The position numbers and the translations under genes were made by a program. The notes under the pieces were generated by a model, which did no database searches, was not told where the DNA came from, and saw only the letters and a list, made by a program, of their open reading frames with translations. Of a stretch of DNA of 64,000 bases, positions 1 to 64,000 are shown one piece after another (positions within the stretch are counted from its first letter, which is position 1; every line of letters begins with the position of its first letter). This DNA is from an uncultured Actinomycetes bacterium (GTDB lineage Bacteria; Actinomycetota; Coriobacteriia; Coriobacteriales; Atopobiaceae), in the NCBI GenBank assembly GCA_900314685.1, contig OMWE01000010.1:1-64000 (forward strand), in the 5' to 3' direction.

Positions 1-1
1 G

Positions 2-1000
2 ACCCGCGACCTGGGCGGCGCCAAGGTCTACCTCAAGCGCGAGGACCTCAACCACACGGGCGCCCACAAGATCAACAACGCCCTGGGCCAGGCCCTGCTT
101 GCCAAATACATGGGCAAGACCCGCCTGATCGCCGAGACCGGCGCCGGCCAGCACGGCGTGGCCACCGCGACCGTCGCCGCGCTGATGGGCATGGAGTGCG
201 TGGTCTACATGGGCGTCAAGGACATGAAGCGCCAGGCCCTCAACGTATACCGCATGCGCCTACTGGGCACCGAGGTCCGCGGCGTCGATGCCGGCACGGG
301 CACGCTCAAGGACGCGGTCTCCGAGGCCTTCCGCGAGTGGACCACCCGCATCGACGACACCCACTATCTCATCGGCTCCACGATGGGCCCGCACCCCTTC
401 CCCACGATCGTCCGCGACTTCCAGGCGGTCATCTCGCAGGAGTCGCGTGCGCAGATCCTCGCCGCCGAGGGCAAGCTGCCCGATGCCGTGATCGCCTGCG
501 TGGGCGGCGGCTCCAACGCGATGGGCTCCTTCTACCACTACATCGACGACGAGGGCGTCCGTCTGATCGGCTGCGAGGCGGCAGGGCGCGGCATCGGCAC
601 CTTCGAGACGGCCGCCACGATCAACACCGGCCGCGTGGGCATCTTCCATGGCATGAAGTCCTACTTCTGCCAGGACGAATACGGACAGATCGCCCCGGTC
701 TACTCCATCTCGGCCGGCCTCGACTACCCCGGCGTCGGCCCCGAGCACGCCGCGCTGCACGACTCCGGCCGCGCCGAGTACGTGGCCATCACGGACGACG
801 AGGCCGTCGACGCCTTTGAGTACCTGTCGCGTACCGAGGGCATCATCCCGGCCATCGAGAGCGCGCACGCCGTCGCCTACGCGATGAAGCTCGCCCCGAC
901 CATGACCCCCGACCAGACCATCATCGTGACCCTGTCGGGCCGCGGTGACAAGGACGTCGCCGCGATCGCCCGCTACCGTGGGGAGGACCTCCATGACTAA
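2..1000 (+). CDS. trpB: Tryptophan synthase beta chain, 5' partial
   Basis: This is the C-terminal three quarters of the PLP enzyme that condenses indole with L-serine to make tryptophan. The reading frame is open from base 2, so the true start lies outside the window. The segment [13 protein letters not shown] near its beginning holds the PLP-binding lysine. The GETGAGQHG-type loop is present as AETGAGQHG, and the phosphate-binding GGGSNAMG follows. The stop overlaps the start of trpA (ATGACTAA), the usual translationally coupled trpBA arrangement, and the two subunits form the indole-channelling complex. The identification is secure; only the N-terminus is missing. Confidence 0.97.
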
Positions 1001-1880
1001 GACACCCCAAGCAGCCCCGGCCACCACGCTGCAAGCAATGCCCCGCGCGACCTCGCCCGCCGACCCGCGCGAACCTCAGCAAGCGCCCCGCATCATCGAC
1101 GCCTTCACCGCGCCCGACGGCACGAGAAAGAAGGCCTTCATCCCCTTCGTCACCTGCGGCGACCCGACGCTCGAGGTGACGGAGCGGCTCCTGCTCGCAA
1201 TGCAGGAAGCCGGCGCCGACCTGATCGAGCTCGGCATCCCCTTCTCCGACCCCACGGCCGAGGGCCCCGTGATCCAGCAGGCAAACCTGCGCGCGCTTGC
1301 GGGCGGCGTCACGACCGACGACGTCTTCGCGATGGTCGAGCGTGTGCGTGCAGCGGGCCTGGCCGTGCCGCTCGTCTTCATGACCTACGCCAACGTCGTC
1401 TACGGTTACGGCATCGAGCGCTTCGCCGTACGCGAGCGCGAGGCGGGCATGCAGGGCATCATCCTGCCCGACGTGCCCTTTGAGGAAAAGGCGGAGTTTG
1501 CCGAGGCCTTTGCCGCCGAGGGGCTCGACGTGGTCAGCCTGATAGCCCCGACCTCGCACGAGCGCATCCGCACCATCGCGCGTGAGGCGACGGGCTTTGT
1601 CTACGTCGTCTCGTCCCTGGGCGTGACCGGCGTGCGCAGCGAAATCACGACCGATATCGGGGCTATGGTCGAGCTGATCCGCGAGGCCAATCCCGACGTG
1701 CCGGCCGCGGTCGGCTTTGGCATCTCCACGCCCGCGCAGGCCGCCAAGATGGCCGCGGTCGCCGACGGCGCGATCGTCGGCTCCGCGATCGAGAAGCTCC
1801 TCGCCGCCCACGGCGCGGACGCGATCCCGTACGTCGCCGACTACGTCCGCGGGATGGCCGCCGCAACGCACGCCACGTAG
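993..1880 (+). CDS. trpA: Tryptophan synthase alpha chain
   Basis: This TIM-barrel subunit cleaves indole-3-glycerol phosphate to indole for TrpB. I chose the ATG at 993 because it overlaps the trpB stop and follows GGGAGG at 981-986; an in-frame upstream start at 945 would lie inside trpB. The protein has about 295 residues, with a short non-conserved N-terminal extension before [10 protein letters not shown]. The catalytic Glu of [11 protein letters not shown] is present. The usual second catalytic residue, Asp of the ADGP motif, is Glu here (PTAEGPVIQ). The phosphate-binding VGFGIS and GAIVGSAI loops are intact. It ends the trp gene run in this window; the next gene is convergent. Confidence 0.96.
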
Positions 1881-1950
1881 ATGGCGCGCGAACGCGTCAC
1901 GCACGGAAGACAAACGCGGGCGGAGGGCACGCAATCGAACAAGAGCGCCG

Positions 1951-4449
1951 CTACAGAAACTGTCCCGTGCGGCTCTGCGGGCAGGCGCGCACGTCGGCCG
2001 GCGTGCCGCACACGACCACGCGGCCGCCCTCCTCGCCGCCGCCCGGGCCCATGTCCACGATCCAGTCGGCGTTGCGGATCACGTCCAAGTCGTGCTCGAT
2101 CACGACCACGGTGGCGCCCTGGTCGATGAGCCCCTGGAAGACACCGAGCAGAGTGCGCACGTCGAGCGGGTGCAGGCCGATCGTGGGCTCGTCGAAGACG
2201 AACACGGAGTCCTCCTGGCCGCGGCCCATCTCGCTCGCGAGCTTGAGGCGCTGCGCCTCGCCGCCCGAGAGGCCGGGCGTCTCCTCGCCCAGCGTGAGAT
2301 AACCGAGCCCCAGGTCGTGCAGGACCTGCAGGCGGCGCTGCACCAGCCGGAGGCCCCGGGTGGCGTCGAGCGCCTCGTCCACGCTCATGTCCATCAGCTC
2401 GGGCAGGGTGTGGGCGGCACCGTCCTTGTTTGCGCGGCGGACTAGCGAGGCGCTGCGCGCATAGCGCGAGCCGCGGCAGTCGGGGCAGGTGATGGTGACG
2501 TCGGGCAGGAACTGCACGTCCAGGCTGATCTGACCTGTGCCGTCACAGGTGGGGCAGCGCAGGCGGCCGGTGTTGTAGGAGAAGTCGCCTGCCTTGTAGC
2601 CGAGCCCCTTGGCGTCGGGCGTGCGGGCGTAGGCTTTGCGCAGCTCGTCGTGGACGCCCGCGTAGGTGGCGACCGTGGAGCGCACGTTGATGCCGATGGG
2701 GGTCGCGTCGATCAGCTTGACCTGGCGGATGCCGGGCGCCTCGACCTCGCGGACGTGCGTGGGCAGGGGCGTGCCGTCGATGCGTGCGCGGAGGCCGGGG
2801 ATGAGGCTCTCGAGCACCAGGGTCGTCTTGCCCGAGCCCGAGACGCCCGTGACCACCGTGAGGCGGCCCTGCGGGATGTCCACCTCGAGCGGGTGGACCG
2901 TGTGGATCTGGCCCGTCGCCAGATGGACGTCGCCGCGAGAGAAGAGTTCGTCTTCGCCAATGGCCGGGCGGATGCGGTCCGCCTCGCCCGAGAGGAAGGG
3001 GCCGATGCGGGATGCCGGGTCGCGCTCGAGGTCGGGCACCGTGCCCTGGGCGATCACCCGCCCGCCGTCGGCGCCGGCATCGGGGCCCATCTCGATGATC
3101 CAGTCGGCGTGGGACAGCACCTGGGTGTCGTGGTCGACTAGCACGACCGAATTGCCGTCGGTGGCGAGGTCGTCCATCACGCCCGTGAGTCCGCGCAGGT
3201 TGTAGGGGTGCAGGCCGATGGAGGGCTCGTCGAGCACGTAGAGTACGCCGGTCGTGCGGTTGCGGACGGCTCGGGCCAGCTGCACGCGCTGGCGCTCGCC
3301 CGTGGAGAGCGTGGCGGCCGCGCGGTCCAGACTCAGGTAGCTCAGGCCCAGGTCCAGCAGGCGGCGCGCCGTGTCCGTGAAGGACTCGCAGATGCTGGCC
3401 GCCATGGGCCGCAGCTCCTCCGGCAGGCTCGCGGGCACGCCGGCCACCCACGCGACCAGCTGGTCCAGGGTCATGGCCGTGGCCTCATCGAGGCCGATGC
3501 CGCGCAGGCGCGGGGCGCGGGCGGCGTCGGACAGGCGCGTGCCATGGCAGTCGGGGCAGACGTCCTCCCGGAGGAAGCGGGCGATGCGCTTCATGCCCTT
3601 CTCGTCCTTGGCCTTGGCCAGGGAGTTGAGCACGGAGTTGACGGCGGAATAGTAGGTGAAGTCCATCTCGGTGGACTGGCCGTTCTTGGGGTTGAGGTAG
3701 TGCAGGTGGTGCTTTTCCTGCGCGCCGTGGTAGACGATCTCCTTCTCCTCGGGCGTGAGGTCGCGGAAGGGCACGTCGGTGCGGACGCCCAGGTCGCGGG
3801 CCATATCGGCCATGAGCGACCACATCAGGCTCCCCCACACGACCACGGCGCCTTCGTCGATCGTCTTTGTGTCGTCGGGCACGAGGGTCGACTCGTCCAC
3901 GGTACGCACGATGCCCGTGCCGCCGCAGGTCGGGCAGGCGCCGGAGCTATTGAAGGCGAGCTCCTCCGCCCCGGGCCCGTAGAACTCGGCGCCGCACTCG
4001 GGGCAGACCGTCGGCCGACCCAGCGCCACGTCCATGCTGGGCGGGACGTAGTGGCCGTTGGGACAGCGGTGGCTGGCCAGGCGGCTGAACATCAGGCGCA
4101 GGCTGTTGAGCAGCTCGGTCATGGTGCCAAAGGTCGAGCGGATGCCCGGCACGCCCGGGCGCTGGTGCAGGGCGAGCGCGGCGGGCACGTACCGCACCTC
4201 GCGCACGTCGGCGCGCTCCGCCTGGGTCATGCGGCGGCGCGTGTAGGTGGAGAGGCTCTCCAGGTAGCGGCGCGATCCCTCCGCGTACAGCACGCCCAGC
4301 GCGAGCGACGACTTGCCCGAACCCGAGACTCCCGCGATGCCCACGATCTTGTTGAGGGGGATATCGACGTCGATGTCCTTGAGGTTGTGTACCGCCGCGC
4401 CGCGGACCTCGATGTGGTCGGGCGTGGCGTTGGGCTGGTTCTTCTCCAT
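1951..4449 (-). CDS. UvrA-like ABC-ATPase (short class II excinuclease A type)
   Basis: This 832-residue tandem ABC ATPase is of the UvrA family. Walker [10 protein letters not shown] lies near residues 40-48 and a second copy GVSGSGKTT near 530. ABC signatures are [12 protein letters not shown] and [12 protein letters not shown], and zinc-type cysteine pairs occur (CPNGH...[29 protein letters not shown]...CPDCRG). It is about 100 residues shorter than housekeeping UvrA (roughly 940), as in UvrA2/DrrC-like proteins linked to drug tolerance or accessory repair. It is monocistronic, convergent with trpA and divergent from rlmH, with no uvrB or uvrC nearby. An accessory paralogue is more likely than the main UvrA, but this is inference. 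Confidence 0.9.
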
Positions 4450-4653
4450 CGGCGTCCCTCCTGGCGGTACCCGTACGTTGTGCGTCTATGGTACAACGCG
4501 GGCGGGCGGCCGTCGTGCTATCATGCCCGCGTTATCTGCAGCTGCGGGCCGCACGTCCGTCTTCACATCCACGAAGACGAACAGGCACACGCAAACCTTG
4601 CCGCCAGCTGCACCGTTTGTCTTGTCTTCCTCGTCCTCTATCCGGTAGGTGCC

Positions 4654-5106
4654 ATGCTCAAAATCACCGTCATCGCCGTCGGCAAGCTCAAGGAGCGCTT
4701 CTGGAAGGACGCGTGCGCCGAGTACCTGAAGCGACTCGGCGGCTACGCGCGGGTCGCCGTGAAGGAGCTGCCCGACAGCACGCCTGAGCAGGAAGAAAAG
4801 CTCATCCTCGCGGCGCTCGGTGCGCTGCCGCAGGGGACGCATACCACGCTGCTGGACATCGGCGGCGACCTGGTGACAAGCGAGGAGCTGGCGGCGCGGC
4901 TCGACCGGCTCGCGTTGGGCGGGACGTCGAGCGTGGCTTTCATCATCGGCGGCAGCGACGGCGTGACGGATGCCGTGCGTGCGCGCGCCGACGGACGCAT
5001 CAGCTTCGGGCGTATCACGCTGCCCCACAACCTAGCGCGTGTCGTGCTGCTGGAGCAGCTCTATCGCTCGCGTAAGATCAGCGCCGGCGAGCCCTATCAC
5101 AAGTAG
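4654..5106 (+). CDS. rlmH: 23S rRNA pseudouridine-1915 N3-methyltransferase
   Basis: RlmH is a small SPOUT methyltransferase that uses SAM to methylate pseudouridine 1915 in helix 69 of 23S rRNA. The ATG at 4654 gives 150 residues, close to the family's usual 155-160. Diagnostic segments are the N-terminal MLKITVIAVGKLKE, the SAM-knot loop FIIGGSDGV, and the C-terminal LPHNLARVVLLEQLYRS and GEPYHK. The reading frame stays open far upstream, but that extension is antisense to the uvrA-like gene and not credible. REP-like repeats follow its stop. Confidence 0.95.
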   Translation: MLKITVIAVGKLKERFWKDACAEYLKRLGGYARVAVKELPDSTPEQEEKLILAALGALPQGTHTTLLDIGGDLVTSEELAARLDRLALGGTSSVAFIIGGSDGVTDAVRARADGRISFGRITLPHNLARVVLLEQLYRSRKISAGEPYHK

Positions 5107-5140
5107 GCGGCGCCGGCGGCAACGAATGCGCGAGGCGGGC

Positions 5141-5200
5141 GCGTCAGTCCCCCGTCACCTGTCACGCGCGGGCGCGTCAGTCCCCCGTCACCTGTCACGT
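5141..5200. repeat. REP-like palindromic repeats, 2 tandem copies
   Basis: Two direct copies of the window-wide element lie at 5141-5167 and 5174-5200: a CTGTCAC arm, a C-rich loop and a facing GTCAG arm. They sit between the convergent ends of rlmH and the EamA-like gene, where a bidirectional hairpin terminator would be expected. Confidence 0.8.
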
Positions 5201-5202
5201 GA

Positions 5203-5625
5203 TCAGGCCGTGATGAGCACGAGCCCTACGAGACAGGCCGCCGCACCCAGCACCTGGCGCACGGTGATCGTCTCTTTGAAGACGAGGAAGCCCACCAACA
5301 TGACAGCCACCGCCACCAGGACGCTCTGCACCACGGGCCACTGACTCACGCCCCACCCCACCCGATAGGCGTAGATCACGCTCACATCGATGCCCACGAC
5401 GGCGAGGGACAGCACCAGGCTGGACCAGTTGAGGTGTCCGAGTTCGGCGACGACGTTGCGGCCGTCCGTGAGGAGATAGAGCACAAGCGCAAAAACTGCC
5501 GCCACCAGATAGGTGACGATGATGGATACCAGGGGGTTCGCCTCAGCCGGCACCAGCTTCGAGCCGACGTTGTACGCCACCGACGAGAGCACCACCAGCC
5601 CAAGGGGCCAAGCCATCTCCCACAT
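5203..5625 (-). CDS. EamA/SMR-type four-helix membrane transporter
   Basis: A 140-residue, almost wholly hydrophobic protein with four predicted transmembrane helices, like half of an EamA (DMT superfamily) transporter or a small multidrug-resistance unit. The start at 5625 (MWEMAWPLG) follows GGAG at a good distance; the longer upstream frame would translate REP repeats. The C-terminal half, LVGFLVFKETITVRQVLGAAACLVGLVLI, is the typical EamA ending (shown only to identify it; key part FKETITVRQVLG). Substrate is unknown. A functional unit would need a dimer, because full EamA proteins have ten helices. Confidence 0.75.
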   Translation of the reverse strand: MWEMAWPLGLVVLSSVAYNVGSKLVPAEANPLVSIIVTYLVAAVFALVLYLLTDGRNVVAELGHLNWSSLVLSLAVVGIDVSVIYAYRVGWGVSQWPVVQSVLVAVAVMLVGFLVFKETITVRQVLGAAACLVGLVLITA

Positions 5626-5694
5626 GATCGCTCCAATCACCAGCTGCCGTGTGACGGGGCGATTATCCCACATGGCGCAGTGCGCCTTCCCTGG

Positions 5695-5785
5695 CGTGTC
5701 ACTCCCCCGTCCCCTGTCACGTGGGTGTGTCACTCCCCCGTCCCCTGTCACGTGGGTGTGTCACTCCCCCGCCCCCTGTCACGCG
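5695..5785. repeat. REP-like palindromic repeats, 3 tandem copies
   Basis: Three direct copies at about 5695-5722, 5727-5752 and 5758-5785, with a 31-32 base period. Each has GTGTCAC and CTGTCAC ends around a C-rich centre. They lie in the divergent gap between the EamA-like gene and the ZIP transporter and end just before its ribosome-binding site, so here they sit in a promoter region rather than at gene ends. Confidence 0.85.
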
Positions 5786-5828
5786 CTATCCTAGGGGAAC
5801 AATTGCCAGGGATCTGAAGGAGGGTGCC

Positions 5829-6620
5829 ATGACAGAGGTCATACAGGGGCTCGCCATCCCCTTCGCGGGGACCACGCTGGGCGCCGCCATGGTCTTCTTT
5901 ATGCGCGGCGAGCTGGGGCGCGGCGTGCAGCGCGCCCTCACGGGCTTTGCCGCCGGCGTGATGGTGGCGGCTTCCATCTGGAGTCTGCTCATCCCCGCAA
6001 TGGAGGAATCCACGGCGGCCGGCATGGGGCAGCTGGCCTTTCTGCCGGCCGTCATCGGATTCTGGCTGGGCGTTCTGCTTCTCCTGGTGCTGGACTCCGT
6101 CATCCCCCACCTGCACATGGGCGCGACCGACAACGAGCCCGAGGGTCCGCGCAGCAACCTGCAGCGCACGACCCTGATGGTGCTCGCCGTCGCCATCCAC
6201 AACTTCCCCGAGGGCATGGCCGTGGGCGTGGTCTGGGCAGGTTGGCTGGCGGGTCAGCCGGACATCACCGCAGCCGGCGCGCTCGCGCTCTCGCTGGGCA
6301 TCGCCATCCAAAACTTCCCCGAGGGCGCCATCGTCTCGCTTCCCTTGCACGCCGAGGGCGAGAGCCGCGGCAAGGCCTTTGCACAGGGCTTCCTCTCCGG
6401 CGCGGTCGAGCCGCTGGGTGCAGCGCTGACCATCGCCTTTGCCAGCCACCTCATCCCGCTCATGCCCTACCTGCTGAGCTTCGCCGCCGGTGCCATGATG
6501 TACGTCGTGGTCGAGGAGCTCATCCCCGAGATGAGCGAAGGCGAGCACTCCAATATCGGAGTGCTCATGTTTGCCCTCGGTTTCACGGTGATGATGGCAC
6601 TGGACGTCGCGCTGGGGTAA
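5829..6620 (+). CDS. ZIP-family metal transporter (ZupT/GufA-like)
   Basis: A 263-residue polytopic membrane protein of the ZIP family, which imports zinc and other divalent metals down their gradient. The ATG at 5829 follows GAAGGAGGG. Two hallmark metal-site helices are visible: HNFPEGMAVG near residue 120 and QNFPEGAIVS near residue 165. A short His-containing stretch (HLHMG) lies in the variable loop before the first. About eight helices can be drawn. The gene stands alone with no visible Zur-like operator; REP repeats lie directly upstream. Confidence 0.92.
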   Translation: MTEVIQGLAIPFAGTTLGAAMVFFMRGELGRGVQRALTGFAAGVMVAASIWSLLIPAMEESTAAGMGQLAFLPAVIGFWLGVLLLLVLDSVIPHLHMGATDNEPEGPRSNLQRTTLMVLAVAIHNFPEGMAVGVVWAGWLAGQPDITAAGALALSLGIAIQNFPEGAIVSLPLHAEGESRGKAFAQGFLSGAVEPLGAALTIAFASHLIPLMPYLLSFAAGAMMYVVVEELIPEMSEGEHSNIGVLMFALGFTVMMALDVALG

Positions 6621-6665
6621 AGCGCGAGGATAGCGCAAGAAGTAGCCCCGCGGCTCGGAGAAGAC

Positions 6666-7619
6666 CTACTCCGCCCATTGCTCCTTCGCGGCTTTGACGG
6701 CCTTGTCTATGGCCTCGCGGTCCATGCCCTGCGCCTCCAGCTGTGCTGCTAGCGCCTCCATGCCGCGCTCGATACCCTGCTCGATACCCTGCTCGATACC
6801 CTGCTCGATACCCTGCTCGATACCCTGCTCGATACCACGGGCCTCCGCCTCCTTCTGCAGGCGCTCGGAGCGCTCGCCCAGAAGCTCAAGAACCTCTCCG
6901 CCCATGGCAGCCCTCACTTTCTTGCGCAGGTCCTCATATGACCTCAAGACATAGTCGGATACCCTGATTATAAGCTCGACCAGCGATTCGTAGAGATTTA
7001 CCTGCCCCTCCCCGAGCGTCATCTTTTCGAGTCGCCTGCTCATCGCCGCGCACTCGGCGATGAGCTCGGCTGACTGGCCTTTGTCGCCGGCGATCCGTCC
7101 AAGCTGCTTCTCGTAGCGCATGAGGTAGTAAGGCGCCAGGATGAGGAGGCGCTTCTCAAAGATGTCGTCGCTCGTGTAGCTCTGAGCCTTGACCACGCCC
7201 GACCGATACATGAAGAAGTCGCCGTTCGGCAGGTTGACCTTCATCTCGAGGGTATCCGGGGTCGAGGGTGTGTCTCTTAGAAACAGCACGCAAGACGCCG
7301 GGAAGTCCATCTCATACGGGGGCCCGGCAGCGATTGCCCGCTCCAACGCGATGTTGAAGTCGTACTCGATCATGCGCACCACCATGCTGGTGTCCGGCGT
7401 GCTCTGACATTCGATGTGGTAGATCTTGTCGCCCAGCCTGAACACGGAGTCGTCCACGATGCTGCCGTGCGGCGTCTCATGCTCATTGGTGAATTGCACT
7501 ATCTCCGCATCCAGGGGATAGCTGCGGCCGAAGCTCTCGTTGATAAAAGGCACGATGAGCTCGGGTGTCTTGCGCAGCATCGTCTTGAACACGGAATCAA
7601 ATATCGTATTGTCTTCCAA
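6666..7619 (-). CDS. Rpn-family PD-(D/E)XK nuclease / putative transposase
   Basis: A 317-residue protein of the Rpn (recombination-promoting nuclease, transposase_31-like) group. The core has FDSVFKTMLRKTPE at the N-terminus and a PD-(D/E)XK-like DDSVFRLGDKIYHIECQS segment. The start appears to be TTG at 7619, five bases after a strong AGGAGG. The C-terminal tail holds six tetrapeptide units (five GIEQ and one GIER) encoded by a 12-base tandem repeat, then a predicted coiled coil. Family members can act as site-specific or structure-specific nucleases and have been linked to phage defence. No partner gene is adjacent. Confidence 0.85.
   Translation of the reverse strand: MEDNTIFDSVFKTMLRKTPELIVPFINESFGRSYPLDAEIVQFTNEHETPHGSIVDDSVFRLGDKIYHIECQSTPDTSMVVRMIEYDFNIALERAIAAGPPYEMDFPASCVLFLRDTPSTPDTLEMKVNLPNGDFFMYRSGVVKAQSYTSDDIFEKRLLILAPYYLMRYEKQLGRIAGDKGQSAELIAECAAMSRRLEKMTLGEGQVNLYESLVELIIRVSDYVLRSYEDLRKKVRAAMGGEVLELLGERSERLQKEAEARGIEQGIEQGIEQGIEQGIEQGIERGMEALAAQLEAQGMDREAIDKAVKAAKEQWAE
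6767..6838. repeat. 12-base tandem repeat inside the Rpn gene, 6 units
   Basis: Six near-identical units of GCTCGATACCCT encode the GIEQ repeats of the nuclease tail on the minus strand. The 12-base period keeps the reading frame, so copy-number change would lengthen or shorten the coil linker without breaking the gene. Confidence 0.95.
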
Positions 7620-8051
7620 AGTACCCTCCTATCCCATATGACGGCGCATGCGCCGCACGTCTTCTCGGGTCGTGCGCACGCCGACGCTAGGGAGAGGGGC
7701 CTACGGGCCAGCCACACCTGGCAAGACAGGCTAAGGAAAGAAGATCGAGAAGGATGGCAGGCATGGGCGCTCCACGAGACAGACTTCTACCAGACTGTTC
7801 ACTTGAAAACGCCCGCCATGGAATGAAAGCCTAGGATGTGTGCGGAACATACCCGCACGGGATTCGCCCAGGCCCCTTATAGCCACAGGTTTCTGCGTAA
7901 TAACCGCCCGGATGGACAGAACGCCTCAGCAGGGAATGCCCTGCCGGCAACCGCCCTTCCGATCCCCATCAGTATGCCACAGGAGTCGGCATCGGGGTGG
8001 GATAAAGAAGATTTGGCCGACGGGGGAAACGTCCCCTATCGCCCGGCCGCA
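7620..8051. other. Gene-free gap of about 430 bases
   Basis: I find no convincing gene, RNA or long repeat here. The right end has a weak inverted repeat (GGGGA/TCCCC near 8024-8037) that could end the TIGR04076 gene. The left end must hold the promoter and ribosome site of the Rpn gene. Short open frames exist but lack ribosome sites and family features. Confidence 0.4.
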
Positions 8052-8462
8052 TTAGCCCGTGTAGGCATCCTCCGCGGAGTTGGAGAAGTCCTGCCGGGCG
8101 AGCCACTCCCGCTCCTCCGGGGTCTCGGGCACGTCAATGCGCTCGATCTTGAAGATCACGGGGCGCGTGCCGTCGTTGCAGCAGGAGATCATCACGCGGT
8201 CGTCATTGGTCCAACCGTGCATGATTGAGCCGCCCTGCAGGGCCGTGTACACGTAGCGGCTGACGGCGTCCCAGGCCTCGCCGCAGAAATGGCCGTCGGC
8301 CATGTGGTAGAAGTCGTCGCGCTCGGGCGTGCGCTCAAACATGATCTCCTGCCCCTCGTGGAAGAAGGTGCAGGGGCCGCTCTTGGGATCGGCCAGGTAC
8401 TTCTGCTGAAGCTCCTCGTTGCACGTCGTGGCCAGCACGGTCACCTTGCATTTGTGCTGCAT
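8052..8462 (-). CDS. TIGR04076 family protein
   Basis: A 136-residue soluble protein that matches my memory of the TIGR04076 family, small proteins of unknown function common in gut anaerobes. Conserved-looking features are CKVTVLATTCNEELQQKY at the start, the cysteines at GPCTFF and FCGEAWDAVSRYVY, the GWTNDDRVMISCCNDG segment and a C-terminal IFKIERID. The pattern of several cysteines and acidic residues suggests a metal or redox role, but this is not established. It is divergent from the SDR gene. Confidence 0.75.
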   Translation of the reverse strand: MQHKCKVTVLATTCNEELQQKYLADPKSGPCTFFHEGQEIMFERTPERDDFYHMADGHFCGEAWDAVSRYVYTALQGGSIMHGWTNDDRVMISCCNDGTRPVIFKIERIDVPETPEEREWLARQDFSNSAEDAYTG

Positions 8463-8595
8463 GTCCCTCTCCTCCCTGCTCGCGATGGGTCAACGTTAGC
8501 ACATGGGTCGGCGGACACTAGTGCGCGGGTGGCGGACGTTGGCGCGCGGGTCGACAGACGGGCATAACGTTGCTGGCGGGCTTGACCCGCGAGAT

Positions 8596-8631
8596 GCAAG
8601 GGAAGAAGGACAAGCAAGGGAAGAAGGACAA
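8596..8631 (+). repeat. 18-base tandem duplication over the SDR ribosome-binding site
   Basis: Two copies of GCAAGGGAAGAAGGACAA, at 8596-8613 and 8614-8631, sit directly before the SDR start codon and duplicate the purine-rich ribosome-binding region. Each copy contains AAGGA. Confidence 0.85.
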
Positions 8632-9395
8632 TGAAGAACTACTTTGATGTGAGCGGCAAGAATGCGATCGTCACAGGCGCGTCGTCGGGCCTCGGGCGGC
8701 AGTTCGCCCTCTGCCTGGCCGAGCAGGGCGCCAACGTGGCCATCTGCGCCCGGCGCGTGGAGCGTCTCGAGCAGGTCAAGCAGGAGGTCGAGGCCCTGGG
8801 CGTGCGCTGCGTCGTGTGCCCCTGCGACGTGAGCCAACCCGAGCAGGTCAAGGCCGCCGTCGACAAGGCGGTCGCCGAGCTCGGCCGCATCGACATCCTG
8901 ATCAAAAACGCCGGTGCCGGCTTCTCCACGCCAGCGGTCGACGCCACCGACGAGGACTGGGAGCACGTCATCGACACCAATGTGAACGGCGTCTTTTGGT
9001 TCTGCCGCGAGGTCGGCCGCCACATGGTGAAACAGGGTTACGGCAAGATCGTCAACATCGGGTCCTTCCACTGCCAGGTGACCATGAACGGCGTGCCGCG
9101 CTCAGCGTACTCCACCTCCAAGGGCGCCGTGCTCATGATGTCCCGCGCGCTGGCCTCCGAGTGGGCCAAGGACGGCGTGACCGTGAACGTCCTGGGACCT
9201 GGCTATTTCGAGAGCGAGATGGCGGCCGCCGTGACCGACCAGGCCTACGAGGACGGCATCCGCAACGGCTGCCCCATGGGCCGTCGCGGCAACCCCGGCG
9301 AGCTCAACGGCGCCATGCTCTTCCTCGCCAGCGACGCCTCCAGCTACGTGACGGGCCAGCTCCTGCTCGTGGACGGCGGCTGGACCATCGTGTAG
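8631..9395 (+). CDS. Short-chain dehydrogenase/reductase (gluconate 5-dehydrogenase-like)
   Basis: A 254-residue classical SDR that uses NAD(P)H. The cofactor motif TGASSGLG lies near residues 16-23, the NAG stabilising motif appears as KNAGAG, the catalytic Ser is in NIGSFHCQV, and the catalytic YSTSK tetrad motif lies near residue 160. The C-terminal VTGQLLLVDGGW is typical of sugar-acid dehydrogenases such as gluconate 5-dehydrogenase (IdnO) and 2-deoxy-D-gluconate 3-dehydrogenase. No sugar-acid genes flank it, so the substrate is open. It stands alone, with a duplicated ribosome-binding region. Confidence 0.9.
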   Translation: MKNYFDVSGKNAIVTGASSGLGRQFALCLAEQGANVAICARRVERLEQVKQEVEALGVRCVVCPCDVSQPEQVKAAVDKAVAELGRIDILIKNAGAGFSTPAVDATDEDWEHVIDTNVNGVFWFCREVGRHMVKQGYGKIVNIGSFHCQVTMNGVPRSAYSTSKGAVLMMSRALASEWAKDGVTVNVLGPGYFESEMAAAVTDQAYEDGIRNGCPMGRRGNPGELNGAMLFLASDASSYVTGQLLLVDGGWTIV

Positions 9396-9489
9396 TCGCG
9401 CACCGCGCGCGGTGCGGTCGGGCTGGTCGCATGCGGGCCCGTAGCACGACTGCCAGCCGTCACCACGCGCAGTCGCCCGCCGTTGCCTG

Positions 9490-10116
9490 TCACGCGCCCA
9501 GGCGCAGCCAGGCATCCGCAAGAATCTGGGCATGGTCGAAGGCGAGGCCCTCACCTGCCACATCCGTCGCGCGCAGCGTGCCCGTGATTGGCGCGGCGGC
9601 CGGGATAAAGGACGCAGCCAGCTTCTCGGTGCCCGAAGTGAAGGTCAGGCGGGTGCGCCCGTCTTGCTCCACTGCCGCCACATCGAACCACTGCGCCTTG
9701 GCCGCGTCGTCGCCCGCGTGCACGGTGACGCCCTTGTCGTCCAGCGCGACGAAGGCGTAGGAAATCGTCCAACCGCGCGGGTCACGGCCGGGCGTGGAGA
9801 AGAGCGCGACCGGCTCCAGCGCAAGGCCCTCGACACCCGTCTCCTCGGCCAGCTCGCGCGCCGCCGCCTGGTCGGCCGTCTCACCCGGCGAGACGAAGCC
9901 GCCCGGCGTAGCCCAGCAGCCCAGGTAGGGGTGGCCGCCACGCTCCACGAGCAGGACCTGCAGGCGGTCGGCCGAGTCACCCTCCCCCACGCGCCGGAAG
10001 ACGCAGATGTCAGCCGTGAGCGACGGCTGGGGATAGTTCTTGGGCGAGTACGCCGCCAGGAACTCCTCCTCGGTCAGACCCTTCTTGTCTTTCATGCCCG
10101 GTACCCTCGATGGCAT
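9490..10116 (-). CDS. Nudix hydrolase
   Basis: A 208-residue Nudix protein. The Nudix box is GGFVSPGETADQAAARELAEETGV, shortened here to GGFVSPGE...RELAEETGV, near residues 76-98. Members hydrolyse nucleoside diphosphates linked to another moiety; the N-terminal extension and C-terminal domain resemble ADP-ribose/NADH-type or NrtR-like sensors, but no DNA-binding domain is evident. The start at 10116 follows AGGGGAG; an internal ATG at 10095 is a weaker choice. The stop TGA lies in a degenerate REP copy (CTGTCACGCG). Confidence 0.88.
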   Translation of the reverse strand: MPSRVPGMKDKKGLTEEEFLAAYSPKNYPQPSLTADICVFRRVGEGDSADRLQVLLVERGGHPYLGCWATPGGFVSPGETADQAAARELAEETGVEGLALEPVALFSTPGRDPRGWTISYAFVALDDKGVTVHAGDDAAKAQWFDVAAVEQDGRTRLTFTSGTEKLAASFIPAAAPITGTLRATDVAGEGLAFDHAQILADAWLRLGA

Positions 10117-10359
10117 CGTTACTCCCCTCTATCGGTTAAGAATCAAACTGCAAGCGAGAAGCTGTTGGTGGGACGCCCCACCGACAACGTATCCGAGCGA
10201 CGGTTATTCGAGCGGTGGGATGTCGAAAGCGTCCGAGCCGTCTGCGCCCGCTCTCAAGCAGCGTACGACCCTATCCTACTTCCTGCGCGCGTAGGGCGTT
10301 GAGCAAGAGTTTTCGTAGCCGCGGGGAAACCAGGGCGAGCATCCGACGCTCCCGACTCT

Positions 10360-10440
10360 GGCGTCGATCCCTCGCTTCTTGGCGTCGGACGTCCTCGCCT
10401 TTGTGGTCGGATACCCTTGCTCTTGGGGTCGGACACCCTC
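10360..10440. repeat. Degenerate 21-22 base direct repeats, 4 units
   Basis: Four imperfect units begin with a GTCGGA-like core at 10363, 10384, 10406 and 10428, followed by a pyrimidine-rich CCCTCGC-like half. The spacing is 21-22 bases. They belong to the 836-base gap between the Nudix and ogt genes (10117-10952), which holds no convincing gene. Confidence 0.6.
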
Positions 10441-10506
10441 GCCGCTCGGTACCGCGCGATTCCGTCGCCCCGTAATGCGTTCCCTCCACCCAGAAGCATG
10501 GCACAA

Positions 10507-10778
10507 GTACGCGGATTAGGACTCCGGGTACGCAATTTAGGACTCTGAGTGCGCTGTTTAGGACACTGAGTACGCATCGCTGACTCTATCTCGGTGCAGT
10601 CAGCCTCATTTCACAGATAGCTCGCGTGGTTCCACTTTGAAAAATCGCAGGTAGATGTCTTGCGACCATAAGGTTGCAATCCTGATATACCTGAGCTACC
10701 AAGCCCCGTGCGCACTGGGTGTCCTAACCCGCGTTCTCGGAGTCCTAAACTGCGTACTCGGAGTCCTAATCTGCGTTC
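10507..10778. repeat. Inverted pair of 21-base repeat arrays (3 + 3 units)
   Basis: Array A has units at 10507-10527, 10528-10548 and 10549-10569 with consensus GTACGC..TTTAGGACTC. Array B has units at 10716-10736, 10737-10757 and 10758-10778 in the opposite orientation (GAGTCCTAA..TGCGTAC). Both have an exact 21-base period. The 146 bases between them show no gene. Transcribed as RNA the two arrays could fold into a stem of about 63 bases. Confidence 0.9.
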
Positions 10779-10952
10779 TCGTAAAAGGCTTCCCTCGCGT
10801 CAACCCACAAACTCGCACTCGACCAAGGCCACCCGCAGATGTTCGGCCCGCGTAAGTCCGCCGAATTAGCCCGCGTACACGACTACAGAGAGCGTCCGGC
10901 TCTCACGACGCCGCAATAAGACACAGCCAAGACCAGCAACTCCTTCGAGTGA

Positions 10953-11546
10953 CTACCGGGCAAGCTTGAGGCCGTCCAGCGCGACACCCTCGAGCGTGAG
11001 CAGGGCGACCTTGCGAGGCAGGCCGCCGTCATAACCGGTGAGATAACCGCTGGCGCCGACCACGCGGTGACAAGGGATGATGATGTTCACGGGATTGCGG
11101 CCGACTGCGCCGCCTGTCGCGCGGGCCGACATGCGCTGCTTGCCGAGGCGCGCCGCCACACGTTTGCCCAGCTCGCCGTAGGTAGTCGTCTGGCCAAAGG
11201 GAATGAGGCGCAGCTCGGCCCAGACCGCCTCCTGAAAGGGCGTCCCGCGCAGGCAGAAGGTCAGCTCGTCCGGCGCAGGCCGCTCCCCCGCGAAGTAGCG
11301 ATCCAGCCAATCACGCACCTGCGCCAGATGAGCAGCCGCGGGCGTAGTCGCGGCGGCACCATCCAGCTCCTCGGTGGCAACCCGCCTCGCATGCGGCAGC
11401 TCCGTCTGGCAGGTACCACCGTAATGCACCTGGTCGTGGTACCAGAGACCGCAGACCCCCTCGTCGCAAGCAGCGACCAGAACCTCTTCCAGCGGCGTGC
11501 TCAAGACGACCGTGGTGAGCATGCGAGGCTTTTTATCGGCGGGCAT
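10953..11546 (-). CDS. ogt: Methylated-DNA--protein-cysteine S-methyltransferase
   Basis: This 197-residue suicide enzyme transfers the alkyl group from O6-alkylguanine in DNA to its own cysteine. The active-site motif is IIIPCHRVVGASG near residue 155, with the acceptor Cys in PCHR. The helix-turn-helix segment FGQTTTYGELGKRVA precedes it, and the C-terminal YLTGYDGGLPRKVALLTLE is typical. It lies downstream of, and in the same direction as, the Ada/AlkA fusion gene, with two REP elements between, so the two probably form a DNA-alkylation repair unit. Confidence 0.95.
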   Translation of the reverse strand: MPADKKPRMLTTVVLSTPLEEVLVAACDEGVCGLWYHDQVHYGGTCQTELPHARRVATEELDGAAATTPAAAHLAQVRDWLDRYFAGERPAPDELTFCLRGTPFQEAVWAELRLIPFGQTTTYGELGKRVAARLGKQRMSARATGGAVGRNPVNIIIPCHRVVGASGYLTGYDGGLPRKVALLTLEGVALDGLKLAR

Positions 11547-11576
11547 AGGATCTCCTTGCTATTCGATACTTCATGT

Positions 11577-11628
11577 GTGTCGCTCCCCCGTCACCTGTCA
11601 CTGTGTCGCTCCCCCGTCCCCTGTCACG
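11577..11628. repeat. REP-like palindromic repeats, 2 copies
   Basis: Two direct copies, each running from GTGTCGC to CTGTCAC around a C-rich centre, fill the gap between the Ada/AlkA stop and the ogt start. A hairpin here could lower ogt expression relative to the upstream gene or protect the upstream mRNA end. Confidence 0.8.
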
Positions 11629-11633
11629 AGCGC

Positions 11634-13229
11634 CTACTCGATGTTCCACAGGTTGAGCGTGGCGTACGCGCGCCAGGGGCTCCAGGCGCGGGCGTATTCC
11701 TGGATCTGCTTGGGCGTGCGCGGCGCCAGGACCTTCCGGACGCCCAGGTCGGTCGCCGGGAACGCATCCGTCCAGCTCAGCATGCGCATGGCCAGGTAGT
11801 TTGCCGTCCAGTCGCCGATACCGTGCATCTGCAGCAGGCGCCGCATCTGCTCCTGCGGGTCGACGCCAAAGGCGGTCGTGATGCTCCCGTCGACGAACCC
11901 CTCCGCCAGCTCACGAATCGTACGCTGGCGCTGGCGCGTGACGCCCAACCGGCCGAGCGTTTCGCCCAAATCGTCTCCCAGCGCGAGTATCCGTTCCGCC
12001 GTAGAAAAGACACGCCCCACGCCCTCAATCGGCGTCTCGACCGGCGTGCCCAGCTCGCTCGCTAGGCGTCCCGCCAGCGTCGTCGCCGCCTTGACGGAGA
12101 TCTGCTGGCCGAGGATCGCCCTCACGGCCATCTCGAAGGGCTCGAAACACCCCAGCACTCGCAGCCCTGCAATGGGAAGACGGACATCCAGCTCGGCCAT
12201 CCCTGCGAGATGCCGCTCGATGGCCTCCGGTTGACAGCGTAGGTCGAAGAGGTCTTTGACCCGGCAGATGACCTGCGGCAGGACGGGCGCCAGGGTATCC
12301 GACGCTTCGAGCACGAGTGCGTCCCGCCGCGGATGGTGCGTCACGCGTATCCAGCCCACGGCAGTGCCTCCTCCGTGCGTCGGCATCCGCACAGCCCGCG
12401 CATACGAGCCGCCCTTGCCGCTACCGTCCTCGCGGCTGCCGTCACTGCTGCCGCTGCCGCCCACGCCCTTGCCGCCGCTGCCTACCCCGCGGACCCTGCC
12501 GTCCTCGCGCGCGGGCAGCTCCACCGCCTCGACACCGGGAATCGCCCTCGGCCCGAGAAAGGCCAGAATGCGGTCCCACGCGTACGGCGGCCGATAGCCG
12601 AGCGTCACGCGAATCGCGCCTGCATCCCCCGCAGTTGCAGCCGCGCCTGCCTTGCCCTTCCCTGCCTGCTTGCGCAGGGCCGTCGGCGGCATGCGGTACT
12701 GTGCGGCGAAGGCATCGTTGAAGCGACGCACACTCCCGAATCCGCACGCCCGCGCGACCTCCGCCACGGGGACGGTGGTGTCGGTCAGGAGGTTCTTGGC
12801 CAGTAGGAGCCGGCAGGTCTGCAGGTACTGCTGGGGCGTCACGTGGTATTCCTGCTCGAACGCGCGGCGCACGTGGCGACTCGTATAGCCCAGCCGGTCG
12901 GAAAGCTCCTCCAGGCTGCCGATGCCCGCCGGGTCGTCTTCGATAGCGCGGGCCGCACGCTGCGCCAGGGACGCCACGGCGTCCGTCGGCGAGAGGCCCG
13001 GCGCAGTCTCGGGCCGGCACTGGAGGCAGGGCCGGTAGCCCGCCGCCTCCGCCTCGGCCGCCGTGCGAAAGAACGTGCAGTTCTCGGGCTTGGGCACCTT
13101 GGAGTGGCAGGTAGGCCGACAGTAGATGCGCGTGGAAGACACGCCCACGAAGAAGCGCCCGTCGAACCGCGCATCGCGCGTGACCAGCGCCGCATAGCAG
13201 GCCTGGGGGTCGAGTGGCTTTTCCGTCAT
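11634..13229 (-). CDS. Ada-type regulator fused to AlkA DNA-3-methyladenine glycosylase
   Basis: A 531-residue fusion. Residues about 1-80 form an Ada metal-binding domain (YCRPTC...CLQC cysteines; the first Cys accepts methyl groups from phosphotriesters). Residues about 85-190 form an AraC-type helix-turn-helix domain. The C-terminal half is AlkA: the N-terminal AlkA fold, then HhH-GPD (MHGIGDWTANYLAMR...FPATDLGVR with the catalytic Asp). A Gly/Ser-rich low-complexity insert (about residues 250-280) lies inside the AlkA part. It has no MGMT domain; that activity is supplied by ogt downstream. I chose ATG 13229 because it follows GAGGAGG; a 22-residue longer frame is less likely. Confidence 0.93.
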   Translation of the reverse strand: MTEKPLDPQACYAALVTRDARFDGRFFVGVSSTRIYCRPTCHSKVPKPENCTFFRTAAEAEAAGYRPCLQCRPETAPGLSPTDAVASLAQRAARAIEDDPAGIGSLEELSDRLGYTSRHVRRAFEQEYHVTPQQYLQTCRLLLAKNLLTDTTVPVAEVARACGFGSVRRFNDAFAAQYRMPPTALRKQAGKGKAGAAATAGDAGAIRVTLGYRPPYAWDRILAFLGPRAIPGVEAVELPAREDGRVRGVGSGGKGVGGSGSSDGSREDGSGKGGSYARAVRMPTHGGGTAVGWIRVTHHPRRDALVLEASDTLAPVLPQVICRVKDLFDLRCQPEAIERHLAGMAELDVRLPIAGLRVLGCFEPFEMAVRAILGQQISVKAATTLAGRLASELGTPVETPIEGVGRVFSTAERILALGDDLGETLGRLGVTRQRQRTIRELAEGFVDGSITTAFGVDPQEQMRRLLQMHGIGDWTANYLAMRMLSWTDAFPATDLGVRKVLAPRTPKQIQEYARAWSPWRAYATLNLWNIE

Positions 13230-13368
13230 GGCCCTCCTCATACGAAACGGTCTTTGCGCCGCGATAGCAAAACGGTCCCTGCGCCGCATTGGCACAGGAA
13301 CCGTTGTATCAGCTATGGCGCGCGGAATTAGCCATTTTCGGACATCGAATCAAATCTCCAGCCAGCTA

Positions 13369-13459
13369 TGTCAATCCCCGGTCACGGGTCCGCTACGTGT
13401 CAATCCCCCGTCACCCGTCATGCGCGGCGTGTCACTCCCCCGTCCCCTGTCACGCGTGA
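13369..13459. repeat. REP-like palindromic repeats, 3 copies (one degenerate)
   Basis: A degenerate copy (13369-13395) is followed by two better ones (about 13395-13424 and 13427-13456). They lie between the 5' end of the Ada/AlkA gene and the 3' end of the hydrolase gene, immediately after the hydrolase stop. Confidence 0.8.
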
Positions 13460-13463
13460 CCGG

Positions 13464-14465
13464 CTACGCCAGATACTGCGCGAAGAAGGACTCAATCTTG
13501 TCCCAGGGGATGAAGTCGCCCTCGCCGCCGTCGTAGAGGTCACAGTGGGTGGCGCCCGGCACGATGTAGAGCTCCTTGTTGTCCGGGTTCACGGAGCCGT
13601 CCATCATGTCCGCGAAGGCATCCTTGCCGAAGTAGAGGCTGTGGGCCTTTTCGCCGTGGATCACAAGGACGGCGTTCTCGATCTCGTTGGTGTAGCGCAG
13701 GAAGCGCGCGTTGGCGTAGGCGATGGTGCCCGTCACGTTCCAGCCCTCGTTGGAATTGAGCGAACGGGGGTGGTAGCCGCGGCTGGTCTTGTAGTATGCG
13801 GAGTACTGCTGCACGAAGACGGGCGTGTCCGCGGGCGCCGGGTAGTCCAGGCAGCCGCCGGCGCGCTTGTGCTCGCCCGCGTACTCGGCCGTGCGGACGG
13901 CGGCCAGGGCCTTGCGGGCGGCGATGCGCTTGTCGGCCGCGTCGTCGGCGTCGAAGTAGCCGTTGCCGTTGATGCGGGTCATGTCGTACATGGTGGAGAC
14001 GAGCGTTGCCTTGATGCGGGGGTCGGCCGCCGCAGCGTTGAGCGCGATTCCGCCCCAGCCGCAGATGCCCACGATACCCACGCGGTCGGGGTCGACGTCA
14101 GTACGGTTGGAGAGGTAGTCCACCGCGGCCATGAAGTCCTCGGTATTTATGTCGGGGGATGCCACGTAGCGGGCCGCGCCGCCCGACTCGCCCGTGAAGC
14201 TGGGATCGAAGGCGATGGTCAGGTAGCCCGCCTCAGCCAGGTGCTGAGCGTACAGGCCGCTGGCCTGCTCCTTTACGGCGCCGAAAGGCCCGCTCACCGC
14301 GAGGGCGGCTAGGCGCGCATCCGCCGGCGCGTCCTTGGGACGGTAGAGGTCCGCCGCCAGCGTGATGCCGTAGAGATTCTCGAAGGTGACCTTCTCGTGG
14401 TCGACCTTGTCCGACTGCGGGAAGGTCTTGTCCCACTCCTGGGTGAGCTTCAGCTGCTCCATCAT
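13464..14465 (-). CDS. Alpha/beta hydrolase with Cys at the nucleophile elbow
   Basis: A 333-residue alpha/beta hydrolase related to the YcjY/dienelactone hydrolase group. The nucleophile elbow reads GICGWGG near residue 145, so cysteine replaces the usual serine, as in dienelactone hydrolases. A likely catalytic Asp or Glu is near VLVIHGEKAHS, and the catalytic His is in PGATHCDLYDG. No signal peptide is seen, so it is cytoplasmic. Substrate is unknown. It is monocistronic. Confidence 0.88.
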   Translation of the reverse strand: MMEQLKLTQEWDKTFPQSDKVDHEKVTFENLYGITLAADLYRPKDAPADARLAALAVSGPFGAVKEQASGLYAQHLAEAGYLTIAFDPSFTGESGGAARYVASPDINTEDFMAAVDYLSNRTDVDPDRVGIVGICGWGGIALNAAAADPRIKATLVSTMYDMTRINGNGYFDADDAADKRIAARKALAAVRTAEYAGEHKRAGGCLDYPAPADTPVFVQQYSAYYKTSRGYHPRSLNSNEGWNVTGTIAYANARFLRYTNEIENAVLVIHGEKAHSLYFGKDAFADMMDGSVNPDNKELYIVPGATHCDLYDGGEGDFIPWDKIESFFAQYLA

Positions 14466-14636
14466 CTGTCTCCTCGTAACGATGCATACAAAACTACATC
14501 ACGCCAAACGTTGTCGTGCCGGCTGACGTCACACAAGCCTGTGTCACACCCATAGTGTGCCAGCAATTTCAGATATATTCCAATACTTATTTAGGCGTAT
14601 CAGCTATGCCTACAAGGCATTATTGATAACGCGCTG

Positions 14637-14664
14637 TGTGTCAATCCCCCGTCACCTGTCACGC
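14637..14664. repeat. REP-like palindromic repeat, single copy
   Basis: One copy from GTGTCAA to CTGTCACGCG lies in the 461-base gap between the hydrolase and the LytTR gene. The rest of the gap holds a C8 run (14765-14772), a perfect inverted repeat at 14773-14793 and the palindromes described separately. Confidence 0.8.
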
Positions 14665-14772
14665 GCCCGGCCGCCTCCACACGAAGCTAGAAGGGCTGGC
14701 CGCCTAGCGGAATTGTTTGACCACTAGACGGGGTCCACTTCACTTCATGCAACGTTGACTCGCTCCCCCCCC

Positions 14773-14860
14773 GCGATAAGATTTGATTATCGCTGCATCT
14801 TCTGAGTAGCTCACTCTTTGTACAATAATGGACAAGTTGTCCCTAATAATGTTGCGCAAC
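14773..14860. promoter_or_regulatory. Three palindromes upstream of the LytTR gene
   Basis: A perfect inverted repeat GCGATAA-N7-TTATCGC spans 14773-14793. A second palindrome, GGACAA-G-TTGTCC, spans 14830-14842. The perfect ten-base palindrome GTTGCGCAAC spans 14851-14860. They lie 67-150 bases before the LytTR start and look like operator sites or transcript hairpins. Which protein binds them cannot be told. Confidence 0.5.
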
Positions 14861-14926
14861 AAAATCGCGCCGCCATGTGCGAACCTAATGAGCTGACCGA
14901 CCGGACCACGCGAGAGGAGCCATGCG

Positions 14927-16028
14927 ATGAGCGAGTTCGCCACTCAGTGCCTCGAGCTGAGCGCGTCCATCCTTCGAGCATGCGCTCGCGGGCAACAAGA
15001 GCCCCATCATCTCCGCAGGTCCGCAGATATACGCGTTCTCCCCCGCCCCGAAGGATTCGTCCCTCCCCGCCTCGGGCTCGATCGACGAGCTCTCCGACTG
15101 GCTGCGCCGGCACGTGACCCGATACGACGCCCGTCAGGAGCTCACCCGCATCGCCTACGACGGCACCGGCTTCTGCGTCATCACCGCCTGCCCGCGTGCA
15201 CGGCTGCGCGCCAGCAACTTCCTCGGCGCGGGCCGCGTCTCCCTGCTGCTCACCTACGTGTGGCAGCAGACGGACGGCACCCCGCAGCTCATCCACACGC
15301 ATCTCAGCCTCATCGGCCTCACGCTCGAGACCGCCGAGCCCTACGGCGAGAACATGCTCGTACGTATCCCCGTCTCTCCGACCGATAGCCACACGTCGAT
15401 TCCCGGCGGCTTCGTCTCGCCGAGGGCATCGCGTGGGCAGTCCCGCGACGCAAAGACAAGCAATGCCTCAGCACCCTCCAGCGACGCAAAGACGGACGTT
15501 GTGGCATCGGACACACTGGGCTCACCCGACACGCTGAGCTCGCTTGTTTCGCCGGGCTCACCCGACACGCCGGGCTCGTCAGTCACATCGGGCTCGCCAG
15601 ACTCGTCCGACACGCCCGACGGCGCACCCGCAGGCGCGACCGCCCTCGACCTGCCCTCCAGCACCTATGTCATGCTGCGCGACACCGAGGGCAACGTCTA
15701 TTACACCGATGCGCGCCAGATCATCTACCTGGAGGCCGACCGCAACTACACCATCGTCCACGGCAAGACCACCACCGCCCGCTTCCGCGTCGGCCTCTCG
15801 GCCAAGATGGAGGTCATGCCCGATTTTTTCCTCCGCGTGCACCGCAGCTTCGCCGTCAACGCGCTGGAGGTCAAGACGATGACAGGCAGCGAGATCGTGC
15901 TCACCAACGGCGACAAGATCCCCGTCTCCGGCCGTTCCCGCGCCAGGGTCCGCGAGGAGCTCCACGCCGTCCAAGCCCGTTGGGCCAGCAAGCCCGGCGA
16001 TACCCCCCCGTCTGATTCGGACCAATAG
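14927..16028 (+). CDS. LytTR-domain regulator, apparently frameshifted near its 5' end
   Basis: The frame from ATG 14927 (MSEFATQCLELSASIL) changes at about 14972-14976 (CTT CGA). Dropping one base restores EHALAGNKSPIISAGPQ and a frame that continues to 16028. The long frame carries a non-conserved Ser/Pro/Asp-rich linker (about 15430-15640), then a C-terminal LytTR DNA-binding domain (IIYLEADRNYTIVHGKT...FLRVHRSFAVNALEV). There is no receiver domain. It converges on the pilus operon and could control it, which is inference. The shift could be a mutation, a sequencing error or programmed. GAGAGGAG lies before the ATG. Confidence 0.75.
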
Positions 16029-16144
16029 GCGCGGGTAATCGTGTCACGGGCTACTGCAAGAAGCACAGACCTGTGACGGCTGGTAAGAATTACAAACCTT
16101 CTGAGGCGGACAGTAAAACATCCCAGCTCCAAGAAGACCAGCTA

Positions 16145-16180
16145 CAAGAAGAACGGCGGCCAGCTCAAAGATGACCGCCG
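16145..16180 (-). terminator. Possible terminator of the pilus operon
   Basis: On the minus strand CGGCGG and CCGCCG (16154-16180) form a six-base stem with a 15-base loop, followed by TTCTTCTT. It lies about 80 bases after the last pilus gene. The loop is long, so this is a modest candidate. Confidence 0.35.
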
Positions 16181-16261
16181 CATTCGCTTCGCAATTCGAA
16201 CGCCATACCTGGTTGCGGTTCCGCGTCTGGTTGAGCAGCGCCGCGCCAGTTCGCCCACTCG

Positions 16262-17017
16262 CTACTCCGTAGGCTTATCCTCATGCTTCTTGTGGCGCTT
16301 GAGCCAGAGGCCCAGCGTGATGGCAACGGCCGCGGCCGCCAGCAGGATGCCGGAAAAGACGGCCATGCCCCAGATCGGGTCGCTCGTCTGCGGCAGGCGG
16401 ACGCCAAAGATGGTGCGGCCGGGCTTGGCGGGCTTTTCGGGAGGCACCGTTTCGCCCGTGTAGGTCGGGTCGAACTCGATCCTGTCGGGCTTGGTGCCCT
16501 GATCGTCCTTGACCACGAGGCGCGCCACGTGGATGCCGTCGCCCTCGGCATCGTTCTCGACGGTCACGGACACGCGGTAGGACTTGCCGTCCAGCCACAG
16601 GTGCTCGTCGGAGGCGTCGGTCACGCAGCGCAGCGTGTACTCGTACACGCCGACGGTGTCGAAGGAGATGGCGTCGGCAGCAGCCTCGGCGCGCGTGCGC
16701 AGCGCGATGGCCTTGTCCGCCGTGCCGGTGATGGTGAAGTTGTACACGTCGCCCGTAGCGCCCGCGGGCAGCGGCGCGCCGTTCACAGCCGTCAACTCGT
16801 ACTCAAAGGTGCCGTCCGCCCACGCCTCGGGCACCTGACCCGTCGTGGAGTAGATCTGGTGGATGTCCAGCGCCTCGATGTCCGCCGCCAGCGCGCGCAG
16901 CGGCGCCGCCGCGAAAGCTGCAAGCATCACAAAAGTGGCGCACGCCAGCACGAGCGTACGCAGATGGCGCCCGGCACCGCCCGTCTTATGATCCTGTACC
17001 AATTTCATGTTGCTCAT
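16262..17017 (-). CDS. Minor (basal) pilin with LPQTS-type sorting signal
   Basis: A 251-residue surface protein. It has an N-terminal signal peptide (hydrophobic stretch ending near ALAAD, residue 45), one Spy0128-like pilin domain (YELTAVNGAPLPAG...YEYTLRCV), and a C-terminal sorting region: LPQTSD, a hydrophobic helix and a basic tail. Its place after the sortase matches the base pilin FctB of streptococcal FCT islands, where the LPXTG-like signal lets the housekeeping sortase attach the pilus to the wall. Its start overlaps the sortase stop by four bases. Confidence 0.85.
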   Translation of the reverse strand: MSNMKLVQDHKTGGAGRHLRTLVLACATFVMLAAFAAAPLRALAADIEALDIHQIYSTTGQVPEAWADGTFEYELTAVNGAPLPAGATGDVYNFTITGTADKAIALRTRAEAAADAISFDTVGVYEYTLRCVTDASDEHLWLDGKSYRVSVTVENDAEGDGIHVARLVVKDDQGTKPDRIEFDPTYTGETVPPEKPAKPGRTIFGVRLPQTSDPIWGMAVFSGILLAAAAVAITLGLWLKRHKKHEDKPTE

Positions 17018-17931
17018 AGCTTCCTATTCTTTCGTCCGTTCTTGTTGCTCTTGCGCGGAGCGCCGACCACCCACGCGATCGCGATGAAGACCAGCAGTGC
17101 GATGCCGACCTTTGCCCACAGCGGGAATCCCTCGTCCCGCGTGCCCGCGAGCGTGCGGCTGACCTCCTGCTCCTGGTACGGGTTGTCGTAGGTCTGGTCC
17201 GTGATCTTGGCGAAGACCACGTGCCGCCCGTTGGTGCCGGTGGCGCACGTGCTCAGCACCAGGATGTGGTCCTCGGGGCTGAGCTCGCCCTGCCACACGC
17301 CCGCGTGCTCGCGCACGTAGGCGATGAAGTCCTCCGTGCTGGGGTCCGTGCCCACCGAGGTGCTGTACACCGTCCGGTCGTACGCGTCGGCGTCCATGTA
17401 GGCGACGATCTCGATGCCGTGGTGGGCGCCATCGTAGTAGAGGTCCCCGTGGTTGTGCTGCTCCAGGTACGTGCTCTGCCCGTAGCGGTCCAGATCGCCG
17501 AACATCAACGAGTCTTCCATGTGGTGCCCGTAGATGATCGTGGCGGGCGCGCTGAAGTCGTTCGGCTGGCGGTAGTCGATGAAGAGGGACCCGGAGAGGG
17601 CAAACGCACCCGTCGGATCGGTATTGAGGTACTTCTCGTTGTCCTCGCCCCGGACCACCGGGTAGTCCACGCCCGTGCCGTAGATGGTGAGCCACGCGCA
17701 GACGTCCGGGTTTGTGGCCTGGAGCTCGGAGAAGCCGGGCCCATCCGCATCGGGCTTGTACGACTCGAAGACCTCCGCGGATGCCTCGTCGACCACCCGA
17801 CCGTTGTCCACCAGGACGTAGGCCGAGTAGACGACGATAATCACCACTAGTGACAAGACCAACCCGTCGACCAGCCAATTGGCTAGCCGTATGGCCCCTT
17901 TGGCCAGCCGACGGGTCAGGTCATGCCACAT
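17014..17931 (-). CDS. Class B sortase, pilus-specific
   Basis: A 305-residue membrane transpeptidase. An N-terminal helix (about residues 15-42) and a C-terminal helix flank the catalytic domain. The catalytic triad is visible: His in IIYGHHM, Cys in LVLSTCATG, Arg in NGRHVVFAKI. The class B-like start FSELQATNPDVCAWLTIYGTGVDYPVV is present (key part NPDVCAWLTI). It lies between the major and minor pilin genes and should polymerise the pilus, as SrtC2 (also class B) does in Streptococcus pyogenes. Confidence 0.92.
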   Translation of the reverse strand: MWHDLTRRLAKGAIRLANWLVDGLVLSLVVIIVVYSAYVLVDNGRVVDEASAEVFESYKPDADGPGFSELQATNPDVCAWLTIYGTGVDYPVVRGEDNEKYLNTDPTGAFALSGSLFIDYRQPNDFSAPATIIYGHHMEDSLMFGDLDRYGQSTYLEQHNHGDLYYDGAHHGIEIVAYMDADAYDRTVYSTSVGTDPSTEDFIAYVREHAGVWQGELSPEDHILVLSTCATGTNGRHVVFAKITDQTYDNPYQEQEVSRTLAGTRDEGFPLWAKVGIALLVFIAIAWVVGAPRKSNKNGRKNRKL

Positions 17932-17943
17932 TCCGAGCGAACC

Positions 17944-19002
17944 TTACTTCTCGAGCTTACGCTTGGCGGTGCCGTAAGCAGCGACGCCGGCAGCAGCGAC
18001 GCCGATCATCACGATGAAGGGCGCGTTGTTGACGATGAGGCCGGTGACGACGGTGTCATTCTTGGCATTGGTCACCGTGACATTGGCGCCGGTCTCCGCG
18101 AGAACGGTATCGTTCTTGACCTCGCCAGTAGTCGTGTAGCCAGCTTGACCGGACTCGGTCTCGGTAACCTTATAGGTGGTACCGACAACCACATTATCGA
18201 AGGTTACAGAGCCGGCATCGGCAGCCTTGAAGGTCCAGGAGCCGTCGTCGTTCTGCGTAAGGTTGGAGACGGTAGTACCCGGCTTAGCGGTAGCAGTGAT
18301 GGATTTCACGGTCCAGCCATCTGGTACGTTACTGGGAGCAGTGAAGTTCACAGTGAAATCGAAGAGCTTGGTCTTATCACCCTGCGCACCAGTAACGGTC
18401 TTCGTCACCACGAGAGGCTTGTTCTCGCCGTCGTTGGTCTTCTCGGTGTAGGTGTTTGTGAAAGTCGCGGTCGTAACCTTCTTGCTAGCGTCATTCGTCG
18501 TGGAAGTAGTGCCATCCTTCACGAGCTTGACATCGCTGACCCACTCTGTAGTGTGAGTGTCGTCAGCGTTGCTGACGGTAGCAATCAACGTGTAAGTCTC
18601 GGTATCATAGACCATGCCAGTGGTGCTACCAGCGGTCTCGGCAACCTTCCAAGCGTAAACACCAGCATGAGGAAGAGTAGGAAGAACAATGCCGTAGGTC
18701 GCAGTCGTCTCCGTTTCATCGGAAGCTGCGGACAGAGCAGTGGTAGTGATGGTCGCATTGCCATACTCAGTCGTCGCCACGGTTGCGGTTGCATTAGCGG
18801 CGTTCTGGTTCAGCTGAACGGGGGTTGCCGTAAAGGCAAACTGCTCGGAGACCGTGGAACCCGCATTTGTCTCGAGCTTCTTCGTAACACCATTATTCAC
18901 AGTGTACTCAGCCGTAGCACCAAACGCCGCAACGGGGCTCAGCGCCATGACCAGGGACAGACCGGCTGCGACGGCGCCCACGCTCTTCTTTCCAAATTTC
19001 AT
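17944..19002 (-). CDS. Major pilin, Spy0128 (FctA)-like shaft protein
   Basis: A 352-residue secreted pilin. I chose the ATG at 19002 (MKFGKKSVGAVAAGLS) with GGAAGG upstream. The signal peptide ends near AAFGA. Two Spy0128-type beta domains follow (AGVYAWKVAETAG and a second with FDNVVVGTTYKVTETESGQ), whose Lys, Glu and Asn residues could make internal isopeptide bonds. The C-terminus has a non-LPXTG sorting motif, NDTVVTGL, then a hydrophobic helix and KRKLEK. The motif recalls the EVPTG/QVPTG signals handled by class B pilus sortases. It is 12 bases from the sortase gene. Confidence 0.9.
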   Translation of the reverse strand: MKFGKKSVGAVAAGLSLVMALSPVAAFGATAEYTVNNGVTKKLETNAGSTVSEQFAFTATPVQLNQNAANATATVATTEYGNATITTTALSAASDETETTATYGIVLPTLPHAGVYAWKVAETAGSTTGMVYDTETYTLIATVSNADDTHTTEWVSDVKLVKDGTTSTTNDASKKVTTATFTNTYTEKTNDGENKPLVVTKTVTGAQGDKTKLFDFTVNFTAPSNVPDGWTVKSITATAKPGTTVSNLTQNDDGSWTFKAADAGSVTFDNVVVGTTYKVTETESGQAGYTTTGEVKNDTVLAETGANVTVTNAKNDTVVTGLIVNNAPFIVMIGVAAAGVAAYGTAKRKLEK

Positions 19003-19075
19003 AGCAATCATCCTTCCAATAGCTTGCTTGCTACTTACTACCTTTATATCCACGACCTCAGAAGTTCTTCTTCTC

Positions 19076-19705
19076 TCAGAAGTTGCGCCTCCTGATGATC
19101 GTCATTGCCTCGCCTTCGGTACCGGTGTCGATGTCGACCGGCCCGTAGATCCTGCTGTCCTTCGACGACGGGCGGTTGTCGCCCATCACGAAGACCTGCC
19201 CCGCTCCGACGGTGACCGGGTAGGTGATGCCGTCCGTGAACGGCTCGGTCTCGGCGTAGATGCTGGTCTCGCTCTGCAGGTAGCCGTTGATCAGCAACCC
19301 GTCGGAACTGAAATCCACCTCGTCGCCCTCGACCGCGATAACGCGCCGCACCTCCTCGTCGTCTCCGTCGTCCACCACGATCAGGTCGCCTGCCACGTAG
19401 TCCTTTTGCAGGCGGTAGTACACCACCAGGTCGCCCTCGCGCACCGCGGGCCGCATGCTCTCGTCCCCCACCTGGACCACGCCAAAGAGGAAGAGGAACA
19501 CCATCGCGATGAACCCGAGCACCATCGCCACCTTCAGCAAGAGCAGGATGAGCTGCGTCCCCAGTGGCTGGTCGGAGTCATCGGACCCCACCGTCGCCTC
19601 CGGTGCGGCCTGTACGCCTGTCGCGAAGCGGCCCTGCGTCTCGGTGAGATCGGGGTCCGCCGCGAACCTGGCGTGACGCCGGCCGTAGGCCTCGTGCTTA
19701 GGCAT
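19076..19705 (-). CDS. SipA-like type I signal peptidase homologue of the pilus island
   Basis: A 209-residue S26-family protein with one N-terminal membrane helix (about residues 55-75). The catalytic Ser box is present as GDESMRPAV and box E as VMGDNRPSSKDSR. The general-base Lys of the VKR box is Arg here (EEVRRVIAVEGD). In streptococcal FCT islands the matching SipA has lost its catalytic residues and acts as a pilin chaperone, so partial loss here is notable. The start at 19705 lies five bases after GGAGG and overlaps the adhesin stop. Confidence 0.88.
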   Translation of the reverse strand: MPKHEAYGRRHARFAADPDLTETQGRFATGVQAAPEATVGSDDSDQPLGTQLILLLLKVAMVLGFIAMVFLFLFGVVQVGDESMRPAVREGDLVVYYRLQKDYVAGDLIVVDDGDDEEVRRVIAVEGDEVDFSSDGLLINGYLQSETSIYAETEPFTDGITYPVTVGAGQVFVMGDNRPSSKDSRIYGPVDIDTGTEGEAMTIIRRRNF

Positions 19706-22480
19706 CATCCCCTCCGCGCATGTGCGAGCCCTGGCGGGACGCGCCCTTGAGGTTGGTACCCCGGTGGGTCGCACTCTTGTGGTTGGTACGCCTATGCCAG
19801 CCGCGCGCGGTGTGCGCGCCGGTGGTTGCGGATTCTAGGGCGTTGCGCTGCAGGAGCGCCATTCCGCCCACGATTGTGAACGCCGCGACGGCGACCGCCG
19901 TGAGCGCGCCCGGGATGCCGGCCGATTTGATGCCGGTGATCACGGTGTTGGTCTTGGTGTTGGTGAAGACGATCGTGGTGTCGCCGTTGAGGACAATCTG
20001 CGCGCCATTGCTGTAGTCCTGCGAGTCGCCGTCCCCAACCTTGTAGGTCGTCGTATAGCCGTCCTGGTTAGCCTTGTCCTCCGTCACCGTTACAGTGTCG
20101 CCGTACTTGAAATTGAATGTTGCGAAGCTTCCTTCGGTCGTATCGGCATTTCCGTCGGCAGTGGTGTCCTTAATCGTCGCGGTCTGCTCCGTGTTGTTCG
20201 GACCAGTCACCTTGACTTCCCAGGTCTTGGTCGTATCCGCCTGAGCACCCGTCAGGTTCTTCTGAATTGTCAGAGTGACGTTCTGACGGGCGTTGACCAC
20301 GGTGACGGCCACTTTGCTGTCGTCAACAGTAATGTTCTGGTTCCCATCGTCCAGCGTGGCGACAAGGATGTACTGGCCGTCCTGGTCCTTCTCATAAGCC
20401 ACATGCAGCGCATGGGTCATGGTGGCAGGCAGGTCGTAGCCGTTAGGTGCCGCGGTCTCGGTGATTGTGTAGTCGCCAGTGGCCAGGCTGGCGATGGAGA
20501 AGGTGCCCTTGGCGTCGCTATTGGCCGCAGTCTCGAACTCGTGCACCACGGTGCCCAGCGTGCCGTCAGCCTGCACGTACTTGGTCACGGCATCGTCGCC
20601 CTCGCCCATGGTCTGCGAGACGGTGAACTTGGCGCCACTCAGCTTAGTGCTGGGGTTCTCGCTGTCCACCTTGGTAAGGGTGAAGCTGCAGGTAGCAGGC
20701 ATGTAGGTGTTGGTAATCTCCACTTTGTCCGTGCTGCCGGCTTGAACCGTAGTTTCGATGGCATTCTCGTAGGTCGAGGTCATGCTATAACCTTCCACCG
20801 CTGCGGCGTCCGCGTCCTCGGTGGTTGTAAAGGTCACGGACTGGCCGGAGGTCACGGTCACATCCTTGCTGGTGTAGGTGAGTTTGTAGGAGCCGTTGGC
20901 GCCCTCAGTCACGCCGGTGAGGGTCAGGTCCACAGGGTTATCGCCCACCTTGGTTGAGATGAAGCTCTTCTGCTCCAGGTCGGACACCTGCTCTTTCGTC
21001 AGGCCCTCAACGGTCTTCTCCACCGTCAGACGAGCCTTGTCCTGCGCGACAGAAGGCTGATTCTGGCTGTATGACACATGATCCAGGAAGTTGCCAACCG
21101 TGCTGTTACCACTCGCCGTGTCGACTGCCATGAAAAAGTAGCGGGAGGTGAACTGACCCTCGGGGACGGTCATTTCGCCGGAGCAGTTCTTCCATTCTGA
21201 TTTGAGATATGGGCTGTCATGCCAAAAGCCCCACCTATCATAGTATCCAGATTGATATGTTATACCTGCAGTGTCCTGGTACACATAGACGGTGTAGGTC
21301 TTATCTCCACTTGTGACCTTGTTGTCACCGTTCTTGTTTGTCAAGCTGGCATAGAAATCCTGCAGCTGTTTTTGGGTCGTAATATCCTCAACCAGTTCAA
21401 CAGGCGCGATTATCAAGGCCATCGTGTCGCCCTTGCTATAGTTTTGGTTGATTCTGTTATCGCCGGCCGTGCGGGCACGATGCGCGAAGCTCCAGTACAT
21501 GGTCTGGCCCGGCATGGTCAGCACGTCTTGGTAAAGAGTGCTGTACTGGTCTGCATTGAGCTCGGCGAAGTAGGTTCCGTCAGCAGCACCCTGATCAGGG
21601 TCAGAACTAGAGACGTACCACTGCATGCCGTTAGCCCTGCCCTGGCCAATCTCGATGTGAGGCGAGGTCGAGTTCCAGCTGGGTACGGTGCTTGAGGGAT
21701 TTTGATCATTGAAGTAGGCCGCAGTGTTGTTCTCGAAGGAGCCATTTTCAAGCTCGCCAGCATAGGTGACGGTCTTCTGTGCGGTTAGATTGGTCTGCCC
21801 CGCCTTGGAGACCGTCACGGTGTAGGTAGCCTTCGCACCATTGGTATACGCAACGTTAATCCAGCCACCATTCTGCTCGACAGCCTGGACGGTACCAGTG
21901 GTGGTGACCTTCTTGAGGCCATTGCTGCAATCAGCACCATTGGAGCTGGACCACTTGACCGTGTAGCCGGCGGCGGCGAGCCTGGCGGCGGCCTCGGCGC
22001 CCGTGTACTCCTTGCCGTCGATGGTCGCCTTGAGGATAAACTGACCGTTGGCCTTGACGTCATCCTGGATAACTATTGCGGTCGCAGTCGCGTTGGTCGG
22101 GTAGTCACCATCGCCGACGAGATCCTCATCCTCGGTTCCGATCTCAGCGGCCTTTGCCTCGGCAGCAATCTTATCAGACGTGTCAGCATCGTCAGACACG
22201 TTAGCGCCATCGGCAGTATCGTCATCTGCCCTCTTTGGGGCAACAGCATCTGCCGCTACGTTATCATCAACGGAATTATCAGTCGCATCGGTATCTACCG
22301 ACGGGACGGCGGCGACCGACTCGGTCTCCTGCACAGCATCTTCCGGCTCGGTAGCACGCGCGATGTCAACACCGTTCAGCGCGAGCACCATGGCCAGCGT
22401 CACGGCGAACACGGGGAGCAACCCGATCAGCCACTTTACTGGGCTTTGCCTACGAAGCCCCCCCCCCGGTTCTTACTCAT
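19698..22480 (-). CDS. Large pilus tip adhesin (Cpa position), out of frame at a G10 tract
   Basis: From ATG 22480, preceded by GGGGGAG, the first codons (MSKNRGG) run into ten consecutive Gs and then out of frame to a stop. With 8 or 11 Gs the frame joins the 907-residue frame from 22421 and completes a normal signal peptide (RRQSPVKWLIGLLPVF...ARA). Next come an acidic linker, an Ig-like domain, a galactose-binding-like domain (LENGSFENN...GTYFAELNA), a SpaA/Cna-B type domain (TLTKVDSENPSTKLSGAKF), a Spy0128-like domain, the sorting motif NTVITGI with a helix, and an unusual 45-residue His/Arg-rich tail. It is the first gene of the pilus operon. Confidence 0.85.
22458..22467 (-). repeat. 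Homopolymer tract (G10 on the coding strand) at the adhesin start
   Basis: Ten Cs on the plus strand read as ten Gs in codons 5-8 of the adhesin. In-frame translation needs 8 or 11 Gs. A tract this long in a high-GC coding region is prone to slipped-strand mispairing. Confidence 0.95.
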
Positions 22481-22966
22481 ATGTTGCTCCCCCAAACTCA
22501 CTACCAACCTCGCGCGAAGGACACGCCACGCTGGCTCCATTTGCATTCCGTGCGGTGGCGCCTGCTTGCTGCGGAAGGCCGCCAGCCGGCGCTGATAGTT
22601 GGACCGATCTAATTCTTGTACTTGTACAGGCTATTCTCATCCCTCTGGTATTACGATATTGCGACTTGGGGACGAACAGCAGGAAAATTGGTACGAAAGT
22701 TCAGATTTCGTTCAGTTTCGAACAGCCTCCGCCTGTCTTTCCGCCGCCACTTGTCCTCCCGCCTCGGCTTGTCTTGCCGCCTCGGCGCGGTCGCCTCTCG
22801 CCTGTCTGCGCCTCTTGCCTTTCTTCTTCTCGAATGCGATGCCATTGTACCGTCATGCGCCGCCGCGCCACTTATATATATGTAAGCGCTCGGTATGCGG
22901 AAGTGCCCGGCGCATCTGCAACCGTATCGCGTACTTGGTGCGCAACGTCTTGCACGGCCAGCGATA
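22481..22966. other. Gap upstream of the pilus operon and the ATPase-nuclease gene
   Basis: This region holds the divergent promoters of the pilus operon (minus strand) and the ATPase-nuclease gene (plus strand). The middle (about 22735-22830) has imperfect minus-strand repeats of a GGCAAGACAAGCCGAGGCGG type. A basic open frame on the minus strand (22651-22845) has no good ribosome site. The base composition is lower in GC than the neighbours near 22590-22720, as in many regulatory regions. Confidence 0.4.
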
Positions 22967-22998
22967 TCTAGTATAATTCTCATAAGAATTATACTAGA
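22967..22998. promoter_or_regulatory. Perfect 14-base inverted repeat before the ATPase-nuclease gene
   Basis: Arms TCTAGTATAATTCT and AGAATTATACTAGA flank the four bases CATA. The element contains TATAAT, so it probably overlaps the promoter, and it ends 19 bases before the start codon at 23018. It is a likely operator for autoregulation, or a hairpin in the transcript leader. Confidence 0.75.
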
Positions 22999-23017
22999 TA
23001 GAATTATTTGGAGCTAC

Positions 23018-24421
23018 ATGTTTGTAGGAAGAGAAACCGAGCTTAAACAACTCGAAGAGCTTTATTCTGCCGAGACCTTCCAGATGGTAGTCGTCTACGG
23101 TAGACGCCGTGTGGGAAAGACCGCTCTCATCACTCGTTTCGGGGAGGACAAACGCACCATCTATTTCACGGCTCTCGAGCAGTCAGACGCCGACAACCTC
23201 GCGGATTTCAGTAGACGCATCTATGAGTTCTTCGGCCTTCCCGTCTCCGTCGGAGCCTTTGCGTCGTGGAGCGACGCCTTCGATTACATCGCCAAAAAAG
23301 CTCGCGAGGAGCGCTTCGTGCTCATTTTCGACGAGTTCCCCTATGCGGTACGACGCAATGAGTCTCTTCCCTCCGTCCTACAGGTCGCCATCGACCACCA
23401 GCTCAAAGGCACGGGCATCTTTCTCATACTCTGCGGGAGCAACCAAGGGCTCATGGAATCGCAGGTCCTAGGCAAGCGCAGTCCGCTGTACGGTCGTCGT
23501 ACAGCTCAGATGAGACTCAACCAGCTCGGCTACCGCGATGCGGCAAAGATGCTGCCTGGCTTGGATCCGCAGGAACAGTTCCGCTTCTATGGCTGCTTCG
23601 GTGGGGTGCCTTACTATCTCGAGCAGGTGCATCCGGATGCGGACCTACGCGAGAATCTTGCCTCGCTCTACTTCAGCCCCACGGGATTTCTCTACGATGA
23701 GCCCCTCGGGCTCCTCCGCGAGGAACTCGATGAACCCGCTCTGTACGCATCCATCCTCAGGGCTGTTGCGGCAGGAGCCAATCGCCCAAAGCTTGTGTCC
23801 GACCGCACGCAGATTTCGCAAACCACCTTGCCCAAGTACTTTCGCACCCTCGTCGATCTCGGCATTCTCGAACGAGTTGCCGCATTCGGCGAGAACCCCA
23901 AGACGAGCAAGCGGGCGATTTACCGTGTGGCAGACGCGTGCTATGACTTCTGGTTCCGCTTCGTGATGCCGAGGACTTCCGAAATCGAGCAAGGACTGGG
24001 ACCCATCGTAGCGAAACGCCTGCCCGAAGCGCAGCTGGCGGGATACCTGGGTCACCGTTTCGAGCGGGTGTGTGCCGAATGGCTGCGCGAGCAGGCAATA
24101 GCAGACAGTTTGCCAATCCAGGCGACGAGCGTCGGATCGTGGTGGGGCACCAACCCGACAACCCACGCGCAGGACGACATCGATGTGCTCGCAGCCGACA
24201 AGGAAGCGAAAACCCTCCTTATCGGCGAATGCAAGTATCGCGAGTCGTTTGACGAGACGGCAGAGCTAGCGGACTTGGAATCCAAACGTGACCTGATCAA
24301 GGACTATAGCGTCTCCCACATCGCGCTCTTCTCGAAAACGCCGGTGTCCGCTGGCACGCGGGAGAAGTACCAGGCAAGGAAAGACGTCCTGCTCGTGAGC
24401 TTGGACGAGCTGTACCGATAA
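23018..24421 (+). CDS. Archaeal-type AAA ATPase with C-terminal DUF234 nuclease-like domain
   Basis: A 467-residue protein that starts MFVGRETELKQLEELY. Walker A is GRRRVGKTAL near residues 28-37 and Walker B is VLIFDEFPYA near 103. The sensor-like LILCGSNQGLMESQVLG and SPLYGRRTAQMRL follow, then a winged-helix region. The C-terminal DUF234 part has PD-(D/E)XK-like residues: Asp in DDIDVLA and Glu/Lys in IGECKYR. The cellular role of this family is unknown. It is clearly paralogous to the gene at 35200-36615. The ATG at 23018 follows TTGGAG; a longer frame would read through the upstream palindrome. Confidence 0.88.
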   Translation: MFVGRETELKQLEELYSAETFQMVVVYGRRRVGKTALITRFGEDKRTIYFTALEQSDADNLADFSRRIYEFFGLPVSVGAFASWSDAFDYIAKKAREERFVLIFDEFPYAVRRNESLPSVLQVAIDHQLKGTGIFLILCGSNQGLMESQVLGKRSPLYGRRTAQMRLNQLGYRDAAKMLPGLDPQEQFRFYGCFGGVPYYLEQVHPDADLRENLASLYFSPTGFLYDEPLGLLREELDEPALYASILRAVAAGANRPKLVSDRTQISQTTLPKYFRTLVDLGILERVAAFGENPKTSKRAIYRVADACYDFWFRFVMPRTSEIEQGLGPIVAKRLPEAQLAGYLGHRFERVCAEWLREQAIADSLPIQATSVGSWWGTNPTTHAQDDIDVLAADKEAKTLLIGECKYRESFDETAELADLESKRDLIKDYSVSHIALFSKTPVSAGTREKYQARKDVLLVSLDELYR

Positions 24422-24477
24422 TCTGTGCTCGCGCTTGCCAGAGGAATGGCTCTGATACTCGAGGTACCCAGAAAAAA

Positions 24478-24547
24478 GTCAACGTTGGATGATGTTCGGG
24501 AAATGCCTTGCGGGAGTTTTACCAGCGATACCTCATCCAACGTTGAC
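24478..24547. repeat. 70-base element bounded by perfect 15-base inverted repeats
   Basis: GTCAACGTTGGATGA (24478-24492) and its exact reverse complement (24533-24547) bound a 40-base centre. It lies after the ATPase-nuclease stop, inside the 298-base gap. It could be a terminator-type hairpin or a small miniature mobile element; no T-run follows. Confidence 0.7.
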
Positions 24548-24687
24548 TCTACAGTTTCGGGCGTCTGGCACTTGTCTTGTCGCCGCAGCCGCGCTGCCCT
24601 CGAGCGGTCGTGCCGGCACTTCGCAGATTTCTGGTCCCCGCATCACGCTCTAACGACAGGTTATTGGCGTTAGACGCATCTCTGGGA

Positions 24688-24725
24688 TTCTAACGACAGT
24701 TTTCGGCCGAAAAGTGTCGTTAGAA
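24688..24725. repeat. 38-base near-perfect palindrome
   Basis: TTCTAACGACA, G, TTTTCGGCCGAAAA, G and TGTCGTTAGAA form a palindrome with one mismatched pair (G-G). A second related half pair (TCTAACG...CGTTAGA) lies at about 24648-24675. The palindrome covers the 3' end of the MBL remnant and may have replaced its missing part. Confidence 0.8.
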
Positions 24726-24905
24726 GGTGTCACTGTGACTGGTGTGCGTGGCTAGGACGTAGCGGATGTCGCCGATGATCAAGCCGTGTGCGCGGAGCTC
24801 CTTGTGGAAGGCGTTGAGCGTGCCGGGGAGGTCCGTGTCCACGAGCAGACTGCCTACGAGGTAGGTGTGCGTGCGACCGTATGTCAGCGCCGTGCTTTCT
24901 GGCAT
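24720..24905 (-). pseudogene. Remnant of an MBL-fold metal-dependent hydrolase
   Basis: A 61-codon frame reads TYLVGSLLVDTDLPG...RAHGLIIGDIRYVLATHTSHSD. This matches the N-terminal part of metallo-beta-lactamase-fold proteins up to the THxHxDH metal motif, which is degraded to THTSHSD before the frame ends. The remaining 150-200 residues are absent, and the frame ends in the palindrome at 24688-24725. It is not the 5' part of the complete MBL gene that lies downstream at 24957-25637, so it is an independent decayed copy. Confidence 0.65.
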
Positions 24906-24956
24906 GGTGACTCCGCTAGACCTCGATGACGCCGGGGGCGTGGTGCACAGTGCACT

Positions 24957-25637
24957 CTAAGGGATCTTGACCTCTACCGCGATGGCGGGCTGCACGGCGG
25001 CCGCGAAGGTCTGAGCGTCTTCGCGCCGACCGACGATGCTGCCGTAGTGCGTGGGGATGGCGACCTGGGGGGCCATCTCGTTGATGAGGTCGGCGGCTTC
25101 GCGGGGGGTCATCGTGTAGGTCCCGCCGATGGGGACGAGCGCCACGTCGCAGCGGACGGCGCGCGCCTCGGGCGTGGCGTCCGTGTCGCCCGAGATGTAG
25201 ACGGTGCGGCCGCATAGGTCGAGCACGTAACCAACCCAGCCGGCCTCGCGGGGATGGAAGCGCTTGTTGATGTTGTACGAGGGCACGGTGTCGAAGGCCA
25301 GACCGCCAATCTCGTAGTGGCTGTCGGGTGCGACAGCGCGGACGTCGCATGCGGGACCAAGCTCGCGCTGCACGTCCGCGGCCATGCGCTCCGGAACCAC
25401 GACGATGGTGGGTGTGGGTGCGTCCGTCTTTGCGACCTTGGCGATGTCCTCGGGCGAGTAGTGGTCGTAGTGGTCGTGCGTGATGAGGATGAGGTCCGCG
25501 TCGTGCGGGGCCTCACTCATCTGGAAGGTATCGGCGTAGATCGTGAGGCTGGCGCCCGAGGGCTGCTTGGTGCGGATGCGGATACTGCTCTGGGTGAAGA
25601 CCTCGATATCGGCGGTGAGCGCGCTGGTTGCGGGCAT
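24957..25637 (-). CDS. MBL-fold metal-dependent hydrolase (UlaG/UPF0173-like)
   Basis: A 226-residue metallo-beta-lactamase-fold protein. The metal motif is THDHYDHYS near residue 53, with further ligands in YISGDTDATPEA and at TTHYG-like PTHYGSIVG. This short form is close to UPF0173/UlaG-like hydrolases, which act on sugar lactones, phosphodiesters or unknown substrates. The ATG at 25637 follows AGGGGGAC; the longer upstream frame has no family support. It lies between the MBL remnant and the DnaJ-like gene. Confidence 0.88.
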   Translation of the reverse strand: MPATSALTADIEVFTQSSIRIRTKQPSGASLTIYADTFQMSEAPHDADLILITHDHYDHYSPEDIAKVAKTDAPTPTIVVVPERMAADVQRELGPACDVRAVAPDSHYEIGGLAFDTVPSYNINKRFHPREAGWVGYVLDLCGRTVYISGDTDATPEARAVRCDVALVPIGGTYTMTPREAADLINEMAPQVAIPTHYGSIVGRREDAQTFAAAVQPAIAVEVKIP

Positions 25638-25854
25638 GGTTTGTCCCCCTTTGTCCCCTCTTGGTCTCCCTATCGCGGATGGTCGCCATGCGGATGGCTG
25701 CAATCGTGGATGGTCGTCATCGTGGGAAACGGCACGTCTATTGTTGCCGATAGCGCGGGTCCGGGTCCATGGTTTCTGGCAAACGGTCCCGTCGCGGGGC
25801 ACTATCGTGCGACATCGCGATGCAGCGGGCCAAAGCAGTGCGAAGCACGAATCG

Positions 25855-26193
25855 CTAGGGCGCCGGGAAAAAGAGGTTCTGCAGGATCTGCAACACGACG
25901 GCGCAGGCGATGGCGAACCCCGCGAGGCGGGTGCCGATCCGCTCGATGTCGGGCACGTCGTCGCTGCGGAAACCGATATGGTGGCTGAGCAGGGTGCGGG
26001 CTGTGTTCACGCGCGTCATGATTTTGGTGCGGCGCGCGAGCTCCGCCTCGCCAGATGCGCGGTCAGGATGATACTTTGCCGCCGTCCGACGATAAGCCGC
26101 TTCGAGTTCTTCTGCGGTGAAACCGTCGGGCAGACCGAGCAGGCTCATGGCGCGCACAATCTCGTCGCGCTCGGCATATGTGGGTTCGTCCAT
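25855..26193 (-). CDS. Membrane-anchored J-domain protein
   Basis: A 112-residue protein with a J domain (about residues 10-70). The helix II-III loop has the diagnostic HPD in AAKYHPDRAS, preceded by GFTAEELEAAYRR. A hydrophobic segment near the C-terminus (LAGFAIACAVVLQILQNLFF, about residues 90-109) should anchor it in the membrane. J proteins stimulate the ATPase of DnaK; this one lacks the G/F and zinc domains of DnaJ, so it is a specialised co-chaperone. The ATG at 26193 follows AGGGGG. Confidence 0.85.
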   Translation of the reverse strand: MDEPTYAERDEIVRAMSLLGLPDGFTAEELEAAYRRTAAKYHPDRASGEAELARRTKIMTRVNTARTLLSHHIGFRSDDVPDIERIGTRLAGFAIACAVVLQILQNLFFPAP

Positions 26194-26645
26194 GGGACCC
26201 CCTACCCCGGCCCGGTCTCCGCTGTGCTCTGTGGCGGCATCAAGCGTCTCGGCGACCATACGGCGCCAGGCCACCCTGTCATCGTATGCCTATCCCCGCG
26301 TGCGGCGCCAGCCCGATCTCCCTCGGAATCGACGAAAAGCCGCCATGAGGGCACTTGTCGACGCCCCATTTGCTGTCAACGGCTGCCTGTCGAGCTCATT
26401 TTTACCGTCGGCGGCTACCCGAAAGGTTGTTTTATGCAGAAAGCAGACAGTCGGTACTCGGGGTCTCTAAATTTATCATGCCCACAGTGCGTTATTGCAA
26501 TATTTATCCTGCGATTTTTCAGATATTTCCGTCAGAATATCTCTTATGGGCATGATTAGTTTCGGGCACTTCGATTATCGTATTCACATTTCCGCGCATA
26601 GCACCGAGTGCGCCCGCAACGATCGACCGTCACGGAGCATTTAGC
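26194..26645. other. AT-rich gap with a long-range inverted repeat
   Basis: No gene is evident. About 26440-26580 is unusually AT-rich for this genome. ATCATGCCCA (26475-26484) and TGGGCATGAT (26547-26556) form a perfect ten-base inverted pair around 62 AT-rich bases. The region probably holds the promoter of the downstream orphan gene at 26646. Confidence 0.45.
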
Positions 26646-27746
26646 ATGGATGCTTTTCTGACAGATGAGACTTCGTGCGCGCTTTTGCGCGTCGCGCGGT
26701 ACATGGCGCTGCCGCGCATGAGCGAATGTGCGGCGCGTGCGGTATCGGTAAATCCCAGTGCGCAAACACAGTGGTGGCGCCCGGCGGCAAGGTTTGTAGG
26801 GCAATTCATACCCGTAGACGAAAAACATCCGCTCTGTGTAAGCGTGCCTGACCATCGCTCACGAGTGCAATCGTCCCAGGTGCGAAGCGTTATTTGCTCC
26901 ACGGTCCTTCCAAAAGGGTCCTATCTATCGCTGGAAATGGGCAACGACGCAGATCCCGATGACGTCTTCATCGCCATCGAGTCGCCAGCCCATTCGTTCG
27001 CGAGTCTCGCGCGCGTTCTCGACCAAGCGGAGCGCGCCGGCCGACTGACCCATCTGCAAGCCCGGGCGCTGCTCCTGGCGTACGGTTACGAGCTCTGCGG
27101 CAGTTATGCGCGCGACCCCACACGACCGCTCACAGCCGACTGTCACTATCGGCTCGAGCCATCGGCGACGCCTGACGATTTGACTACCTGGTGCCGAGCT
27201 CGTACAGGCCGCAGCGCGCGCGGTATCCGGCTCGCGCGCGAGTGTGCGCCGCAGGTCATGGCTGGTTCGGCGTCGCCGGCGGAGACGATTCACGGCATCG
27301 TGCTCACGTCGCCACCCGAGCTCGGCGGGCTCGGCATGCCAGACGTGCTCATGAATCACACTCTGCAACTATCCGCGGAGGAAGCGGCCCTCATGCACCG
27401 CCTCCCGCTGACGCCGGATCTGACGTTTCCGCAGCTCGACGGCCTCGTGCTCGAACATCAAGGCGGCACCCACGACGCCCCGCTCCAGTACCGCGAAGAC
27501 GCCAGCCGCACGCAGGACTACTGGGCGCTCGGTCGGCCGGTCGTCATGACGTCGTCCGCGGATTTCGAGTCGCCGGCGGCATACGACGCGTTCCTCCGTC
27601 GGCTCCTTGCCGGGGTGCGACGTCGTCTCGGGGCTGCGGCGAGCGAGCCGTACCAGGCCATCCTCGACGACCCGAGGGCGACGGCCGCCAGGCACGAGCT
27701 GCTCTCGACCCTCACCGATCGCATGCACGACCCCTGGCACTGGTAA
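26646..27746 (+). CDS. Orphan protein with a C-terminal PD-(D/E)XK/VSR-like region
   Basis: A 366-residue cytoplasmic protein I do not recognise as a named family. The N-terminal 200 residues show an AbiEi-like layout (helical, Cys-containing, CALLRVARYMALPRMSE). The C-terminal part (about residues 255-345) has LTPDLTFPQLDGLVLEHQGG, a YREDASRTQDYWALG stretch and RPVVMTSSADF. This order resembles VSR/DUF559-type endonuclease folds (Asp, Glu-x-x-Gly-x-x-His, Arg, then a final strand). A nuclease or degraded nuclease role is inference. The start at 26646 lacks a strong ribosome site. Confidence 0.6.
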   Translation: MDAFLTDETSCALLRVARYMALPRMSECAARAVSVNPSAQTQWWRPAARFVGQFIPVDEKHPLCVSVPDHRSRVQSSQVRSVICSTVLPKGSYLSLEMGNDADPDDVFIAIESPAHSFASLARVLDQAERAGRLTHLQARALLLAYGYELCGSYARDPTRPLTADCHYRLEPSATPDDLTTWCRARTGRSARGIRLARECAPQVMAGSASPAETIHGIVLTSPPELGGLGMPDVLMNHTLQLSAEEAALMHRLPLTPDLTFPQLDGLVLEHQGGTHDAPLQYREDASRTQDYWALGRPVVMTSSADFESPAAYDAFLRRLLAGVRRRLGAAASEPYQAILDDPRATAARHELLSTLTDRMHDPWHW

Positions 27747-27873
27747 CATTACGTTGCGAAACCACCAGCAGCGCCGACGGCCTACCCCGCCGACCACTCG
27801 CTTCACAGACGACCCACCCTAACGACGGTCAACGCGCGAGGTCCGTTGCCGATATCCACAGGAGGAAAGCATC

Positions 27874-29265
27874 ATGGCCATGAAGAAACTCCCGCCCGCC
27901 GAGAAGGCCTACGAGGCCTACTCCGCCATCGCCGACGGCCGCGTGGAGATGCACGAGGCGAGTGGTGACGGCGGAACCGCTTCGGGCTATGCGCTCGTCG
28001 ACTCCAGCGACCGCACCAAGACGTACGAGGTGGCTTGGAAGGGCGACACCTACTCCTCCACCGACAACGGCACCTACTGGCAGGGCTACGCCGGCTATCC
28101 GGTGATCGCGGTGCTCGTCCTGCAGGGACGGTTGCCGCAGCCGCCCGCCGACACCCTGGCCGACCTCGCCGGCGTGCCGTGGAAGCAGCTCAATGACGCA
28201 CACAAGCGCGACTACGCCGCCGCGGCTGACGAGGCGCTGGCCGGCAAGCCCCATGAGCAGGAGCTTCGTGCAGCGGTAGACGAACTCAACCAGGCACTCG
28301 CAGGCCTCGATCTGACGCTCAAGCGCGGCCGCGTGAAGCATCCGCGCGGCGCGGCGGAGGTCGGCACGGAGCCCGATGCCGGTACGACCACCGGCACGGA
28401 GGTCAGCAGCGCCGCGACCACCACCGCCGCACCCGGCACCATGCGCTTCATCTCCTGGAACATCGACTCCCTCAACGCCGCACTCACGGGCACGAGCCCC
28501 CGCTCCGAGCTCACGCGCGACGTCCTGCGCACCATCGCCGCGCAGGACGCGGACATCATCGCCATCCAGGAGACCAAGCTGCCCGCCACCGGCATGAACA
28601 AGAAACAGGCCGCCGCTCTCGCGGATTTCTTCCCCGGCTACGACTACGCCTGGGTCAGCTCACACGAGCCCGCGCGCAAGGGCTACGCAGGCACGATGGC
28701 CCTCTACAAGAAGGGCATGGACGTCACCGCGACCTACCCCGCGATCGGCGCGCCCGAACCCATGGACGAGGAGGGCCGCATCGTCACGCTCGAGCTGCCC
28801 GAGTGCTTCTTCACGCTGGTCTACACGCCCAACGCGGGCGACGGCCTGCGCCGCCTGGCCGAGCGCCAGGTCTGGGACGAGCGCTTCGCCGACTACCTGG
28901 CCGAGCTCGATGCGAAGAAGCCCGTGATCACCTGCGGCGACTTCAACGTGGCGCACGAGGAGATTGACCTGGCCAACCCCGCCGGCAACCACCAGTCCGC
29001 CGGCTTCACCGACGAGGAGCGCGCGGGCTTCACGGCGCTGCTGGGCCGCGGGTTCACGGACAGCTTCCGCCACGTGCACGGCGACGTGGAGGGCGTCTAC
29101 TCCTGGTGGGCGCAGCGCGTGCGCACCAGCAAGATCAACAACTCCGGCTGGAGAATCGACTACTTCCTCGTGTCCGACCGCATCGCCGACCGCGTCGTGC
29201 GCTCCGAGATGCTGGACTCCGGCCCGCGCCAGGACCACACGCCCCTTCTGCTGGAAATCAAGTAG
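27874..29265 (+). CDS. Exodeoxyribonuclease III (AP endonuclease) with an extra N-terminal domain
   Basis: A 463-residue protein. Residues about 190-463 are a complete ExoIII/EEP domain: FISWNIDSLN, IIAIQETKLP, GYAGTMALYKK, ITCGDFNVAHEEIDL, SKINNSGWRIDYFLVSD and the catalytic DH in QDHTPLL. It cuts DNA at abasic sites and has 3'-5' exonuclease activity. The first 155 residues form an uncharacterised domain (KAYEAYSAIADGRVEM...TYEVAWKGDTYSSTDNG) joined by a Thr/Ala-rich linker. The ATG at 27874 follows AGGAGG. Neighbouring DNA repair genes include a uracil-DNA glycosylase. Confidence 0.93.
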   Translation: MAMKKLPPAEKAYEAYSAIADGRVEMHEASGDGGTASGYALVDSSDRTKTYEVAWKGDTYSSTDNGTYWQGYAGYPVIAVLVLQGRLPQPPADTLADLAGVPWKQLNDAHKRDYAAAADEALAGKPHEQELRAAVDELNQALAGLDLTLKRGRVKHPRGAAEVGTEPDAGTTTGTEVSSAATTTAAPGTMRFISWNIDSLNAALTGTSPRSELTRDVLRTIAAQDADIIAIQETKLPATGMNKKQAAALADFFPGYDYAWVSSHEPARKGYAGTMALYKKGMDVTATYPAIGAPEPMDEEGRIVTLELPECFFTLVYTPNAGDGLRRLAERQVWDERFADYLAELDAKKPVITCGDFNVAHEEIDLANPAGNHQSAGFTDEERAGFTALLGRGFTDSFRHVHGDVEGVYSWWAQRVRTSKINNSGWRIDYFLVSDRIADRVVRSEMLDSGPRQDHTPLLLEIK

Positions 29266-29291
29266 GAGCTGCTAAAAGAGTGAGACAGAAA

Positions 29292-29330
29292 GGTGCGGGG
29301 CTAGGGGGAGGTCTCCCTTTTCCCCGCGCC
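29292..29330 (+). terminator. Hairpin after the exonuclease III gene
   Basis: GGTGCGGGG (29292-29300) pairs with CCCCGCGCC (29322-29330), with one T-G wobble. A nested GGGA/TCCC and TTTT lie in the loop. It starts 27 bases after the exonuclease stop and is followed by REP copies. Confidence 0.5.
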
Positions 29331-29336
29331 TGCGTG

Positions 29337-29394
29337 CGTCAATCCCCCGTCCCCTGTCACGCGGGCGTGTCAATCCCCCGTCACCTGTCACGCA
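29337..29394. repeat. REP-like palindromic repeats, 2 copies
   Basis: Copies at about 29337-29363 and 29365-29394 lie at the convergent ends of the exonuclease and uracil-DNA glycosylase genes. The right copy encodes the last codons and the stop of the glycosylase gene (arg-asp-arg-TGA on the minus strand). Confidence 0.85.
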
Positions 29395-29995
29395 GCGCGG
29401 CGGCGACGGCTGCACGCAGCGCGGGCAACGTCTCCTCCGCGAACCAGGGATTCTTCTTCATCCAGAGCTGGTTGCGCGGCGAGGGGTGCACCAGCGGGAA
29501 GTATTCCGGCTGCCACCGCTGCCAGTCGCGCACCACGCCCGTGAGCGGCACGGACTGCTTGAGCCCCAGGTAGCGGTGGACGGCGTACGTACCGACCAGC
29601 ACGGTCAGCCGGACCTGCGGCATCATGCCCAGCAGAACCGGATGCCACTTCTCGGCGAAGCCCTTGCGCGGCGGCAGGTCGCCGCCCTTGCCCTTGCCGG
29701 GGAAATAGAAGTCCATCGGCACGATCGCCACCTGGTGCGGGTCGTAAAAGGTCTCGCGGCTCACACCCATCCAGTCGCGCAGGCGGTCGCCGCTCTGGTC
29801 GTTCCAGGGGATGCGCGTCTCCTGCGCCACGCGGCCGGGCGCCTGCCCGATCACCATCACGCGCGCATCGGCCGCCACGGCGTAGAGCGGGTCGATGCCC
29901 GCCGCCGTGTAGTCGGCGTTCTGCGGGTCAGCCTTGATCGCCTCAAAGACCTCGTCGAACGTCTGGTACGTCGCTTGCTGCATCTGCTCCGCCAT
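29381..29995 (-). CDS. Uracil-DNA glycosylase family protein
   Basis: A 204-residue member of the UDG superfamily, which removes uracil or related bases from DNA. Motif A is VIGQAPGRVAQETRIPWND near residue 48 and motif B is LVHPSPRNQLWMKKNPWF near residue 170. This HPSPRN form is closest to UDG-like proteins (UdgX/family-4 neighbours) but without the four Fe-S cysteines of family 4. The ATG at 29995 lies after GGAGGCGG; a longer frame adds eight residues. The final codons come from a REP element. Confidence 0.88.
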   Translation of the reverse strand: MAEQMQQATYQTFDEVFEAIKADPQNADYTAAGIDPLYAVAADARVMVIGQAPGRVAQETRIPWNDQSGDRLRDWMGVSRETFYDPHQVAIVPMDFYFPGKGKGGDLPPRKGFAEKWHPVLLGMMPQVRLTVLVGTYAVHRYLGLKQSVPLTGVVRDWQRWQPEYFPLVHPSPRNQLWMKKNPWFAEETLPALRAAVAAALRDR

Positions 29996-30131
29996 GCTTC
30001 CGCCTCCGATAAGATACACGGTCCGGCTGCGTGGTCCCGTCGTCTACGGCGGCCCGCCAAGTCGCTCAGCCCTACCGTAGCGCATCCCGGAGGCCGCCGC
30101 GCGACGAAACCAAGGCTTAACAGAATCGGGG

Positions 30132-30161
30132 TTGCGCCGCGAGGCGCGGCCGCGCTATAGT
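30132..30161 (+). promoter_or_regulatory. Candidate promoter of the trpL-ECF operon
   Basis: TTGCGC (30132-30137) and TATAGT (30156-30161) are separated by 18 bases, giving a predicted transcript start near 30168, about 60 bases before the leader peptide. Confidence 0.6.
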
Positions 30162-30226
30162 GCCTGCAACGGCAAGCGCACAGCGCAGCCGAGACACACG
30201 ACGAGACACCGAGAGGAGCGCCAGAC

Positions 30227-30307
30227 ATGACCAGCTTCGTTGCCAACTTCGCAAACAACTCCATGAACTGGTGGTGGCGCGGTCCTCAGGCGGTCGGTCG
30301 ATCGTGA
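30227..30307 (+). CDS. trpL: Tryptophan leader peptide (attenuation control)
   Basis: A 26-codon frame, ATG 30227 with AGGAG ten bases before, ends at TGA 30305-30307. Codons 15-17 (30269-30277) are three consecutive Trp codons (NSMNWWWRG). A stem TGGCGCG (30275-30281) with CGCGCCA (30314-30320) starts at the Trp codons, and a rho-independent terminator follows at 30339. This is the classic layout of ribosome-mediated attenuation: stalling at Trp codons when charged tRNA-Trp is low should prevent termination. The genes behind it are an ECF transporter, not biosynthesis genes. Confidence 0.88.
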   Translation: MTSFVANFANNSMNWWWRGPQAVGRS

Positions 30308-30338
30308 GTCTCTCGCGCCATATCCACGCGGAATAGAG

Positions 30339-30367
30339 GGCTCCCGGATTGACCGGGAGCCTTTTTT
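30339..30367 (+). terminator. Attenuator terminator of the Trp-regulated ECF operon
   Basis: GGCTCCCGG (30339-30347) and CCGGGAGCC (30353-30361) form a perfect nine-base stem with loop ATTGA, followed by six Ts. It lies 31 bases after the leader-peptide stop and 94 bases before the first ECF gene, so it must be read through for transporter expression. Confidence 0.93.
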
Positions 30368-30461
30368 CATGCGCAGTCAAGGCAACTACCAGTCCCACCC
30401 ACCACAAGCAAGACAGATAAGACAAACAAGAAAGACAGGCACCTCCAGAAAGGACCCCACA

Positions 30462-31025
30462 ATGTCTCAGACCACCCAGCCCCGCACCATCGCCAGCACC
30501 GACGGCGGCAAGCTCGACATCCGCGCTCTTGTTCTCCTCGCCATCCTTTTGGCCGCCGGCTTCATCCTCAACTTCACCGTGGGCAAGGCCATCTCCTCCA
30601 TCTCCGGCGGCCTCATCAGCCCCGAGTTCATCATCTCTGCCTTTTGCCTGACCATCCTGGTGGTGCGCCCCAACATCCCGCAGGCGCTGGTCATCGGCCT
30701 AATCTCCGCCGCCGTGATCCAGATCACCACCACCTCGCCCTTTGTCGACTTCGCCGCCGAGGGCATCGCCGCCATGCTCATGGCCGCCATCGTCCAGGCC
30801 GGCATGCAGGGCAAGGCCAAGAAGTTCGTCCCCGCACTGGGCGCCCTGGTGACCACCGTCGTCTCCGGCCTCATCTTCATGGTCATCAAGATCGCCATGA
30901 TCGGCGCCGCCCAGGAGCTGGTCGCCGCCATGCTCCCCGTGGTGATCCTCACCGCCGTCTTCAACGCCATCCTGGTGCAGGCCCTCTACCTGCCCATCTG
31001 CAAGGCCCTCAAGGTCGAGGCCTAG
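30462..31025 (+). CDS. ECF transporter S component 1, predicted tryptophan-specific
   Basis: A 187-residue membrane protein with a cytoplasmic N-terminus and about six helices (LVLLAILLAAGFILNFTVGK, EFIISAFCLTILVV, ALVIGLISAAVIQ and further). This is the size and topology of ECF S components, and the layout recalls the TrpP family. The Trp leader attenuator upstream predicts tryptophan, or a precursor such as indole, as the substrate. The next gene is a paralogue. The ATG at 30462 follows AAAGGA. Confidence 0.82.
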   Translation: MSQTTQPRTIASTDGGKLDIRALVLLAILLAAGFILNFTVGKAISSISGGLISPEFIISAFCLTILVVRPNIPQALVIGLISAAVIQITTTSPFVDFAAEGIAAMLMAAIVQAGMQGKAKKFVPALGALVTTVVSGLIFMVIKIAMIGAAQELVAAMLPVVILTAVFNAILVQALYLPICKALKVEA

Positions 31026-31153
31026 CACCCGCGCCGGCGGGGCGCCAGACTCGGGGCGCCTCGCCGACCCACCCGTACGACCCGCACATCACCCAGCATC
31101 ACCCGCCAACAACGGTCAATCACATCGCACGCACGCAAGAAAGGAAGACCATC

Positions 31154-31699
31154 ATGGCAACCACCAATCAGCAGGCCCGCACCGTCAACCCCTCCACCAG
31201 CAAGGTAGGCGACGTCTCGTCCCTCATCCTCCTCGCCGTCCTGCTGGCCGCCGGCTTCATCCTCAACTTCACGCTGGGCAACGCTCTGGCCATCGTGGGC
31301 ATCAAGCCGCAGTTCATCATCGCCGCCTACTCGCTGGCCATCCTCCTGTCCGGCGCCGGCCCCGCCCAGGCGGTCATCTACGGCCTGATCTCCGCCGCCG
31401 TCATCCAGTTCACCACCTCCATCCCCGGCCTGAACTTCTTCACCGAGTCCGTCTCCGCCCTGCTCATGTCCTTCCTCGTCGCCCGCAAGGTCGGCGGCGA
31501 CAAGCTCTACCCGCTGGTCTGCACCTTCCTGACCACCCTGCTGTCCGGCGCCCTCTTCGCCGTGTGCGGCACGCTGATCATGGGCGCGGCGCTGCCCACC
31601 GTGCTGGTCAAGGTCCCGCTGGTCCTGGGTACCGCCGTCTTCAACGCCGTGGTCGTCCAGGCGCTGACCCCGGCCCTGCGCAAGGTCCTCAAGCGCTAA
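31154..31699 (+). CDS. ECF transporter S component 2, paralogue of the upstream gene
   Basis: A 181-residue membrane protein clearly related to the preceding gene: both share LLAAGFILNFT, a following GLISAAVIQ helix and the same ending (LGTAVFNAVVVQAL versus LTAVFNAILVQAL). The pair probably arose by tandem duplication. Two S components could differ in substrate (for example tryptophan and another aromatic compound) or form alternative complexes with the same energising module. The ATG at 31154 follows AAGGAAG. Confidence 0.82.
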   Translation: MATTNQQARTVNPSTSKVGDVSSLILLAVLLAAGFILNFTLGNALAIVGIKPQFIIAAYSLAILLSGAGPAQAVIYGLISAAVIQFTTSIPGLNFFTESVSALLMSFLVARKVGGDKLYPLVCTFLTTLLSGALFAVCGTLIMGAALPTVLVKVPLVLGTAVFNAVVVQALTPALRKVLKR

Positions 31700-31831
31700 G
31701 ACACACGCATCGCACCATCGGGCCGGGCGCCGCGTCCGGCCCGTTAGTCATGTAGACCGTCGGCGCCGCCCAGAAAGCCCGCGGACAACAAGCGCCACAC
31801 TGCAAACGCCACCAGTACGTAAGGGGCACCC

Positions 31832-33697
31832 ATGCCAGAGCAAGAACCGATAACCACATCAGACGCCATGCCGGGCGCAACCGCAGGTACCGCCGACGCT
31901 GTGGCCGTAGCCGCGGCGGCCGCGCCCGTCATCGAGCTGCGCGACGTTTCCTTTGCCTACGCGGGCAAGGAAGACGAACCGCCCGCACTCGACCACGTGT
32001 CGCTCACGGTCAGGCCGGGCGAGTTCGTGGGCGTGCTGGGCCCCAGCGGCGCCGGCCGCTCCACGCTCGCCGCCGTGATGAGCGGCGCGATCCCCCACCA
32101 CTTCGGCGGGCAGCTCTACGGTGCGGCGCTGGTCGACGGCCACGACACCTGCGAGGTCAGCCTCACGGACATCTCGCAGATCGTGGGCAGCGTCCTGCAG
32201 GACATCGACACCCAGATGGTGGCCTCCGTGGTCGAGGACGAGATGCTCTTTGGCCTGGAGAATTTCGGCGTGCCCCACGACCAGATCGAGGCCCGGCTGC
32301 AGGAGGCGCTGGACACCGTCGGCATCGCCGACCTGCGCGAACGCGAGATCGCAACCCTCTCAGGCGGCCAGAAGCAGAAGGTGGCCATCGCCGCCATCCT
32401 GGCCCTCAAGCCGCGCGTGCTCGTGCTGGACGAGCCCACCGCGGCCCTGGACCCCGCGGCGTCGCGGCTCGTCTTCGACACGCTGCGCGAGGTGCGCCGC
32501 GAGGGCGTGGCCGTGGTCGCCATCGAGCAGAAGGTGGCCCTGCTTTCCGAGTATTGCGACCGCGTGCTGGTGATGAGCCGGGGCCGGGTCGTGCTGGACG
32601 GGACACCGCAGGAGGTCTTCTCGCACGCCGACCAGCTGCGCAGCATCGGCGTGGACAGCCCCCGCGTGGCGCGCGTCTACAACTCGCTGGCGCGCGACAG
32701 CCTGGTGGCGCCCGGCGCCCCCTGCCTCACGGTCGACGGGGCCGCGGACCTGGTAAAGAGTCTGGTGGTCCCGGCGCTCGCGTCGCTCGGCGACAAGGCC
32801 ATGAGCCCCGAGCTCTCCGCCTACCGCGCGCCCTCCAAGCACGCCCCCCTGCCGCGCCCGCACGCCGAGGGGGCCGACCCCGTGGTGGAGCTGCGAGGGG
32901 TGAGTTTTGCTTACCCGGGCGGCGCGTCGGTGGACGACCTCGACATGAAGGTCTACCCCGGCGAGGTCGTGGGCGTGGTCGGCCAGAACGGCGCAGGCAA
33001 GACGACCCTCACCAAGCTGCTGAATGGCCTGCTCAAGCCCTCGGCGGGCACGGTGCGCATCGCGGGGCTCGACACCCGCGAGGTGCCCACGTCGCGGATC
33101 GCCGCGCACTGCGCCACGCTCTTCCAGAATCCCGACCGCCAGCTCTGCCGCGACACCGTGCTGGAGGAGGTGGCGTTTGGCCTGGAGCTGCACGGCACGC
33201 CCGAGGCGGAGGCCCGCGAGCGCGCCACGGTGGCCTGCGAGCGGTTCGGCCTGCCCCTGGGCGAGGCGCCCTTCTCGCTCTCGCGCGGCCAGCGGCAGAT
33301 GGTGGCGCTGGCGTCGGTCGTCGTGATGGACCCACAGGTCGTGCTCCTGGACGAGCCCACCAGCGGCCTCGACTACCGCGAGTGTATGACCGTGATGGCC
33401 ACGGTGGCCGAGATGGCCCAGCGCGGGTGCGCCGTGATCATGGTGTGCCACGACATGGAGGTCGTCTCGGACTTTGCCGAGCGGCTGGTGGTGATGGCCG
33501 ACGGTCGCATCGTGGGCCGCGGTCCGCTGCTGCCCGTCTTCTCCGACGACGAGCTCATGGCTCGCGCCAGCGTGGCCGCGCCGCAGATTATCGGCCTCTC
33601 GTGCCGCCTGGCGCGCGAGGTCTCGCCCGAATTCGCAGACATCAGCCAGGTCGCCGGCATCGTGGACCTCACCGAGGAGATGGTTGGCCGTGATTAA
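31832..33697 (+). CDS. Fused ECF transporter ATPase (EcfA1-EcfA2 type)
   Basis: A 621-residue protein with two ABC ATPase domains, the energy module of an ECF transporter. Domain 1 (about 33-265): Walker A GPSGAGRST, in which the usual Lys is Arg; Q loop; signature LSGGQKQ; Walker B VLVLDEPTAALD. Domain 2 (about 350-580): Walker A GQNGAGKTT, LFQNPDRQL Q loop, signature LSRGQRQ and Walker B VVLLDEPTSGLD. The asymmetry suggests that domain 1 hydrolyses ATP poorly. The EcfT start overlaps its stop. Confidence 0.93.
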   Translation: MPEQEPITTSDAMPGATAGTADAVAVAAAAAPVIELRDVSFAYAGKEDEPPALDHVSLTVRPGEFVGVLGPSGAGRSTLAAVMSGAIPHHFGGQLYGAALVDGHDTCEVSLTDISQIVGSVLQDIDTQMVASVVEDEMLFGLENFGVPHDQIEARLQEALDTVGIADLREREIATLSGGQKQKVAIAAILALKPRVLVLDEPTAALDPAASRLVFDTLREVRREGVAVVAIEQKVALLSEYCDRVLVMSRGRVVLDGTPQEVFSHADQLRSIGVDSPRVARVYNSLARDSLVAPGAPCLTVDGAADLVKSLVVPALASLGDKAMSPELSAYRAPSKHAPLPRPHAEGADPVVELRGVSFAYPGGASVDDLDMKVYPGEVVGVVGQNGAGKTTLTKLLNGLLKPSAGTVRIAGLDTREVPTSRIAAHCATLFQNPDRQLCRDTVLEEVAFGLELHGTPEAEARERATVACERFGLPLGEAPFSLSRGQRQMVALASVVVMDPQVVLLDEPTSGLDYRECMTVMATVAEMAQRGCAVIMVCHDMEVVSDFAERLVVMADGRIVGRGPLLPVFSDDELMARASVAAPQIIGLSCRLAREVSPEFADISQVAGIVDLTEEMVGRD

Positions 33698-34436
33698 CGT
33701 CATCGACTACGTGCCGGGCACGACGCTGCTGCACCGGCTGAACCCCGTGACCAAGCTGGCCATCGCCACCGCCATCATCGTGGCGACCTTCCTGGCCACC
33801 ACGTACGGGATGCTCTTTGCGCTGCTCGCGCTCACGCTGTGCCTCGGCGCGTACGCGGGCGTCGTCGGCAAGCTGGGCTCGCTGCTCAAGCTGCTGGTGC
33901 CGCTGGCGCTGATCACCGTGCTGCTGCAGACCGCCTTTGTGCGCGGCGGCGACCCCGTGCTGCTGTGGATGACCACCGACGGCCTGGTCACGGGCAGCAA
34001 GGCGGGCCTGCGCCTGGTGGGCGTGGCGCTGCCGCTGATCCTGATGCTCACGGTGACCAAGCTGAACGACCTCTCCAACGCCTGCGTGGAGGTGCTGCAC
34101 ATCCCGTACCGGTATGCCTTCACGTTCACGACGGCGCTGCGCTTTGTGCCCGTGTTCAGCCAAGAGATGAACGCGATCATGGAGGCCCAGACCGCACGCG
34201 GCGTGGAGTACGACACCAAGAACCCCGTCCGCCGCATGCAGCTGATGCTGCCGCTGTGCGTGCCGCTGCTCGTGAGCTCCGTGGGCAAGACGGACGCGAC
34301 GGCCCTGGCCGCCGAGCAGCGCGGCTTCTACCTGCGCACACGCGAGAGCTCGTACAAGCGCTACCCGCTCGGCGGGCGCGACGTCGCGGTGCTCGTGGCC
34401 TGCGTGGCGCTCATCGTGGCGGGCGCCCTGCTCTAA
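33690..34436 (+). CDS. ECF transporter transmembrane component EcfT
   Basis: A membrane protein of about 248 residues that couples the ATPase to the S component. The two coupling-helix motifs are EAQTARGVEY and AAEQRGFYLR, forms of the Ala-Arg-Gly motifs of EcfT. The N-terminus INVIDYVPGTTLLHRLNPVTKL is typical. GTG 33690 (overlapping the ATPase stop, GAGGAG ten bases before) is my choice; TTG 33684 is the alternative. It ends the operon, so the unit is a dedicated (group I) ECF system. Confidence 0.92.
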   Translation: MINVIDYVPGTTLLHRLNPVTKLAIATAIIVATFLATTYGMLFALLALTLCLGAYAGVVGKLGSLLKLLVPLALITVLLQTAFVRGGDPVLLWMTTDGLVTGSKAGLRLVGVALPLILMLTVTKLNDLSNACVEVLHIPYRYAFTFTTALRFVPVFSQEMNAIMEAQTARGVEYDTKNPVRRMQLMLPLCVPLLVSSVGKTDATALAAEQRGFYLRTRESSYKRYPLGGRDVAVLVACVALIVAGALL

Positions 34437-34477
34437 CTGTGGGTGAGACACGAGGGGACGTTTCTCTTCCGCCTCGG

Positions 34478-34505
34478 GCGTGACAGTCCCCCGTCCCCTG
34501 TCGCA

Positions 34506-34506
<1 letters not shown>
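34478..34506. repeat. REP-like palindromic repeat at convergent gene ends
   Basis: One copy from GTGACAG to CTGTCGCAC lies between the EcfT stop and the TMEM175-like stop. It is placed where a bidirectional terminator is needed. Confidence 0.75.
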
Positions 34507-35150
<644 letters not shown>

Positions 35151-35199
35151 GTCGCCCTCCCCTCGTCGCTTCTTCGCGCCTATGCATCGCGCCAACATC

Positions 35200-36615
35200 C
35201 TACCCCTCGTACATTTCCCCGGCGCTTACGAACTGCACATCGCCCATAGTCTCGGCCTTCCGCAGGCTGGTCTCGCCTGCCGGCCACTTGGAAAAGACGT
35301 AGTACCAGCGCCTCTCATAGTCCCCTACCAGCGGCGCACGCTCCCGCAGGGTCTCGAGGGCGTCGCTCTCGTCGAACGACTCGCGCCACTTGCACTCGCC
35401 CACCAGCACGTCCTCTTTGCCAAAGTCGTCTGAGGCCACCACATCCACGTCGCACGTCTGACGCGCGACGGGGTCCGTCCCCCACCACGAGTCCACCGTG
35501 GTCACCATCAGCGGCAGCGCTCTGGCGCGAGCCTGGCGCACCACCCATTGCCGGCACACCCGCTCGAAGACATGCCCCTCGTAGGTAGCCCGTCGCTGGT
35601 CGCCCAGCACGCGCGCCGCCACCTGCTCGCCGAGACCCGACTCCACCGCGGTGGCGAACGGCGCGACGAACCGGAACCAAAAGGCAAAGGCCGGGTCGGC
35701 CACACGGTAGATGCTCTTCTTGCTGCGCTCTGGCTCGCCATGAGGCACCGCCCGCTCGACGATGCCCAGGTCGCATAGGTTACGCAGGTAAGCCGTGATG
35801 CTCGACGTCTGTACATGCGCCTGATCCGCAATCGTATTCGCTCTGGTGGCCCCGCCCGCGATGGCGCGTAGCACCGAACTGTACGTGCTGGGATCACGAA
35901 GCTCCTGGCGCAGGAGCATCATGGGCTCGCCGTACATGAGCCCCGTGTCCTGGAAGAAGAGCCGCGTCACGTTTTGCTCGAACGTAGCGGACCCTTCGAG
36001 CGCCCGCAGGTAGTAGGGGGTGCCTCCGAAGGCCGCATAGTATGACACGCGTTCTTGCGGCGTGCAGTCGGGCAGCAGGCGCGCGGCATCCAGATAGTCG
36101 AAGGGCCGCAGCTTCATCTGAGCGGATCGGCGCCCGTAGAGCGGGCTCTTCTCGCCCAATACCTTGCTCTCCATGAAACCTTGGTTGGATCCGCAGAGAA
36201 TCATGAGGCTGTCCGTCTGCAGGAAGGCGTGGTCGATGGCGATCTGCAGGGCAGACGGCAAGCCCGGGCTCGCCTCTGCGGCATAGGGAAACTCGTCGAA
36301 TACGAACACGAGGTGCTCCCCCGCCGCTCGCTTGGCCACGAAACCGAGGGCATCCTCCCAGGTGGCGAAAGGCGGCGTGGTATCCGGCAGGTCATAGCGA
36401 GCGGCCACGACATGCGTGAAGTCACGCAGGTTGTCCACGTCCGCCTGCTGTTGGGCCGCGAAGAAGAGCGCGGGCTTGCCTGCCGAGAAGCGTTGCAGGA
36501 GAGCGGTCTTCCCCACGCGGCGGCGACCGTAGACCACGAGCATCTGGAAGCCCTGAGCCGCTCGCTCGTAGAGGTCCTCCAGGGTACGCAGCTCAGCCTC
36601 ACGTCCAACGAACAT
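35200..36615 (-). CDS. Archaeal-type AAA ATPase with C-terminal DUF234 nuclease-like domain
   Basis: A 471-residue paralogue of the gene at 23018-24421, with the same start (MFVGREAELRTLEDLYERA), Walker A GRRRVGKTAL, Walker B VFVFDEFPYA and LCGSNQGFMES...SPLYGRRSAQM. The DUF234 part has Asp in CDVDVVA and Glu/Lys in VGECKWRESFDE. I chose ATG 36615, which follows GGTGGGG; a GTG four codons earlier is possible. An AT-rich palindrome lies 38 bases upstream, as for its paralogue. The function of the family is unknown; a role in defence or DNA processing is guesswork. Confidence 0.88.
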   Translation of the reverse strand: MFVGREAELRTLEDLYERAAQGFQMLVVYGRRRVGKTALLQRFSAGKPALFFAAQQQADVDNLRDFTHVVAARYDLPDTTPPFATWEDALGFVAKRAAGEHLVFVFDEFPYAAEASPGLPSALQIAIDHAFLQTDSLMILCGSNQGFMESKVLGEKSPLYGRRSAQMKLRPFDYLDAARLLPDCTPQERVSYYAAFGGTPYYLRALEGSATFEQNVTRLFFQDTGLMYGEPMMLLRQELRDPSTYSSVLRAIAGGATRANTIADQAHVQTSSITAYLRNLCDLGIVERAVPHGEPERSKKSIYRVADPAFAFWFRFVAPFATAVESGLGEQVAARVLGDQRRATYEGHVFERVCRQWVVRQARARALPLMVTTVDSWWGTDPVARQTCDVDVVASDDFGKEDVLVGECKWRESFDESDALETLRERAPLVGDYERRWYYVFSKWPAGETSLRKAETMGDVQFVSAGEMYEG

Positions 36616-36652
36616 GTTCCCCACCACCCATTGCCGGTAGTCCGAAAAGACA

Positions 36653-36681
36653 CTTATTATAATAATGCTTATTACAATAAG
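36653..36681. promoter_or_regulatory. 13-base inverted repeat before the second ATPase-nuclease gene
   Basis: CTTATTATAATAA and TTATTACAATAAG pair over 13 bases with one mismatch and a three-base centre. It contains TATAAT. Its position matches that of the perfect palindrome at 22967-22998, although the sequences differ. Confidence 0.65.
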
Positions 36682-36701
36682 AATCTTGTGTGATACGTAT
36701 T

Positions 36702-36768
36702 GTTGTCAAATATAGTTGACAACTCCTGTAGTCTGCCGTACCCTCTAAGTGTCAAGTTTATTTGACAC
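36702..36768. promoter_or_regulatory. Two TGTCAA-N6-TTGACA operators
   Basis: Site 1 (36702-36723) is GTTGTCAA-N6-TTGACAAC. Site 2 (36749-36768) is GTGTCAA-N6-TTGACAC. Both have the same half-sites and six-base spacer, with centres 46 bases apart. They lie directly before the membrane-protein/XRE operon and are the likely autoregulatory operators of the XRE protein. Confidence 0.8.
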
Positions 36769-36795
36769 GTCGCCACCTTGGAAACGGAGGACCCC

Positions 36796-37290
36796 ATGGA
36801 TACCATCAATGCCATCATTTCAGTCGTCGTCATAGTCGCGGGCGTCGCCATCATCATTGCAACCACCAAGAGCAAGAGGGACGACTACGACGAGCGCCAG
36901 GTAGCCACCATGGGCAAGGGCTACAAGTGGGCCGCGCTGGTCATGGCCGTCATCCTCGGCGGCGGCAGCATCCTCTACGACACCCCCGCCGACCTGCCCG
37001 TGAACGCCGGCGACTACATGTTCCTCACGCTCGTCGTGGGCGCCGCGACTTTCGCGAGCTACGCCGCCTGGCACAACGCCTACTTCGGCATGCACGAGAG
37101 GAACACCCGCACCTTCGGCATCCTCGCGGTCCTGCTGGGAGCCTGCATGGTGTTCACGGCGGCGCCCTCAGGCGACATCGCCACGGTCGTATACGGCCTG
37201 TCCGCCCTGGTCGTGGGCGCCGTTGTGCTCGTACGGCTCGCGCTCGACCGGCGCGAGGCCGCAGACGAGGGCGAAGGTGAGGACGAGTGA
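36796..37290 (+). CDS. Small membrane protein paired with an XRE regulator
   Basis: A 164-residue protein with an N-terminal helix, a short cytoplasmic basic/acidic loop (TKSKRDDYDERQVATMGKGYK) and four more helices. The DERQ...GKGYK pattern is that of small membrane proteins (DUF3796/DUF2178-like) routinely encoded beside YgzD-type regulators. Function is unknown. The ATG at 36796 lies five bases after GGAGG. The downstream regulator gene overlaps its stop (GTGA), so the two are coupled. Confidence 0.8.
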   Translation: MDTINAIISVVVIVAGVAIIIATTKSKRDDYDERQVATMGKGYKWAALVMAVILGGGSILYDTPADLPVNAGDYMFLTLVVGAATFASYAAWHNAYFGMHERNTRTFGILAVLLGACMVFTAAPSGDIATVVYGLSALVVGAVVLVRLALDRREAADEGEGEDE

Positions 37291-37481
37291 GCAACCAGCG
37301 CATGAAAGCCGCCCGCGCCGACAAAAGCTACTCGCAGCAGCGCCTGGCCGACCTCGTGGGCGTGTCGCGGCAGACCATCGTCGCCATCGAGCGCGGCGAC
37401 TACAACCCCACGATCAAGCTCTGCATCGCCATCTGCCGCGAGCTCGGCTGTACCTTGGACGACCTCTTCTGGGAGAAGTAG
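37287..37481 (+). CDS. Small XRE-family transcriptional regulator
   Basis: A 64-residue single-domain helix-turn-helix protein. The helices read YSQQRLADLVGVSRQTIVAIE, with the recognition segment SRQTIVAIERGDYNP typical of the YgzD/Cro-like family. It starts at GTG 37287, overlapping the stop of the membrane-protein gene. It probably binds the twin TGTCAA-N6-TTGACA sites upstream of the operon. Confidence 0.92.
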   Translation: MSNQRMKAARADKSYSQQRLADLVGVSRQTIVAIERGDYNPTIKLCIAICRELGCTLDDLFWEK

Positions 37482-37535
37482 GGCGCACAAAGCGCGACGC
37501 GAAGCGCCTACTCCGCCCAGATTGGCCACATCCTG

Positions 37536-38645
37536 CTATTCGCCCAACTTCGCGCGCGCAAAGTCGCGCCAACCGGGCAACTCAAAGTCCACCAATCCAC
37601 GACCGCGCTCACCGATAACGCCTTCTTCCAGCAGGCGGCGCCGATACTGTGCAACGTAACCCGTGCTCTTGCCCATACGCTCGCGGATATCGCTTATGCG
37701 GCTGGGGCCGTCGTCCTCGAGCATGGCTTCCACGAAGCTCAAGTCGCCTTCGCTGAGCTCGTCGTACGTGACCTCGAGGATATTGGACCGCATCTCCTCA
37801 CGTGCACGCTCCACACCGCGCTGCGCTGCCGCGATATCGATGACATCGCCCTCGGCCTGCGTCCACATGCGGTAACCGACCAGCTGCATAAGGAAGGGAA
37901 AACCGCCGATGGCCGCAACAGCCGCATCGAGGGCGTCCGGCTCTATCTGTTTGCCTCCTCGCTCCACCGTCTCCGCGAGGGCCGTGCGAATGTCCGCATC
38001 CGCGATGCGTCCGAGCTGGCACCTGCTCGCTCGCCGCAGAAACGAAATCGATTTGTCATTGAGCACGCGTGAGACCTGATAGGGCAAGCCCGCCATGAGG
38101 AGCGATACCCTGCGTCGCTCCCCCACCAGATGTTGATAGGTGGAGGCGAGCTGCACCATCTCGTCGAAATCGGCCTGCAGCTCGTCGACGGAGATAATGA
38201 GGCCGAGGCCTTTGCCTTCTAGCTCGTCGAGTAGGGTCTCCAGCCGCGTTCTCCAAGTGGGCACCGCCTGCACAGCCGACCCGTCCCTGTACTCCCAGGC
38301 TGCAGAGACCGGTCCCACATCGATGGAAGTCAGACGGATGCCGGAATGCTTGTCTTCGAGTTTGCCGGCCGAGCGCATCGCCTGTTGCAGGATTTCCTCC
38401 AACATCCCCGGCACCGCAGACACGCGCGCCGTGACCCACCCGCGCTCGCGCCCTTTGTCTGCAAGCAGCGTGAGCAACGTGGTCTTCCCTGTGCCGCGTG
38501 CGCCCGTGAAGATGGTCGTGAGGTTTGGGTCGCCCGGACCGTTCTCAAAAGCATCCACCACGTTCTGCACGACATACGACCGACCTGCAAGGAAGGGCGG
38601 CACCTGCCCAAAGCCAGGCGTAAAGGGGTTCTTCTCTGCTGCCAT
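37536..38645 (-). CDS. Stand-alone AAA-type ATP-binding protein
   Basis: A 369-residue P-loop ATPase with Walker A TGARGTGKTT near residue 50 and Walker B GLGLIISVDELQ near residue 145. The arginine-rich LGRIADADIRTAL region, a Cdc6/Orc-like lid and a C-terminal winged helix (SRISDIRERMGKSTGYVAQYRRRLLEEGVI) follow. The STGYVAQYRRRL recognition helix suggests DNA binding. No nuclease domain is seen. It is one of four stand-alone ATPases between 23 and 43 kb. Function unknown. Confidence 0.85.
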   Translation of the reverse strand: MAAEKNPFTPGFGQVPPFLAGRSYVVQNVVDAFENGPGDPNLTTIFTGARGTGKTTLLTLLADKGRERGWVTARVSAVPGMLEEILQQAMRSAGKLEDKHSGIRLTSIDVGPVSAAWEYRDGSAVQAVPTWRTRLETLLDELEGKGLGLIISVDELQADFDEMVQLASTYQHLVGERRRVSLLMAGLPYQVSRVLNDKSISFLRRASRCQLGRIADADIRTALAETVERGGKQIEPDALDAAVAAIGGFPFLMQLVGYRMWTQAEGDVIDIAAAQRGVERAREEMRSNILEVTYDELSEGDLSFVEAMLEDDGPSRISDIRERMGKSTGYVAQYRRRLLEEGVIGERGRGLVDFELPGWRDFARAKLGE

Positions 38646-38746
38646 TCGGATCCTCCGCTCTGTCCCGGCACATCTTCCTTGATAATTTTTGCAGTTTTTG
38701 TTTTCTTTGGCAATTTTGTTTCTTTTAAATTAGGGTGGGCGAAGAC

Positions 38747-38796
38747 AAACGCTCCCCCGTCACGCTGGCACGATACGCGTGACATGGGGAGCGTTT
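38747..38796. terminator. Strong bidirectional-type hairpin upstream of the ATPase gene
   Basis: AAACGCTCCCC (38747-38757) pairs with GGGGAGCGTTT (38786-38796), and inside it GTCACGC pairs with GCGTGAC. The result is a two-part stem of 18 pairs. It lies after the tannase-like stop, so it probably ends that gene's transcript. Its core resembles the REP element. Confidence 0.7.
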
Positions 38797-38880
38797 CCCA
38801 TCTTGCGAGTGCGCAGCGTCTTGCGGGTGCGCAGCGCGGGTCTGCGTGGGTCGGCGACGGTCGGCGCGGCCCCTCAGCGT

Positions 38881-40452
38881 CTATTGGCAGAGGCCGTCGA
38901 TCCAGGCGAAGAGCTCGCCCAGCTGGTAGTCGCCGCAGTGCGGCAGGCCCCAGGGCAGGCGATAGTCCACGTCGCAGCCAGCCATGCGCAGCTTGAGCGC
39001 CAAGATGGTGGGGATGGCCAGGCTCGTGTCGCGGTCGAAGGAGCCGTGGCGGATACGCCAGTGGCGCGTGGCCATCTGCGGCGCGATGTGCGGGACCGGG
39101 TTCATCAGGCGCACGATCGCGGGGTCGGCCATCGTGTCGGCCGGCGCGTCTATGATCTGCGGATGCGCCATGAAATGCCGGCCGTCCACGCACTCGTCTC
39201 CGAACTCCTCGTTCTCGGGACCGCCGAGGTCCACGTGGTCGAAGGCGGGCGTGTCTTTCATGCGCGTGATGTGCCGGTTGTACCGCTCCCAGTCGACCGC
39301 GGCCACCAGCCCGTCTTCCACGCGAATCGCACGCGCGGCGACTGCGGCGTCCAGGTCGGACCCCTCGACTCCCAAGCCTGCGAGCGGGCCCTCGAGCTCG
39401 CGCAGGTCAAGCTCGCGCTGGGCGGAGCGCGCCACCTCGGCCGCCACGCGGTCGCGGAAACTGCCCGTGCCGTCCGCGGCCAGGGTCAGCGGCGCGCCGT
39501 CCTCGTCGACCAGGCCGAGCGAATTGACGTATGCGGGGAAGACGGATTTGAGCTGCTCGGAGAGCTCCATCTGGCGGTCGGACATGAGGCCCTCGACCGG
39601 CACGCGCACGACCTGGTCGCCCTCGCGCCTAGGCGCCAGACGCCGCCACGCGCGCTGGCCGCAGAACTGCCACTCGTAGGCGGCGTCGGCGTTCTCAAGG
39701 TTGTGGATGGGGCAATAGCAGCTGGCGGCGAAAATGTCGTCGCGCTCGTCCGCCGCACCGATCTCCTCGAGGTAGGGCTCGTAGGCGGGGTCGTTGCCCG
39801 TGGCTCCCGCCAGGGCCGAGAGAGCGCCGCCCGCGCTGATACCGTCGGTCACCATGCGCTCCACGTCGCCGGGGATGCGGCCTGCGTTGTGGCGGATGAA
39901 GCGGATGATCGCTTTCTCGTCGACGATGAAGGCCGGGGCGCGGCCGAGCTTGCGGCCCGTCGCCTCGCCCAGCTCGCCGGCGCGGCTGCCCTCGAAGAAC
40001 TCCGTGGTCGCCTTGCCCGTCGTGCGGCCGCGCACGCCGCCCGACACGCACACGTACCCGTGCGCCAGCGCCTCGAAGAGCGCGTTGGGGTGCCCGCTGC
40101 GCGCATTGAGCCCCGGCTCATCAGCCGGGCCCGGCAGGTAGCCGCCCACCGTGTTGGGGATGAAGATGGGCGCGGAGGAGGCATCGTACTCGTCCGTCGC
40201 ACCGTCCGGCGTATCGCCCGTGCCCGCGCAGCCCGTCTTGTCCGCGCAGCCCGTCTTGTCCGCGCAGCTGTTTGCCGCATCACCCTCCACATAGCGCATG
40301 GGTATAAAGATGTTGACCACCTGGATGGGGTCGGCCGGCTTGGTGCAGTAGGGCAGTCCCAGGTAGGCGCGGCACGTCACCTCGCGCCCATCCGCACGGT
40401 AGGTCTTGTCCTCGTAACGATTGACGTCTATGAGCAGCGGGTCTTCTTCCAT
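38881..40452 (-). CDS. Tannase-like (subtype B) alpha/beta hydrolase
   Basis: A 523-residue hydrolase. The nucleophile elbow is DGISAGGALSA near residue 215, as in subtype B tannases (GxSxGG). Further landmarks are the CPIHNLENADAAYEW segment and a C-terminal RIRHGSFDRDTSLA that should carry the catalytic His. Such enzymes cleave gallate or other phenolic esters, but many gut homologues have untested substrates. No signal peptide is seen. The ATG at 40452 avoids a low-complexity upstream frame. An 18-base duplication gives CADKTG twice near residue 75. Confidence 0.8.
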   Translation of the reverse strand: MEEDPLLIDVNRYEDKTYRADGREVTCRAYLGLPYCTKPADPIQVVNIFIPMRYVEGDAANSCADKTGCADKTGCAGTGDTPDGATDEYDASSAPIFIPNTVGGYLPGPADEPGLNARSGHPNALFEALAHGYVCVSGGVRGRTTGKATTEFFEGSRAGELGEATGRKLGRAPAFIVDEKAIIRFIRHNAGRIPGDVERMVTDGISAGGALSALAGATGNDPAYEPYLEEIGAADERDDIFAASCYCPIHNLENADAAYEWQFCGQRAWRRLAPRREGDQVVRVPVEGLMSDRQMELSEQLKSVFPAYVNSLGLVDEDGAPLTLAADGTGSFRDRVAAEVARSAQRELDLRELEGPLAGLGVEGSDLDAAVAARAIRVEDGLVAAVDWERYNRHITRMKDTPAFDHVDLGGPENEEFGDECVDGRHFMAHPQIIDAPADTMADPAIVRLMNPVPHIAPQMATRHWRIRHGSFDRDTSLAIPTILALKLRMAGCDVDYRLPWGLPHCGDYQLGELFAWIDGLCQ

Positions 40453-40569
40453 GGTGAGCAATCCCTCGTTGTGACTGGCGACAGCGCCGGAACGGCAGCG
40501 GCGCCGGAATAGCGGCGCGGCGCCTTTTTCTGAGGATTGTAGCAACGCGCTTTCAAACGAAGTGTCAGG

Positions 40570-41949
40570 TCATCGGCGGAAGGGAGAGGCTGCCGCAGCA
40601 TGCGTGGCCAAGAAGTACATCGGCAGGCCCGCCAGCGTGATACCGACGCTGGCCAGGCTCATGAGCGTGGCGGCGGTGCCCGAGAGGAGCATCTGGCTCA
40701 CCACCACGAACCCACCGCTGGCGATAGCAAGGGCGGGCACCATCGGGTAGCCCGGCACGCGATAGGGGCGCGGGGCGTCCGGTCGCATGCGCCTCAGCCG
40801 CACCACCGCCGCAAAGGTGAGGGTGTAAAAGACCCAACACGAGAAGGTGCCCAGGTCCGTGAGCAGGTCGAACCGGCCGAGCAGCGAGTACAGGCAGGCC
40901 AGCGTGCCCACAAGCAGTATCGCATTGGCTGGCACCTGGCGGTCGTTGAGGCGGGCCAGCCACGCACTGCCGGGCAGCATGCGCTCGCTCGCCAGCAGGT
41001 AGGCCACGCGCGAGCCGCTCATCAGAAAGCCGTTGGCCGCCCCGATGACCGAGACCGCGATGCCCGTGCCGATGAGCGCCTCGCCCGCCGGGCCAAAGAG
41101 CCGCTCGGCCACCGCCGTCGCCGGGCTGGGGAGCGTGGCGAGCTCGCTCGCGGGGATCACCCAGAGGTACGCGAGGTTGATGAGCAGGTAGACGGCCATG
41201 ATGATGGATACGCCGCCCACGATGGCCCGCGGCAGGTCGCGCGCGGGGTCGCGCAGCTCGCCCGCGATAGCGCCCACGTTGGTCCAGCCCTCAAAGGCAA
41301 AGAGCACCGCCAGCAGCGTCGAGCCGAGTGCCGCACCGACGCTCGTCCCGGGCCCCACGAGCGGGGTGACGACGGGGTTGCCGCCGCCTCCCAGCGCGAA
41401 TCCGCAGACAATAAGGACGGCGAGCGGCGCCAGCTTGCAGACGGTCGACACCACCTGCATCGCGCCGGCAGTCCGCGAGCCGCGGGCGTTGACGGCCACG
41501 ATAGCGGCGATCGTCGCGAGGGCGATGGGCAGCGCGAGCCGCTGGCCGACCAGCATGCCCAGCTCCTCCCCCACCTTGACGCCGTAGCCGGCCAGGTAGG
41601 CGGGGTAGAAGATGACCACCTGCATCCATCCCGCCAGGAAGCCCACGCGCCGATCAAAGGCCTCGCTGAGGTAGGCCACCATGCCGCCCGTGCGCGGGAT
41701 CATCACCGCTACCTCGGCAAAGGTCAGCGCGCCAAAGATCGTGACCAGCCCGCCCAGCACCCAGGCCAGCATGCCCATGCCGGGTCCGCCGCCCGTCGCC
41801 TGGTAGATGGCGTAGGGCTTGAAGAAGACCCCCGCCCCGATCACGCACCCCACCACGAGCGACGTGGCGGTGGCCAGTCCCAGGCTCTGCTTGAGCTGGG
41901 GTGCCGTTCTGCTGTCGGAAGCAGCGGAAATGTGTTGATCTGCAGGCAT
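40570..41949 (-). CDS. APC-family amino-acid permease
   Basis: A 459-residue transporter with about 12 helices. The first helix carries the substrate-site motif VIGAGVFFKPYAIYQATGG (key GAGVFF), followed by the family sequence PRTGGMVAYLSEAFD. The final helices and the AFEGWTNVGAIAGELRDPARD segment are those of L-amino-acid transporters such as SteT. Individual substrate cannot be told. I chose ATG 41949; longer frames start in AT-rich promoter DNA. It is divergent from the ATPase at 42157. Confidence 0.9.
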   Translation of the reverse strand: MPADQHISAASDSRTAPQLKQSLGLATATSLVVGCVIGAGVFFKPYAIYQATGGGPGMGMLAWVLGGLVTIFGALTFAEVAVMIPRTGGMVAYLSEAFDRRVGFLAGWMQVVIFYPAYLAGYGVKVGEELGMLVGQRLALPIALATIAAIVAVNARGSRTAGAMQVVSTVCKLAPLAVLIVCGFALGGGGNPVVTPLVGPGTSVGAALGSTLLAVLFAFEGWTNVGAIAGELRDPARDLPRAIVGGVSIIMAVYLLINLAYLWVIPASELATLPSPATAVAERLFGPAGEALIGTGIAVSVIGAANGFLMSGSRVAYLLASERMLPGSAWLARLNDRQVPANAILLVGTLACLYSLLGRFDLLTDLGTFSCWVFYTLTFAAVVRLRRMRPDAPRPYRVPGYPMVPALAIASGGFVVVSQMLLSGTAATLMSLASVGITLAGLPMYFLATHAAAASPFRR

Positions 41950-42058
41950 GGTGATCCGAACCCTATCTTTACGCGCCATGCCCCGCGGGCGTGACGACTT
42001 CCGTCCCTCATAACGCGACGGCACTCGTCCACACAAGTATAGGTGCAAATACGAAAAC

Positions 42059-42127
42059 AGTAAAAACCAGTAAATCTTGCACAAAGTAGTAAAAACCAGT
42101 AAAACTTAAAGAAAGTAGTAAAACCCG
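42059..42127. repeat. 29-base direct repeats in the divergent promoter region
   Basis: AGTAAAAACCAGTAAA occurs exactly at 42059-42074 and 42088-42103, and a partial third copy (AGTAAAACCC) starts at 42117, all with a 29-base period. The A-rich block lies between the permease and the ATPase at 42157 and could be an iterated operator or curved DNA. Confidence 0.85.
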
Positions 42128-42156
42128 CAGTTCAACTACCTGTTCCGGGAGAGAAG

Positions 42157-43221
42157 ATGCTGAATTCGCACGGAGAAAACCCGTATTCCCTCGTATTCGG
42201 GCGTGAACCTGACCAGTTCATCACCAGGGATGAGGCAGCCCGCGCCATCATAGACACCTTCTCCGCGGATACCCCATCCCAGCAGGCGTACATGATCACC
42301 GGCATCCGTGGATCCGGCAAGACCGTCTTTCTTACCTCCCTGTCAGACCATTTCAAAGCAGACAAGAACTGGGTATGCGTGGAGCTCGGTACGCAGCGGG
42401 ATATGTTGAGCGGGCTTGCCGCCAAGCTGGCGAGCCAAGACACGCTTGCCGCCATTTTCCGCTCTGCGAAGATCAACCTGTCGCTCTTTGGCTTTGGGCT
42501 CGAAGTCAGCGGCACTGCCCCGATAGCCGATGTGGAATCCGCGCTCGAGAAGATGCTGGCGAGCATGGCGCGGCATGGCAAGAAGCTTCTCATCTGCGTG
42601 GACGAGGTCGTCACGTCAGATTACCTACGCGCGTTTTGCAGCGCCTTTCAGATCTTTGTGCGTGAAAAGCTTCCCGTGTTTCTCCTGATGACCGGACTGT
42701 ACGAGAACATCGAGACGCTGCGCAACACACCCAACCTGACATTTCTTTACCGTGCGACGAGGGTCTCGATGGACCCCCTCAGCCGGTTTTCTATTGCAGA
42801 CAGCTATCAACGCATGTTCTCGCTCTCACGCGAGTCGGCCCTGGAGATGGCCTCGTGGACCAAGGGCTATTCCTTTGCCTTCCAGGTACTGGGCTACTAT
42901 ACCTGGGAGCACGGGGGCGATCCCGAGCTCGCCTATGCCGATGCCTATCAGTATCTGGCAGAGTACTCATATATCAAAATCTGGTCCGATCTCTCGTCCC
43001 GCGACCGTGACCTTGCAGAGGCCATCGCTCGTTCCGAGAACAACCAAAACAAGGAGATTCGCGAGCTGCTCGGCTGGACGTCAAACCAGTACAACCCCTA
43101 CCGCATGCGTTTGATTCGCAAGGGGCTCGTCGACGGGCAAGCATACGGACATGTCTTCTTCGTCCTTCCTGAATTCGGACGATTCGTGTTGGAGTACTCG
43201 GCCCTGTTTGACGCCGAGTAG
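42157..43221 (+). CDS. Stand-alone AAA-type ATP-binding protein
   Basis: A 354-residue ATPase. Walker A is TGIRGSGKTV near residue 48 and Walker B KLLICVDEVV near residue 145. A lid region with GYSFAFQVLGYYTWEHGG follows, then a C-terminal winged helix (KEIRELLGWTSNQYNPYRMRLIRKGLV). The YSLVFGREPDQFITRDE start is typical of this Coriobacteriia/Firmicutes ATPase group. No nuclease domain is present. It is preceded by GGGAGAGAAG and by 29-base repeats. Function unknown. Confidence 0.85.
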   Translation: MLNSHGENPYSLVFGREPDQFITRDEAARAIIDTFSADTPSQQAYMITGIRGSGKTVFLTSLSDHFKADKNWVCVELGTQRDMLSGLAAKLASQDTLAAIFRSAKINLSLFGFGLEVSGTAPIADVESALEKMLASMARHGKKLLICVDEVVTSDYLRAFCSAFQIFVREKLPVFLLMTGLYENIETLRNTPNLTFLYRATRVSMDPLSRFSIADSYQRMFSLSRESALEMASWTKGYSFAFQVLGYYTWEHGGDPELAYADAYQYLAEYSYIKIWSDLSSRDRDLAEAIARSENNQNKEIRELLGWTSNQYNPYRMRLIRKGLVDGQAYGHVFFVLPEFGRFVLEYSALFDAE

Positions 43222-43251
43222 AGTTTGGCCATTGCCAAAGGACCTCAAGCT

Positions 43252-43680
43252 ATGCAGCAAACGAGCCCTGCCAGGAAGAAAATCGCCTTTATCTGCGTCC
43301 ACAACTCCTGCCGCAGCCAGATCGCCGAGGCGCTCGGCAGGCGCCTGCTCGGTGACAGGTACGACTTCTACTCCGCCGGCACGCAGATGGTGCCGCGGAT
43401 CAACCAGGACGCCGTCCGCCTCATGAGGCAGCTCTACGGCATCGAGATGGAGCCCGCCCAGTACAGCAAGACCGTCGACCAGATCCCCGCGCCCGACGTC
43501 GCGATCTCTATGGGCTGCGACGTGGGCTGCCCCTTCATCGGGCGGCCCTTCGACGACGACTGGGGCCTGCCCGATCCCACAGGCCAGAGCGACGAGGCTT
43601 TCATCGAGGTCATACGGCAGATCGAGGCCAAGGTCCGCGACCTCGGCAGCAGGATGGAACTCGGGTATCCTATGGGATAG
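43252..43680 (+). CDS. Arsenate reductase/LMW protein-tyrosine-phosphatase family protein
   Basis: A 142-residue protein of the low-molecular-weight phosphatase fold. The P-loop is CVHNSCRSQIAEA, with a Cys-x5-Arg-type nucleophile loop (CVHNSCRS). Two further cysteines in SMGCDVGCPFIG fit the thioredoxin-type ArsC mechanism, and the LPDPTGQSDEAFIEV end carries the catalytic Asp. It reduces arsenate or dephosphorylates tyrosines; the ArsC reading is better supported. The ATG at 43252 follows AAGGA. No arsenite pump or ArsR is adjacent. Confidence 0.88.
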   Translation: MQQTSPARKKIAFICVHNSCRSQIAEALGRRLLGDRYDFYSAGTQMVPRINQDAVRLMRQLYGIEMEPAQYSKTVDQIPAPDVAISMGCDVGCPFIGRPFDDDWGLPDPTGQSDEAFIEVIRQIEAKVRDLGSRMELGYPMG

Positions 43681-43708
43681 CAAGACGCCCGCACGCAGGA
43701 GGTGTTCC

Positions 43709-44014
43709 ATGGCAACCGCATCGATGACGCAAGCATTGCCGGCACCTGTCGTCGAGTCAATACAGGCTCTAGCCCAAAGGTGCGGCATCAAACGCGTACG
43801 GCTCTTCGGCTCTCGCGCGCGAGGCGACAACCGCGAGCGAAGCGACATCGACCTCGCCGTGAGCGGTGGCAACGTGGCTGAATTCTCGTGCGATATCGAT
43901 TACGAGACACCGACCCTGCTCATGTTTGACGTCGTCGACCTAGACAAGCCGGTGAACCCCGAGCTCCTGAAAAGTATCAACCGAGATGGCATAGACATCT
44001 ATGTGGGTGAATAG
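43709..44014 (+). CDS. MNT-type nucleotidyltransferase (antitoxin-like)
   Basis: A 101-residue minimal nucleotidyltransferase. The signature RLFGSRARGDNRERSDIDLAV contains the GS-x-ARG and DxD residues (shown in part: LFGSRARGD, SDIDL). In MntA/HepT-type modules such proteins AMPylate and neutralise a HEPN toxin encoded directly downstream. Here the downstream HEPN gene begins three bases later but is broken. AGGAGG lies before ATG 43709. Confidence 0.9.
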   Translation: MATASMTQALPAPVVESIQALAQRCGIKRVRLFGSRARGDNRERSDIDLAVSGGNVAEFSCDIDYETPTLLMFDVVDLDKPVNPELLKSINRDGIDIYVGE

Positions 44015-44016
44015 GG

Positions 44017-44282
44017 ATGAAAAGACAACGCTTTGATGACTTCAGGCGAGCGGTCCTTTCGAGTCAAAGGTCGGCTCCCCACGCATGATTCTCAAGGAAG
44101 CCTACGCCTTCCATATGATTGACGATGAGCAGGGTTGGCTTGACGCCCTACAGGCGCGTAATGAAGCTGCCCCTTCCTACAACGAGGAAACGGCGCTCGC
44201 CATTGTCAGGGAAACAAGGAAGACCTACCTGGCGCTTTTCGATACGCTCGAAGCTGAGCTTTCCGCAAACTGGTACGAATAG
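44017..44282 (+). pseudogene. HEPN-domain (HI0074-like) partner, internally deleted and frameshifted
   Basis: ATG 44017 gives MKRQRFDDFRRAVLS, the normal start of these proteins, but the frame stops after 23 codons. A second frame (from about 44067: KVGSPRMILKEAYAFHMIDDEQGW) supplies the C-terminal half and ends with LFDTLEAEL. The expected middle, with the helix that carries the R-x4-6-H RNase motif, is missing (perhaps 50 residues). The gene is therefore inactive, leaving an orphan nucleotidyltransferase. Confidence 0.75.
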
Positions 44283-44328
44283 GAGACGCAGACCGCGGGG
44301 GTCTTCTTATGGTGGGGTGTGGGTGGGG

Positions 44329-44405
44329 TGTGTCACTCCCCCGTCCCCTGTTACGCTCGGCAACGTGTCAACCCCCCGTCCCCTGTCACCGTCCCCTGTC
44401 ACGCG
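44329..44405. repeat. REP-like palindromic repeats, 2 copies and a partial
   Basis: Copies at about 44329-44356 and 44364-44390, plus a truncated right end at 44390-44405, lie between the HEPN remnant and the DUF3021 gene, both of which end here. Confidence 0.8.
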
Positions 44406-44840
44406 TCATCGTGCCTGGAATCTGGCCAGATCGTCCGTCATTTTCCTGGCGGCATGGCGATCGGAGAGGTACGTGCACGCGCAGGCGGCGACATAGACCA
44501 CGGCCACCGTGGCCACGAGGCTGACAGCGACATCCGCACGGTCCGAGGGAATCGCGGGGCTCGCGAACGCGACCGCCAGGACCCCCGTCTCTATGAGCGC
44601 AAACTGCACGACCTTCCGACCGACGTAGGCACGGCGCGACAGCTCCTCGCCCGACACCATCACCAGCTCGGGCACCGCACCCACCAGCGCAAAGACCAGA
44701 GGGGAAAGGAACACGTCGTACGAGAACGTCGCGCCTGCGTCGAACGTCTCACCCAGCACCAGGATCGCCACCGTGATGAGCGTCACCAGGATGCAGTATG
44801 TCCGCGCCACTTGGTACAGCGCCTCTCTCAGGCTCATCAC
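44406..44840 (-). CDS. DUF3021-like four-helix membrane protein
   Basis: A 144-residue protein with four hydrophobic helices (TYCILVTLITVAILVLGE, FSYDVFLSPLVFALVGAVPE, VVQFALIETGVLAVAFAS, VVYVAACACTYL). Size, topology and its position after a LytTR gene with a four-base overlap fit DUF3021, which is thought to act as a membrane partner that restrains or informs the LytTR regulator. The ATGA overlap at 44837-44840 implies coupled translation. Confidence 0.75.
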   Translation of the reverse strand: MMSLREALYQVARTYCILVTLITVAILVLGETFDAGATFSYDVFLSPLVFALVGAVPELVMVSGEELSRRAYVGRKVVQFALIETGVLAVAFASPAIPSDRADVAVSLVATVAVVYVAACACTYLSDRHAARKMTDDLARFQAR

Positions 44841-45283
44841 AGACTCCCTTCACGCAGCACGCGCTTGAGGTCCGGCGCGTACTTGCGGGACACCATTACC
44901 TGCTCGCCATTGGACATGGCGGCGAGGAAGCGGCCGTTCAGCGCCGGTTTGATGGCGCGCACCTTCATCAGGTTCACGATCGTCGACTTGGAGACGCGTA
45001 GGAACCTCTTGCGCCTCAGGCGCTCCTCGAGCTCGTACAGCGGGCCGCTCGTCTGGTACACGCCCTCCGCGGTGTAGAGGAAGGTGCGCTCGTCCACCGA
45101 CTCGATATACAGCACGTCCACCACCGCGACCTCGGTCTGTCCTTCTTCACTGCGGCCGTAGAGTTTGCCTTGGCGCATGCGCACAAAGTCGGCGATCTCG
45201 CGCACTTCTTCGGTGACCTTGTGACAGCGAATGTCCACAAGCTCGGGCTGGCCCGCCCCCACAGGGGTGATCGACACATCCAT
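44837..45283 (-). CDS. LytTR-family DNA-binding regulator
   Basis: A 148-residue regulator with a short N-terminal region (DIRCHKVTEEVREIADFVR) and a C-terminal LytTR domain (VLYIESVDERTFLYTAEGVYQTSGPLYELEE...FLRVSKSTIVNLMKVRAI...MVSRKYAPDLKRVL). It lacks a receiver domain and pairs with the DUF3021-like gene, as in many Firmicutes. The ATG at 45283 follows GGAGGG. Regulated genes are not evident, though the hydrolase gene upstream on the same strand could be in the same transcript. Confidence 0.9.
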   Translation of the reverse strand: MDVSITPVGAGQPELVDIRCHKVTEEVREIADFVRMRQGKLYGRSEEGQTEVAVVDVLYIESVDERTFLYTAEGVYQTSGPLYELEERLRRKRFLRVSKSTIVNLMKVRAIKPALNGRFLAAMSNGEQVMVSRKYAPDLKRVLREGSL

Positions 45284-45329
45284 CGCTCGCGCCCTCCTCG
45301 CCGGCAGGCGCGACGCGCGCCAGTCGCAG

Positions 45330-46682
45330 CTACTCCAGCTGATCCAGGTCCCCAACACCCTTCAGATAGTAGTCGAAGAAGCTCAGGACGACGCGGTTCA
45401 TCTGCGGGATGAACTCCCGCGAGTCCACGCTCCCCTTGCCCAGCATGCTCGCCAGCACGGGGGACAGCAGCGGCAGGTCGGTGAAGTCCATATGCTCCGT
45501 GCCGGCGTAGGTCAGCGAGCGCGCGTCGGCGGCATGCTCCACCACGTACTGGTTCACGTACTCGGTGCCGTCGGGATTGCCCTCCGTGTACTGCCTGCCG
45601 TGGCGCTCGTTGTTGAGCGCCAGCAGGGGGACGGGGAAGGGATCGCTCGCGAAGACCTGCGTGCCGCCCTGCATCTGCACCTCGCCCAGCATGGTCCCGT
45701 CGAGATCGATGACCGCGTCGATGTCGTCGCGCTGACGTGCCACGTCCATTGCGGCCGCACCGCCGATGGAGTGGCCCATGGTGCCGATCTTGCTCGCGTC
45801 CACCATGCCCAGGGCCCGCAGCACCGCCGCGCGGTCGGCGTCCGTCGCCACGTACCATGCGTCGTCCAGCTCGCCGCTCGCGCTGGCGGCCTCGATGGTA
45901 TCGATTGCAAAATTCATGTCGGCATCGCGCACGGACATCCACTCCTGCTCGAGCTCGTCCTCAGGCTTGGACGCGGCCTCCCCGTTCTGCAGGCTCACGG
46001 CATCCTGCATGAACTGCGGGTCCACGGTGATCAGCTGGCCGGCGGTGTCGTGCGTGAAGAGCGCGTAGTAGGGATTCTCGATGCTCGCCACCACGTAGCC
46101 ATTGCTCGCGAGCTCGGCGTAGGTGGAGTAGTTGCTCTCCCAGTAGCCGAAGGAGCCGTGGTCAAAGACGATCAGCGGATACGAGCCCTCCGCATCGGGA
46201 TAGAGGAAGTGGACCGGCACCTCGCGGGCGGAGCCGTCCGTCTCGTGGGTCTCCCGACGGCTCTCGTCCACCAGGATCGCGCTGGCCTCCTTGACCTGAT
46301 AGGAGCCCGTGGTGGGCAGGCCCTTGTAGCCGGTGAAGACCAACGCGGGCACCAGCGCGACCGCAAAGGCGAGCACGCTCGCGACGATGCCCCCGACCAG
46401 GGCGCCCGTCTTGCGCGCGCCGGACACTCTGTTGCGGCGCAGCGCGTAGGCCGCCACCGCCCAAACCAGCAGCAGCGCGGTCACCGCGACCAGCGCCGAG
46501 AAACGCCACTGCATGCCCCACGCCGGCAGCAGACGCGCGGCCAGGGCGATCGCGAACTCCACCGCGCGCAGCACGATACGGGCGCGCAGCCATGTCTTCT
46601 TGTCTGCCCCGTTCTTCTTGACCCATCCTGCAAAGACGATCTCTGCGACTACCAGCGCCACAATCACTACCGCAAACTCCAT
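45330..46682 (-). CDS. Membrane-anchored alpha/beta hydrolase (PAF acetylhydrolase-like)
   Basis: A 450-residue protein. Its first 115 residues hold about four helices, then a hydrolase domain outside or at the membrane. The nucleophile elbow is GTMGHSIGGAAAMD near residue 310, the acidic residue follows in AVIDLDGTM, and the His is probably in TEHMDFTD. The layout (HFLYPDAEGSYPLIVFDHGSFG, SNGYVVASIENPYY) is that of the platelet-activating-factor acetylhydrolase/dienelactone-like esterases. Substrate is unknown. The ATG at 46682 follows AAAGG at a distance. Confidence 0.82.
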   Translation of the reverse strand: MEFAVVIVALVVAEIVFAGWVKKNGADKKTWLRARIVLRAVEFAIALAARLLPAWGMQWRFSALVAVTALLLVWAVAAYALRRNRVSGARKTGALVGGIVASVLAFAVALVPALVFTGYKGLPTTGSYQVKEASAILVDESRRETHETDGSAREVPVHFLYPDAEGSYPLIVFDHGSFGYWESNYSTYAELASNGYVVASIENPYYALFTHDTAGQLITVDPQFMQDAVSLQNGEAASKPEDELEQEWMSVRDADMNFAIDTIEAASASGELDDAWYVATDADRAAVLRALGMVDASKIGTMGHSIGGAAAMDVARQRDDIDAVIDLDGTMLGEVQMQGGTQVFASDPFPVPLLALNNERHGRQYTEGNPDGTEYVNQYVVEHAADARSLTYAGTEHMDFTDLPLLSPVLASMLGKGSVDSREFIPQMNRVVLSFFDYYLKGVGDLDQLE

Positions 46683-46818
46683 GGCAACCACCTTTCCTCT
46701 GTGGCTCCATGTATACGCCCGCGGCACCGTACTGTCCCGCTCATACGCGGCAAGATGCACCTCGCGGGGGCAAGATGCATTCACGCGAGGGTGACAGGGT
46801 ACATGCGAGGGTGACATC

Positions 46819-46890
46819 GCGTGACAGGGGGCGGGGGACTGTCACCTGTCACGCTCGGCAGCGTGTCACTCCCCCGTCCCCTGTCACGCG
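46819..46890. repeat. REP-like palindromic repeats, 2 copies in opposite orientation
   Basis: Copy 1 (46819-46845, G-rich strand forward) and copy 2 (46861-46890, C-rich strand forward) are inverted with respect to each other. Copy 2 carries the TGA stop of the TetM-like gene at 46884-46886. Confidence 0.85.
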
Positions 46891-48950
46891 CCGAAGAAGG
46901 ACGCGTCGGCGGGACGCCAGGCGGTAAGACGAGCGGGGTCGTAGCCGCAGTGGGCGTGCGCAGGCACGTCTTGCCAGCCCACGTTGTAGCCGGCGCCATG
47001 CGCGCAGAAGACGCTGTCGGGCGTGTTGGGCAGGTCGGCCACGGGGTCGTAGGCGGCGCGCTCGATGACCGCGGCCGCATCGTGGCAGGGCGCGTAGCTG
47101 TCGAAACGCAGGGCCAGGCTCCCCTGCCCGTGCGTGTAGGCGGCGAGCGCGACCGCGTAATCCCCCACCTCGCTCGCCGGCACCGTGCCCTCGAGGCGCA
47201 GGCGGTCGGCGCCGGCCGCGGCAGGCGGGTCGAAGGTCGCGGACATCTGCTGCAGGTCAGCCATGGCACGGCCGATGCAGTCCGCCGGCACGGTCAGCGC
47301 GAAATGATAGAGCGGCTCCAGCAGCACGGCCTGACCCTGCGCCCGCGCTTGCATGAGGCCCTGGCGGATGGCCCGGTAGACCGCCTGGCGGAAGTCGCCG
47401 CCCTCCGTGTGCTTGAGGTGCGCGCGGCCCGCCACCAGCGTGATGCGCACGTCCGTAATCGGCGCGCCGGTCAGCACGCCGCGGTGCGCGCGCTCCATGG
47501 CGTTGGTCAGGGCCAGGCGCTGCCAATTGAGGTCCAGGTCGTCCACGTGGCAGCGGCTGCCGAAGACCACGCCGCTCCCCGCGGGCAGGGGTTCCAGCAG
47601 GAACTGGGCCTCGGCGTAATGGCGCAGCGGCTCGAAATGGCCGATGCCCAGGACGGGCGCGGTGATGGTCTCGCGATAGAGGATGCCGCCCGGCCCGAAC
47701 CCCACCCCCAGGCCGAAACGGTCGCGCAGCGTGGCCTGCAGCGCCTCCAGCTGCACCGTGCCCATGAGGCTCACGCGCAGTTCCTGCAGCTCCTCGTCCC
47801 AGGTCACGCCCAGCTGCGGATCCTCGTCGGTGAGTTCCCACAGGGCGGCGTGGACCTTGTGCACGTCTTCGCCCTCAAGAAGAACCTTGCTGGAGAGGAC
47901 CGGCGCGATCACGGGGCGGGGCGGTTCTTCTTCCGCGCCGAGCGCGCAGCCCACCTGGGCGTGCGCGAGACCCGTGACGGCCACGACCTGGCCGGCCCGC
48001 GCGGCATCCGTCGTGGCAAACCGCCCGCCCGTGTAGATGCGCAGCTGGTTGGCCTTCTCTGTCCAGGCCTGCAGCGTCCCGTGGCCGAGCGCGACTATGC
48101 CCGCGCCAGCGCCTGCGACCGCGCCTGCCCCAGCTCCCACGGCAAGCCCCGACGGCACCGCCACCTCCAGCGCCTGACGGGCGTGCAGCTCCCCGCCCGT
48201 CACCTTGAGCCAGGCCAGGCGGTTGCCCTGCTCGTCGTGCGAGATCTTGAAGACACGCGCGCCGAATGCCGCCGGCCAGTCCCGCTCGACCGAGAGGGCT
48301 GCCAGACCGTCGAGCAGCTCGTCGATGCCCTCGAGCTTGAGGGCCGAGCCAAAGAAGCACGGGAAGACGCACCGCTCCGCCACCAGCCGCCGCAGTGTCT
48401 CGCGCGAGAGCTCGCCTGTCTCCAGGTACTCGTCGAGCGCCCTCTCGTCGGTCATAGCGCAGGCCTCGACGGGCGCGCCGGCGGAGAAGTCCAGGCAGCC
48501 GGCGTCCAGGCGCTCGGCCAGCTGCGCGCAGAGCTCCTCCCGCGTGGCTTCGGCGCGGTCCGTCTTGTTCACAAAGATGAAGGTGGGCACGCGGTAGCGC
48601 GCGAGCAGGTCCCACAGGGTCTCGGTGTGGCTCTGCACGCCGCTCGTCCCGTCGATCACCAGCAGGGCATAGTCCAGCACCTGCATGGTGCGCTCTGCTT
48701 CGGCGGAGAAATCGACGTGGCCGGGGGTGTCCAGCAGGGTGAAGGAGGTGTCGCCGTGCTGGATCACGGCTTCCTTGGCGTAGATGGTGATGCCGCGCTG
48801 GCGCTCCAGCGCGCTGTAGTCCAGCGTCGAGTCGCCGTGGTCGACGCGCCCCAGCTTGCGCACCACGCCCGTGCGGTAGAGCAGGGCCTCGCTCAGGGTG
48901 GTCTTGCCGGCGTCCACGTGCGCCACTATGCCCAGTACCAGGTGTCTCAT
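46884..48950 (-). CDS. TetM/EF-G-like ribosomal-protection GTPase
   Basis: A 688-residue translational GTPase. G1 is AHVDAGKTT near residue 10, switch I STLDYSALERQRGITI, G3 DTPGHVDF and G4 VNKTDRA. The switch I and DTPGH arrangement and domains III-V are those of TetM/TetO/TetW-type proteins, which release tetracycline from the ribosome. It is distant from the classical transferable determinants, so resistance is possible but not proven. A Gly/Ala/Val-rich insert (about residues 275-290) is unusual. ATG 48950 has no Shine-Dalgarno sequence, but TATAAT lies seven bases before it. Confidence 0.85.
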   Translation of the reverse strand: MRHLVLGIVAHVDAGKTTLSEALLYRTGVVRKLGRVDHGDSTLDYSALERQRGITIYAKEAVIQHGDTSFTLLDTPGHVDFSAEAERTMQVLDYALLVIDGTSGVQSHTETLWDLLARYRVPTFIFVNKTDRAEATREELCAQLAERLDAGCLDFSAGAPVEACAMTDERALDEYLETGELSRETLRRLVAERCVFPCFFGSALKLEGIDELLDGLAALSVERDWPAAFGARVFKISHDEQGNRLAWLKVTGGELHARQALEVAVPSGLAVGAGAGAVAGAGAGIVALGHGTLQAWTEKANQLRIYTGGRFATTDAARAGQVVAVTGLAHAQVGCALGAEEEPPRPVIAPVLSSKVLLEGEDVHKVHAALWELTDEDPQLGVTWDEELQELRVSLMGTVQLEALQATLRDRFGLGVGFGPGGILYRETITAPVLGIGHFEPLRHYAEAQFLLEPLPAGSGVVFGSRCHVDDLDLNWQRLALTNAMERAHRGVLTGAPITDVRITLVAGRAHLKHTEGGDFRQAVYRAIRQGLMQARAQGQAVLLEPLYHFALTVPADCIGRAMADLQQMSATFDPPAAAGADRLRLEGTVPASEVGDYAVALAAYTHGQGSLALRFDSYAPCHDAAAVIERAAYDPVADLPNTPDSVFCAHGAGYNVGWQDVPAHAHCGYDPARLTAWRPADASFFGA

Positions 48951-48982
48951 GCGAGCAATTATACAAGGGGGTTCCGGCAATT

Positions 48983-49041
48983 GCGTGACAGGGGACGGGG
49001 GGCTGTCACGCAGCGTGACAGTCCCCCGTCCCCTGTCACGC
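48983..49041. repeat. REP-like palindromic repeats, inverted pair
   Basis: Copy 1 (48983-49011) has the G-rich strand forward and copy 2 (49013-49041) the C-rich strand forward. Copy 2 provides the TGA stop of the SGNH gene at 49036-49038. The pair lies in the promoter region of the TetM-like gene. Confidence 0.85.
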
Positions 49042-49947
49042 TAGCCGCGCGGCAAGCCACGTCGTCGCCTTGCGGGCGCCGGCGGAGTTGAGGTGCATGC
49101 CGCCGTCGCGGGTGTCCGTCAGCCAGTCGATGCCCACGCCGGCCGACGCCAGGTTGAGGTCGTAGTAGTCGACGCCGTTTTCCTGCGCCCACGCGGAGAC
49201 GGCGCGGTCCTTGGCCGCCGACCACTCCTGGGCGTTGGGCACGCTCACGAGCACGAGCCTCGCTCCGTGCGCGCGGCAGGTCTGTTCCATCTGCCTCAGA
49301 TAGACCTTCGCCATCCTCGTGAGCTCTTTCGTGGACCCGTCGTCGGCCATGTAGTCCCCGCCGGTGTAGGCCTTCACGCGGTCGCTGGGCCGAAAGCCCC
49401 GCTCCGTCGTGGGCATCTCGGCGGGGGCAAAAAGGGAGCCGCTCAGCAGCTTCTTCCAATTGGTGTGGTACCTCAGCACCGGTATCAGCTGCTCGGCGCG
49501 GGTCCTCACGTCCCGCGTGACGCTCGTGTCGCGGTACAGGTTGTTGACCTCGTACACCACGACCTTGGGACTCTGGTACCTGAACATATCCTCTACGAGT
49601 TCCACGGACTCGACCGACTTCTGGATGGGACACGACGCGTTGAAGCTGCTCATGCCCGTCTTCTCCTCGAACACCTGAGGCGAGATCGCGCCCTGCGCGC
49701 TGGAGTCCCCGACAAAGAAGGCGTCGATCGTATCCGCAGGCAGGAGGGCGTACCCGCGGACGGCGGGGTACTGCTCCCCCAGCGTCACGGTGGGCGTGCG
49801 CGGCGAGAGGAGCACGGAGAGCCCCGCGAGCACCCCGGCCAGCACGAGAAGAAAAACGGTGCCGTGGATGAGTCGACGCACATGCGGGCGGCCACCGCGT
49901 ACGCCGCCCATCCCCGCGCCGGTATCCGTTGTCACATGAGTTTCCAT
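49036..49947 (-). CDS. DltD-like SGNH-hydrolase-fold protein of the dlt-like cluster
   Basis: A 303-residue protein with one N-terminal helix (about residues 27-48) and an extracytoplasmic SGNH-like domain. The GDSxxxG block is FVGDSSAQGAISP near residue 82, an Asn-containing block is VVYEVNNLYRD, and a His/Asp near the end is DGGMHLNSAG. It follows the MBOAT gene, as DltD does in dlt operons, where it transfers D-alanine to teichoic acid. It is shorter than Firmicutes DltD (about 400), so it may be a functional analogue. The stop TGA lies in a REP element. Confidence 0.75.
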   Translation of the reverse strand: METHVTTDTGAGMGGVRGGRPHVRRLIHGTVFLLVLAGVLAGLSVLLSPRTPTVTLGEQYPAVRGYALLPADTIDAFFVGDSSAQGAISPQVFEEKTGMSSFNASCPIQKSVESVELVEDMFRYQSPKVVVYEVNNLYRDTSVTRDVRTRAEQLIPVLRYHTNWKKLLSGSLFAPAEMPTTERGFRPSDRVKAYTGGDYMADDGSTKELTRMAKVYLRQMEQTCRAHGARLVLVSVPNAQEWSAAKDRAVSAWAQENGVDYYDLNLASAGVGIDWLTDTRDGGMHLNSAGARKATTWLAARLA

Positions 49948-50010
49948 AGCACACTTCCCAAAGGACGATACGTCCGCGTCTCGGTCGGGGGCCCGGCCGT
50001 GGCCCGGCCG

Positions 50011-51630
50011 CTAGAACTTCGCGTAGATCGAGGGCACCGGCACGTAGCCGACCCCATACGCGCCAAAGACGATCGCACAGGCCAGGAGGGCAAAGCCCGA
50101 GGCCCAGCAGACGGCGGTGCCGTGCCCCAGCAGGAGCGGGCGGAAGGCCACCCCGCGCTCATGGGCCACATCCACGGCCAGCATGAGGGCTGCAAAGACC
50201 GCGACCACCAGCAGGTCGTACCGATCGGCGCCGTGGGCAAAGACAGAGCCGCTGGTCAGGGGCTCCGTACCCGGCCACACCCAGACCGACCTCAGCATGG
50301 CCCGGAAAGCCCCCAGCGTGTCGGCGCGGAAGAGCATCATGCCGACGCACACGAGCACCAGCGTCCGCGCGAGCGAGACCGTACGGGCGAAGCGCCCCCC
50401 GCGGTCGATGCCGCTCCAGGCAAAGAAGGACCTGATGGCAGGCTCCAACAATGTGCCGACCATCACGATGCAGAAGTAGTAGAGGCCGTATGCCAGGTAC
50501 TTCCAGGCGGCCCCGTGCCAGATGCCGGTGGCGGACCAGACGGCGAGCAGGGCCAGCGTGGCGGGGATCAGCTGCGACGCGCGGCCTGAGAAACGCCGGC
50601 GCGCCCAGACGGACAGCCGCCGCGTGGCACCCGAGAGCGACACGGGGTAAAAGACATAGTCGCGCAGCCAGCTGCCCAGCGACATGTGCCAGCGCCGCCA
50701 GAACTCGTTCACGCTCCGCGAGAAGAAGGGCTGCTCGAAATTACGCGCCAGCGTCACGCCGAAGAGCTCGGAGCTGCCGCGGGCGATGTCGACCACGCCG
50801 GAGAAGTCGGCGTAGAGCTGCAGCGTGTAGAGCACGGCCGCGAGCACCACCATCAGGCCGCTGTAGCTCGCGTGATGGTCGTAGAGCTCGTTCACGAGCG
50901 GCGCCAGGCGGTCGGCGACCACGATCTTCTTCACAAGGCCCCAAAGGATGAGCTGCACGCCGTAGGCGCGTCGCTCACCGCGCGCCGGCTCGCCCGCCCG
51001 CAGCTGACCGGCGAGCTGGTCGAAGCGTCCGATGGGGCCCTCGGTCAGCGCGGGGAAATAGGCCACGAAGAGCGCCACCGTGCCCAGGCTGCGGCACGCG
51101 GCGTACTTGCCCCGGTAGACGTCCACCACGTAGCTGACGGCGGCGAGCGTGTAGAAGGAGATCCCGAGCGGCAGCGCCATGGCCTCGGGCACGGCGAGGG
51201 GCGCACCGACGCCGAGAGCGCCCGCCGCCCCGTCGATCGCGCTGATAAGGAAAGCGCCGTACTTGACCACGACCAATGTGCCCAACAGGATGCACACGCC
51301 AGCCGCGCAGGCCGCCTTCATGCGGCGCTTCGTGAGCGCCTTGCGGGCCTTGCGCTCCCCGCGCGTCTCGCCCGGCTGCCTGCCCTTCTTCCCCTTGTCC
51401 CGCGCACGGTCCACCAGCAGGGCGGACGCCCAGGCGACGAACGCCGCGGCGAGCACGTAGGCCACGAGCCACCGCGAGACGAGCCAGCAAAAGGCGCAGC
51501 TCGCCGCGAGCAGCACCGCCCAGCGGTGCCGCTTGGGCACCGCGACGTAGACCACGTACAGGAGCGGGAGGAAGAAGAGCAGGTAGATCCAGGACGAGAG
51601 GGCCGTGTCGTCCCAACGCGTGAACTTCAT
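50011..51630 (-). CDS. dltB: MBOAT-family acyltransferase, DltB-like
   Basis: A 539-residue polytopic membrane O-acyltransferase. The active-site helix reads VNEFWRRWHMSLGSWLRDY, with the catalytic His near residue 330. LPLGISFYTLAAVSYVVDVYRG and EGPIGRFDQ are typical DltB/AlgI motifs. In dlt operons DltB moves the acyl group from the carrier protein across the membrane. It starts seven bases after the carrier-protein stop. An unusual Lys/Arg-rich loop (about 75-105, KGKKGRQPGETRGERKARKA) lies between early helices. AlgI-like acetylation is the alternative. Confidence 0.88.
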   Translation of the reverse strand: MKFTRWDDTALSSWIYLLFFLPLLYVVYVAVPKRHRWAVLLAASCAFCWLVSRWLVAYVLAAAFVAWASALLVDRARDKGKKGRQPGETRGERKARKALTKRRMKAACAAGVCILLGTLVVVKYGAFLISAIDGAAGALGVGAPLAVPEAMALPLGISFYTLAAVSYVVDVYRGKYAACRSLGTVALFVAYFPALTEGPIGRFDQLAGQLRAGEPARGERRAYGVQLILWGLVKKIVVADRLAPLVNELYDHHASYSGLMVVLAAVLYTLQLYADFSGVVDIARGSSELFGVTLARNFEQPFFSRSVNEFWRRWHMSLGSWLRDYVFYPVSLSGATRRLSVWARRRFSGRASQLIPATLALLAVWSATGIWHGAAWKYLAYGLYYFCIVMVGTLLEPAIRSFFAWSGIDRGGRFARTVSLARTLVLVCVGMMLFRADTLGAFRAMLRSVWVWPGTEPLTSGSVFAHGADRYDLLVVAVFAALMLAVDVAHERGVAFRPLLLGHGTAVCWASGFALLACAIVFGAYGVGYVPVPSIYAKF

Positions 51631-51637
51631 GGGAGGG

Positions 51638-51889
51638 CTACTCCTCCATCAGCCGGTCGACGAGGGCGGCGATAGCGGCGACCGAGGCGAAGTTCTCGGG
51701 CACCATGTCCAGCGGCGACAGGCTGATGTCAAACTCGTCCTCCAGGAGGCTGACCAGCTGGATCGACGCCATCGAGTCGAGCGCGCCGGACCCGACGAGG
51801 TCGCCCGCCTCGAGGTCCACGTCGGGGAAGTTGTCCTGCAGCAGCTCGCGGACGGTGTTTTGGGTTTCGGTGTTTTCGGTTGTAGCCAT
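51638..51889 (-). CDS. dltC: Acyl/D-alanyl carrier protein, DltC-like
   Basis: An 83-residue carrier protein. The phosphopantetheine attachment site is the Ser in GSGALDSMASIQLV near residue 45, and the acidic helices DEFDISLSPLD and VAAIAALVDRLMEE follow. It sits between the adenylation enzyme and the MBOAT gene, so it should carry the amino-acyl group. ATG 51889 lies after AAAGGAAAG; a 13-residue longer frame is not supported. Confidence 0.9.
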   Translation of the reverse strand: MATTENTETQNTVRELLQDNFPDVDLEAGDLVGSGALDSMASIQLVSLLEDEFDISLSPLDMVPENFASVAAIAALVDRLMEE

Positions 51890-51908
51890 GATGGTCTTCC
51901 TTTCTTTC

Positions 51909-53429
51909 CTACGCGGGGCAGGCGGCAAGCAGTGCCCTGCGGTCGATCTTGCCGTTGCGGTTGAGCGGCAGCGACGCCATGACCTCCACGGCGTCGGGCA
52001 TCATGTAGCCCGGCAGGCGCCGTTTGAGTAGGCCGTGCAAGACGCGCGCGTCCAAGCGCGTGCCGGCTACGAAGAGCACCATGCGCTCGCGCGCGGCCTC
52101 CCAGACGGCGGCGCAGGACGATACGCCCTCGCAGGCCGTCGCGGCCGCCTCCACCTCGCCGAGCTCGATCCGGTACCCGCTGCGCTTGATCTGCGCGTCG
52201 GCGCGGCTCACGTAGCGCAGGTCGCCATCCGCACCCGGGCGCACCAGGTCACCCGTGCGGTAGAAGGGCGTCGGGTCGGTCGGGTCCAGCGGGTTGCGCA
52301 CGAAGGCGCGGGCGGTCTTGTCCGCGTCGCCCAGATAGCCCCGGGCGACGAAGGGGCCGCCCACATAGAGCTCGCCGACCTCGCCTGTGCGGGCGGCGCG
52401 GCCGTCAGAGCCCAGCACCACAGCCTTCATCCCCTCGCAGGGACGGCCGATGGGCAGGGGCTCGTCGTCGCGCAGGCGGCGCGTCACCTTGTAGTAGGTG
52501 CAGATGTCCGTGGTCTCCGTCGGGCCGAAGAGGTCGGCGAAGCGCGCGCCGGGCAGGTGGTCCATCCAGTAGTTGAGCGTGGGCGTGGGCATGACCTCGC
52601 CCGCGAACATGACCTTCTTCACATGGTGCAGCGGCGCCACCGAGAGCACGTCCCAGCGGGCGAGCAGGCCGAGCGCCGTGGGGACCCAGTAGAGGGCGTT
52701 GACGCCGCGCTCGTTGAGCCACTGCACGAGGCGCACCGGGAAGGAGAAGAGCCGCCGCGGGATCAGGTGCATCGTGGCCCCCTGGCGCACGGTGGCGAAG
52801 AGGTCCGAGACCGACATGGAGAAGTAGAGCGGCGTCTGGCTGCCAAAGATCGTCTCGCTGTCGATGCCGAAGCACCTGGCGAACCAGCCCACATAGGAGA
52901 TCACGTTGGCGTGGCTCACCATCACGCCCTTTGGCGTGCCCGTGGATCCCGAGGTGTAGAGCACGTACAGCAGGTCGTCCGGCCGGGAGGCCCGGCGGAT
53001 GTCGGCGAGCAGGGCGAGGTCGGCGGGCACCCGTCGGGCGTCCTCGATCCTCAGGCAGCGCCCTGGCAGGAGACGTTCGCCCAGCTCCGCTGTCTCATCG
53101 CACACAAGGAGGGAAAGGGGTCGGAAAGACGAGACTATCGCGGCAAGCCGGTCCTGGGGCGAACCGGAGTCGAGGATCGCATAGCAGCCGCCGCTCTCGG
53201 CGACGCCAAAGATCGAGACGACTTGACCTATACCGCGGGGCAGCAGGACGGCGACAGCCTCCCGCAGGACGCCTGAGCTCGCGAGCGCCGTGCCCACACT
53301 TTGGGCCTGGAAGAGCAGCTCGCTGTAGGTGATCTCCTCGGACTCGTCGGCAAAGGCGATCTTGTCCGGATCGCGTCGCGCCGATTCCTCGAGCCATTGG
53401 AGCACGTTGGTTCCATCGGTAAGTTCCAT
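51909..53429 (-). CDS. dltA: Amino-acid adenylation enzyme, DltA-like D-alanine ligase
   Basis: A 506-residue adenylate-forming enzyme. Motifs run in order: A3 YVLYTSGSTGTPKGVMVSHAN (core TSGSTGTPKGV), A5 LFGPTETTDICTYY, A7 FYRTGDLV, A8 KRSGYRIELGEVEA and A10 PLNRNGKIDRRAL with the catalytic Lys. Length and neighbours (carrier, MBOAT, SGNH proteins) fit DltA, which loads D-alanine on DltC for charge modification of teichoic acids. Specificity for D-Ala is inferred from context. The ATG at 53429 follows GGGAGG. Confidence 0.87.
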   Translation of the reverse strand: MELTDGTNVLQWLEESARRDPDKIAFADESEEITYSELLFQAQSVGTALASSGVLREAVAVLLPRGIGQVVSIFGVAESGGCYAILDSGSPQDRLAAIVSSFRPLSLLVCDETAELGERLLPGRCLRIEDARRVPADLALLADIRRASRPDDLLYVLYTSGSTGTPKGVMVSHANVISYVGWFARCFGIDSETIFGSQTPLYFSMSVSDLFATVRQGATMHLIPRRLFSFPVRLVQWLNERGVNALYWVPTALGLLARWDVLSVAPLHHVKKVMFAGEVMPTPTLNYWMDHLPGARFADLFGPTETTDICTYYKVTRRLRDDEPLPIGRPCEGMKAVVLGSDGRAARTGEVGELYVGGPFVARGYLGDADKTARAFVRNPLDPTDPTPFYRTGDLVRPGADGDLRYVSRADAQIKRSGYRIELGEVEAAATACEGVSSCAAVWEAARERMVLFVAGTRLDARVLHGLLKRRLPGYMMPDAVEVMASLPLNRNGKIDRRALLAACPA

Positions 53430-53461
53430 CAAAACCTCCCTCTGATAGGGGCCGATCGTGG

Positions 53462-53561
53462 GCGTGACAGGGGACGGGGATTGTCACATGACAGGGGACG
53501 GGGGATTGTCACGGGAACAGGAGGGGCGCGGGGTGTGACAATCCCCCGTCCCCTGTCACGT
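53462..53561. repeat. REP-like palindromic repeats, 3 copies
   Basis: Two copies with the G-rich strand forward (about 53462-53488 and 53487-53513) and one inverted (53533-53561) fill the gap between the sensor kinase and dltA. The inverted copy carries the kinase stop (TGA at 53556-53558 on the minus strand). Hairpins here could set the expression ratio between the two-component system and the dlt-like genes. Confidence 0.88.
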
Positions 53562-55166
53562 CCCCCGAGGAAAGACGAGCGTGGTGACGTACGTCTTGCC
53601 GTCGGTCTTCCCCGCCTCGATAGCGCCGCCCAGCTCGGACATGAGGCGCTTGACGTTGGCAAGCCCGATACCCGTGCTCTCTTCTTGCGCGGGGTGCTCG
53701 GCCACGGCGTTGGCGAAGCGGACCGTGAACCGCGTGACCCGGGGCGTGACGGGAGGCGTGTCCTGAGGTGCGACGGGGGGACGGTTCTCCTGACATACGC
53801 CTTGGGACAGGGGAACCGCCCCCTCGTCGCATCCCATATCGATGGCGACCGGCGACGCCGCGTCGGCGTACTTGAGCATGTTGGAGAGGAGGTTGTCGAT
53901 CACGCGGGAGACGCGCTCCACGTCCACCGGCCAGTCCGCCCCGGTGAGGTCGCCCGTCACCTGCACTGAGATGCCCGATGCCTCAAGCGAGCTCACCATG
54001 CCCGACAGGAGGTCGCCCATCACGATGCCGAGCGGGCTCTCCGTGCGGTCCGCCTCGTCCTCCTCGCCGACGAGGAACTGGTGGAAGAGGGAGTCGGAGA
54101 GCCGCTTGATGTGCATGGCGCGCTCGTAGATCTTGTCCAGGTAGCCCTGCATCTGGTCCACGCCCTCGTAGCGGCCGTCCTTGAGGATCTGCGCGTACAG
54201 GAGCAGCGAGGTGAGGGGAGTCCGCAGGTCGTGCGACATGGTGGTCACGAGATCGCGGTTGGCCTCGAGCGCCCGTTGCTCGGCGGCGATCTGTCCCGCG
54301 AGCGACACGCGCATCTCGTCGATCTGCCGGGCCAGGCTGGCCAGCTCGTCGTCGCCCTCGACGGATATCGGCTCGCTGAGGTCGCCGCCTCCCATGCAGG
54401 ACACCTCGGCCTCGAGCTTCTTGATATAGACCATGCGGCGGCGGATGCCGAGGAGAAACAGGATGAAGAAGACCAGCACCGACAGGGCGACCGCCGCGGC
54501 GGTGAGCATCATGCGAAACGTGTGGCTGTAGCTCCCGTAGAGGTACACGTGCGCGGGGCGGCCGTCGCTCAGGTTGATGCGGGTCTCGCAGTAGTCGACG
54601 TAGTTGACCTCGTCGCCGGCCGCCCGTCCCGCGATGACGTAGTCGGAGTCACCGTATCCGCCCTCTTCGTAATAGGCCCCGTCGTCCGCAGCGGTCGAGG
54701 TCAGGTCTCCGGACGTCAGGTCGCCGGACGCCTCGGAGTCGGAGCCGCCGATGCTCCCGTCGATGGTGGCGGGGTAGATGATGTCGCCGTCGAACGTAGA
54801 CACGACGAGGAAGGCGTTGCCGGTGGCATTGACCCACTCCCCGATGGCGTCGGCGTCGGACGCCCAGTCCGCCTTGTCGTCAATCGCATCCTGCAGCTCA
54901 TCCCGGACCGCGTCGAATTTGGAGGTCACATAGGAGTCGAGCAGGCCAGAGTCGTTGCCCAGCATCGTCACGACCGGGGAGAGGCAGAGGTACGCGGCGA
55001 CCGCCACGAGCGCGCTGCCGATCACGACCTTGGTCAGGTACACCTCGATCCGCCCGCCGAAGGCCAGCCGGTGGAGTGCGGCGAGACGCCTGCCCATGCG
55101 GCGCTCGTCTTTGCGGCGTTTGTCTTTGCCGCCCGTCCGTTTGTCTTTGCCGCCCGTCCTAGACAA
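53556..55166 (-). CDS. Membrane sensor histidine kinase
   Basis: A kinase of up to 536 residues. Helix 1 (about 44-66), an extracytoplasmic region (about 67-218) rich in Ser/Asp/Gly and helix 2 (about 219-240) are followed by HAMP and HisKA (TMSHDLRTPLTSLLLYAQIL, phosphorylated His near residue 315). The ATPase N box is VIDNLLSNMLKYA and the G2 box STGIGLANVKRL. Between them the lid region is replaced by a Pro/Thr-rich stretch with a palindromic element (53782-53818). The start is uncertain: TTG 55166 overlaps the regulator stop, and ATG 55097 is an alternative. A TGGKDKR heptapeptide is duplicated at the N-terminus. Confidence 0.88.
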   Translation of the reverse strand: MSRTGGKDKRTGGKDKRRKDERRMGRRLAALHRLAFGGRIEVYLTKVVIGSALVAVAAYLCLSPVVTMLGNDSGLLDSYVTSKFDAVRDELQDAIDDKADWASDADAIGEWVNATGNAFLVVSTFDGDIIYPATIDGSIGGSDSEASGDLTSGDLTSTAADDGAYYEEGGYGDSDYVIAGRAAGDEVNYVDYCETRINLSDGRPAHVYLYGSYSHTFRMMLTAAAVALSVLVFFILFLLGIRRRMVYIKKLEAEVSCMGGGDLSEPISVEGDDELASLARQIDEMRVSLAGQIAAEQRALEANRDLVTTMSHDLRTPLTSLLLYAQILKDGRYEGVDQMQGYLDKIYERAMHIKRLSDSLFHQFLVGEEDEADRTESPLGIVMGDLLSGMVSSLEASGISVQVTGDLTGADWPVDVERVSRVIDNLLSNMLKYADAASPVAIDMGCDEGAVPLSQGVCQENRPPVAPQDTPPVTPRVTRFTVRFANAVAEHPAQEESTGIGLANVKRLMSELGGAIEAGKTDGKTYVTTLVFPRGT

Positions 55167-55866
55167 AGCGGTACCCCCTCCCCCACACGGTCTTGATCAG
55201 TCGGGGGTCTTTGGGGTCCTGCTCGATCTTGTTGCGCAGGCGGGAGATGTGCACCATGAGGGTGGCGTTGACGGAGCGGTCGTAGGGCTCGTCCCACACG
55301 GCCTCGTAGATCTGCTTGGCGGAGTAGATGGCGCCGGGGTGGGCCGCGAGCAGGCTCAGGATGCCGTACTCGGTGTCGGTGAGGTCCACGGGGCGGCCGG
55401 ACTTGGTGGCCACGCCCGCCCGGAGGTCCAGCGCGAAATCGCCGCGCACGACCGTGGGGATCTCCTGGCCGAAATCCTCGCCGTCTTTGCCCTGGTAGAT
55501 GTGGTAGCGACGAAGAAGTGCCTTGACACGGGCCAGGAGCTCCATGTAGGAGAAGGGCTTGGCGAGATAGTCGTCGCCGCCCGAGAGCAGGCCGAGCGCC
55601 TTGTCGGCCTCCTGAGACTTGGCCGAGAGGAAGAGGATGGGCACCGTGGAGCGGCGCCGGCGGATCTCCTTGCAGCACTCGATGCCGGACATGCCCGGCA
55701 TCATCACGTCCAGGATCACCAGGTCGCAGGTATCGTCCAGCAGGGCGAGCCCCCGGGCGCCGTCCTCGGCCTCCAGGACCTCGTAGTCCTCGCCCATGAG
55801 CAGCACGCCCACGCCCTCGCGGATGTCCCTGTCGTCTTCGATGATGAGAATCTTGGACTGCGCCAT
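55159..55866 (-). CDS. OmpR/VanR-type response regulator
   Basis: A 235-residue regulator. The receiver has the acidic pair in IIEDDRDIREG, the phospho-acceptor Asp in DLVILDVMMPG near residue 52, Ser/Thr in FLSAKS and Lys in YLAKPFSYMEL. A winged-helix domain (VDLTDTEYGILSLLAAHPG...VHISRLRNKIEQDP...TVWGRGYRF) follows. ATG 55866 follows GGGGGAG. The kinase gene overlaps its stop. The pair precedes the dlt-like genes on the same strand, so control of cell-surface charge is a reasonable guess, as with GraRS- or CiaRH-like systems. Confidence 0.94.
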   Translation of the reverse strand: MAQSKILIIEDDRDIREGVGVLLMGEDYEVLEAEDGARGLALLDDTCDLVILDVMMPGMSGIECCKEIRRRRSTVPILFLSAKSQEADKALGLLSGGDDYLAKPFSYMELLARVKALLRRYHIYQGKDGEDFGQEIPTVVRGDFALDLRAGVATKSGRPVDLTDTEYGILSLLAAHPGAIYSAKQIYEAVWDEPYDRSVNATLMVHISRLRNKIEQDPKDPRLIKTVWGRGYRFV

Positions 55867-55956
55867 GCCCCACTCCCCCTTTTTACGCAAAGCATGGTAG
55901 CGCCCGAAGCTAAGGGAAGCCTTAAGACAGGGCTAACGATTTCTAAAGTTTGGCGG

Positions 55957-56022
55957 CGCGTGACAGGGGACGGGGACTGTCACGTGTCATGACACATGAC
56001 AGGGGGGACGGGGGACTGTCGC
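55957..56022. repeat. REP-like palindromic repeats, 2 copies
   Basis: Copies at about 55957-55984 and 55994-56022 have the G-rich strand forward, separated by the palindromic TGTCATGACA. They lie in the divergent gap before the MGMT-like gene. Confidence 0.85.
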
Positions 56023-56132
56023 ATCCCGCGCAAGATACACGGCCAACTCGGGCGTACGAAAGCTAAGCTCTTCTTGTGGCAAGGCCGGCAATCAAAGCCG
56101 GCAATACCGTGATACCGATAGATTGGGGCGGG

Positions 56133-56450
56133 ATGGAAGATCGAGACAGGGTCCTCACCGACGACCTGGCGCTCGAGGTGCTGTCGGTCGTGGCGGACAT
56201 CCCGGAGGGACGCGTGGCCACCTACGGCCAGATCGCCCGCCTGATCGGCAGGAGACGGAACGCGCGCCTCGTGGGCAAGATCCTGAGCCAGGCGCAGGAC
56301 TACGGCGACTTCCCCTGCCATCGGGTCGTCAATGCCGCCGGCCGGCTGGCACCGGGCTTCGCGGAGCAGCGCGGCCGGCTCCTGGCCGAGGGCGTCGAGT
56401 TTCGCCCAAACGGCTGCGTGGACATGCGCCGCTACCAGTGGGACGCGTGA
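56133..56450 (+). CDS. MGMT-family alkyltransferase-like protein
   Basis: A 105-residue protein with the MGMT DNA-binding domain only. VADIPEGRVATYGQIARLIGRRRNAR is the helix-turn-helix (core GRVATYGQIARLIG), and DFPCHRVVNAAGRLAPG keeps the PCHR active site with its Cys, unlike the Trp-containing ATL1/YbaZ proteins. It may repair O6-alkylguanine or flag it for nucleotide excision repair. I chose ATG 56133; a GTG at 56076 would add 19 residues. It is unlinked to the ogt/AlkA locus. Confidence 0.85.
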   Translation: MEDRDRVLTDDLALEVLSVVADIPEGRVATYGQIARLIGRRRNARLVGKILSQAQDYGDFPCHRVVNAAGRLAPGFAEQRGRLLAEGVEFRPNGCVDMRRYQWDA

Positions 56451-56506
56451 CTCCGCCCGGGGGACTGTCACGCACGCCAGACGGCATGATGACGGGGGGC
56501 GGGCGG

Positions 56507-56536
56507 GCGTGACGCTCCCCCGTCCCCCGTCACGCC
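56507..56536. repeat. REP-like palindromic repeat at convergent gene ends
   Basis: One full copy from GCGTGACG to GTCACGCC lies between the MGMT-like and Gfo/Idh stops. Degenerate fragments of a second copy are seen at about 56456-56510 (GGGGGACTGTCACGC and a GTGACGG-like piece). Confidence 0.75.
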
Positions 56537-56537
56537 G

Positions 56538-57521
56538 CTAGTCCGTGGGGAAATGCACGCCGGCGCCGATGCGGGCCTCGGTCTGCACGCGGCTCACGAG
56601 CAGCGAGGTCTCCAGCTCCGCGTAGCAGCCCTCCAGGTCCTTCTTGTCGACCTGCTCCAGGAAGTGGCGGAACTCGCCCTCCCACATCACTGGGTAACTG
56701 CGGTCGAAGGTCTCCTCGCCGCCACCGTTCATGCGCAGGGTCACGGGGCCGCACAGGTTGGGCGCGCTCGGCATGATGATGCAGCCATCGGTGCCCTGGA
56801 TCACGGTCTGGGTGAAGGCGCTGTCCTTGGAGCAGACGGCGACCGCCTCAAACCCGTCGTAGTCCAGCGTGACGACGCCCGAGGTGTCGATGCCGCGCTC
56901 GATGTTCGCATGGTAAGAAAAACTCTGCGGCTCGCCGAAGAGGCCGAGGGCGAAGGTCAGCGCGTAGAGGCCGATGTCCATGATGGCACCGCCCGCCTTG
57001 GCCGGGTCGAAGGCCGGCAGGACCTCGCCCGCGCGGAAGGCGTCGTAGCGGCTGGAGTACTGGCTGTAGTTGACGGTCGCGATCTTGATGTCGCCGATGC
57101 GGGGCAGCAGCTCGTCGCGGATCATCTGGAAATTGGGCTGACGGGTGGTGACGACCGCCTCCCAGAAGAAGACACCCGCACCCCTCGCCTCCCGCACGAG
57201 GGCGGCGGCCTCGGTCACGTTGCTCGCGAGGGGCTTCTCGCAGATCACGTTCTTGCCCGCGGCGAAGGCGGCGCGGCTCACGGCCGCATGCAGGAAGTTG
57301 GGCACAGCCACGTACACGGTGTCGACGTGCGGGTCGGCCATCATCGCGTTGAAGTCGTCGTAGGTGGCGCAGCCCTCCACGCCGTATTTGGCGGCGAGCT
57401 CGGCAGTCTGCTCGACGGAGCGGGGTGTGCCGGCGATCGCCGTGACCTCGATGCCCCAATCGGCCAGGTGCGGGGCCACCATCTGCACGATCATGCCGGT
57501 TCCGACGATTCCGAGCTTCAT
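56538..57521 (-). CDS. Gfo/Idh/MocA-family oxidoreductase
   Basis: A 327-residue NAD(P)-dependent sugar dehydrogenase-type protein. The Rossmann motif is GIVGTGMIVQM near residues 4-14 and the EKP catalytic motif appears as ICEKPLASN near residue 95. The C-terminal GGAIMDIGLYALTFALGLFG helix is typical. It follows the PTS permease in the same direction with REP repeats between, so it may act on the imported sugar or its 6-phosphate. Confidence 0.92.
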   Translation of the reverse strand: MKLGIVGTGMIVQMVAPHLADWGIEVTAIAGTPRSVEQTAELAAKYGVEGCATYDDFNAMMADPHVDTVYVAVPNFLHAAVSRAAFAAGKNVICEKPLASNVTEAAALVREARGAGVFFWEAVVTTRQPNFQMIRDELLPRIGDIKIATVNYSQYSSRYDAFRAGEVLPAFDPAKAGGAIMDIGLYALTFALGLFGEPQSFSYHANIERGIDTSGVVTLDYDGFEAVAVCSKDSAFTQTVIQGTDGCIIMPSAPNLCGPVTLRMNGGGEETFDRSYPVMWEGEFRHFLEQVDKKDLEGCYAELETSLLVSRVQTEARIGAGVHFPTD

Positions 57522-57539
57522 GGTTTTCTTCCTTTCCGC

Positions 57540-57568
57540 AGCGTGACAGGGGACGGGGGAGTGTCACA
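57540..57568. repeat. REP-like palindromic repeat, single copy
   Basis: One copy from GCGTGACAG to GTGTCACAC lies between the PTS permease stop and the oxidoreductase start. Confidence 0.85.
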
Positions 57569-57620
57569 CTCCCCCATTATCACACCTGTCTTTCTTACTT
57601 GCCTTTCTTGTATTGTGCGC

Positions 57621-59060
57621 CTACTCCGCCTCGGCCGCATCGCTGGCGGGGTCGTCGAAGCCCACGACCTGCACCAGCACAAAGGCCAGCACGACGGCGA
57701 CCGCGATGCCGATCAGCATGCCCGGCAGGCTCGAAGCGTACGCGTCACTCGCGGTGCCGAGGGCCTCGGTCGCGGCACGCGCCGCGTCGGTGTAGACCGC
57801 GTTGGGCGTGGAGAGGATGCCCGGCAGGCCGGCGAAGACGAAGTAGCGGGAGCCGAAGAGGGCGTTGACGGCGGCGCCGGCAGCGGCGGCGATGCAGGAG
57901 CAGATGAAGGGCTTCTTGAGGCGCAGGGCCACGCCGTAGATGGCAGGCTCGGTGATGCCGAAGAGGCCGGTGATGCCCGCGCTCAGCGCGACCTCCTTGA
58001 GCTTCTTGTTGCGGGACTTGAAGAAGACGCCAAAGGTGGTGGCGACCATGGCGCAGACGGCGATGGCAAGGGCGGGCTGAATCACGGTATAGCCGTACTC
58101 GGCGAGCTCGGACATGATGATCGGGGTGAAGCTCCAGTGCACGCCAAAGACGACGAGCGGCATCCAGATGGCGGCCAGGATGCCGTTGGCGATCCAGGGC
58201 ACGACGCTGTAGGCGGCCATGTAGGCGGCGGCGATGGCATTGGCGACGATGGTCGAGATCGGGCCGATGACGATGATGGTGGCGGGTACCATGACGGCGG
58301 TGCAGACGACCGGGGTGAGAAGTGCGGTCACGGCGTCGGGGATGCGCGGCTCGACCCACTTCTCCAGCTTGGAGAGCACGGCGACCATGATGATGGGCGG
58401 GATGACCGTCGAGGTGTAGGTGACGGACGTCAGGGGCACAAAGAAGAAATCGAGCGGCGTGCCCTCGGCGATCGTCTGGGCGATGGAGGCCCAGGTCGGG
58501 TTGCAGAGCGCCAGGGAGCACCACACGGCCGTATAGGTATTGCACTTGAAGTGCTTGGAGGCCGCGACGGCGATCATCACAGGCAGGAAGGTGAAGGGCG
58601 TCCAGGAAATCATGTCGTAGATCTGGGACGCGCCGGTGCCGGAGATGTCCGCGAACATCCGGATGATGATCAGGATGCCCTGAAGCAGGCCGGCGCCCGC
58701 GAGGATGTAGACAAAGGGCGCGATGGAGCCCGACATCGCGGCGATCACGCGATTGAGGATGGACTGCTTGTTCTCCCCCTCGACCTCGACCTCCTGGTCG
58801 AAGCTCATCTGACCGGCGAGATTTTCGTACACGTCCTTGGCGTGCATGCCGATGACGACCTGGTACTGGCCACCCGCCTGCACCACCTGGATGACTCCGG
58901 GCATCTGCTCGATCTGCTTGGTCGTCTCGTCGGAGGGTGTCTCCGCGAGCACGAGGCGCAGGCGCGTCGCGCAATGCGTCGCCCCCTTGATGTTGCTCTC
59001 GCCGACGGCATTCTTGATGTCGGTCGCGAGTTGCTTGTAGTCCCTCACTGCCTCTGCCAT
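57621..59060 (-). CDS. PTS sugar transporter subunit EIIBC (glucoside family)
   Basis: A 479-residue phosphotransferase permease. The EIIB domain (about 1-85) has the phospho-cysteine in [14 protein letters not shown]. The EIIC domain has about ten helices with [18 protein letters not shown], the family's sugar-site loop, and [13 protein letters not shown]. The order B-C and these motifs are those of beta-glucoside/trehalose/N-acetylmuramate permeases. The EIIA domain present in BglF is missing, so EIIA must come from elsewhere. The upstream RpiR-type regulator suggests a MurP- or trehalose-like substrate. ATG 59060 follows GGAGACAGG. Confidence 0.93.
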
Positions 59061-59343
59061 ACCTGTCTCCACTCTGTCCTGTGTGCTTGTCGTGCGCAAG
59101 CAGCCATCCGGCTCTTGTCACGCAGCACCATAGCAAGCAGAACAAGGGTAATAAGCGCAGGTAGAGCGGTTGGTAAGTCCTTTTCAAAAGTGCGGGCTCG
59201 CGGGTGGCGCTTGTTTGAAAAATTACTTCAAGACGGCTTGTGTGCGGCGCCCGAGCGGCGTCGGACGCCCCCCCATGCGGCAGGCGGTACGCAGGCGGCG
59301 GGACGGAGGCACCTGCCAGCGGCACGCAGCCTCGCACGATCCG

Positions 59344-60195
59344 CTAACCCCGGAGGTTCTGCCCGTTGAGCACCTCGGCTGAGTCCTTCGCCCGCTGGCT
59401 GCGCTCGTAATCGAAGGCGAAGATCTCCGCATAGATGCAGTTCAGGACAAAGCGCTCGCACTCCTGCGAATAGAAGGTCGCGATCTTGCCCAGGCTCTTC
59501 TCGCTTTGCGGATAGCGGATGGAAAGGTCAAAGCCCATAGGCGCCTTGATGGAGGAAACAAGGACGGCCTTGCACTTCCGCGCCCTGAGGACATCGAGAA
59601 TGGGCTGGAGCTCATTGAGGATCACGCCGCTGTAGCTCACGACGATGGCCACGTCGCCGGGCCGCGCGCTGTATGCGGCGGACGAGAGCTCCCGGTAATG
59701 CGTCGCCACGGTGCTGCGGATGCCCAGCTTGAGTATCATATTTGCAAACATCTCGCAGCAGATCTCGCTGTCGCCGTATCCGAAAAGATACACGTGTGAC
59801 GCCGCGCGGATAGCACGGGCGACCCTTTCTATGTCGTATTTGTCGACGGAAGAATAGCATGTGTCGACCGTCTCCTTGGTCAGAGAGACGATGCTCGAGA
59901 CGACGTCGCCGACCTGCTGGCCCGGCGCAAAAGGCAGGTTGACGTCCACGGTGCTGAGCTGCGTGCGATGCCGCTCGAGGTCGGCGGCGAGCTCCACGCG
60001 CAGCTCGCGGAAGCCCTTCAAACCGACCTTGCGGCAGAGTCTCACGACCGCGGCGCTCGAGCTGAAGGTTGCGTCTGCAAGCTCTTGTATGCCCATACGG
60101 CACACGGCGTCGGAGTTTGCCAGTATATAGCGTGCCAGACTCGCCTCGGTGTCGGTGAACCGCTCTTCCTGCTGCAGCTGCTCGATGACCGCCAT
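59344..60195 (-). CDS. RpiR/MurR-family transcriptional regulator
   Basis: A 283-residue regulator. The N-terminal HTH_6 domain (RFTDTEASLARYILAN...MGIQELADATFSSSAAVVRLCRKVGLKGFRELR; recognition core SSAAVVRLCRKVG) binds DNA. The C-terminal SIS domain (HVYLFGYGDSEICCEMFANMI, VAIVVSYSGVI) binds a phospho-sugar. It lies 283 bases upstream of the PTS permease in the same orientation and should be its regulator. ATG 60195 follows GGGGGTAGG. Confidence 0.92.
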   Translation of the reverse strand: MAVIEQLQQEERFTDTEASLARYILANSDAVCRMGIQELADATFSSSAAVVRLCRKVGLKGFRELRVELAADLERHRTQLSTVDVNLPFAPGQQVGDVVSSIVSLTKETVDTCYSSVDKYDIERVARAIRAASHVYLFGYGDSEICCEMFANMILKLGIRSTVATHYRELSSAAYSARPGDVAIVVSYSGVILNELQPILDVLRARKCKAVLVSSIKAPMGFDLSIRYPQSEKSLGKIATFYSQECERFVLNCIYAEIFAFDYERSQRAKDSAEVLNGQNLRG

Positions 60196-60261
60196 GCCTA
60201 CCCCCGTCACATAATCGCCGGCCTTGCATGCATTAATTATGCAACGATATTGGTTACAGGT

Positions 60262-60328
60262 GGTGACAGGGCCCGGGGGCTTGTCACGTCACCGACGGCG
60301 AGTGTGACGGGTGACGGGGCTTGTCACA
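60262..60328. repeat. REP-like palindromic repeats, 2 diverged copies
   Basis: Copies at about 60262-60288 and 60302-60328 lie upstream of the RpiR gene and at the 3' end of the AraC gene. The second provides the AraC stop (TGA at 60324-60326 on the minus strand). Confidence 0.75.
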
Positions 60329-61220
60329 CCACCGTCACCCGCCGATAGGCCGTGGGGGTCAGGCCCGTACGCTCGCGGAAGCGCAGGTCAAAGTACGAGG
60401 TGCTGGCAAAGCCCGAGCGCGCCGCGACCTCGCCCACCGGCAGGTCGGTGGCCGCGAGCAGGCGCTGGCTCTGCTCGATGCGGTAGTCGAGCAGGTACTC
60501 CGCGGGCGTCGTCCCCATCGACTTGCGGAAGGCCCGCGTGATGGTGCTCTCGGAGTAGCCGCACGCGGCGGCGAGGTCGCGCAGGCGCAGGTCTTCTTGA
60601 TAGTGCTGTTCCAGGTAGCGGACGACCTCGAAGGCGGCGCCCCAAGAGCGGCTGCCCTCGCCAGTCTCTTCGGCGCCCGCGCTGAAGACATGCAGGCAGA
60701 GCTCGTGCCACACCTGCATGAGACCGATCAGCACCTGCAGGCGGTCGGGCCGCGGCGCCTCCATCGCGTGCACGGCCGAGGCGAGCGCGCCCAGCGCCCC
60801 CTCGTGCCAGGCCTCGCTCCCGTCGAGCGCCGTATAAGGAAAGCCCTTGTTCCCCACGTAGGGCAGCACGTACTCGCGGTCCACCAGGCTCTCGCCCGCA
60901 TGGAGCAGCAGATTGACGCTGAAATCCAGGCAGTAGTAGGTGCTGTCCCGCCCCTCGAGGTTATGGGCGGCGTGCAGCTCGCGCGAGTTGACAAAGACAC
61001 CCTGTCCCGGTCCGAGCCTGACGCGGGCACCGCGCACCCGGAACTCCACCAACCCCTCCCGCACCAGGCACAGCTGCAGCTCATCGTGCCAATGCCAGTT
61101 GATGAAGCCGAGCACGTTGCGACTGATGGTCGTGGTGTAGGCGGCGAGGGGAAAGTCCGCGGTGCCGTGCTGGGTGGTCTCGCGCTCGCGCGCATCGATG
61201 GGGATGTCGTAGACCTGCAT
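60324..61220 (-). CDS. AraC-family transcriptional regulator with cupin domain
   Basis: A 298-residue regulator. The N-terminal cupin (about 25-110; NWHWHDELQLCLVREG, GPGQGVFVNSRELHA) should bind a small ligand. The C-terminal two-HTH domain (RLRDLAAACGYSESTITRAFRKSMGTTPAEYLLDYRI core ACGYSESTITRAF; then VGEVAARSGFASTSYFDLRFRERTGLTPTAYR) is complete. It is divergent from the M20 amidohydrolase, a likely target. ATG 61220 follows GAGGCAGG; longer frames start in promoter DNA. Confidence 0.92.
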   Translation of the reverse strand: MQVYDIPIDARERETTQHGTADFPLAAYTTTISRNVLGFINWHWHDELQLCLVREGLVEFRVRGARVRLGPGQGVFVNSRELHAAHNLEGRDSTYYCLDFSVNLLLHAGESLVDREYVLPYVGNKGFPYTALDGSEAWHEGALGALASAVHAMEAPRPDRLQVLIGLMQVWHELCLHVFSAGAEETGEGSRSWGAAFEVVRYLEQHYQEDLRLRDLAAACGYSESTITRAFRKSMGTTPAEYLLDYRIEQSQRLLAATDLPVGEVAARSGFASTSYFDLRFRERTGLTPTAYRRVTVV

Positions 61221-61533
61221 GCCGACCTGCCTCACTGCGCGCCGCTGTGCGTCAGTCGCGCGGGAGCCCCGCGTCCAAGAGTCGTGGTGCGCGCCCCGTC
61301 CGTCTTCCCGCCTATTGTTACACACGCACTACGGGGAAGTGACCAGATATTGTTATTATTAGCCATTATTATGCTATGAATCTGTTCTTTGTGGCGTCAT
61401 TCTATTACCCGTGAAGACAAGCGCGGATGCCGCTAGGAATCGGCGGGACGTCGCTGGCAGTCGGCGGGACACCGCCGGAATCGAAGAGACACCGCCTCCG
61501 CACGGCATCCGCACGGCAGGAAGGGAGCACACG

Positions 61534-62751
61534 ATGGAGATCAACGGCGCACGACTCATGGGCAACATCCGCACGCTCGGCACGCTGGGCATCAACGAGA
61601 CGGGCCGCTCGCGCCTGGCCGCCTCCGACGAGGACAAGGCCGGCCGCGACTACGTGAAGGGCCTCTTTGAGGAGGCCGGGCTCGAGGTCGTCGTGGACCG
61701 CATCGGCAACCTCTACGGCATCTGGCGCCCCGAGGGCTGCCCGGACGTCGACCCCGTGATGACCGGCTCGCACATCGACTCCGTGATCAACGCCGGTCAG
61801 TACGACGGCGACCTGGGCGTGCTCAGCGGGCTCGAGGTGATCCGCACGCTGCAGGAGGCCGGCTTCCGCCCCTCGCGGCCCATCGTCGTGGTCGCCTTCA
61901 CCAACGAGGAAGGCGTGCGCTATCAGCCCGACATGATGGGTTCGCTGGTGTACGCGGGCGGCCAGCCGCTCGACGAGGCGCTGGACTCCATCGGCACCGA
62001 CGGCACGCGCCTGGGCGACGAGCTGGCGCGTATCGGCTACGCGGGCACCATCGACCCCGGCGACATCAAGCCTGCGACCTTCGTGGAGCTGCACATCGAG
62101 CAGGGCCCGATCCTGGACGTGGAGGGCACGCAGATCGGCGTGGTCGAGAGCCTGCAGGGCATCCACTGGAAGCGCATCACCTTCCACGGCGCGCAGAACC
62201 ACGCGGGCACCACGCCCACGTCCATGCGCCGCGACGCGGGCCTCGCCGCCGCCAAGGTCAACGTGCGCGAGCGCGAGCACGCACTGGCCAACGATAAGTT
62301 CCTCTGCACCGTGGGCACCATCGCGCTGGAGCCCAACGCCGTCAACGTGATCCCCGACAAGGCCACCTTCACCGTGGACCTGCGCTCGCCCGTGAAGGAG
62401 ACCCTGGACAGCGAGGACGCGGGGCTGGAGGAGTACCTGCTCCAGGTCGCCGAGCAGGAAGGGCTCACGGTGGAGTCCGAGCAGCTCACCTGCTTTGACC
62501 CCGTGCCCTTCGACGAGGGCGTGTGCCAGCGCATCGAGGCCTCCTGCGAGGCGCGCGGCCTCTCGCACCGCCGCATCACCTCCGGCGCCGGCCAGGACGC
62601 GCAGATGATGGCCCGCATCTGCCCCACCGCCATGATCTTCGTGCCCAGCGTGAACGGCATCAGCCACAACCCCGAGGAGTACAGCCGCGACGAGGACTGC
62701 GTCAACGGCGCCAACGTCCTGCTGGACGTGCTCGTCTCCCTCTCCGAGTGA
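61534..62751 (+). CDS. M20-family amidohydrolase (hydantoinase/carbamoylase type)
   Basis: A 405-residue zinc hydrolase related to N-carbamoyl-L-amino-acid hydrolase and allantoate amidohydrolase. Metal ligands are in GSHIDSV, DGDLGVL, TNEEGVR, ELHIEQGP and the C-terminal SHNPEEYS. The dimerisation domain lies in the middle (GAQNHAGTTPTSMRRDAG). It probably releases ammonia and CO2 from carbamoylated compounds or ureides. Divergent from the AraC gene. ATG 61534 follows AGGGAG. The TGA stop is the first part of a REP element. Confidence 0.92.
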   Translation: MEINGARLMGNIRTLGTLGINETGRSRLAASDEDKAGRDYVKGLFEEAGLEVVVDRIGNLYGIWRPEGCPDVDPVMTGSHIDSVINAGQYDGDLGVLSGLEVIRTLQEAGFRPSRPIVVVAFTNEEGVRYQPDMMGSLVYAGGQPLDEALDSIGTDGTRLGDELARIGYAGTIDPGDIKPATFVELHIEQGPILDVEGTQIGVVESLQGIHWKRITFHGAQNHAGTTPTSMRRDAGLAAAKVNVREREHALANDKFLCTVGTIALEPNAVNVIPDKATFTVDLRSPVKETLDSEDAGLEEYLLQVAEQEGLTVESEQLTCFDPVPFDEGVCQRIEASCEARGLSHRRITSGAGQDAQMMARICPTAMIFVPSVNGISHNPEEYSRDEDCVNGANVLLDVLVSLSE

Positions 62752-62818
62752 CAGGGGACGGGGGATTGACACATTTTCGTGACAGGGGACGGGGTGACAC
62801 TTCCCCGTCCCCTGTCAC
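62748..62818. repeat. REP-like repeats with a perfect 16-base inverted pair
   Basis: A first copy (62748-62773) starts at the M20 stop codon. Then GTGACAGGGGACGGGG (62779-62794) and its exact reverse complement (62803-62818) flank an eight-base loop. This is a very stable hairpin between two convergent genes and a good candidate for a bidirectional terminator. Confidence 0.88.
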
Positions 62819-62826
62819 GCCCCGCG

Positions 62827-64000
62827 TTACTCGGGCAGCATCCCCGGGTAATTCTTGAGCCAGTTGAACAGAATCGTGCGGTTTGCCTGCTGGTCGGTGC
62901 CGTGGTTGGTGTAGGGCAGCTCCACCAGATTCACATCCGCGCCGACCTCGTCGGCCTCACGCTTGTATTCCTCTGAGCCCTCGACGCTCACCAGCGAGTC
63001 CTTCTGGCCATGCAGGATGAGGATGGGCGGAAGGTCAGGGTTCATATACGTGAGCGGTGAGACGAACTTCAAACGGTCCGGATACTCGCTCAGCTCGCCG
63101 CCCACATAGGCCTCGACGATGCCGGGGATAGTGTCCGGGGTGAGGTAATGCCCGTTGTCGGAGATCCACTGAAGGTCGACGGCGGGATACATGGCGAGTA
63201 CCGCCCGAGGCGTCGGCGCGTCCAACTGGCCCGTGCTGGTCATGCCCACATAATGGAGCACCAGGTTGCCGCCGGCAGACTCGCCCGCCAGCACGATGCG
63301 ATCGGGGTCGCCGCCGTACTCCTTCGCGTGGTCGCGGATCCAATTCATGGCCTCGGCGCAGTCGTAGATGGCCTTGTCCCACGTGGGGTTGCTGGTACCG
63401 GGATAGGTGCAGAGGCGATAGTTGATGCTGAAGCCCACATAGCCCGCGTCGGCCATCTGGCGGTGCATGTTGGAGTTGGACTCGGAGTTGCCGCTAGACC
63501 ACCCGCCGCCGTGCATGTATACGTAAACGGGACGCAGGCCGTCGCCCGTCTTACCGGCATCGCCATCCTCGCTCGGCTTGTAGATCGAGATGGTCAGGTC
63601 CTGGCCGTCGTGGTTGGCATAGACGACCTGCTCGTCGGGCTCGCTCATTTGGATGTCGCGCATCGTGAGGCCCTCGGTAAGGCTGTAGCTGCCGCCCTCG
63701 CGGCTCACGGCCGCCTTGAGCTGGGCCGTCTCGACACCCAAAATCGCTAGCGCCGCCAAGCTTGCCCCAAGGAGGAAGCGCGGGAGCTTTCGGCCCTTCT
63801 CGCCCTTGCGGACCATCACGATGCCGGCCACCACCACGACCGCGGCGCCTATCAGCGCAAAGGGGAGTGCAAGCGAGAAGAGCACCGTCCCGATCTGGGT
63901 GGTGATCCACATGCGTTCGCCCAGGACCGAGACACCCAGGAAGAGGCAACACGCGGTCACGAGCACGAGCGGGACTTTCACCAGGACAAGCAGGGCCTTC
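62827..64000 (-). CDS. Membrane-anchored esterase/lipase (HSL family), 5' partial
   Basis: At least 384 residues. The N-terminal region has three hydrophobic helices, and the frame stays open to the window edge, so the start may lie outside. The hydrolase domain has the oxyanion motif YMHGGGWSSGN, the nucleophile elbow LAGESAGGNLVLH, an acidic residue at LHGQKDSLV and the His in YTNHGTD. These are hormone-sensitive-lipase-type esterase motifs. Substrate is unknown. It converges on the M20 gene across a REP hairpin. Confidence 0.88.
   Translation of the reverse strand, partial: KALLVLVKVPLVLVTACCLFLGVSVLGERMWITTQIGTVLFSLALPFALIGAAVVVVAGIVMVRKGEKGRKLPRFLLGASLAALAILGVETAQLKAAVSREGGSYSLTEGLTMRDIQMSEPDEQVVYANHDGQDLTISIYKPSEDGDAGKTGDGLRPVYVYMHGGGWSSGNSESNSNMHRQMADAGYVGFSINYRLCTYPGTSNPTWDKAIYDCAEAMNWIRDHAKEYGGDPDRIVLAGESAGGNLVLHYVGMTSTGQLDAPTPRAVLAMYPAVDLQWISDNGHYLTPDTIPGIVEAYVGGELSEYPDRLKFVSPLTYMNPDLPPILILHGQKDSLVSVEGSEEYKREADEVGADVNLVELPYTNHGTDQQANRTILFNWLKNYPGMLPE

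What the first reader, a model, noticed from the sequence alone, without database searches (positions are those of the whole stretch)
22400..22490. Phase-variable start of the pilus adhesin: a G10 tract puts the gene out of frame
Seen: ATG 22480 has a good ribosome site and seven codons, then ten Gs that shift the frame to an early stop. With 8 or 11 Gs the frame joins the long adhesin frame and yields a canonical signal peptide (basic start, hydrophobic core, ARA cleavage). Known: homopolymeric tracts in surface-protein genes vary by slipped-strand mispairing. Inference: this assembly captured the OFF state and the pilus tip is switched at high frequency.
Basis: partly seen in the sequence, partly recalled or inferred. 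Interest (0 to 1): 0.88.

Follow-up and report, generated by a model that had tools for sequence, protein, structure and literature searches.

The report
G-tract on/off switch for gut-bacterium pilus
A run of ten Gs just after the start of a pilus adhesin gene puts the gene out of frame in this assembly, and because the same arrangement occurs in related bacteria in both readable and unreadable lengths, it is very probably an on/off switch of a kind already shown in bifidobacteria but not reported (as far as we could search) for this group.

Summary
On the minus strand, ATG 22480 (Shine-Dalgarno GGGGGAG) is followed by three codons, a C and G10 (22467-22458). As assembled, the frame stops after 14 codons. 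A tract of 8 or 11 Gs joins it to the 907-codon adhesin frame and completes a signal peptide.

It is more than chance. The 2.35-Mb genome holds only nine G/C runs of 8 or more, against about 120 expected. Four lie at the start of secreted-protein genes, all out of frame, and two in LytTR regulators. A syntenic Olsenella operon has the same N-terminus, ungapped, without the tract, so ATG 22480 is the real start.

Among relatives the arrangement SD-ATG-G tract-signal peptide recurs in both states. Three orthologous pairs carry readable and unreadable lengths. One pair is identical over 164 bp except G9 versus G10; another is a sortase-pilus adhesin.

The operon is FCT-like: adhesin, SipA, FctA-type pilin, class B sortase, minor pilin. 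SipA overlaps the adhesin's end, so OFF probably lowers the whole pilus. Penno et al. 2022 showed this mechanism in Bifidobacterium breve, so it is a new member of a known kind. Switching in this strain was not measured.

The parts
22487..22493 (-). Shine-Dalgarno-like GGGGGAG, six bases before the ATG
   Evidence: sequence; GGAG at 22490-22487 also in the pattern hit
22478..22480 (-). start codon ATG of the adhesin gene
   Evidence: N-terminal homology with the syntenic relative L030
22458..22467 (-). G10 tract in codons 5-8: the presumed slippage site, out of frame as assembled
22353..22480 (-). signal peptide, split between two frames at this tract length
   Evidence: translation and alignment
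19698..22480 (-). adhesin / ancillary pilus protein gene (907 codons from TTG 22421; SpaA domain, weak DUF7601)
19076..19708 (-). SipA-like signal peptidase; start codon overlaps the end of the adhesin gene
17944..19002 (-). FctA-type pilin (T18.1, Spy0128 relatives)
17014..17931 (-). class B-type pilus sortase
16262..17017 (-). minor pilin with FctA-like domain and LPQTS anchor
15114..16028 (+). LytTR-domain regulator convergent to the operon, in the same place as in relative G009; possible pilus regulator

Best explanation
The gene is a translational contingency locus. Replication slippage in the G tract at codon 5 changes its length. Only lengths of 2 mod 3 (8 or 11 Gs) join the start codon to the signal peptide and adhesin frame. 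Other lengths give a 14-codon or similarly short peptide. Because the adhesin is the first gene of an FCT-like pilus operon and SipA starts inside its last codons, OFF should also reduce the downstream pilus genes by lost translational coupling and transcriptional polarity. The assembly shows an OFF length. Shown: frames, start codon homology, operon, the genome-wide repertoire, and length variation of such tracts between close relatives. Inferred: slippage in this strain, polarity, and adhesion as the selected trait.
For: Tract and frames. Ungapped N-terminal homology of a tract-free syntenic relative. In the whole genome, 4 of 9 runs >=8 sit at starts of signal-peptide genes, all out of frame. 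Family-wide, SD-ATG-G8 occurs in 43 of 140 genomes against 10 for the reversed control pattern; of 47 sites read, 17 are signal-peptide genes, 10 OFF and 7 ON. Orthologous ON/OFF pairs: L178/L181, L236/L237, identical over 164 bp except tract length, and L243/L244, a VWA+FctA pilus adhesin. The same mechanism is demonstrated in B. breve pilus operons (PMC9187656).
Against: No reads or conspecific genome could be examined. The homologous operons in G009 and G035 have no tract, so the switch at this gene is not conserved. No promoter was recognised upstream of the gene. Tract lengths in draft assemblies can be off by one.
Confidence: 0.87

Rival explanations
1. Assembly or consensus error: the true tract is in frame (8 or 11) and the gene is simply ON.
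For: The genome is a 57-contig draft and homopolymers of ten are error-prone. Two other frame breaks without a homopolymer were seen, near 14990 in the window and near L033:14190, so the assembly may hold some indels.
Against: Three further surface genes with G tracts in the same genome are also out of frame, and relatives show true length differences between orthologues. Even with an error here, the tract would remain a slippage-prone site.
Confidence: 0.07
2. A one-way pseudogene: the frame was lost for good and the tract is incidental.
For: The gene cannot be translated from its start as assembled. The homologue in G009 is broken at another place.
Against: 907 codons without a stop and an intact operon behind it. 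The tract position repeats in many surface genes. The frame is regained by single slippage steps.
Confidence: 0.04
3. Transcriptional slippage at G10 yields some in-frame mRNA, so the gene is leaky rather than switched at the DNA level.
For: Long homopolymers can cause transcriptional slippage (general knowledge).
Against: DNA-level length differences between otherwise identical relatives already suffice; nothing here tests it. It could coexist with the main explanation.
Confidence: 0.1
4. Translation starts at TTG 22421 and the tract lies in the leader.
For: It is the first listed start codon of the long frame.
Against: No Shine-Dalgarno sequence before it, no basic n-region, and the relative's protein starts at the position of ATG 22480.
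Confidence: 0.02

Closest known systems
G-tract replication-slippage switch of sortase-dependent pili, Bifidobacterium breve UCC2003 bbr_0113 and bbr_1889 (Penno et al. 2022, PMC9187656)
   Same: G10-G12 tract near the start of the first gene of a sortase-pilus cluster, separating start and Sec signal from the pilin frame; the deposited sequence is out of frame; a downstream start without a Shine-Dalgarno sequence; suspected polarity on the genes behind.
   Different: Another class (Coriobacteriia), an FCT-like operon with SipA and a class B-type sortase. There the slippage and pili were measured; here they are inferred from sequence.
FCT / PI-2 type pilus loci of streptococci
   Same: Order adhesin, SipA, FctA-type backbone, class B-type sortase, minor pilin; matches to solved SipA, T18.1/Spy0128 and 3psq.
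   Different: No G tract at the adhesin start is part of the streptococcal description known to me; the adhesin itself has no close solved relative.
Homopolymer-driven phase variation in Gardnerella (PMC11287997)
   Same: Abundant variable homopolymer tracts in an actinomycete; slipped-strand mispairing proposed.
   Different: Shown there with colony variants and resequencing; not this gene class specifically.

Membership tests
Homopolymer (slipped-strand) translational phase-variable gene | repeat tract inside the 5' coding region whose length sets the reading frame | tested here: met
Homopolymer (slipped-strand) translational phase-variable gene | intact downstream frame and true start upstream of the tract | tested here: met
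   907-codon frame; N-terminal homology
Homopolymer (slipped-strand) translational phase-variable gene | tract length varies between cells or strains at this locus | not testable with these tools
   no reads or conspecific genomes; shown only for other genes with the same arrangement in relatives
Homopolymer (slipped-strand) translational phase-variable gene | reversible change of expression | not testable with these tools
   needs cultures
Sortase-dependent pilus G-tract switch (B. breve type) | tract in the first gene of a pilin-sortase cluster, before or in the signal peptide | tested here: met
Sortase-dependent pilus G-tract switch (B. breve type) | OFF tract lowers transcription of the downstream pilus genes and abolishes pili | not testable with these tools
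   only the coupling geometry could be read
FCT-like pilus operon | SipA-like protein, FctA-type pilin and class B-type sortase together | tested here: met
   (class B model TIGR03064 at 142.9 bits, just under its cut-off of 153.75)

The most novel reading that the evidence does not exclude
The window's family (Atopobiaceae) and the other families of its order that hold most hits use one common device: a G tract placed between start codon and signal peptide. With it each cell switches a whole set of pilins and adhesins, some LytTR regulators of surface genes and, through leader ORFs that end at the next gene's start codon in one frame only, BREX and helicase defence operons. If true, piliation and phage defence vary independently from cell to cell in common gut bacteria.
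Probability: 0.45. Interest if true: 0.72.

Novelty: new member of a known kind. Interest (0 to 1): 0.56.

Why it matters
Atopobiaceae and their relatives are common gut and rumen bacteria with little genetics. If their pili and adhesins are contingency loci, single-genome annotation will miss genes in the OFF state and call them pseudogenes, and colonisation differences between cells of one strain become testable from existing metagenomic reads by counting tract lengths. It also suggests that G-tract control of sortase pili is a wider habit of Actinomycetota than the bifidobacterial cases.

Tried and rejected
A scan of genome contigs with the adhesin found no relatives. A pattern scan of IMG/VR for the tract flank found nothing. 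AlphaFold of a 361-residue adhesin segment gave pLDDT 39.5, so no fold search was made. Invertible-promoter alternative: no inverted repeat of 12 bp or more in 22300-22950. Sigma-70-type scan: no promoter-like site found upstream of ATG 22480 on the minus strand. Literature: no paper in the library joins phase variation, homopolymeric tracts and Collinsella, and the searches gave no Coriobacteriia case among the papers listed; that is weak evidence of absence.

Full report
What is there. On the minus strand the sequence reads TTTGGGGGAGCAACAT ATG AGT AAG AAC C GGGGGGGGGG CTTCGTAGGCAAAGCCCAG TAA. The ten Gs are 22467-22458. As assembled, translation from ATG 22480 ends after 14 codons. The long frame, listed by the ORF finder from TTG 22421 to 19698, is joined to that ATG when the tract has 8 or 11 Gs. 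The joined protein then begins with a basic segment, a hydrophobic core and a plausible ARA|TE cleavage site.

Which start is real. The best relative is contig G035:C14 (L030; the same contig comes up as uncultured Olsenella sp. RUG004, and Olsenella belongs to the Atopobiaceae). It carries the same five genes in the same order. Its adhesin starts MSKIRRELRQLSPAKRLLGLLPVLVVAFAMVAALSGVGVAGATEPE. It aligns without a gap, from the initiator methionine on, to the window's reading with eight Gs, MSKNRGGLRRQSPVKWLIGLLPVFAVTLAMVLALNGVDIARATEPE. So ATG 22480 is the ancestral start, the tract sits where the relative has Arg-Arg-Glu, and TTG 22421 is an artefact of ORF listing. The relative and a second, more distant one (G009, L029) have no run of seven or more Gs in this region, so the tract at this gene appears to be an innovation of the window's lineage.

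The operon. Downstream lie a SipA-like signal peptidase (closest solved chains SipA 4n31 and LepA 4k8w), an FctA-type pilin (T18.1, T3.2, Spy0128), a class B-type sortase (4y4q, 3psq; class B model TIGR03064 just below its cut-off) and a small pilin with an FctA-like domain and an LPQTS anchor. The adhesin itself has a SpaA domain and a weak DUF7601 match. This is the layout of the streptococcal FCT/PI-2 pilus loci (order from general knowledge). The SipA start ATG 19708 lies inside the last codons of the adhesin (stop 19700-19698). Loss of translation of the adhesin should therefore also hit SipA and, by polarity, the genes behind it. In B. breve a polarity effect of this kind was described at the corresponding genes (PMC9187656). 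Here it is an inference.

Is it chance? The window is 65% G+C. A first-order model predicts about 122 G or C runs of eight or more and 33 of nine or more in 2.35 Mb. Nine and five are found, so long G runs are removed by selection or repair. I read the context of all nine. Four sit at the 5' end of genes for secreted proteins: this adhesin; a MucBP/InlB-repeat protein ending in LPATG; an InlB-repeat protein with LPATG (L118); and an InlB-repeat protein whose C-terminus is not held. All four are out of frame as assembled. Two are in frame in LytTR regulators, one beside a VWA/FctA pilus locus. One is about 155 bp upstream of the LytTR gene that lies convergent to the present operon. One takes the place of the ribosome site of an ABC transporter gene. 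One is intergenic. With a generous target of 24 kb for secreted-gene starts (my assumption), four of nine has a probability near 1e-6.

Relatives. Because only one genome per species is held and no conspecific was available, I asked whether the arrangement itself is found in both states elsewhere. The pattern GGAG-(4-12)-ATG-(6-36)-G8 is present in 43 of 140 genomes of the family, and the same pattern reversed in 10. Of 47 such sites read, 17 are followed by a signal peptide and a long ORF, ten out of frame and seven in frame. Where a domain was recognised it was of the kind found in pilins and adhesins: VWA with FctA, SpaA with GramPos_pilinBB, Cna_B, collagen-binding, ChW repeats. A class-wide sample gave 86 of 298 genomes, nearly all within the window's own order. 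Three orthologous pairs differ in state. L178/L181: G10 OFF against G8 ON, flanks about 98% identical. L236/L237: a pilin-like protein with DUF6273, identical over 164 bp except for G9 ON against G10 OFF. L243/L244: a long VWA+FctA adhesin, G9 ON against G10 OFF. Such pairs are what slippage predicts, and they make a coincidence of assembly errors unlikely, although any one tract length in a draft assembly can be off by one.

Mechanism. The best-supported account is a translational on/off switch by replication slippage, upstream of the signal peptide, in the first gene of a pilus operon. Shown here: the frames, the start, the operon, the genome-wide association of G tracts with surface genes, and length differences in relatives. 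Inferred: that this strain switches, at what rate, that OFF silences the whole pilus, and that adhesion or immune exposure is what is selected.

Comparison with what is known. Penno et al. 2022 (PMC9187656) demonstrated replication slippage at G tracts in the first gene of two sortase-pilus clusters of B. breve. They measured mixed tract lengths and found similar tracts in other bifidobacteria. Gardnerella has many variable homopolymer tracts (PMC11287997). The present case works in the same way in another class of Actinomycetota. It is a new member of a known kind. I did not find in the library any report for Coriobacteriia; that library is partial.

Remaining doubt. No reads could be examined, so the possibility that the true consensus has a readable length remains (about 7%). 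That would change the state captured but not the nature of the tract. A one-way loss of the gene is disfavoured by the intact 907-codon frame and the intact genes behind it.

Noticed in passing
L198:3482-4200 (G113), also L185, L186, L189, L190, L192, L193, L200, L201, L246, L247: In relatives, a short leader ORF with a G8-G10 tract precedes BREX (BrxA-BrxB-BrxC) or HKD+Snf2 helicase operons. In one frame only, the leader's stop codon falls right at the next gene's start, which suggests a phase-variable translational-coupling switch of defence genes.
   Followed up: partly
L033:16045-16053 (G000:C31:44044) and L035:8524-8533 (G000:C57): C9 and C10 tracts in the linkers of two LytTR-domain regulators, both in frame as assembled; one lies beside a VWA/FctA pilus locus. 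Phase-variable regulators would switch several genes at once.
   Followed up: partly
window 14765-14772: C8 run about 155 bp upstream of the LytTR regulator that is convergent to the pilus operon; it may be a promoter-spacing tract.
   Followed up: no
window 14927-15114: The N-terminus of the LytTR regulator is in another frame than its body when compared with the G009 homologue (L029:8267-9406), with no homopolymer at the break; either an indel in the assembly or a decayed gene.
   Followed up: partly
L033:14150-14310 (G000:C31): A VWA pilus adhesin gene and a 1,900-codon FctA-repeat frame behind it are joined only by a frame break near L033:14190 without a homopolymer.
   Followed up: no
L029:12812-12840 (G009:C14): The homologous adhesin gene of G009 is interrupted by a frame break at about residue 211.
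   Followed up: no
L225, L226, L228, L231-L237 (G242, G338, G225, G313, G266): Several paralogous genes starting MHAA, with a Flp/Tad-pilin-like hydrophobic segment right after a G9/G10 tract, in mixed ON and OFF states within one genome.
   Followed up: partly
L161 (G078:C1:375595), L139 (G025), L152 (G015): Very long G runs (28, 24 and 21) in family members; the G28 run lies shortly before what looks like a glycosyltransferase gene.
   Followed up: no
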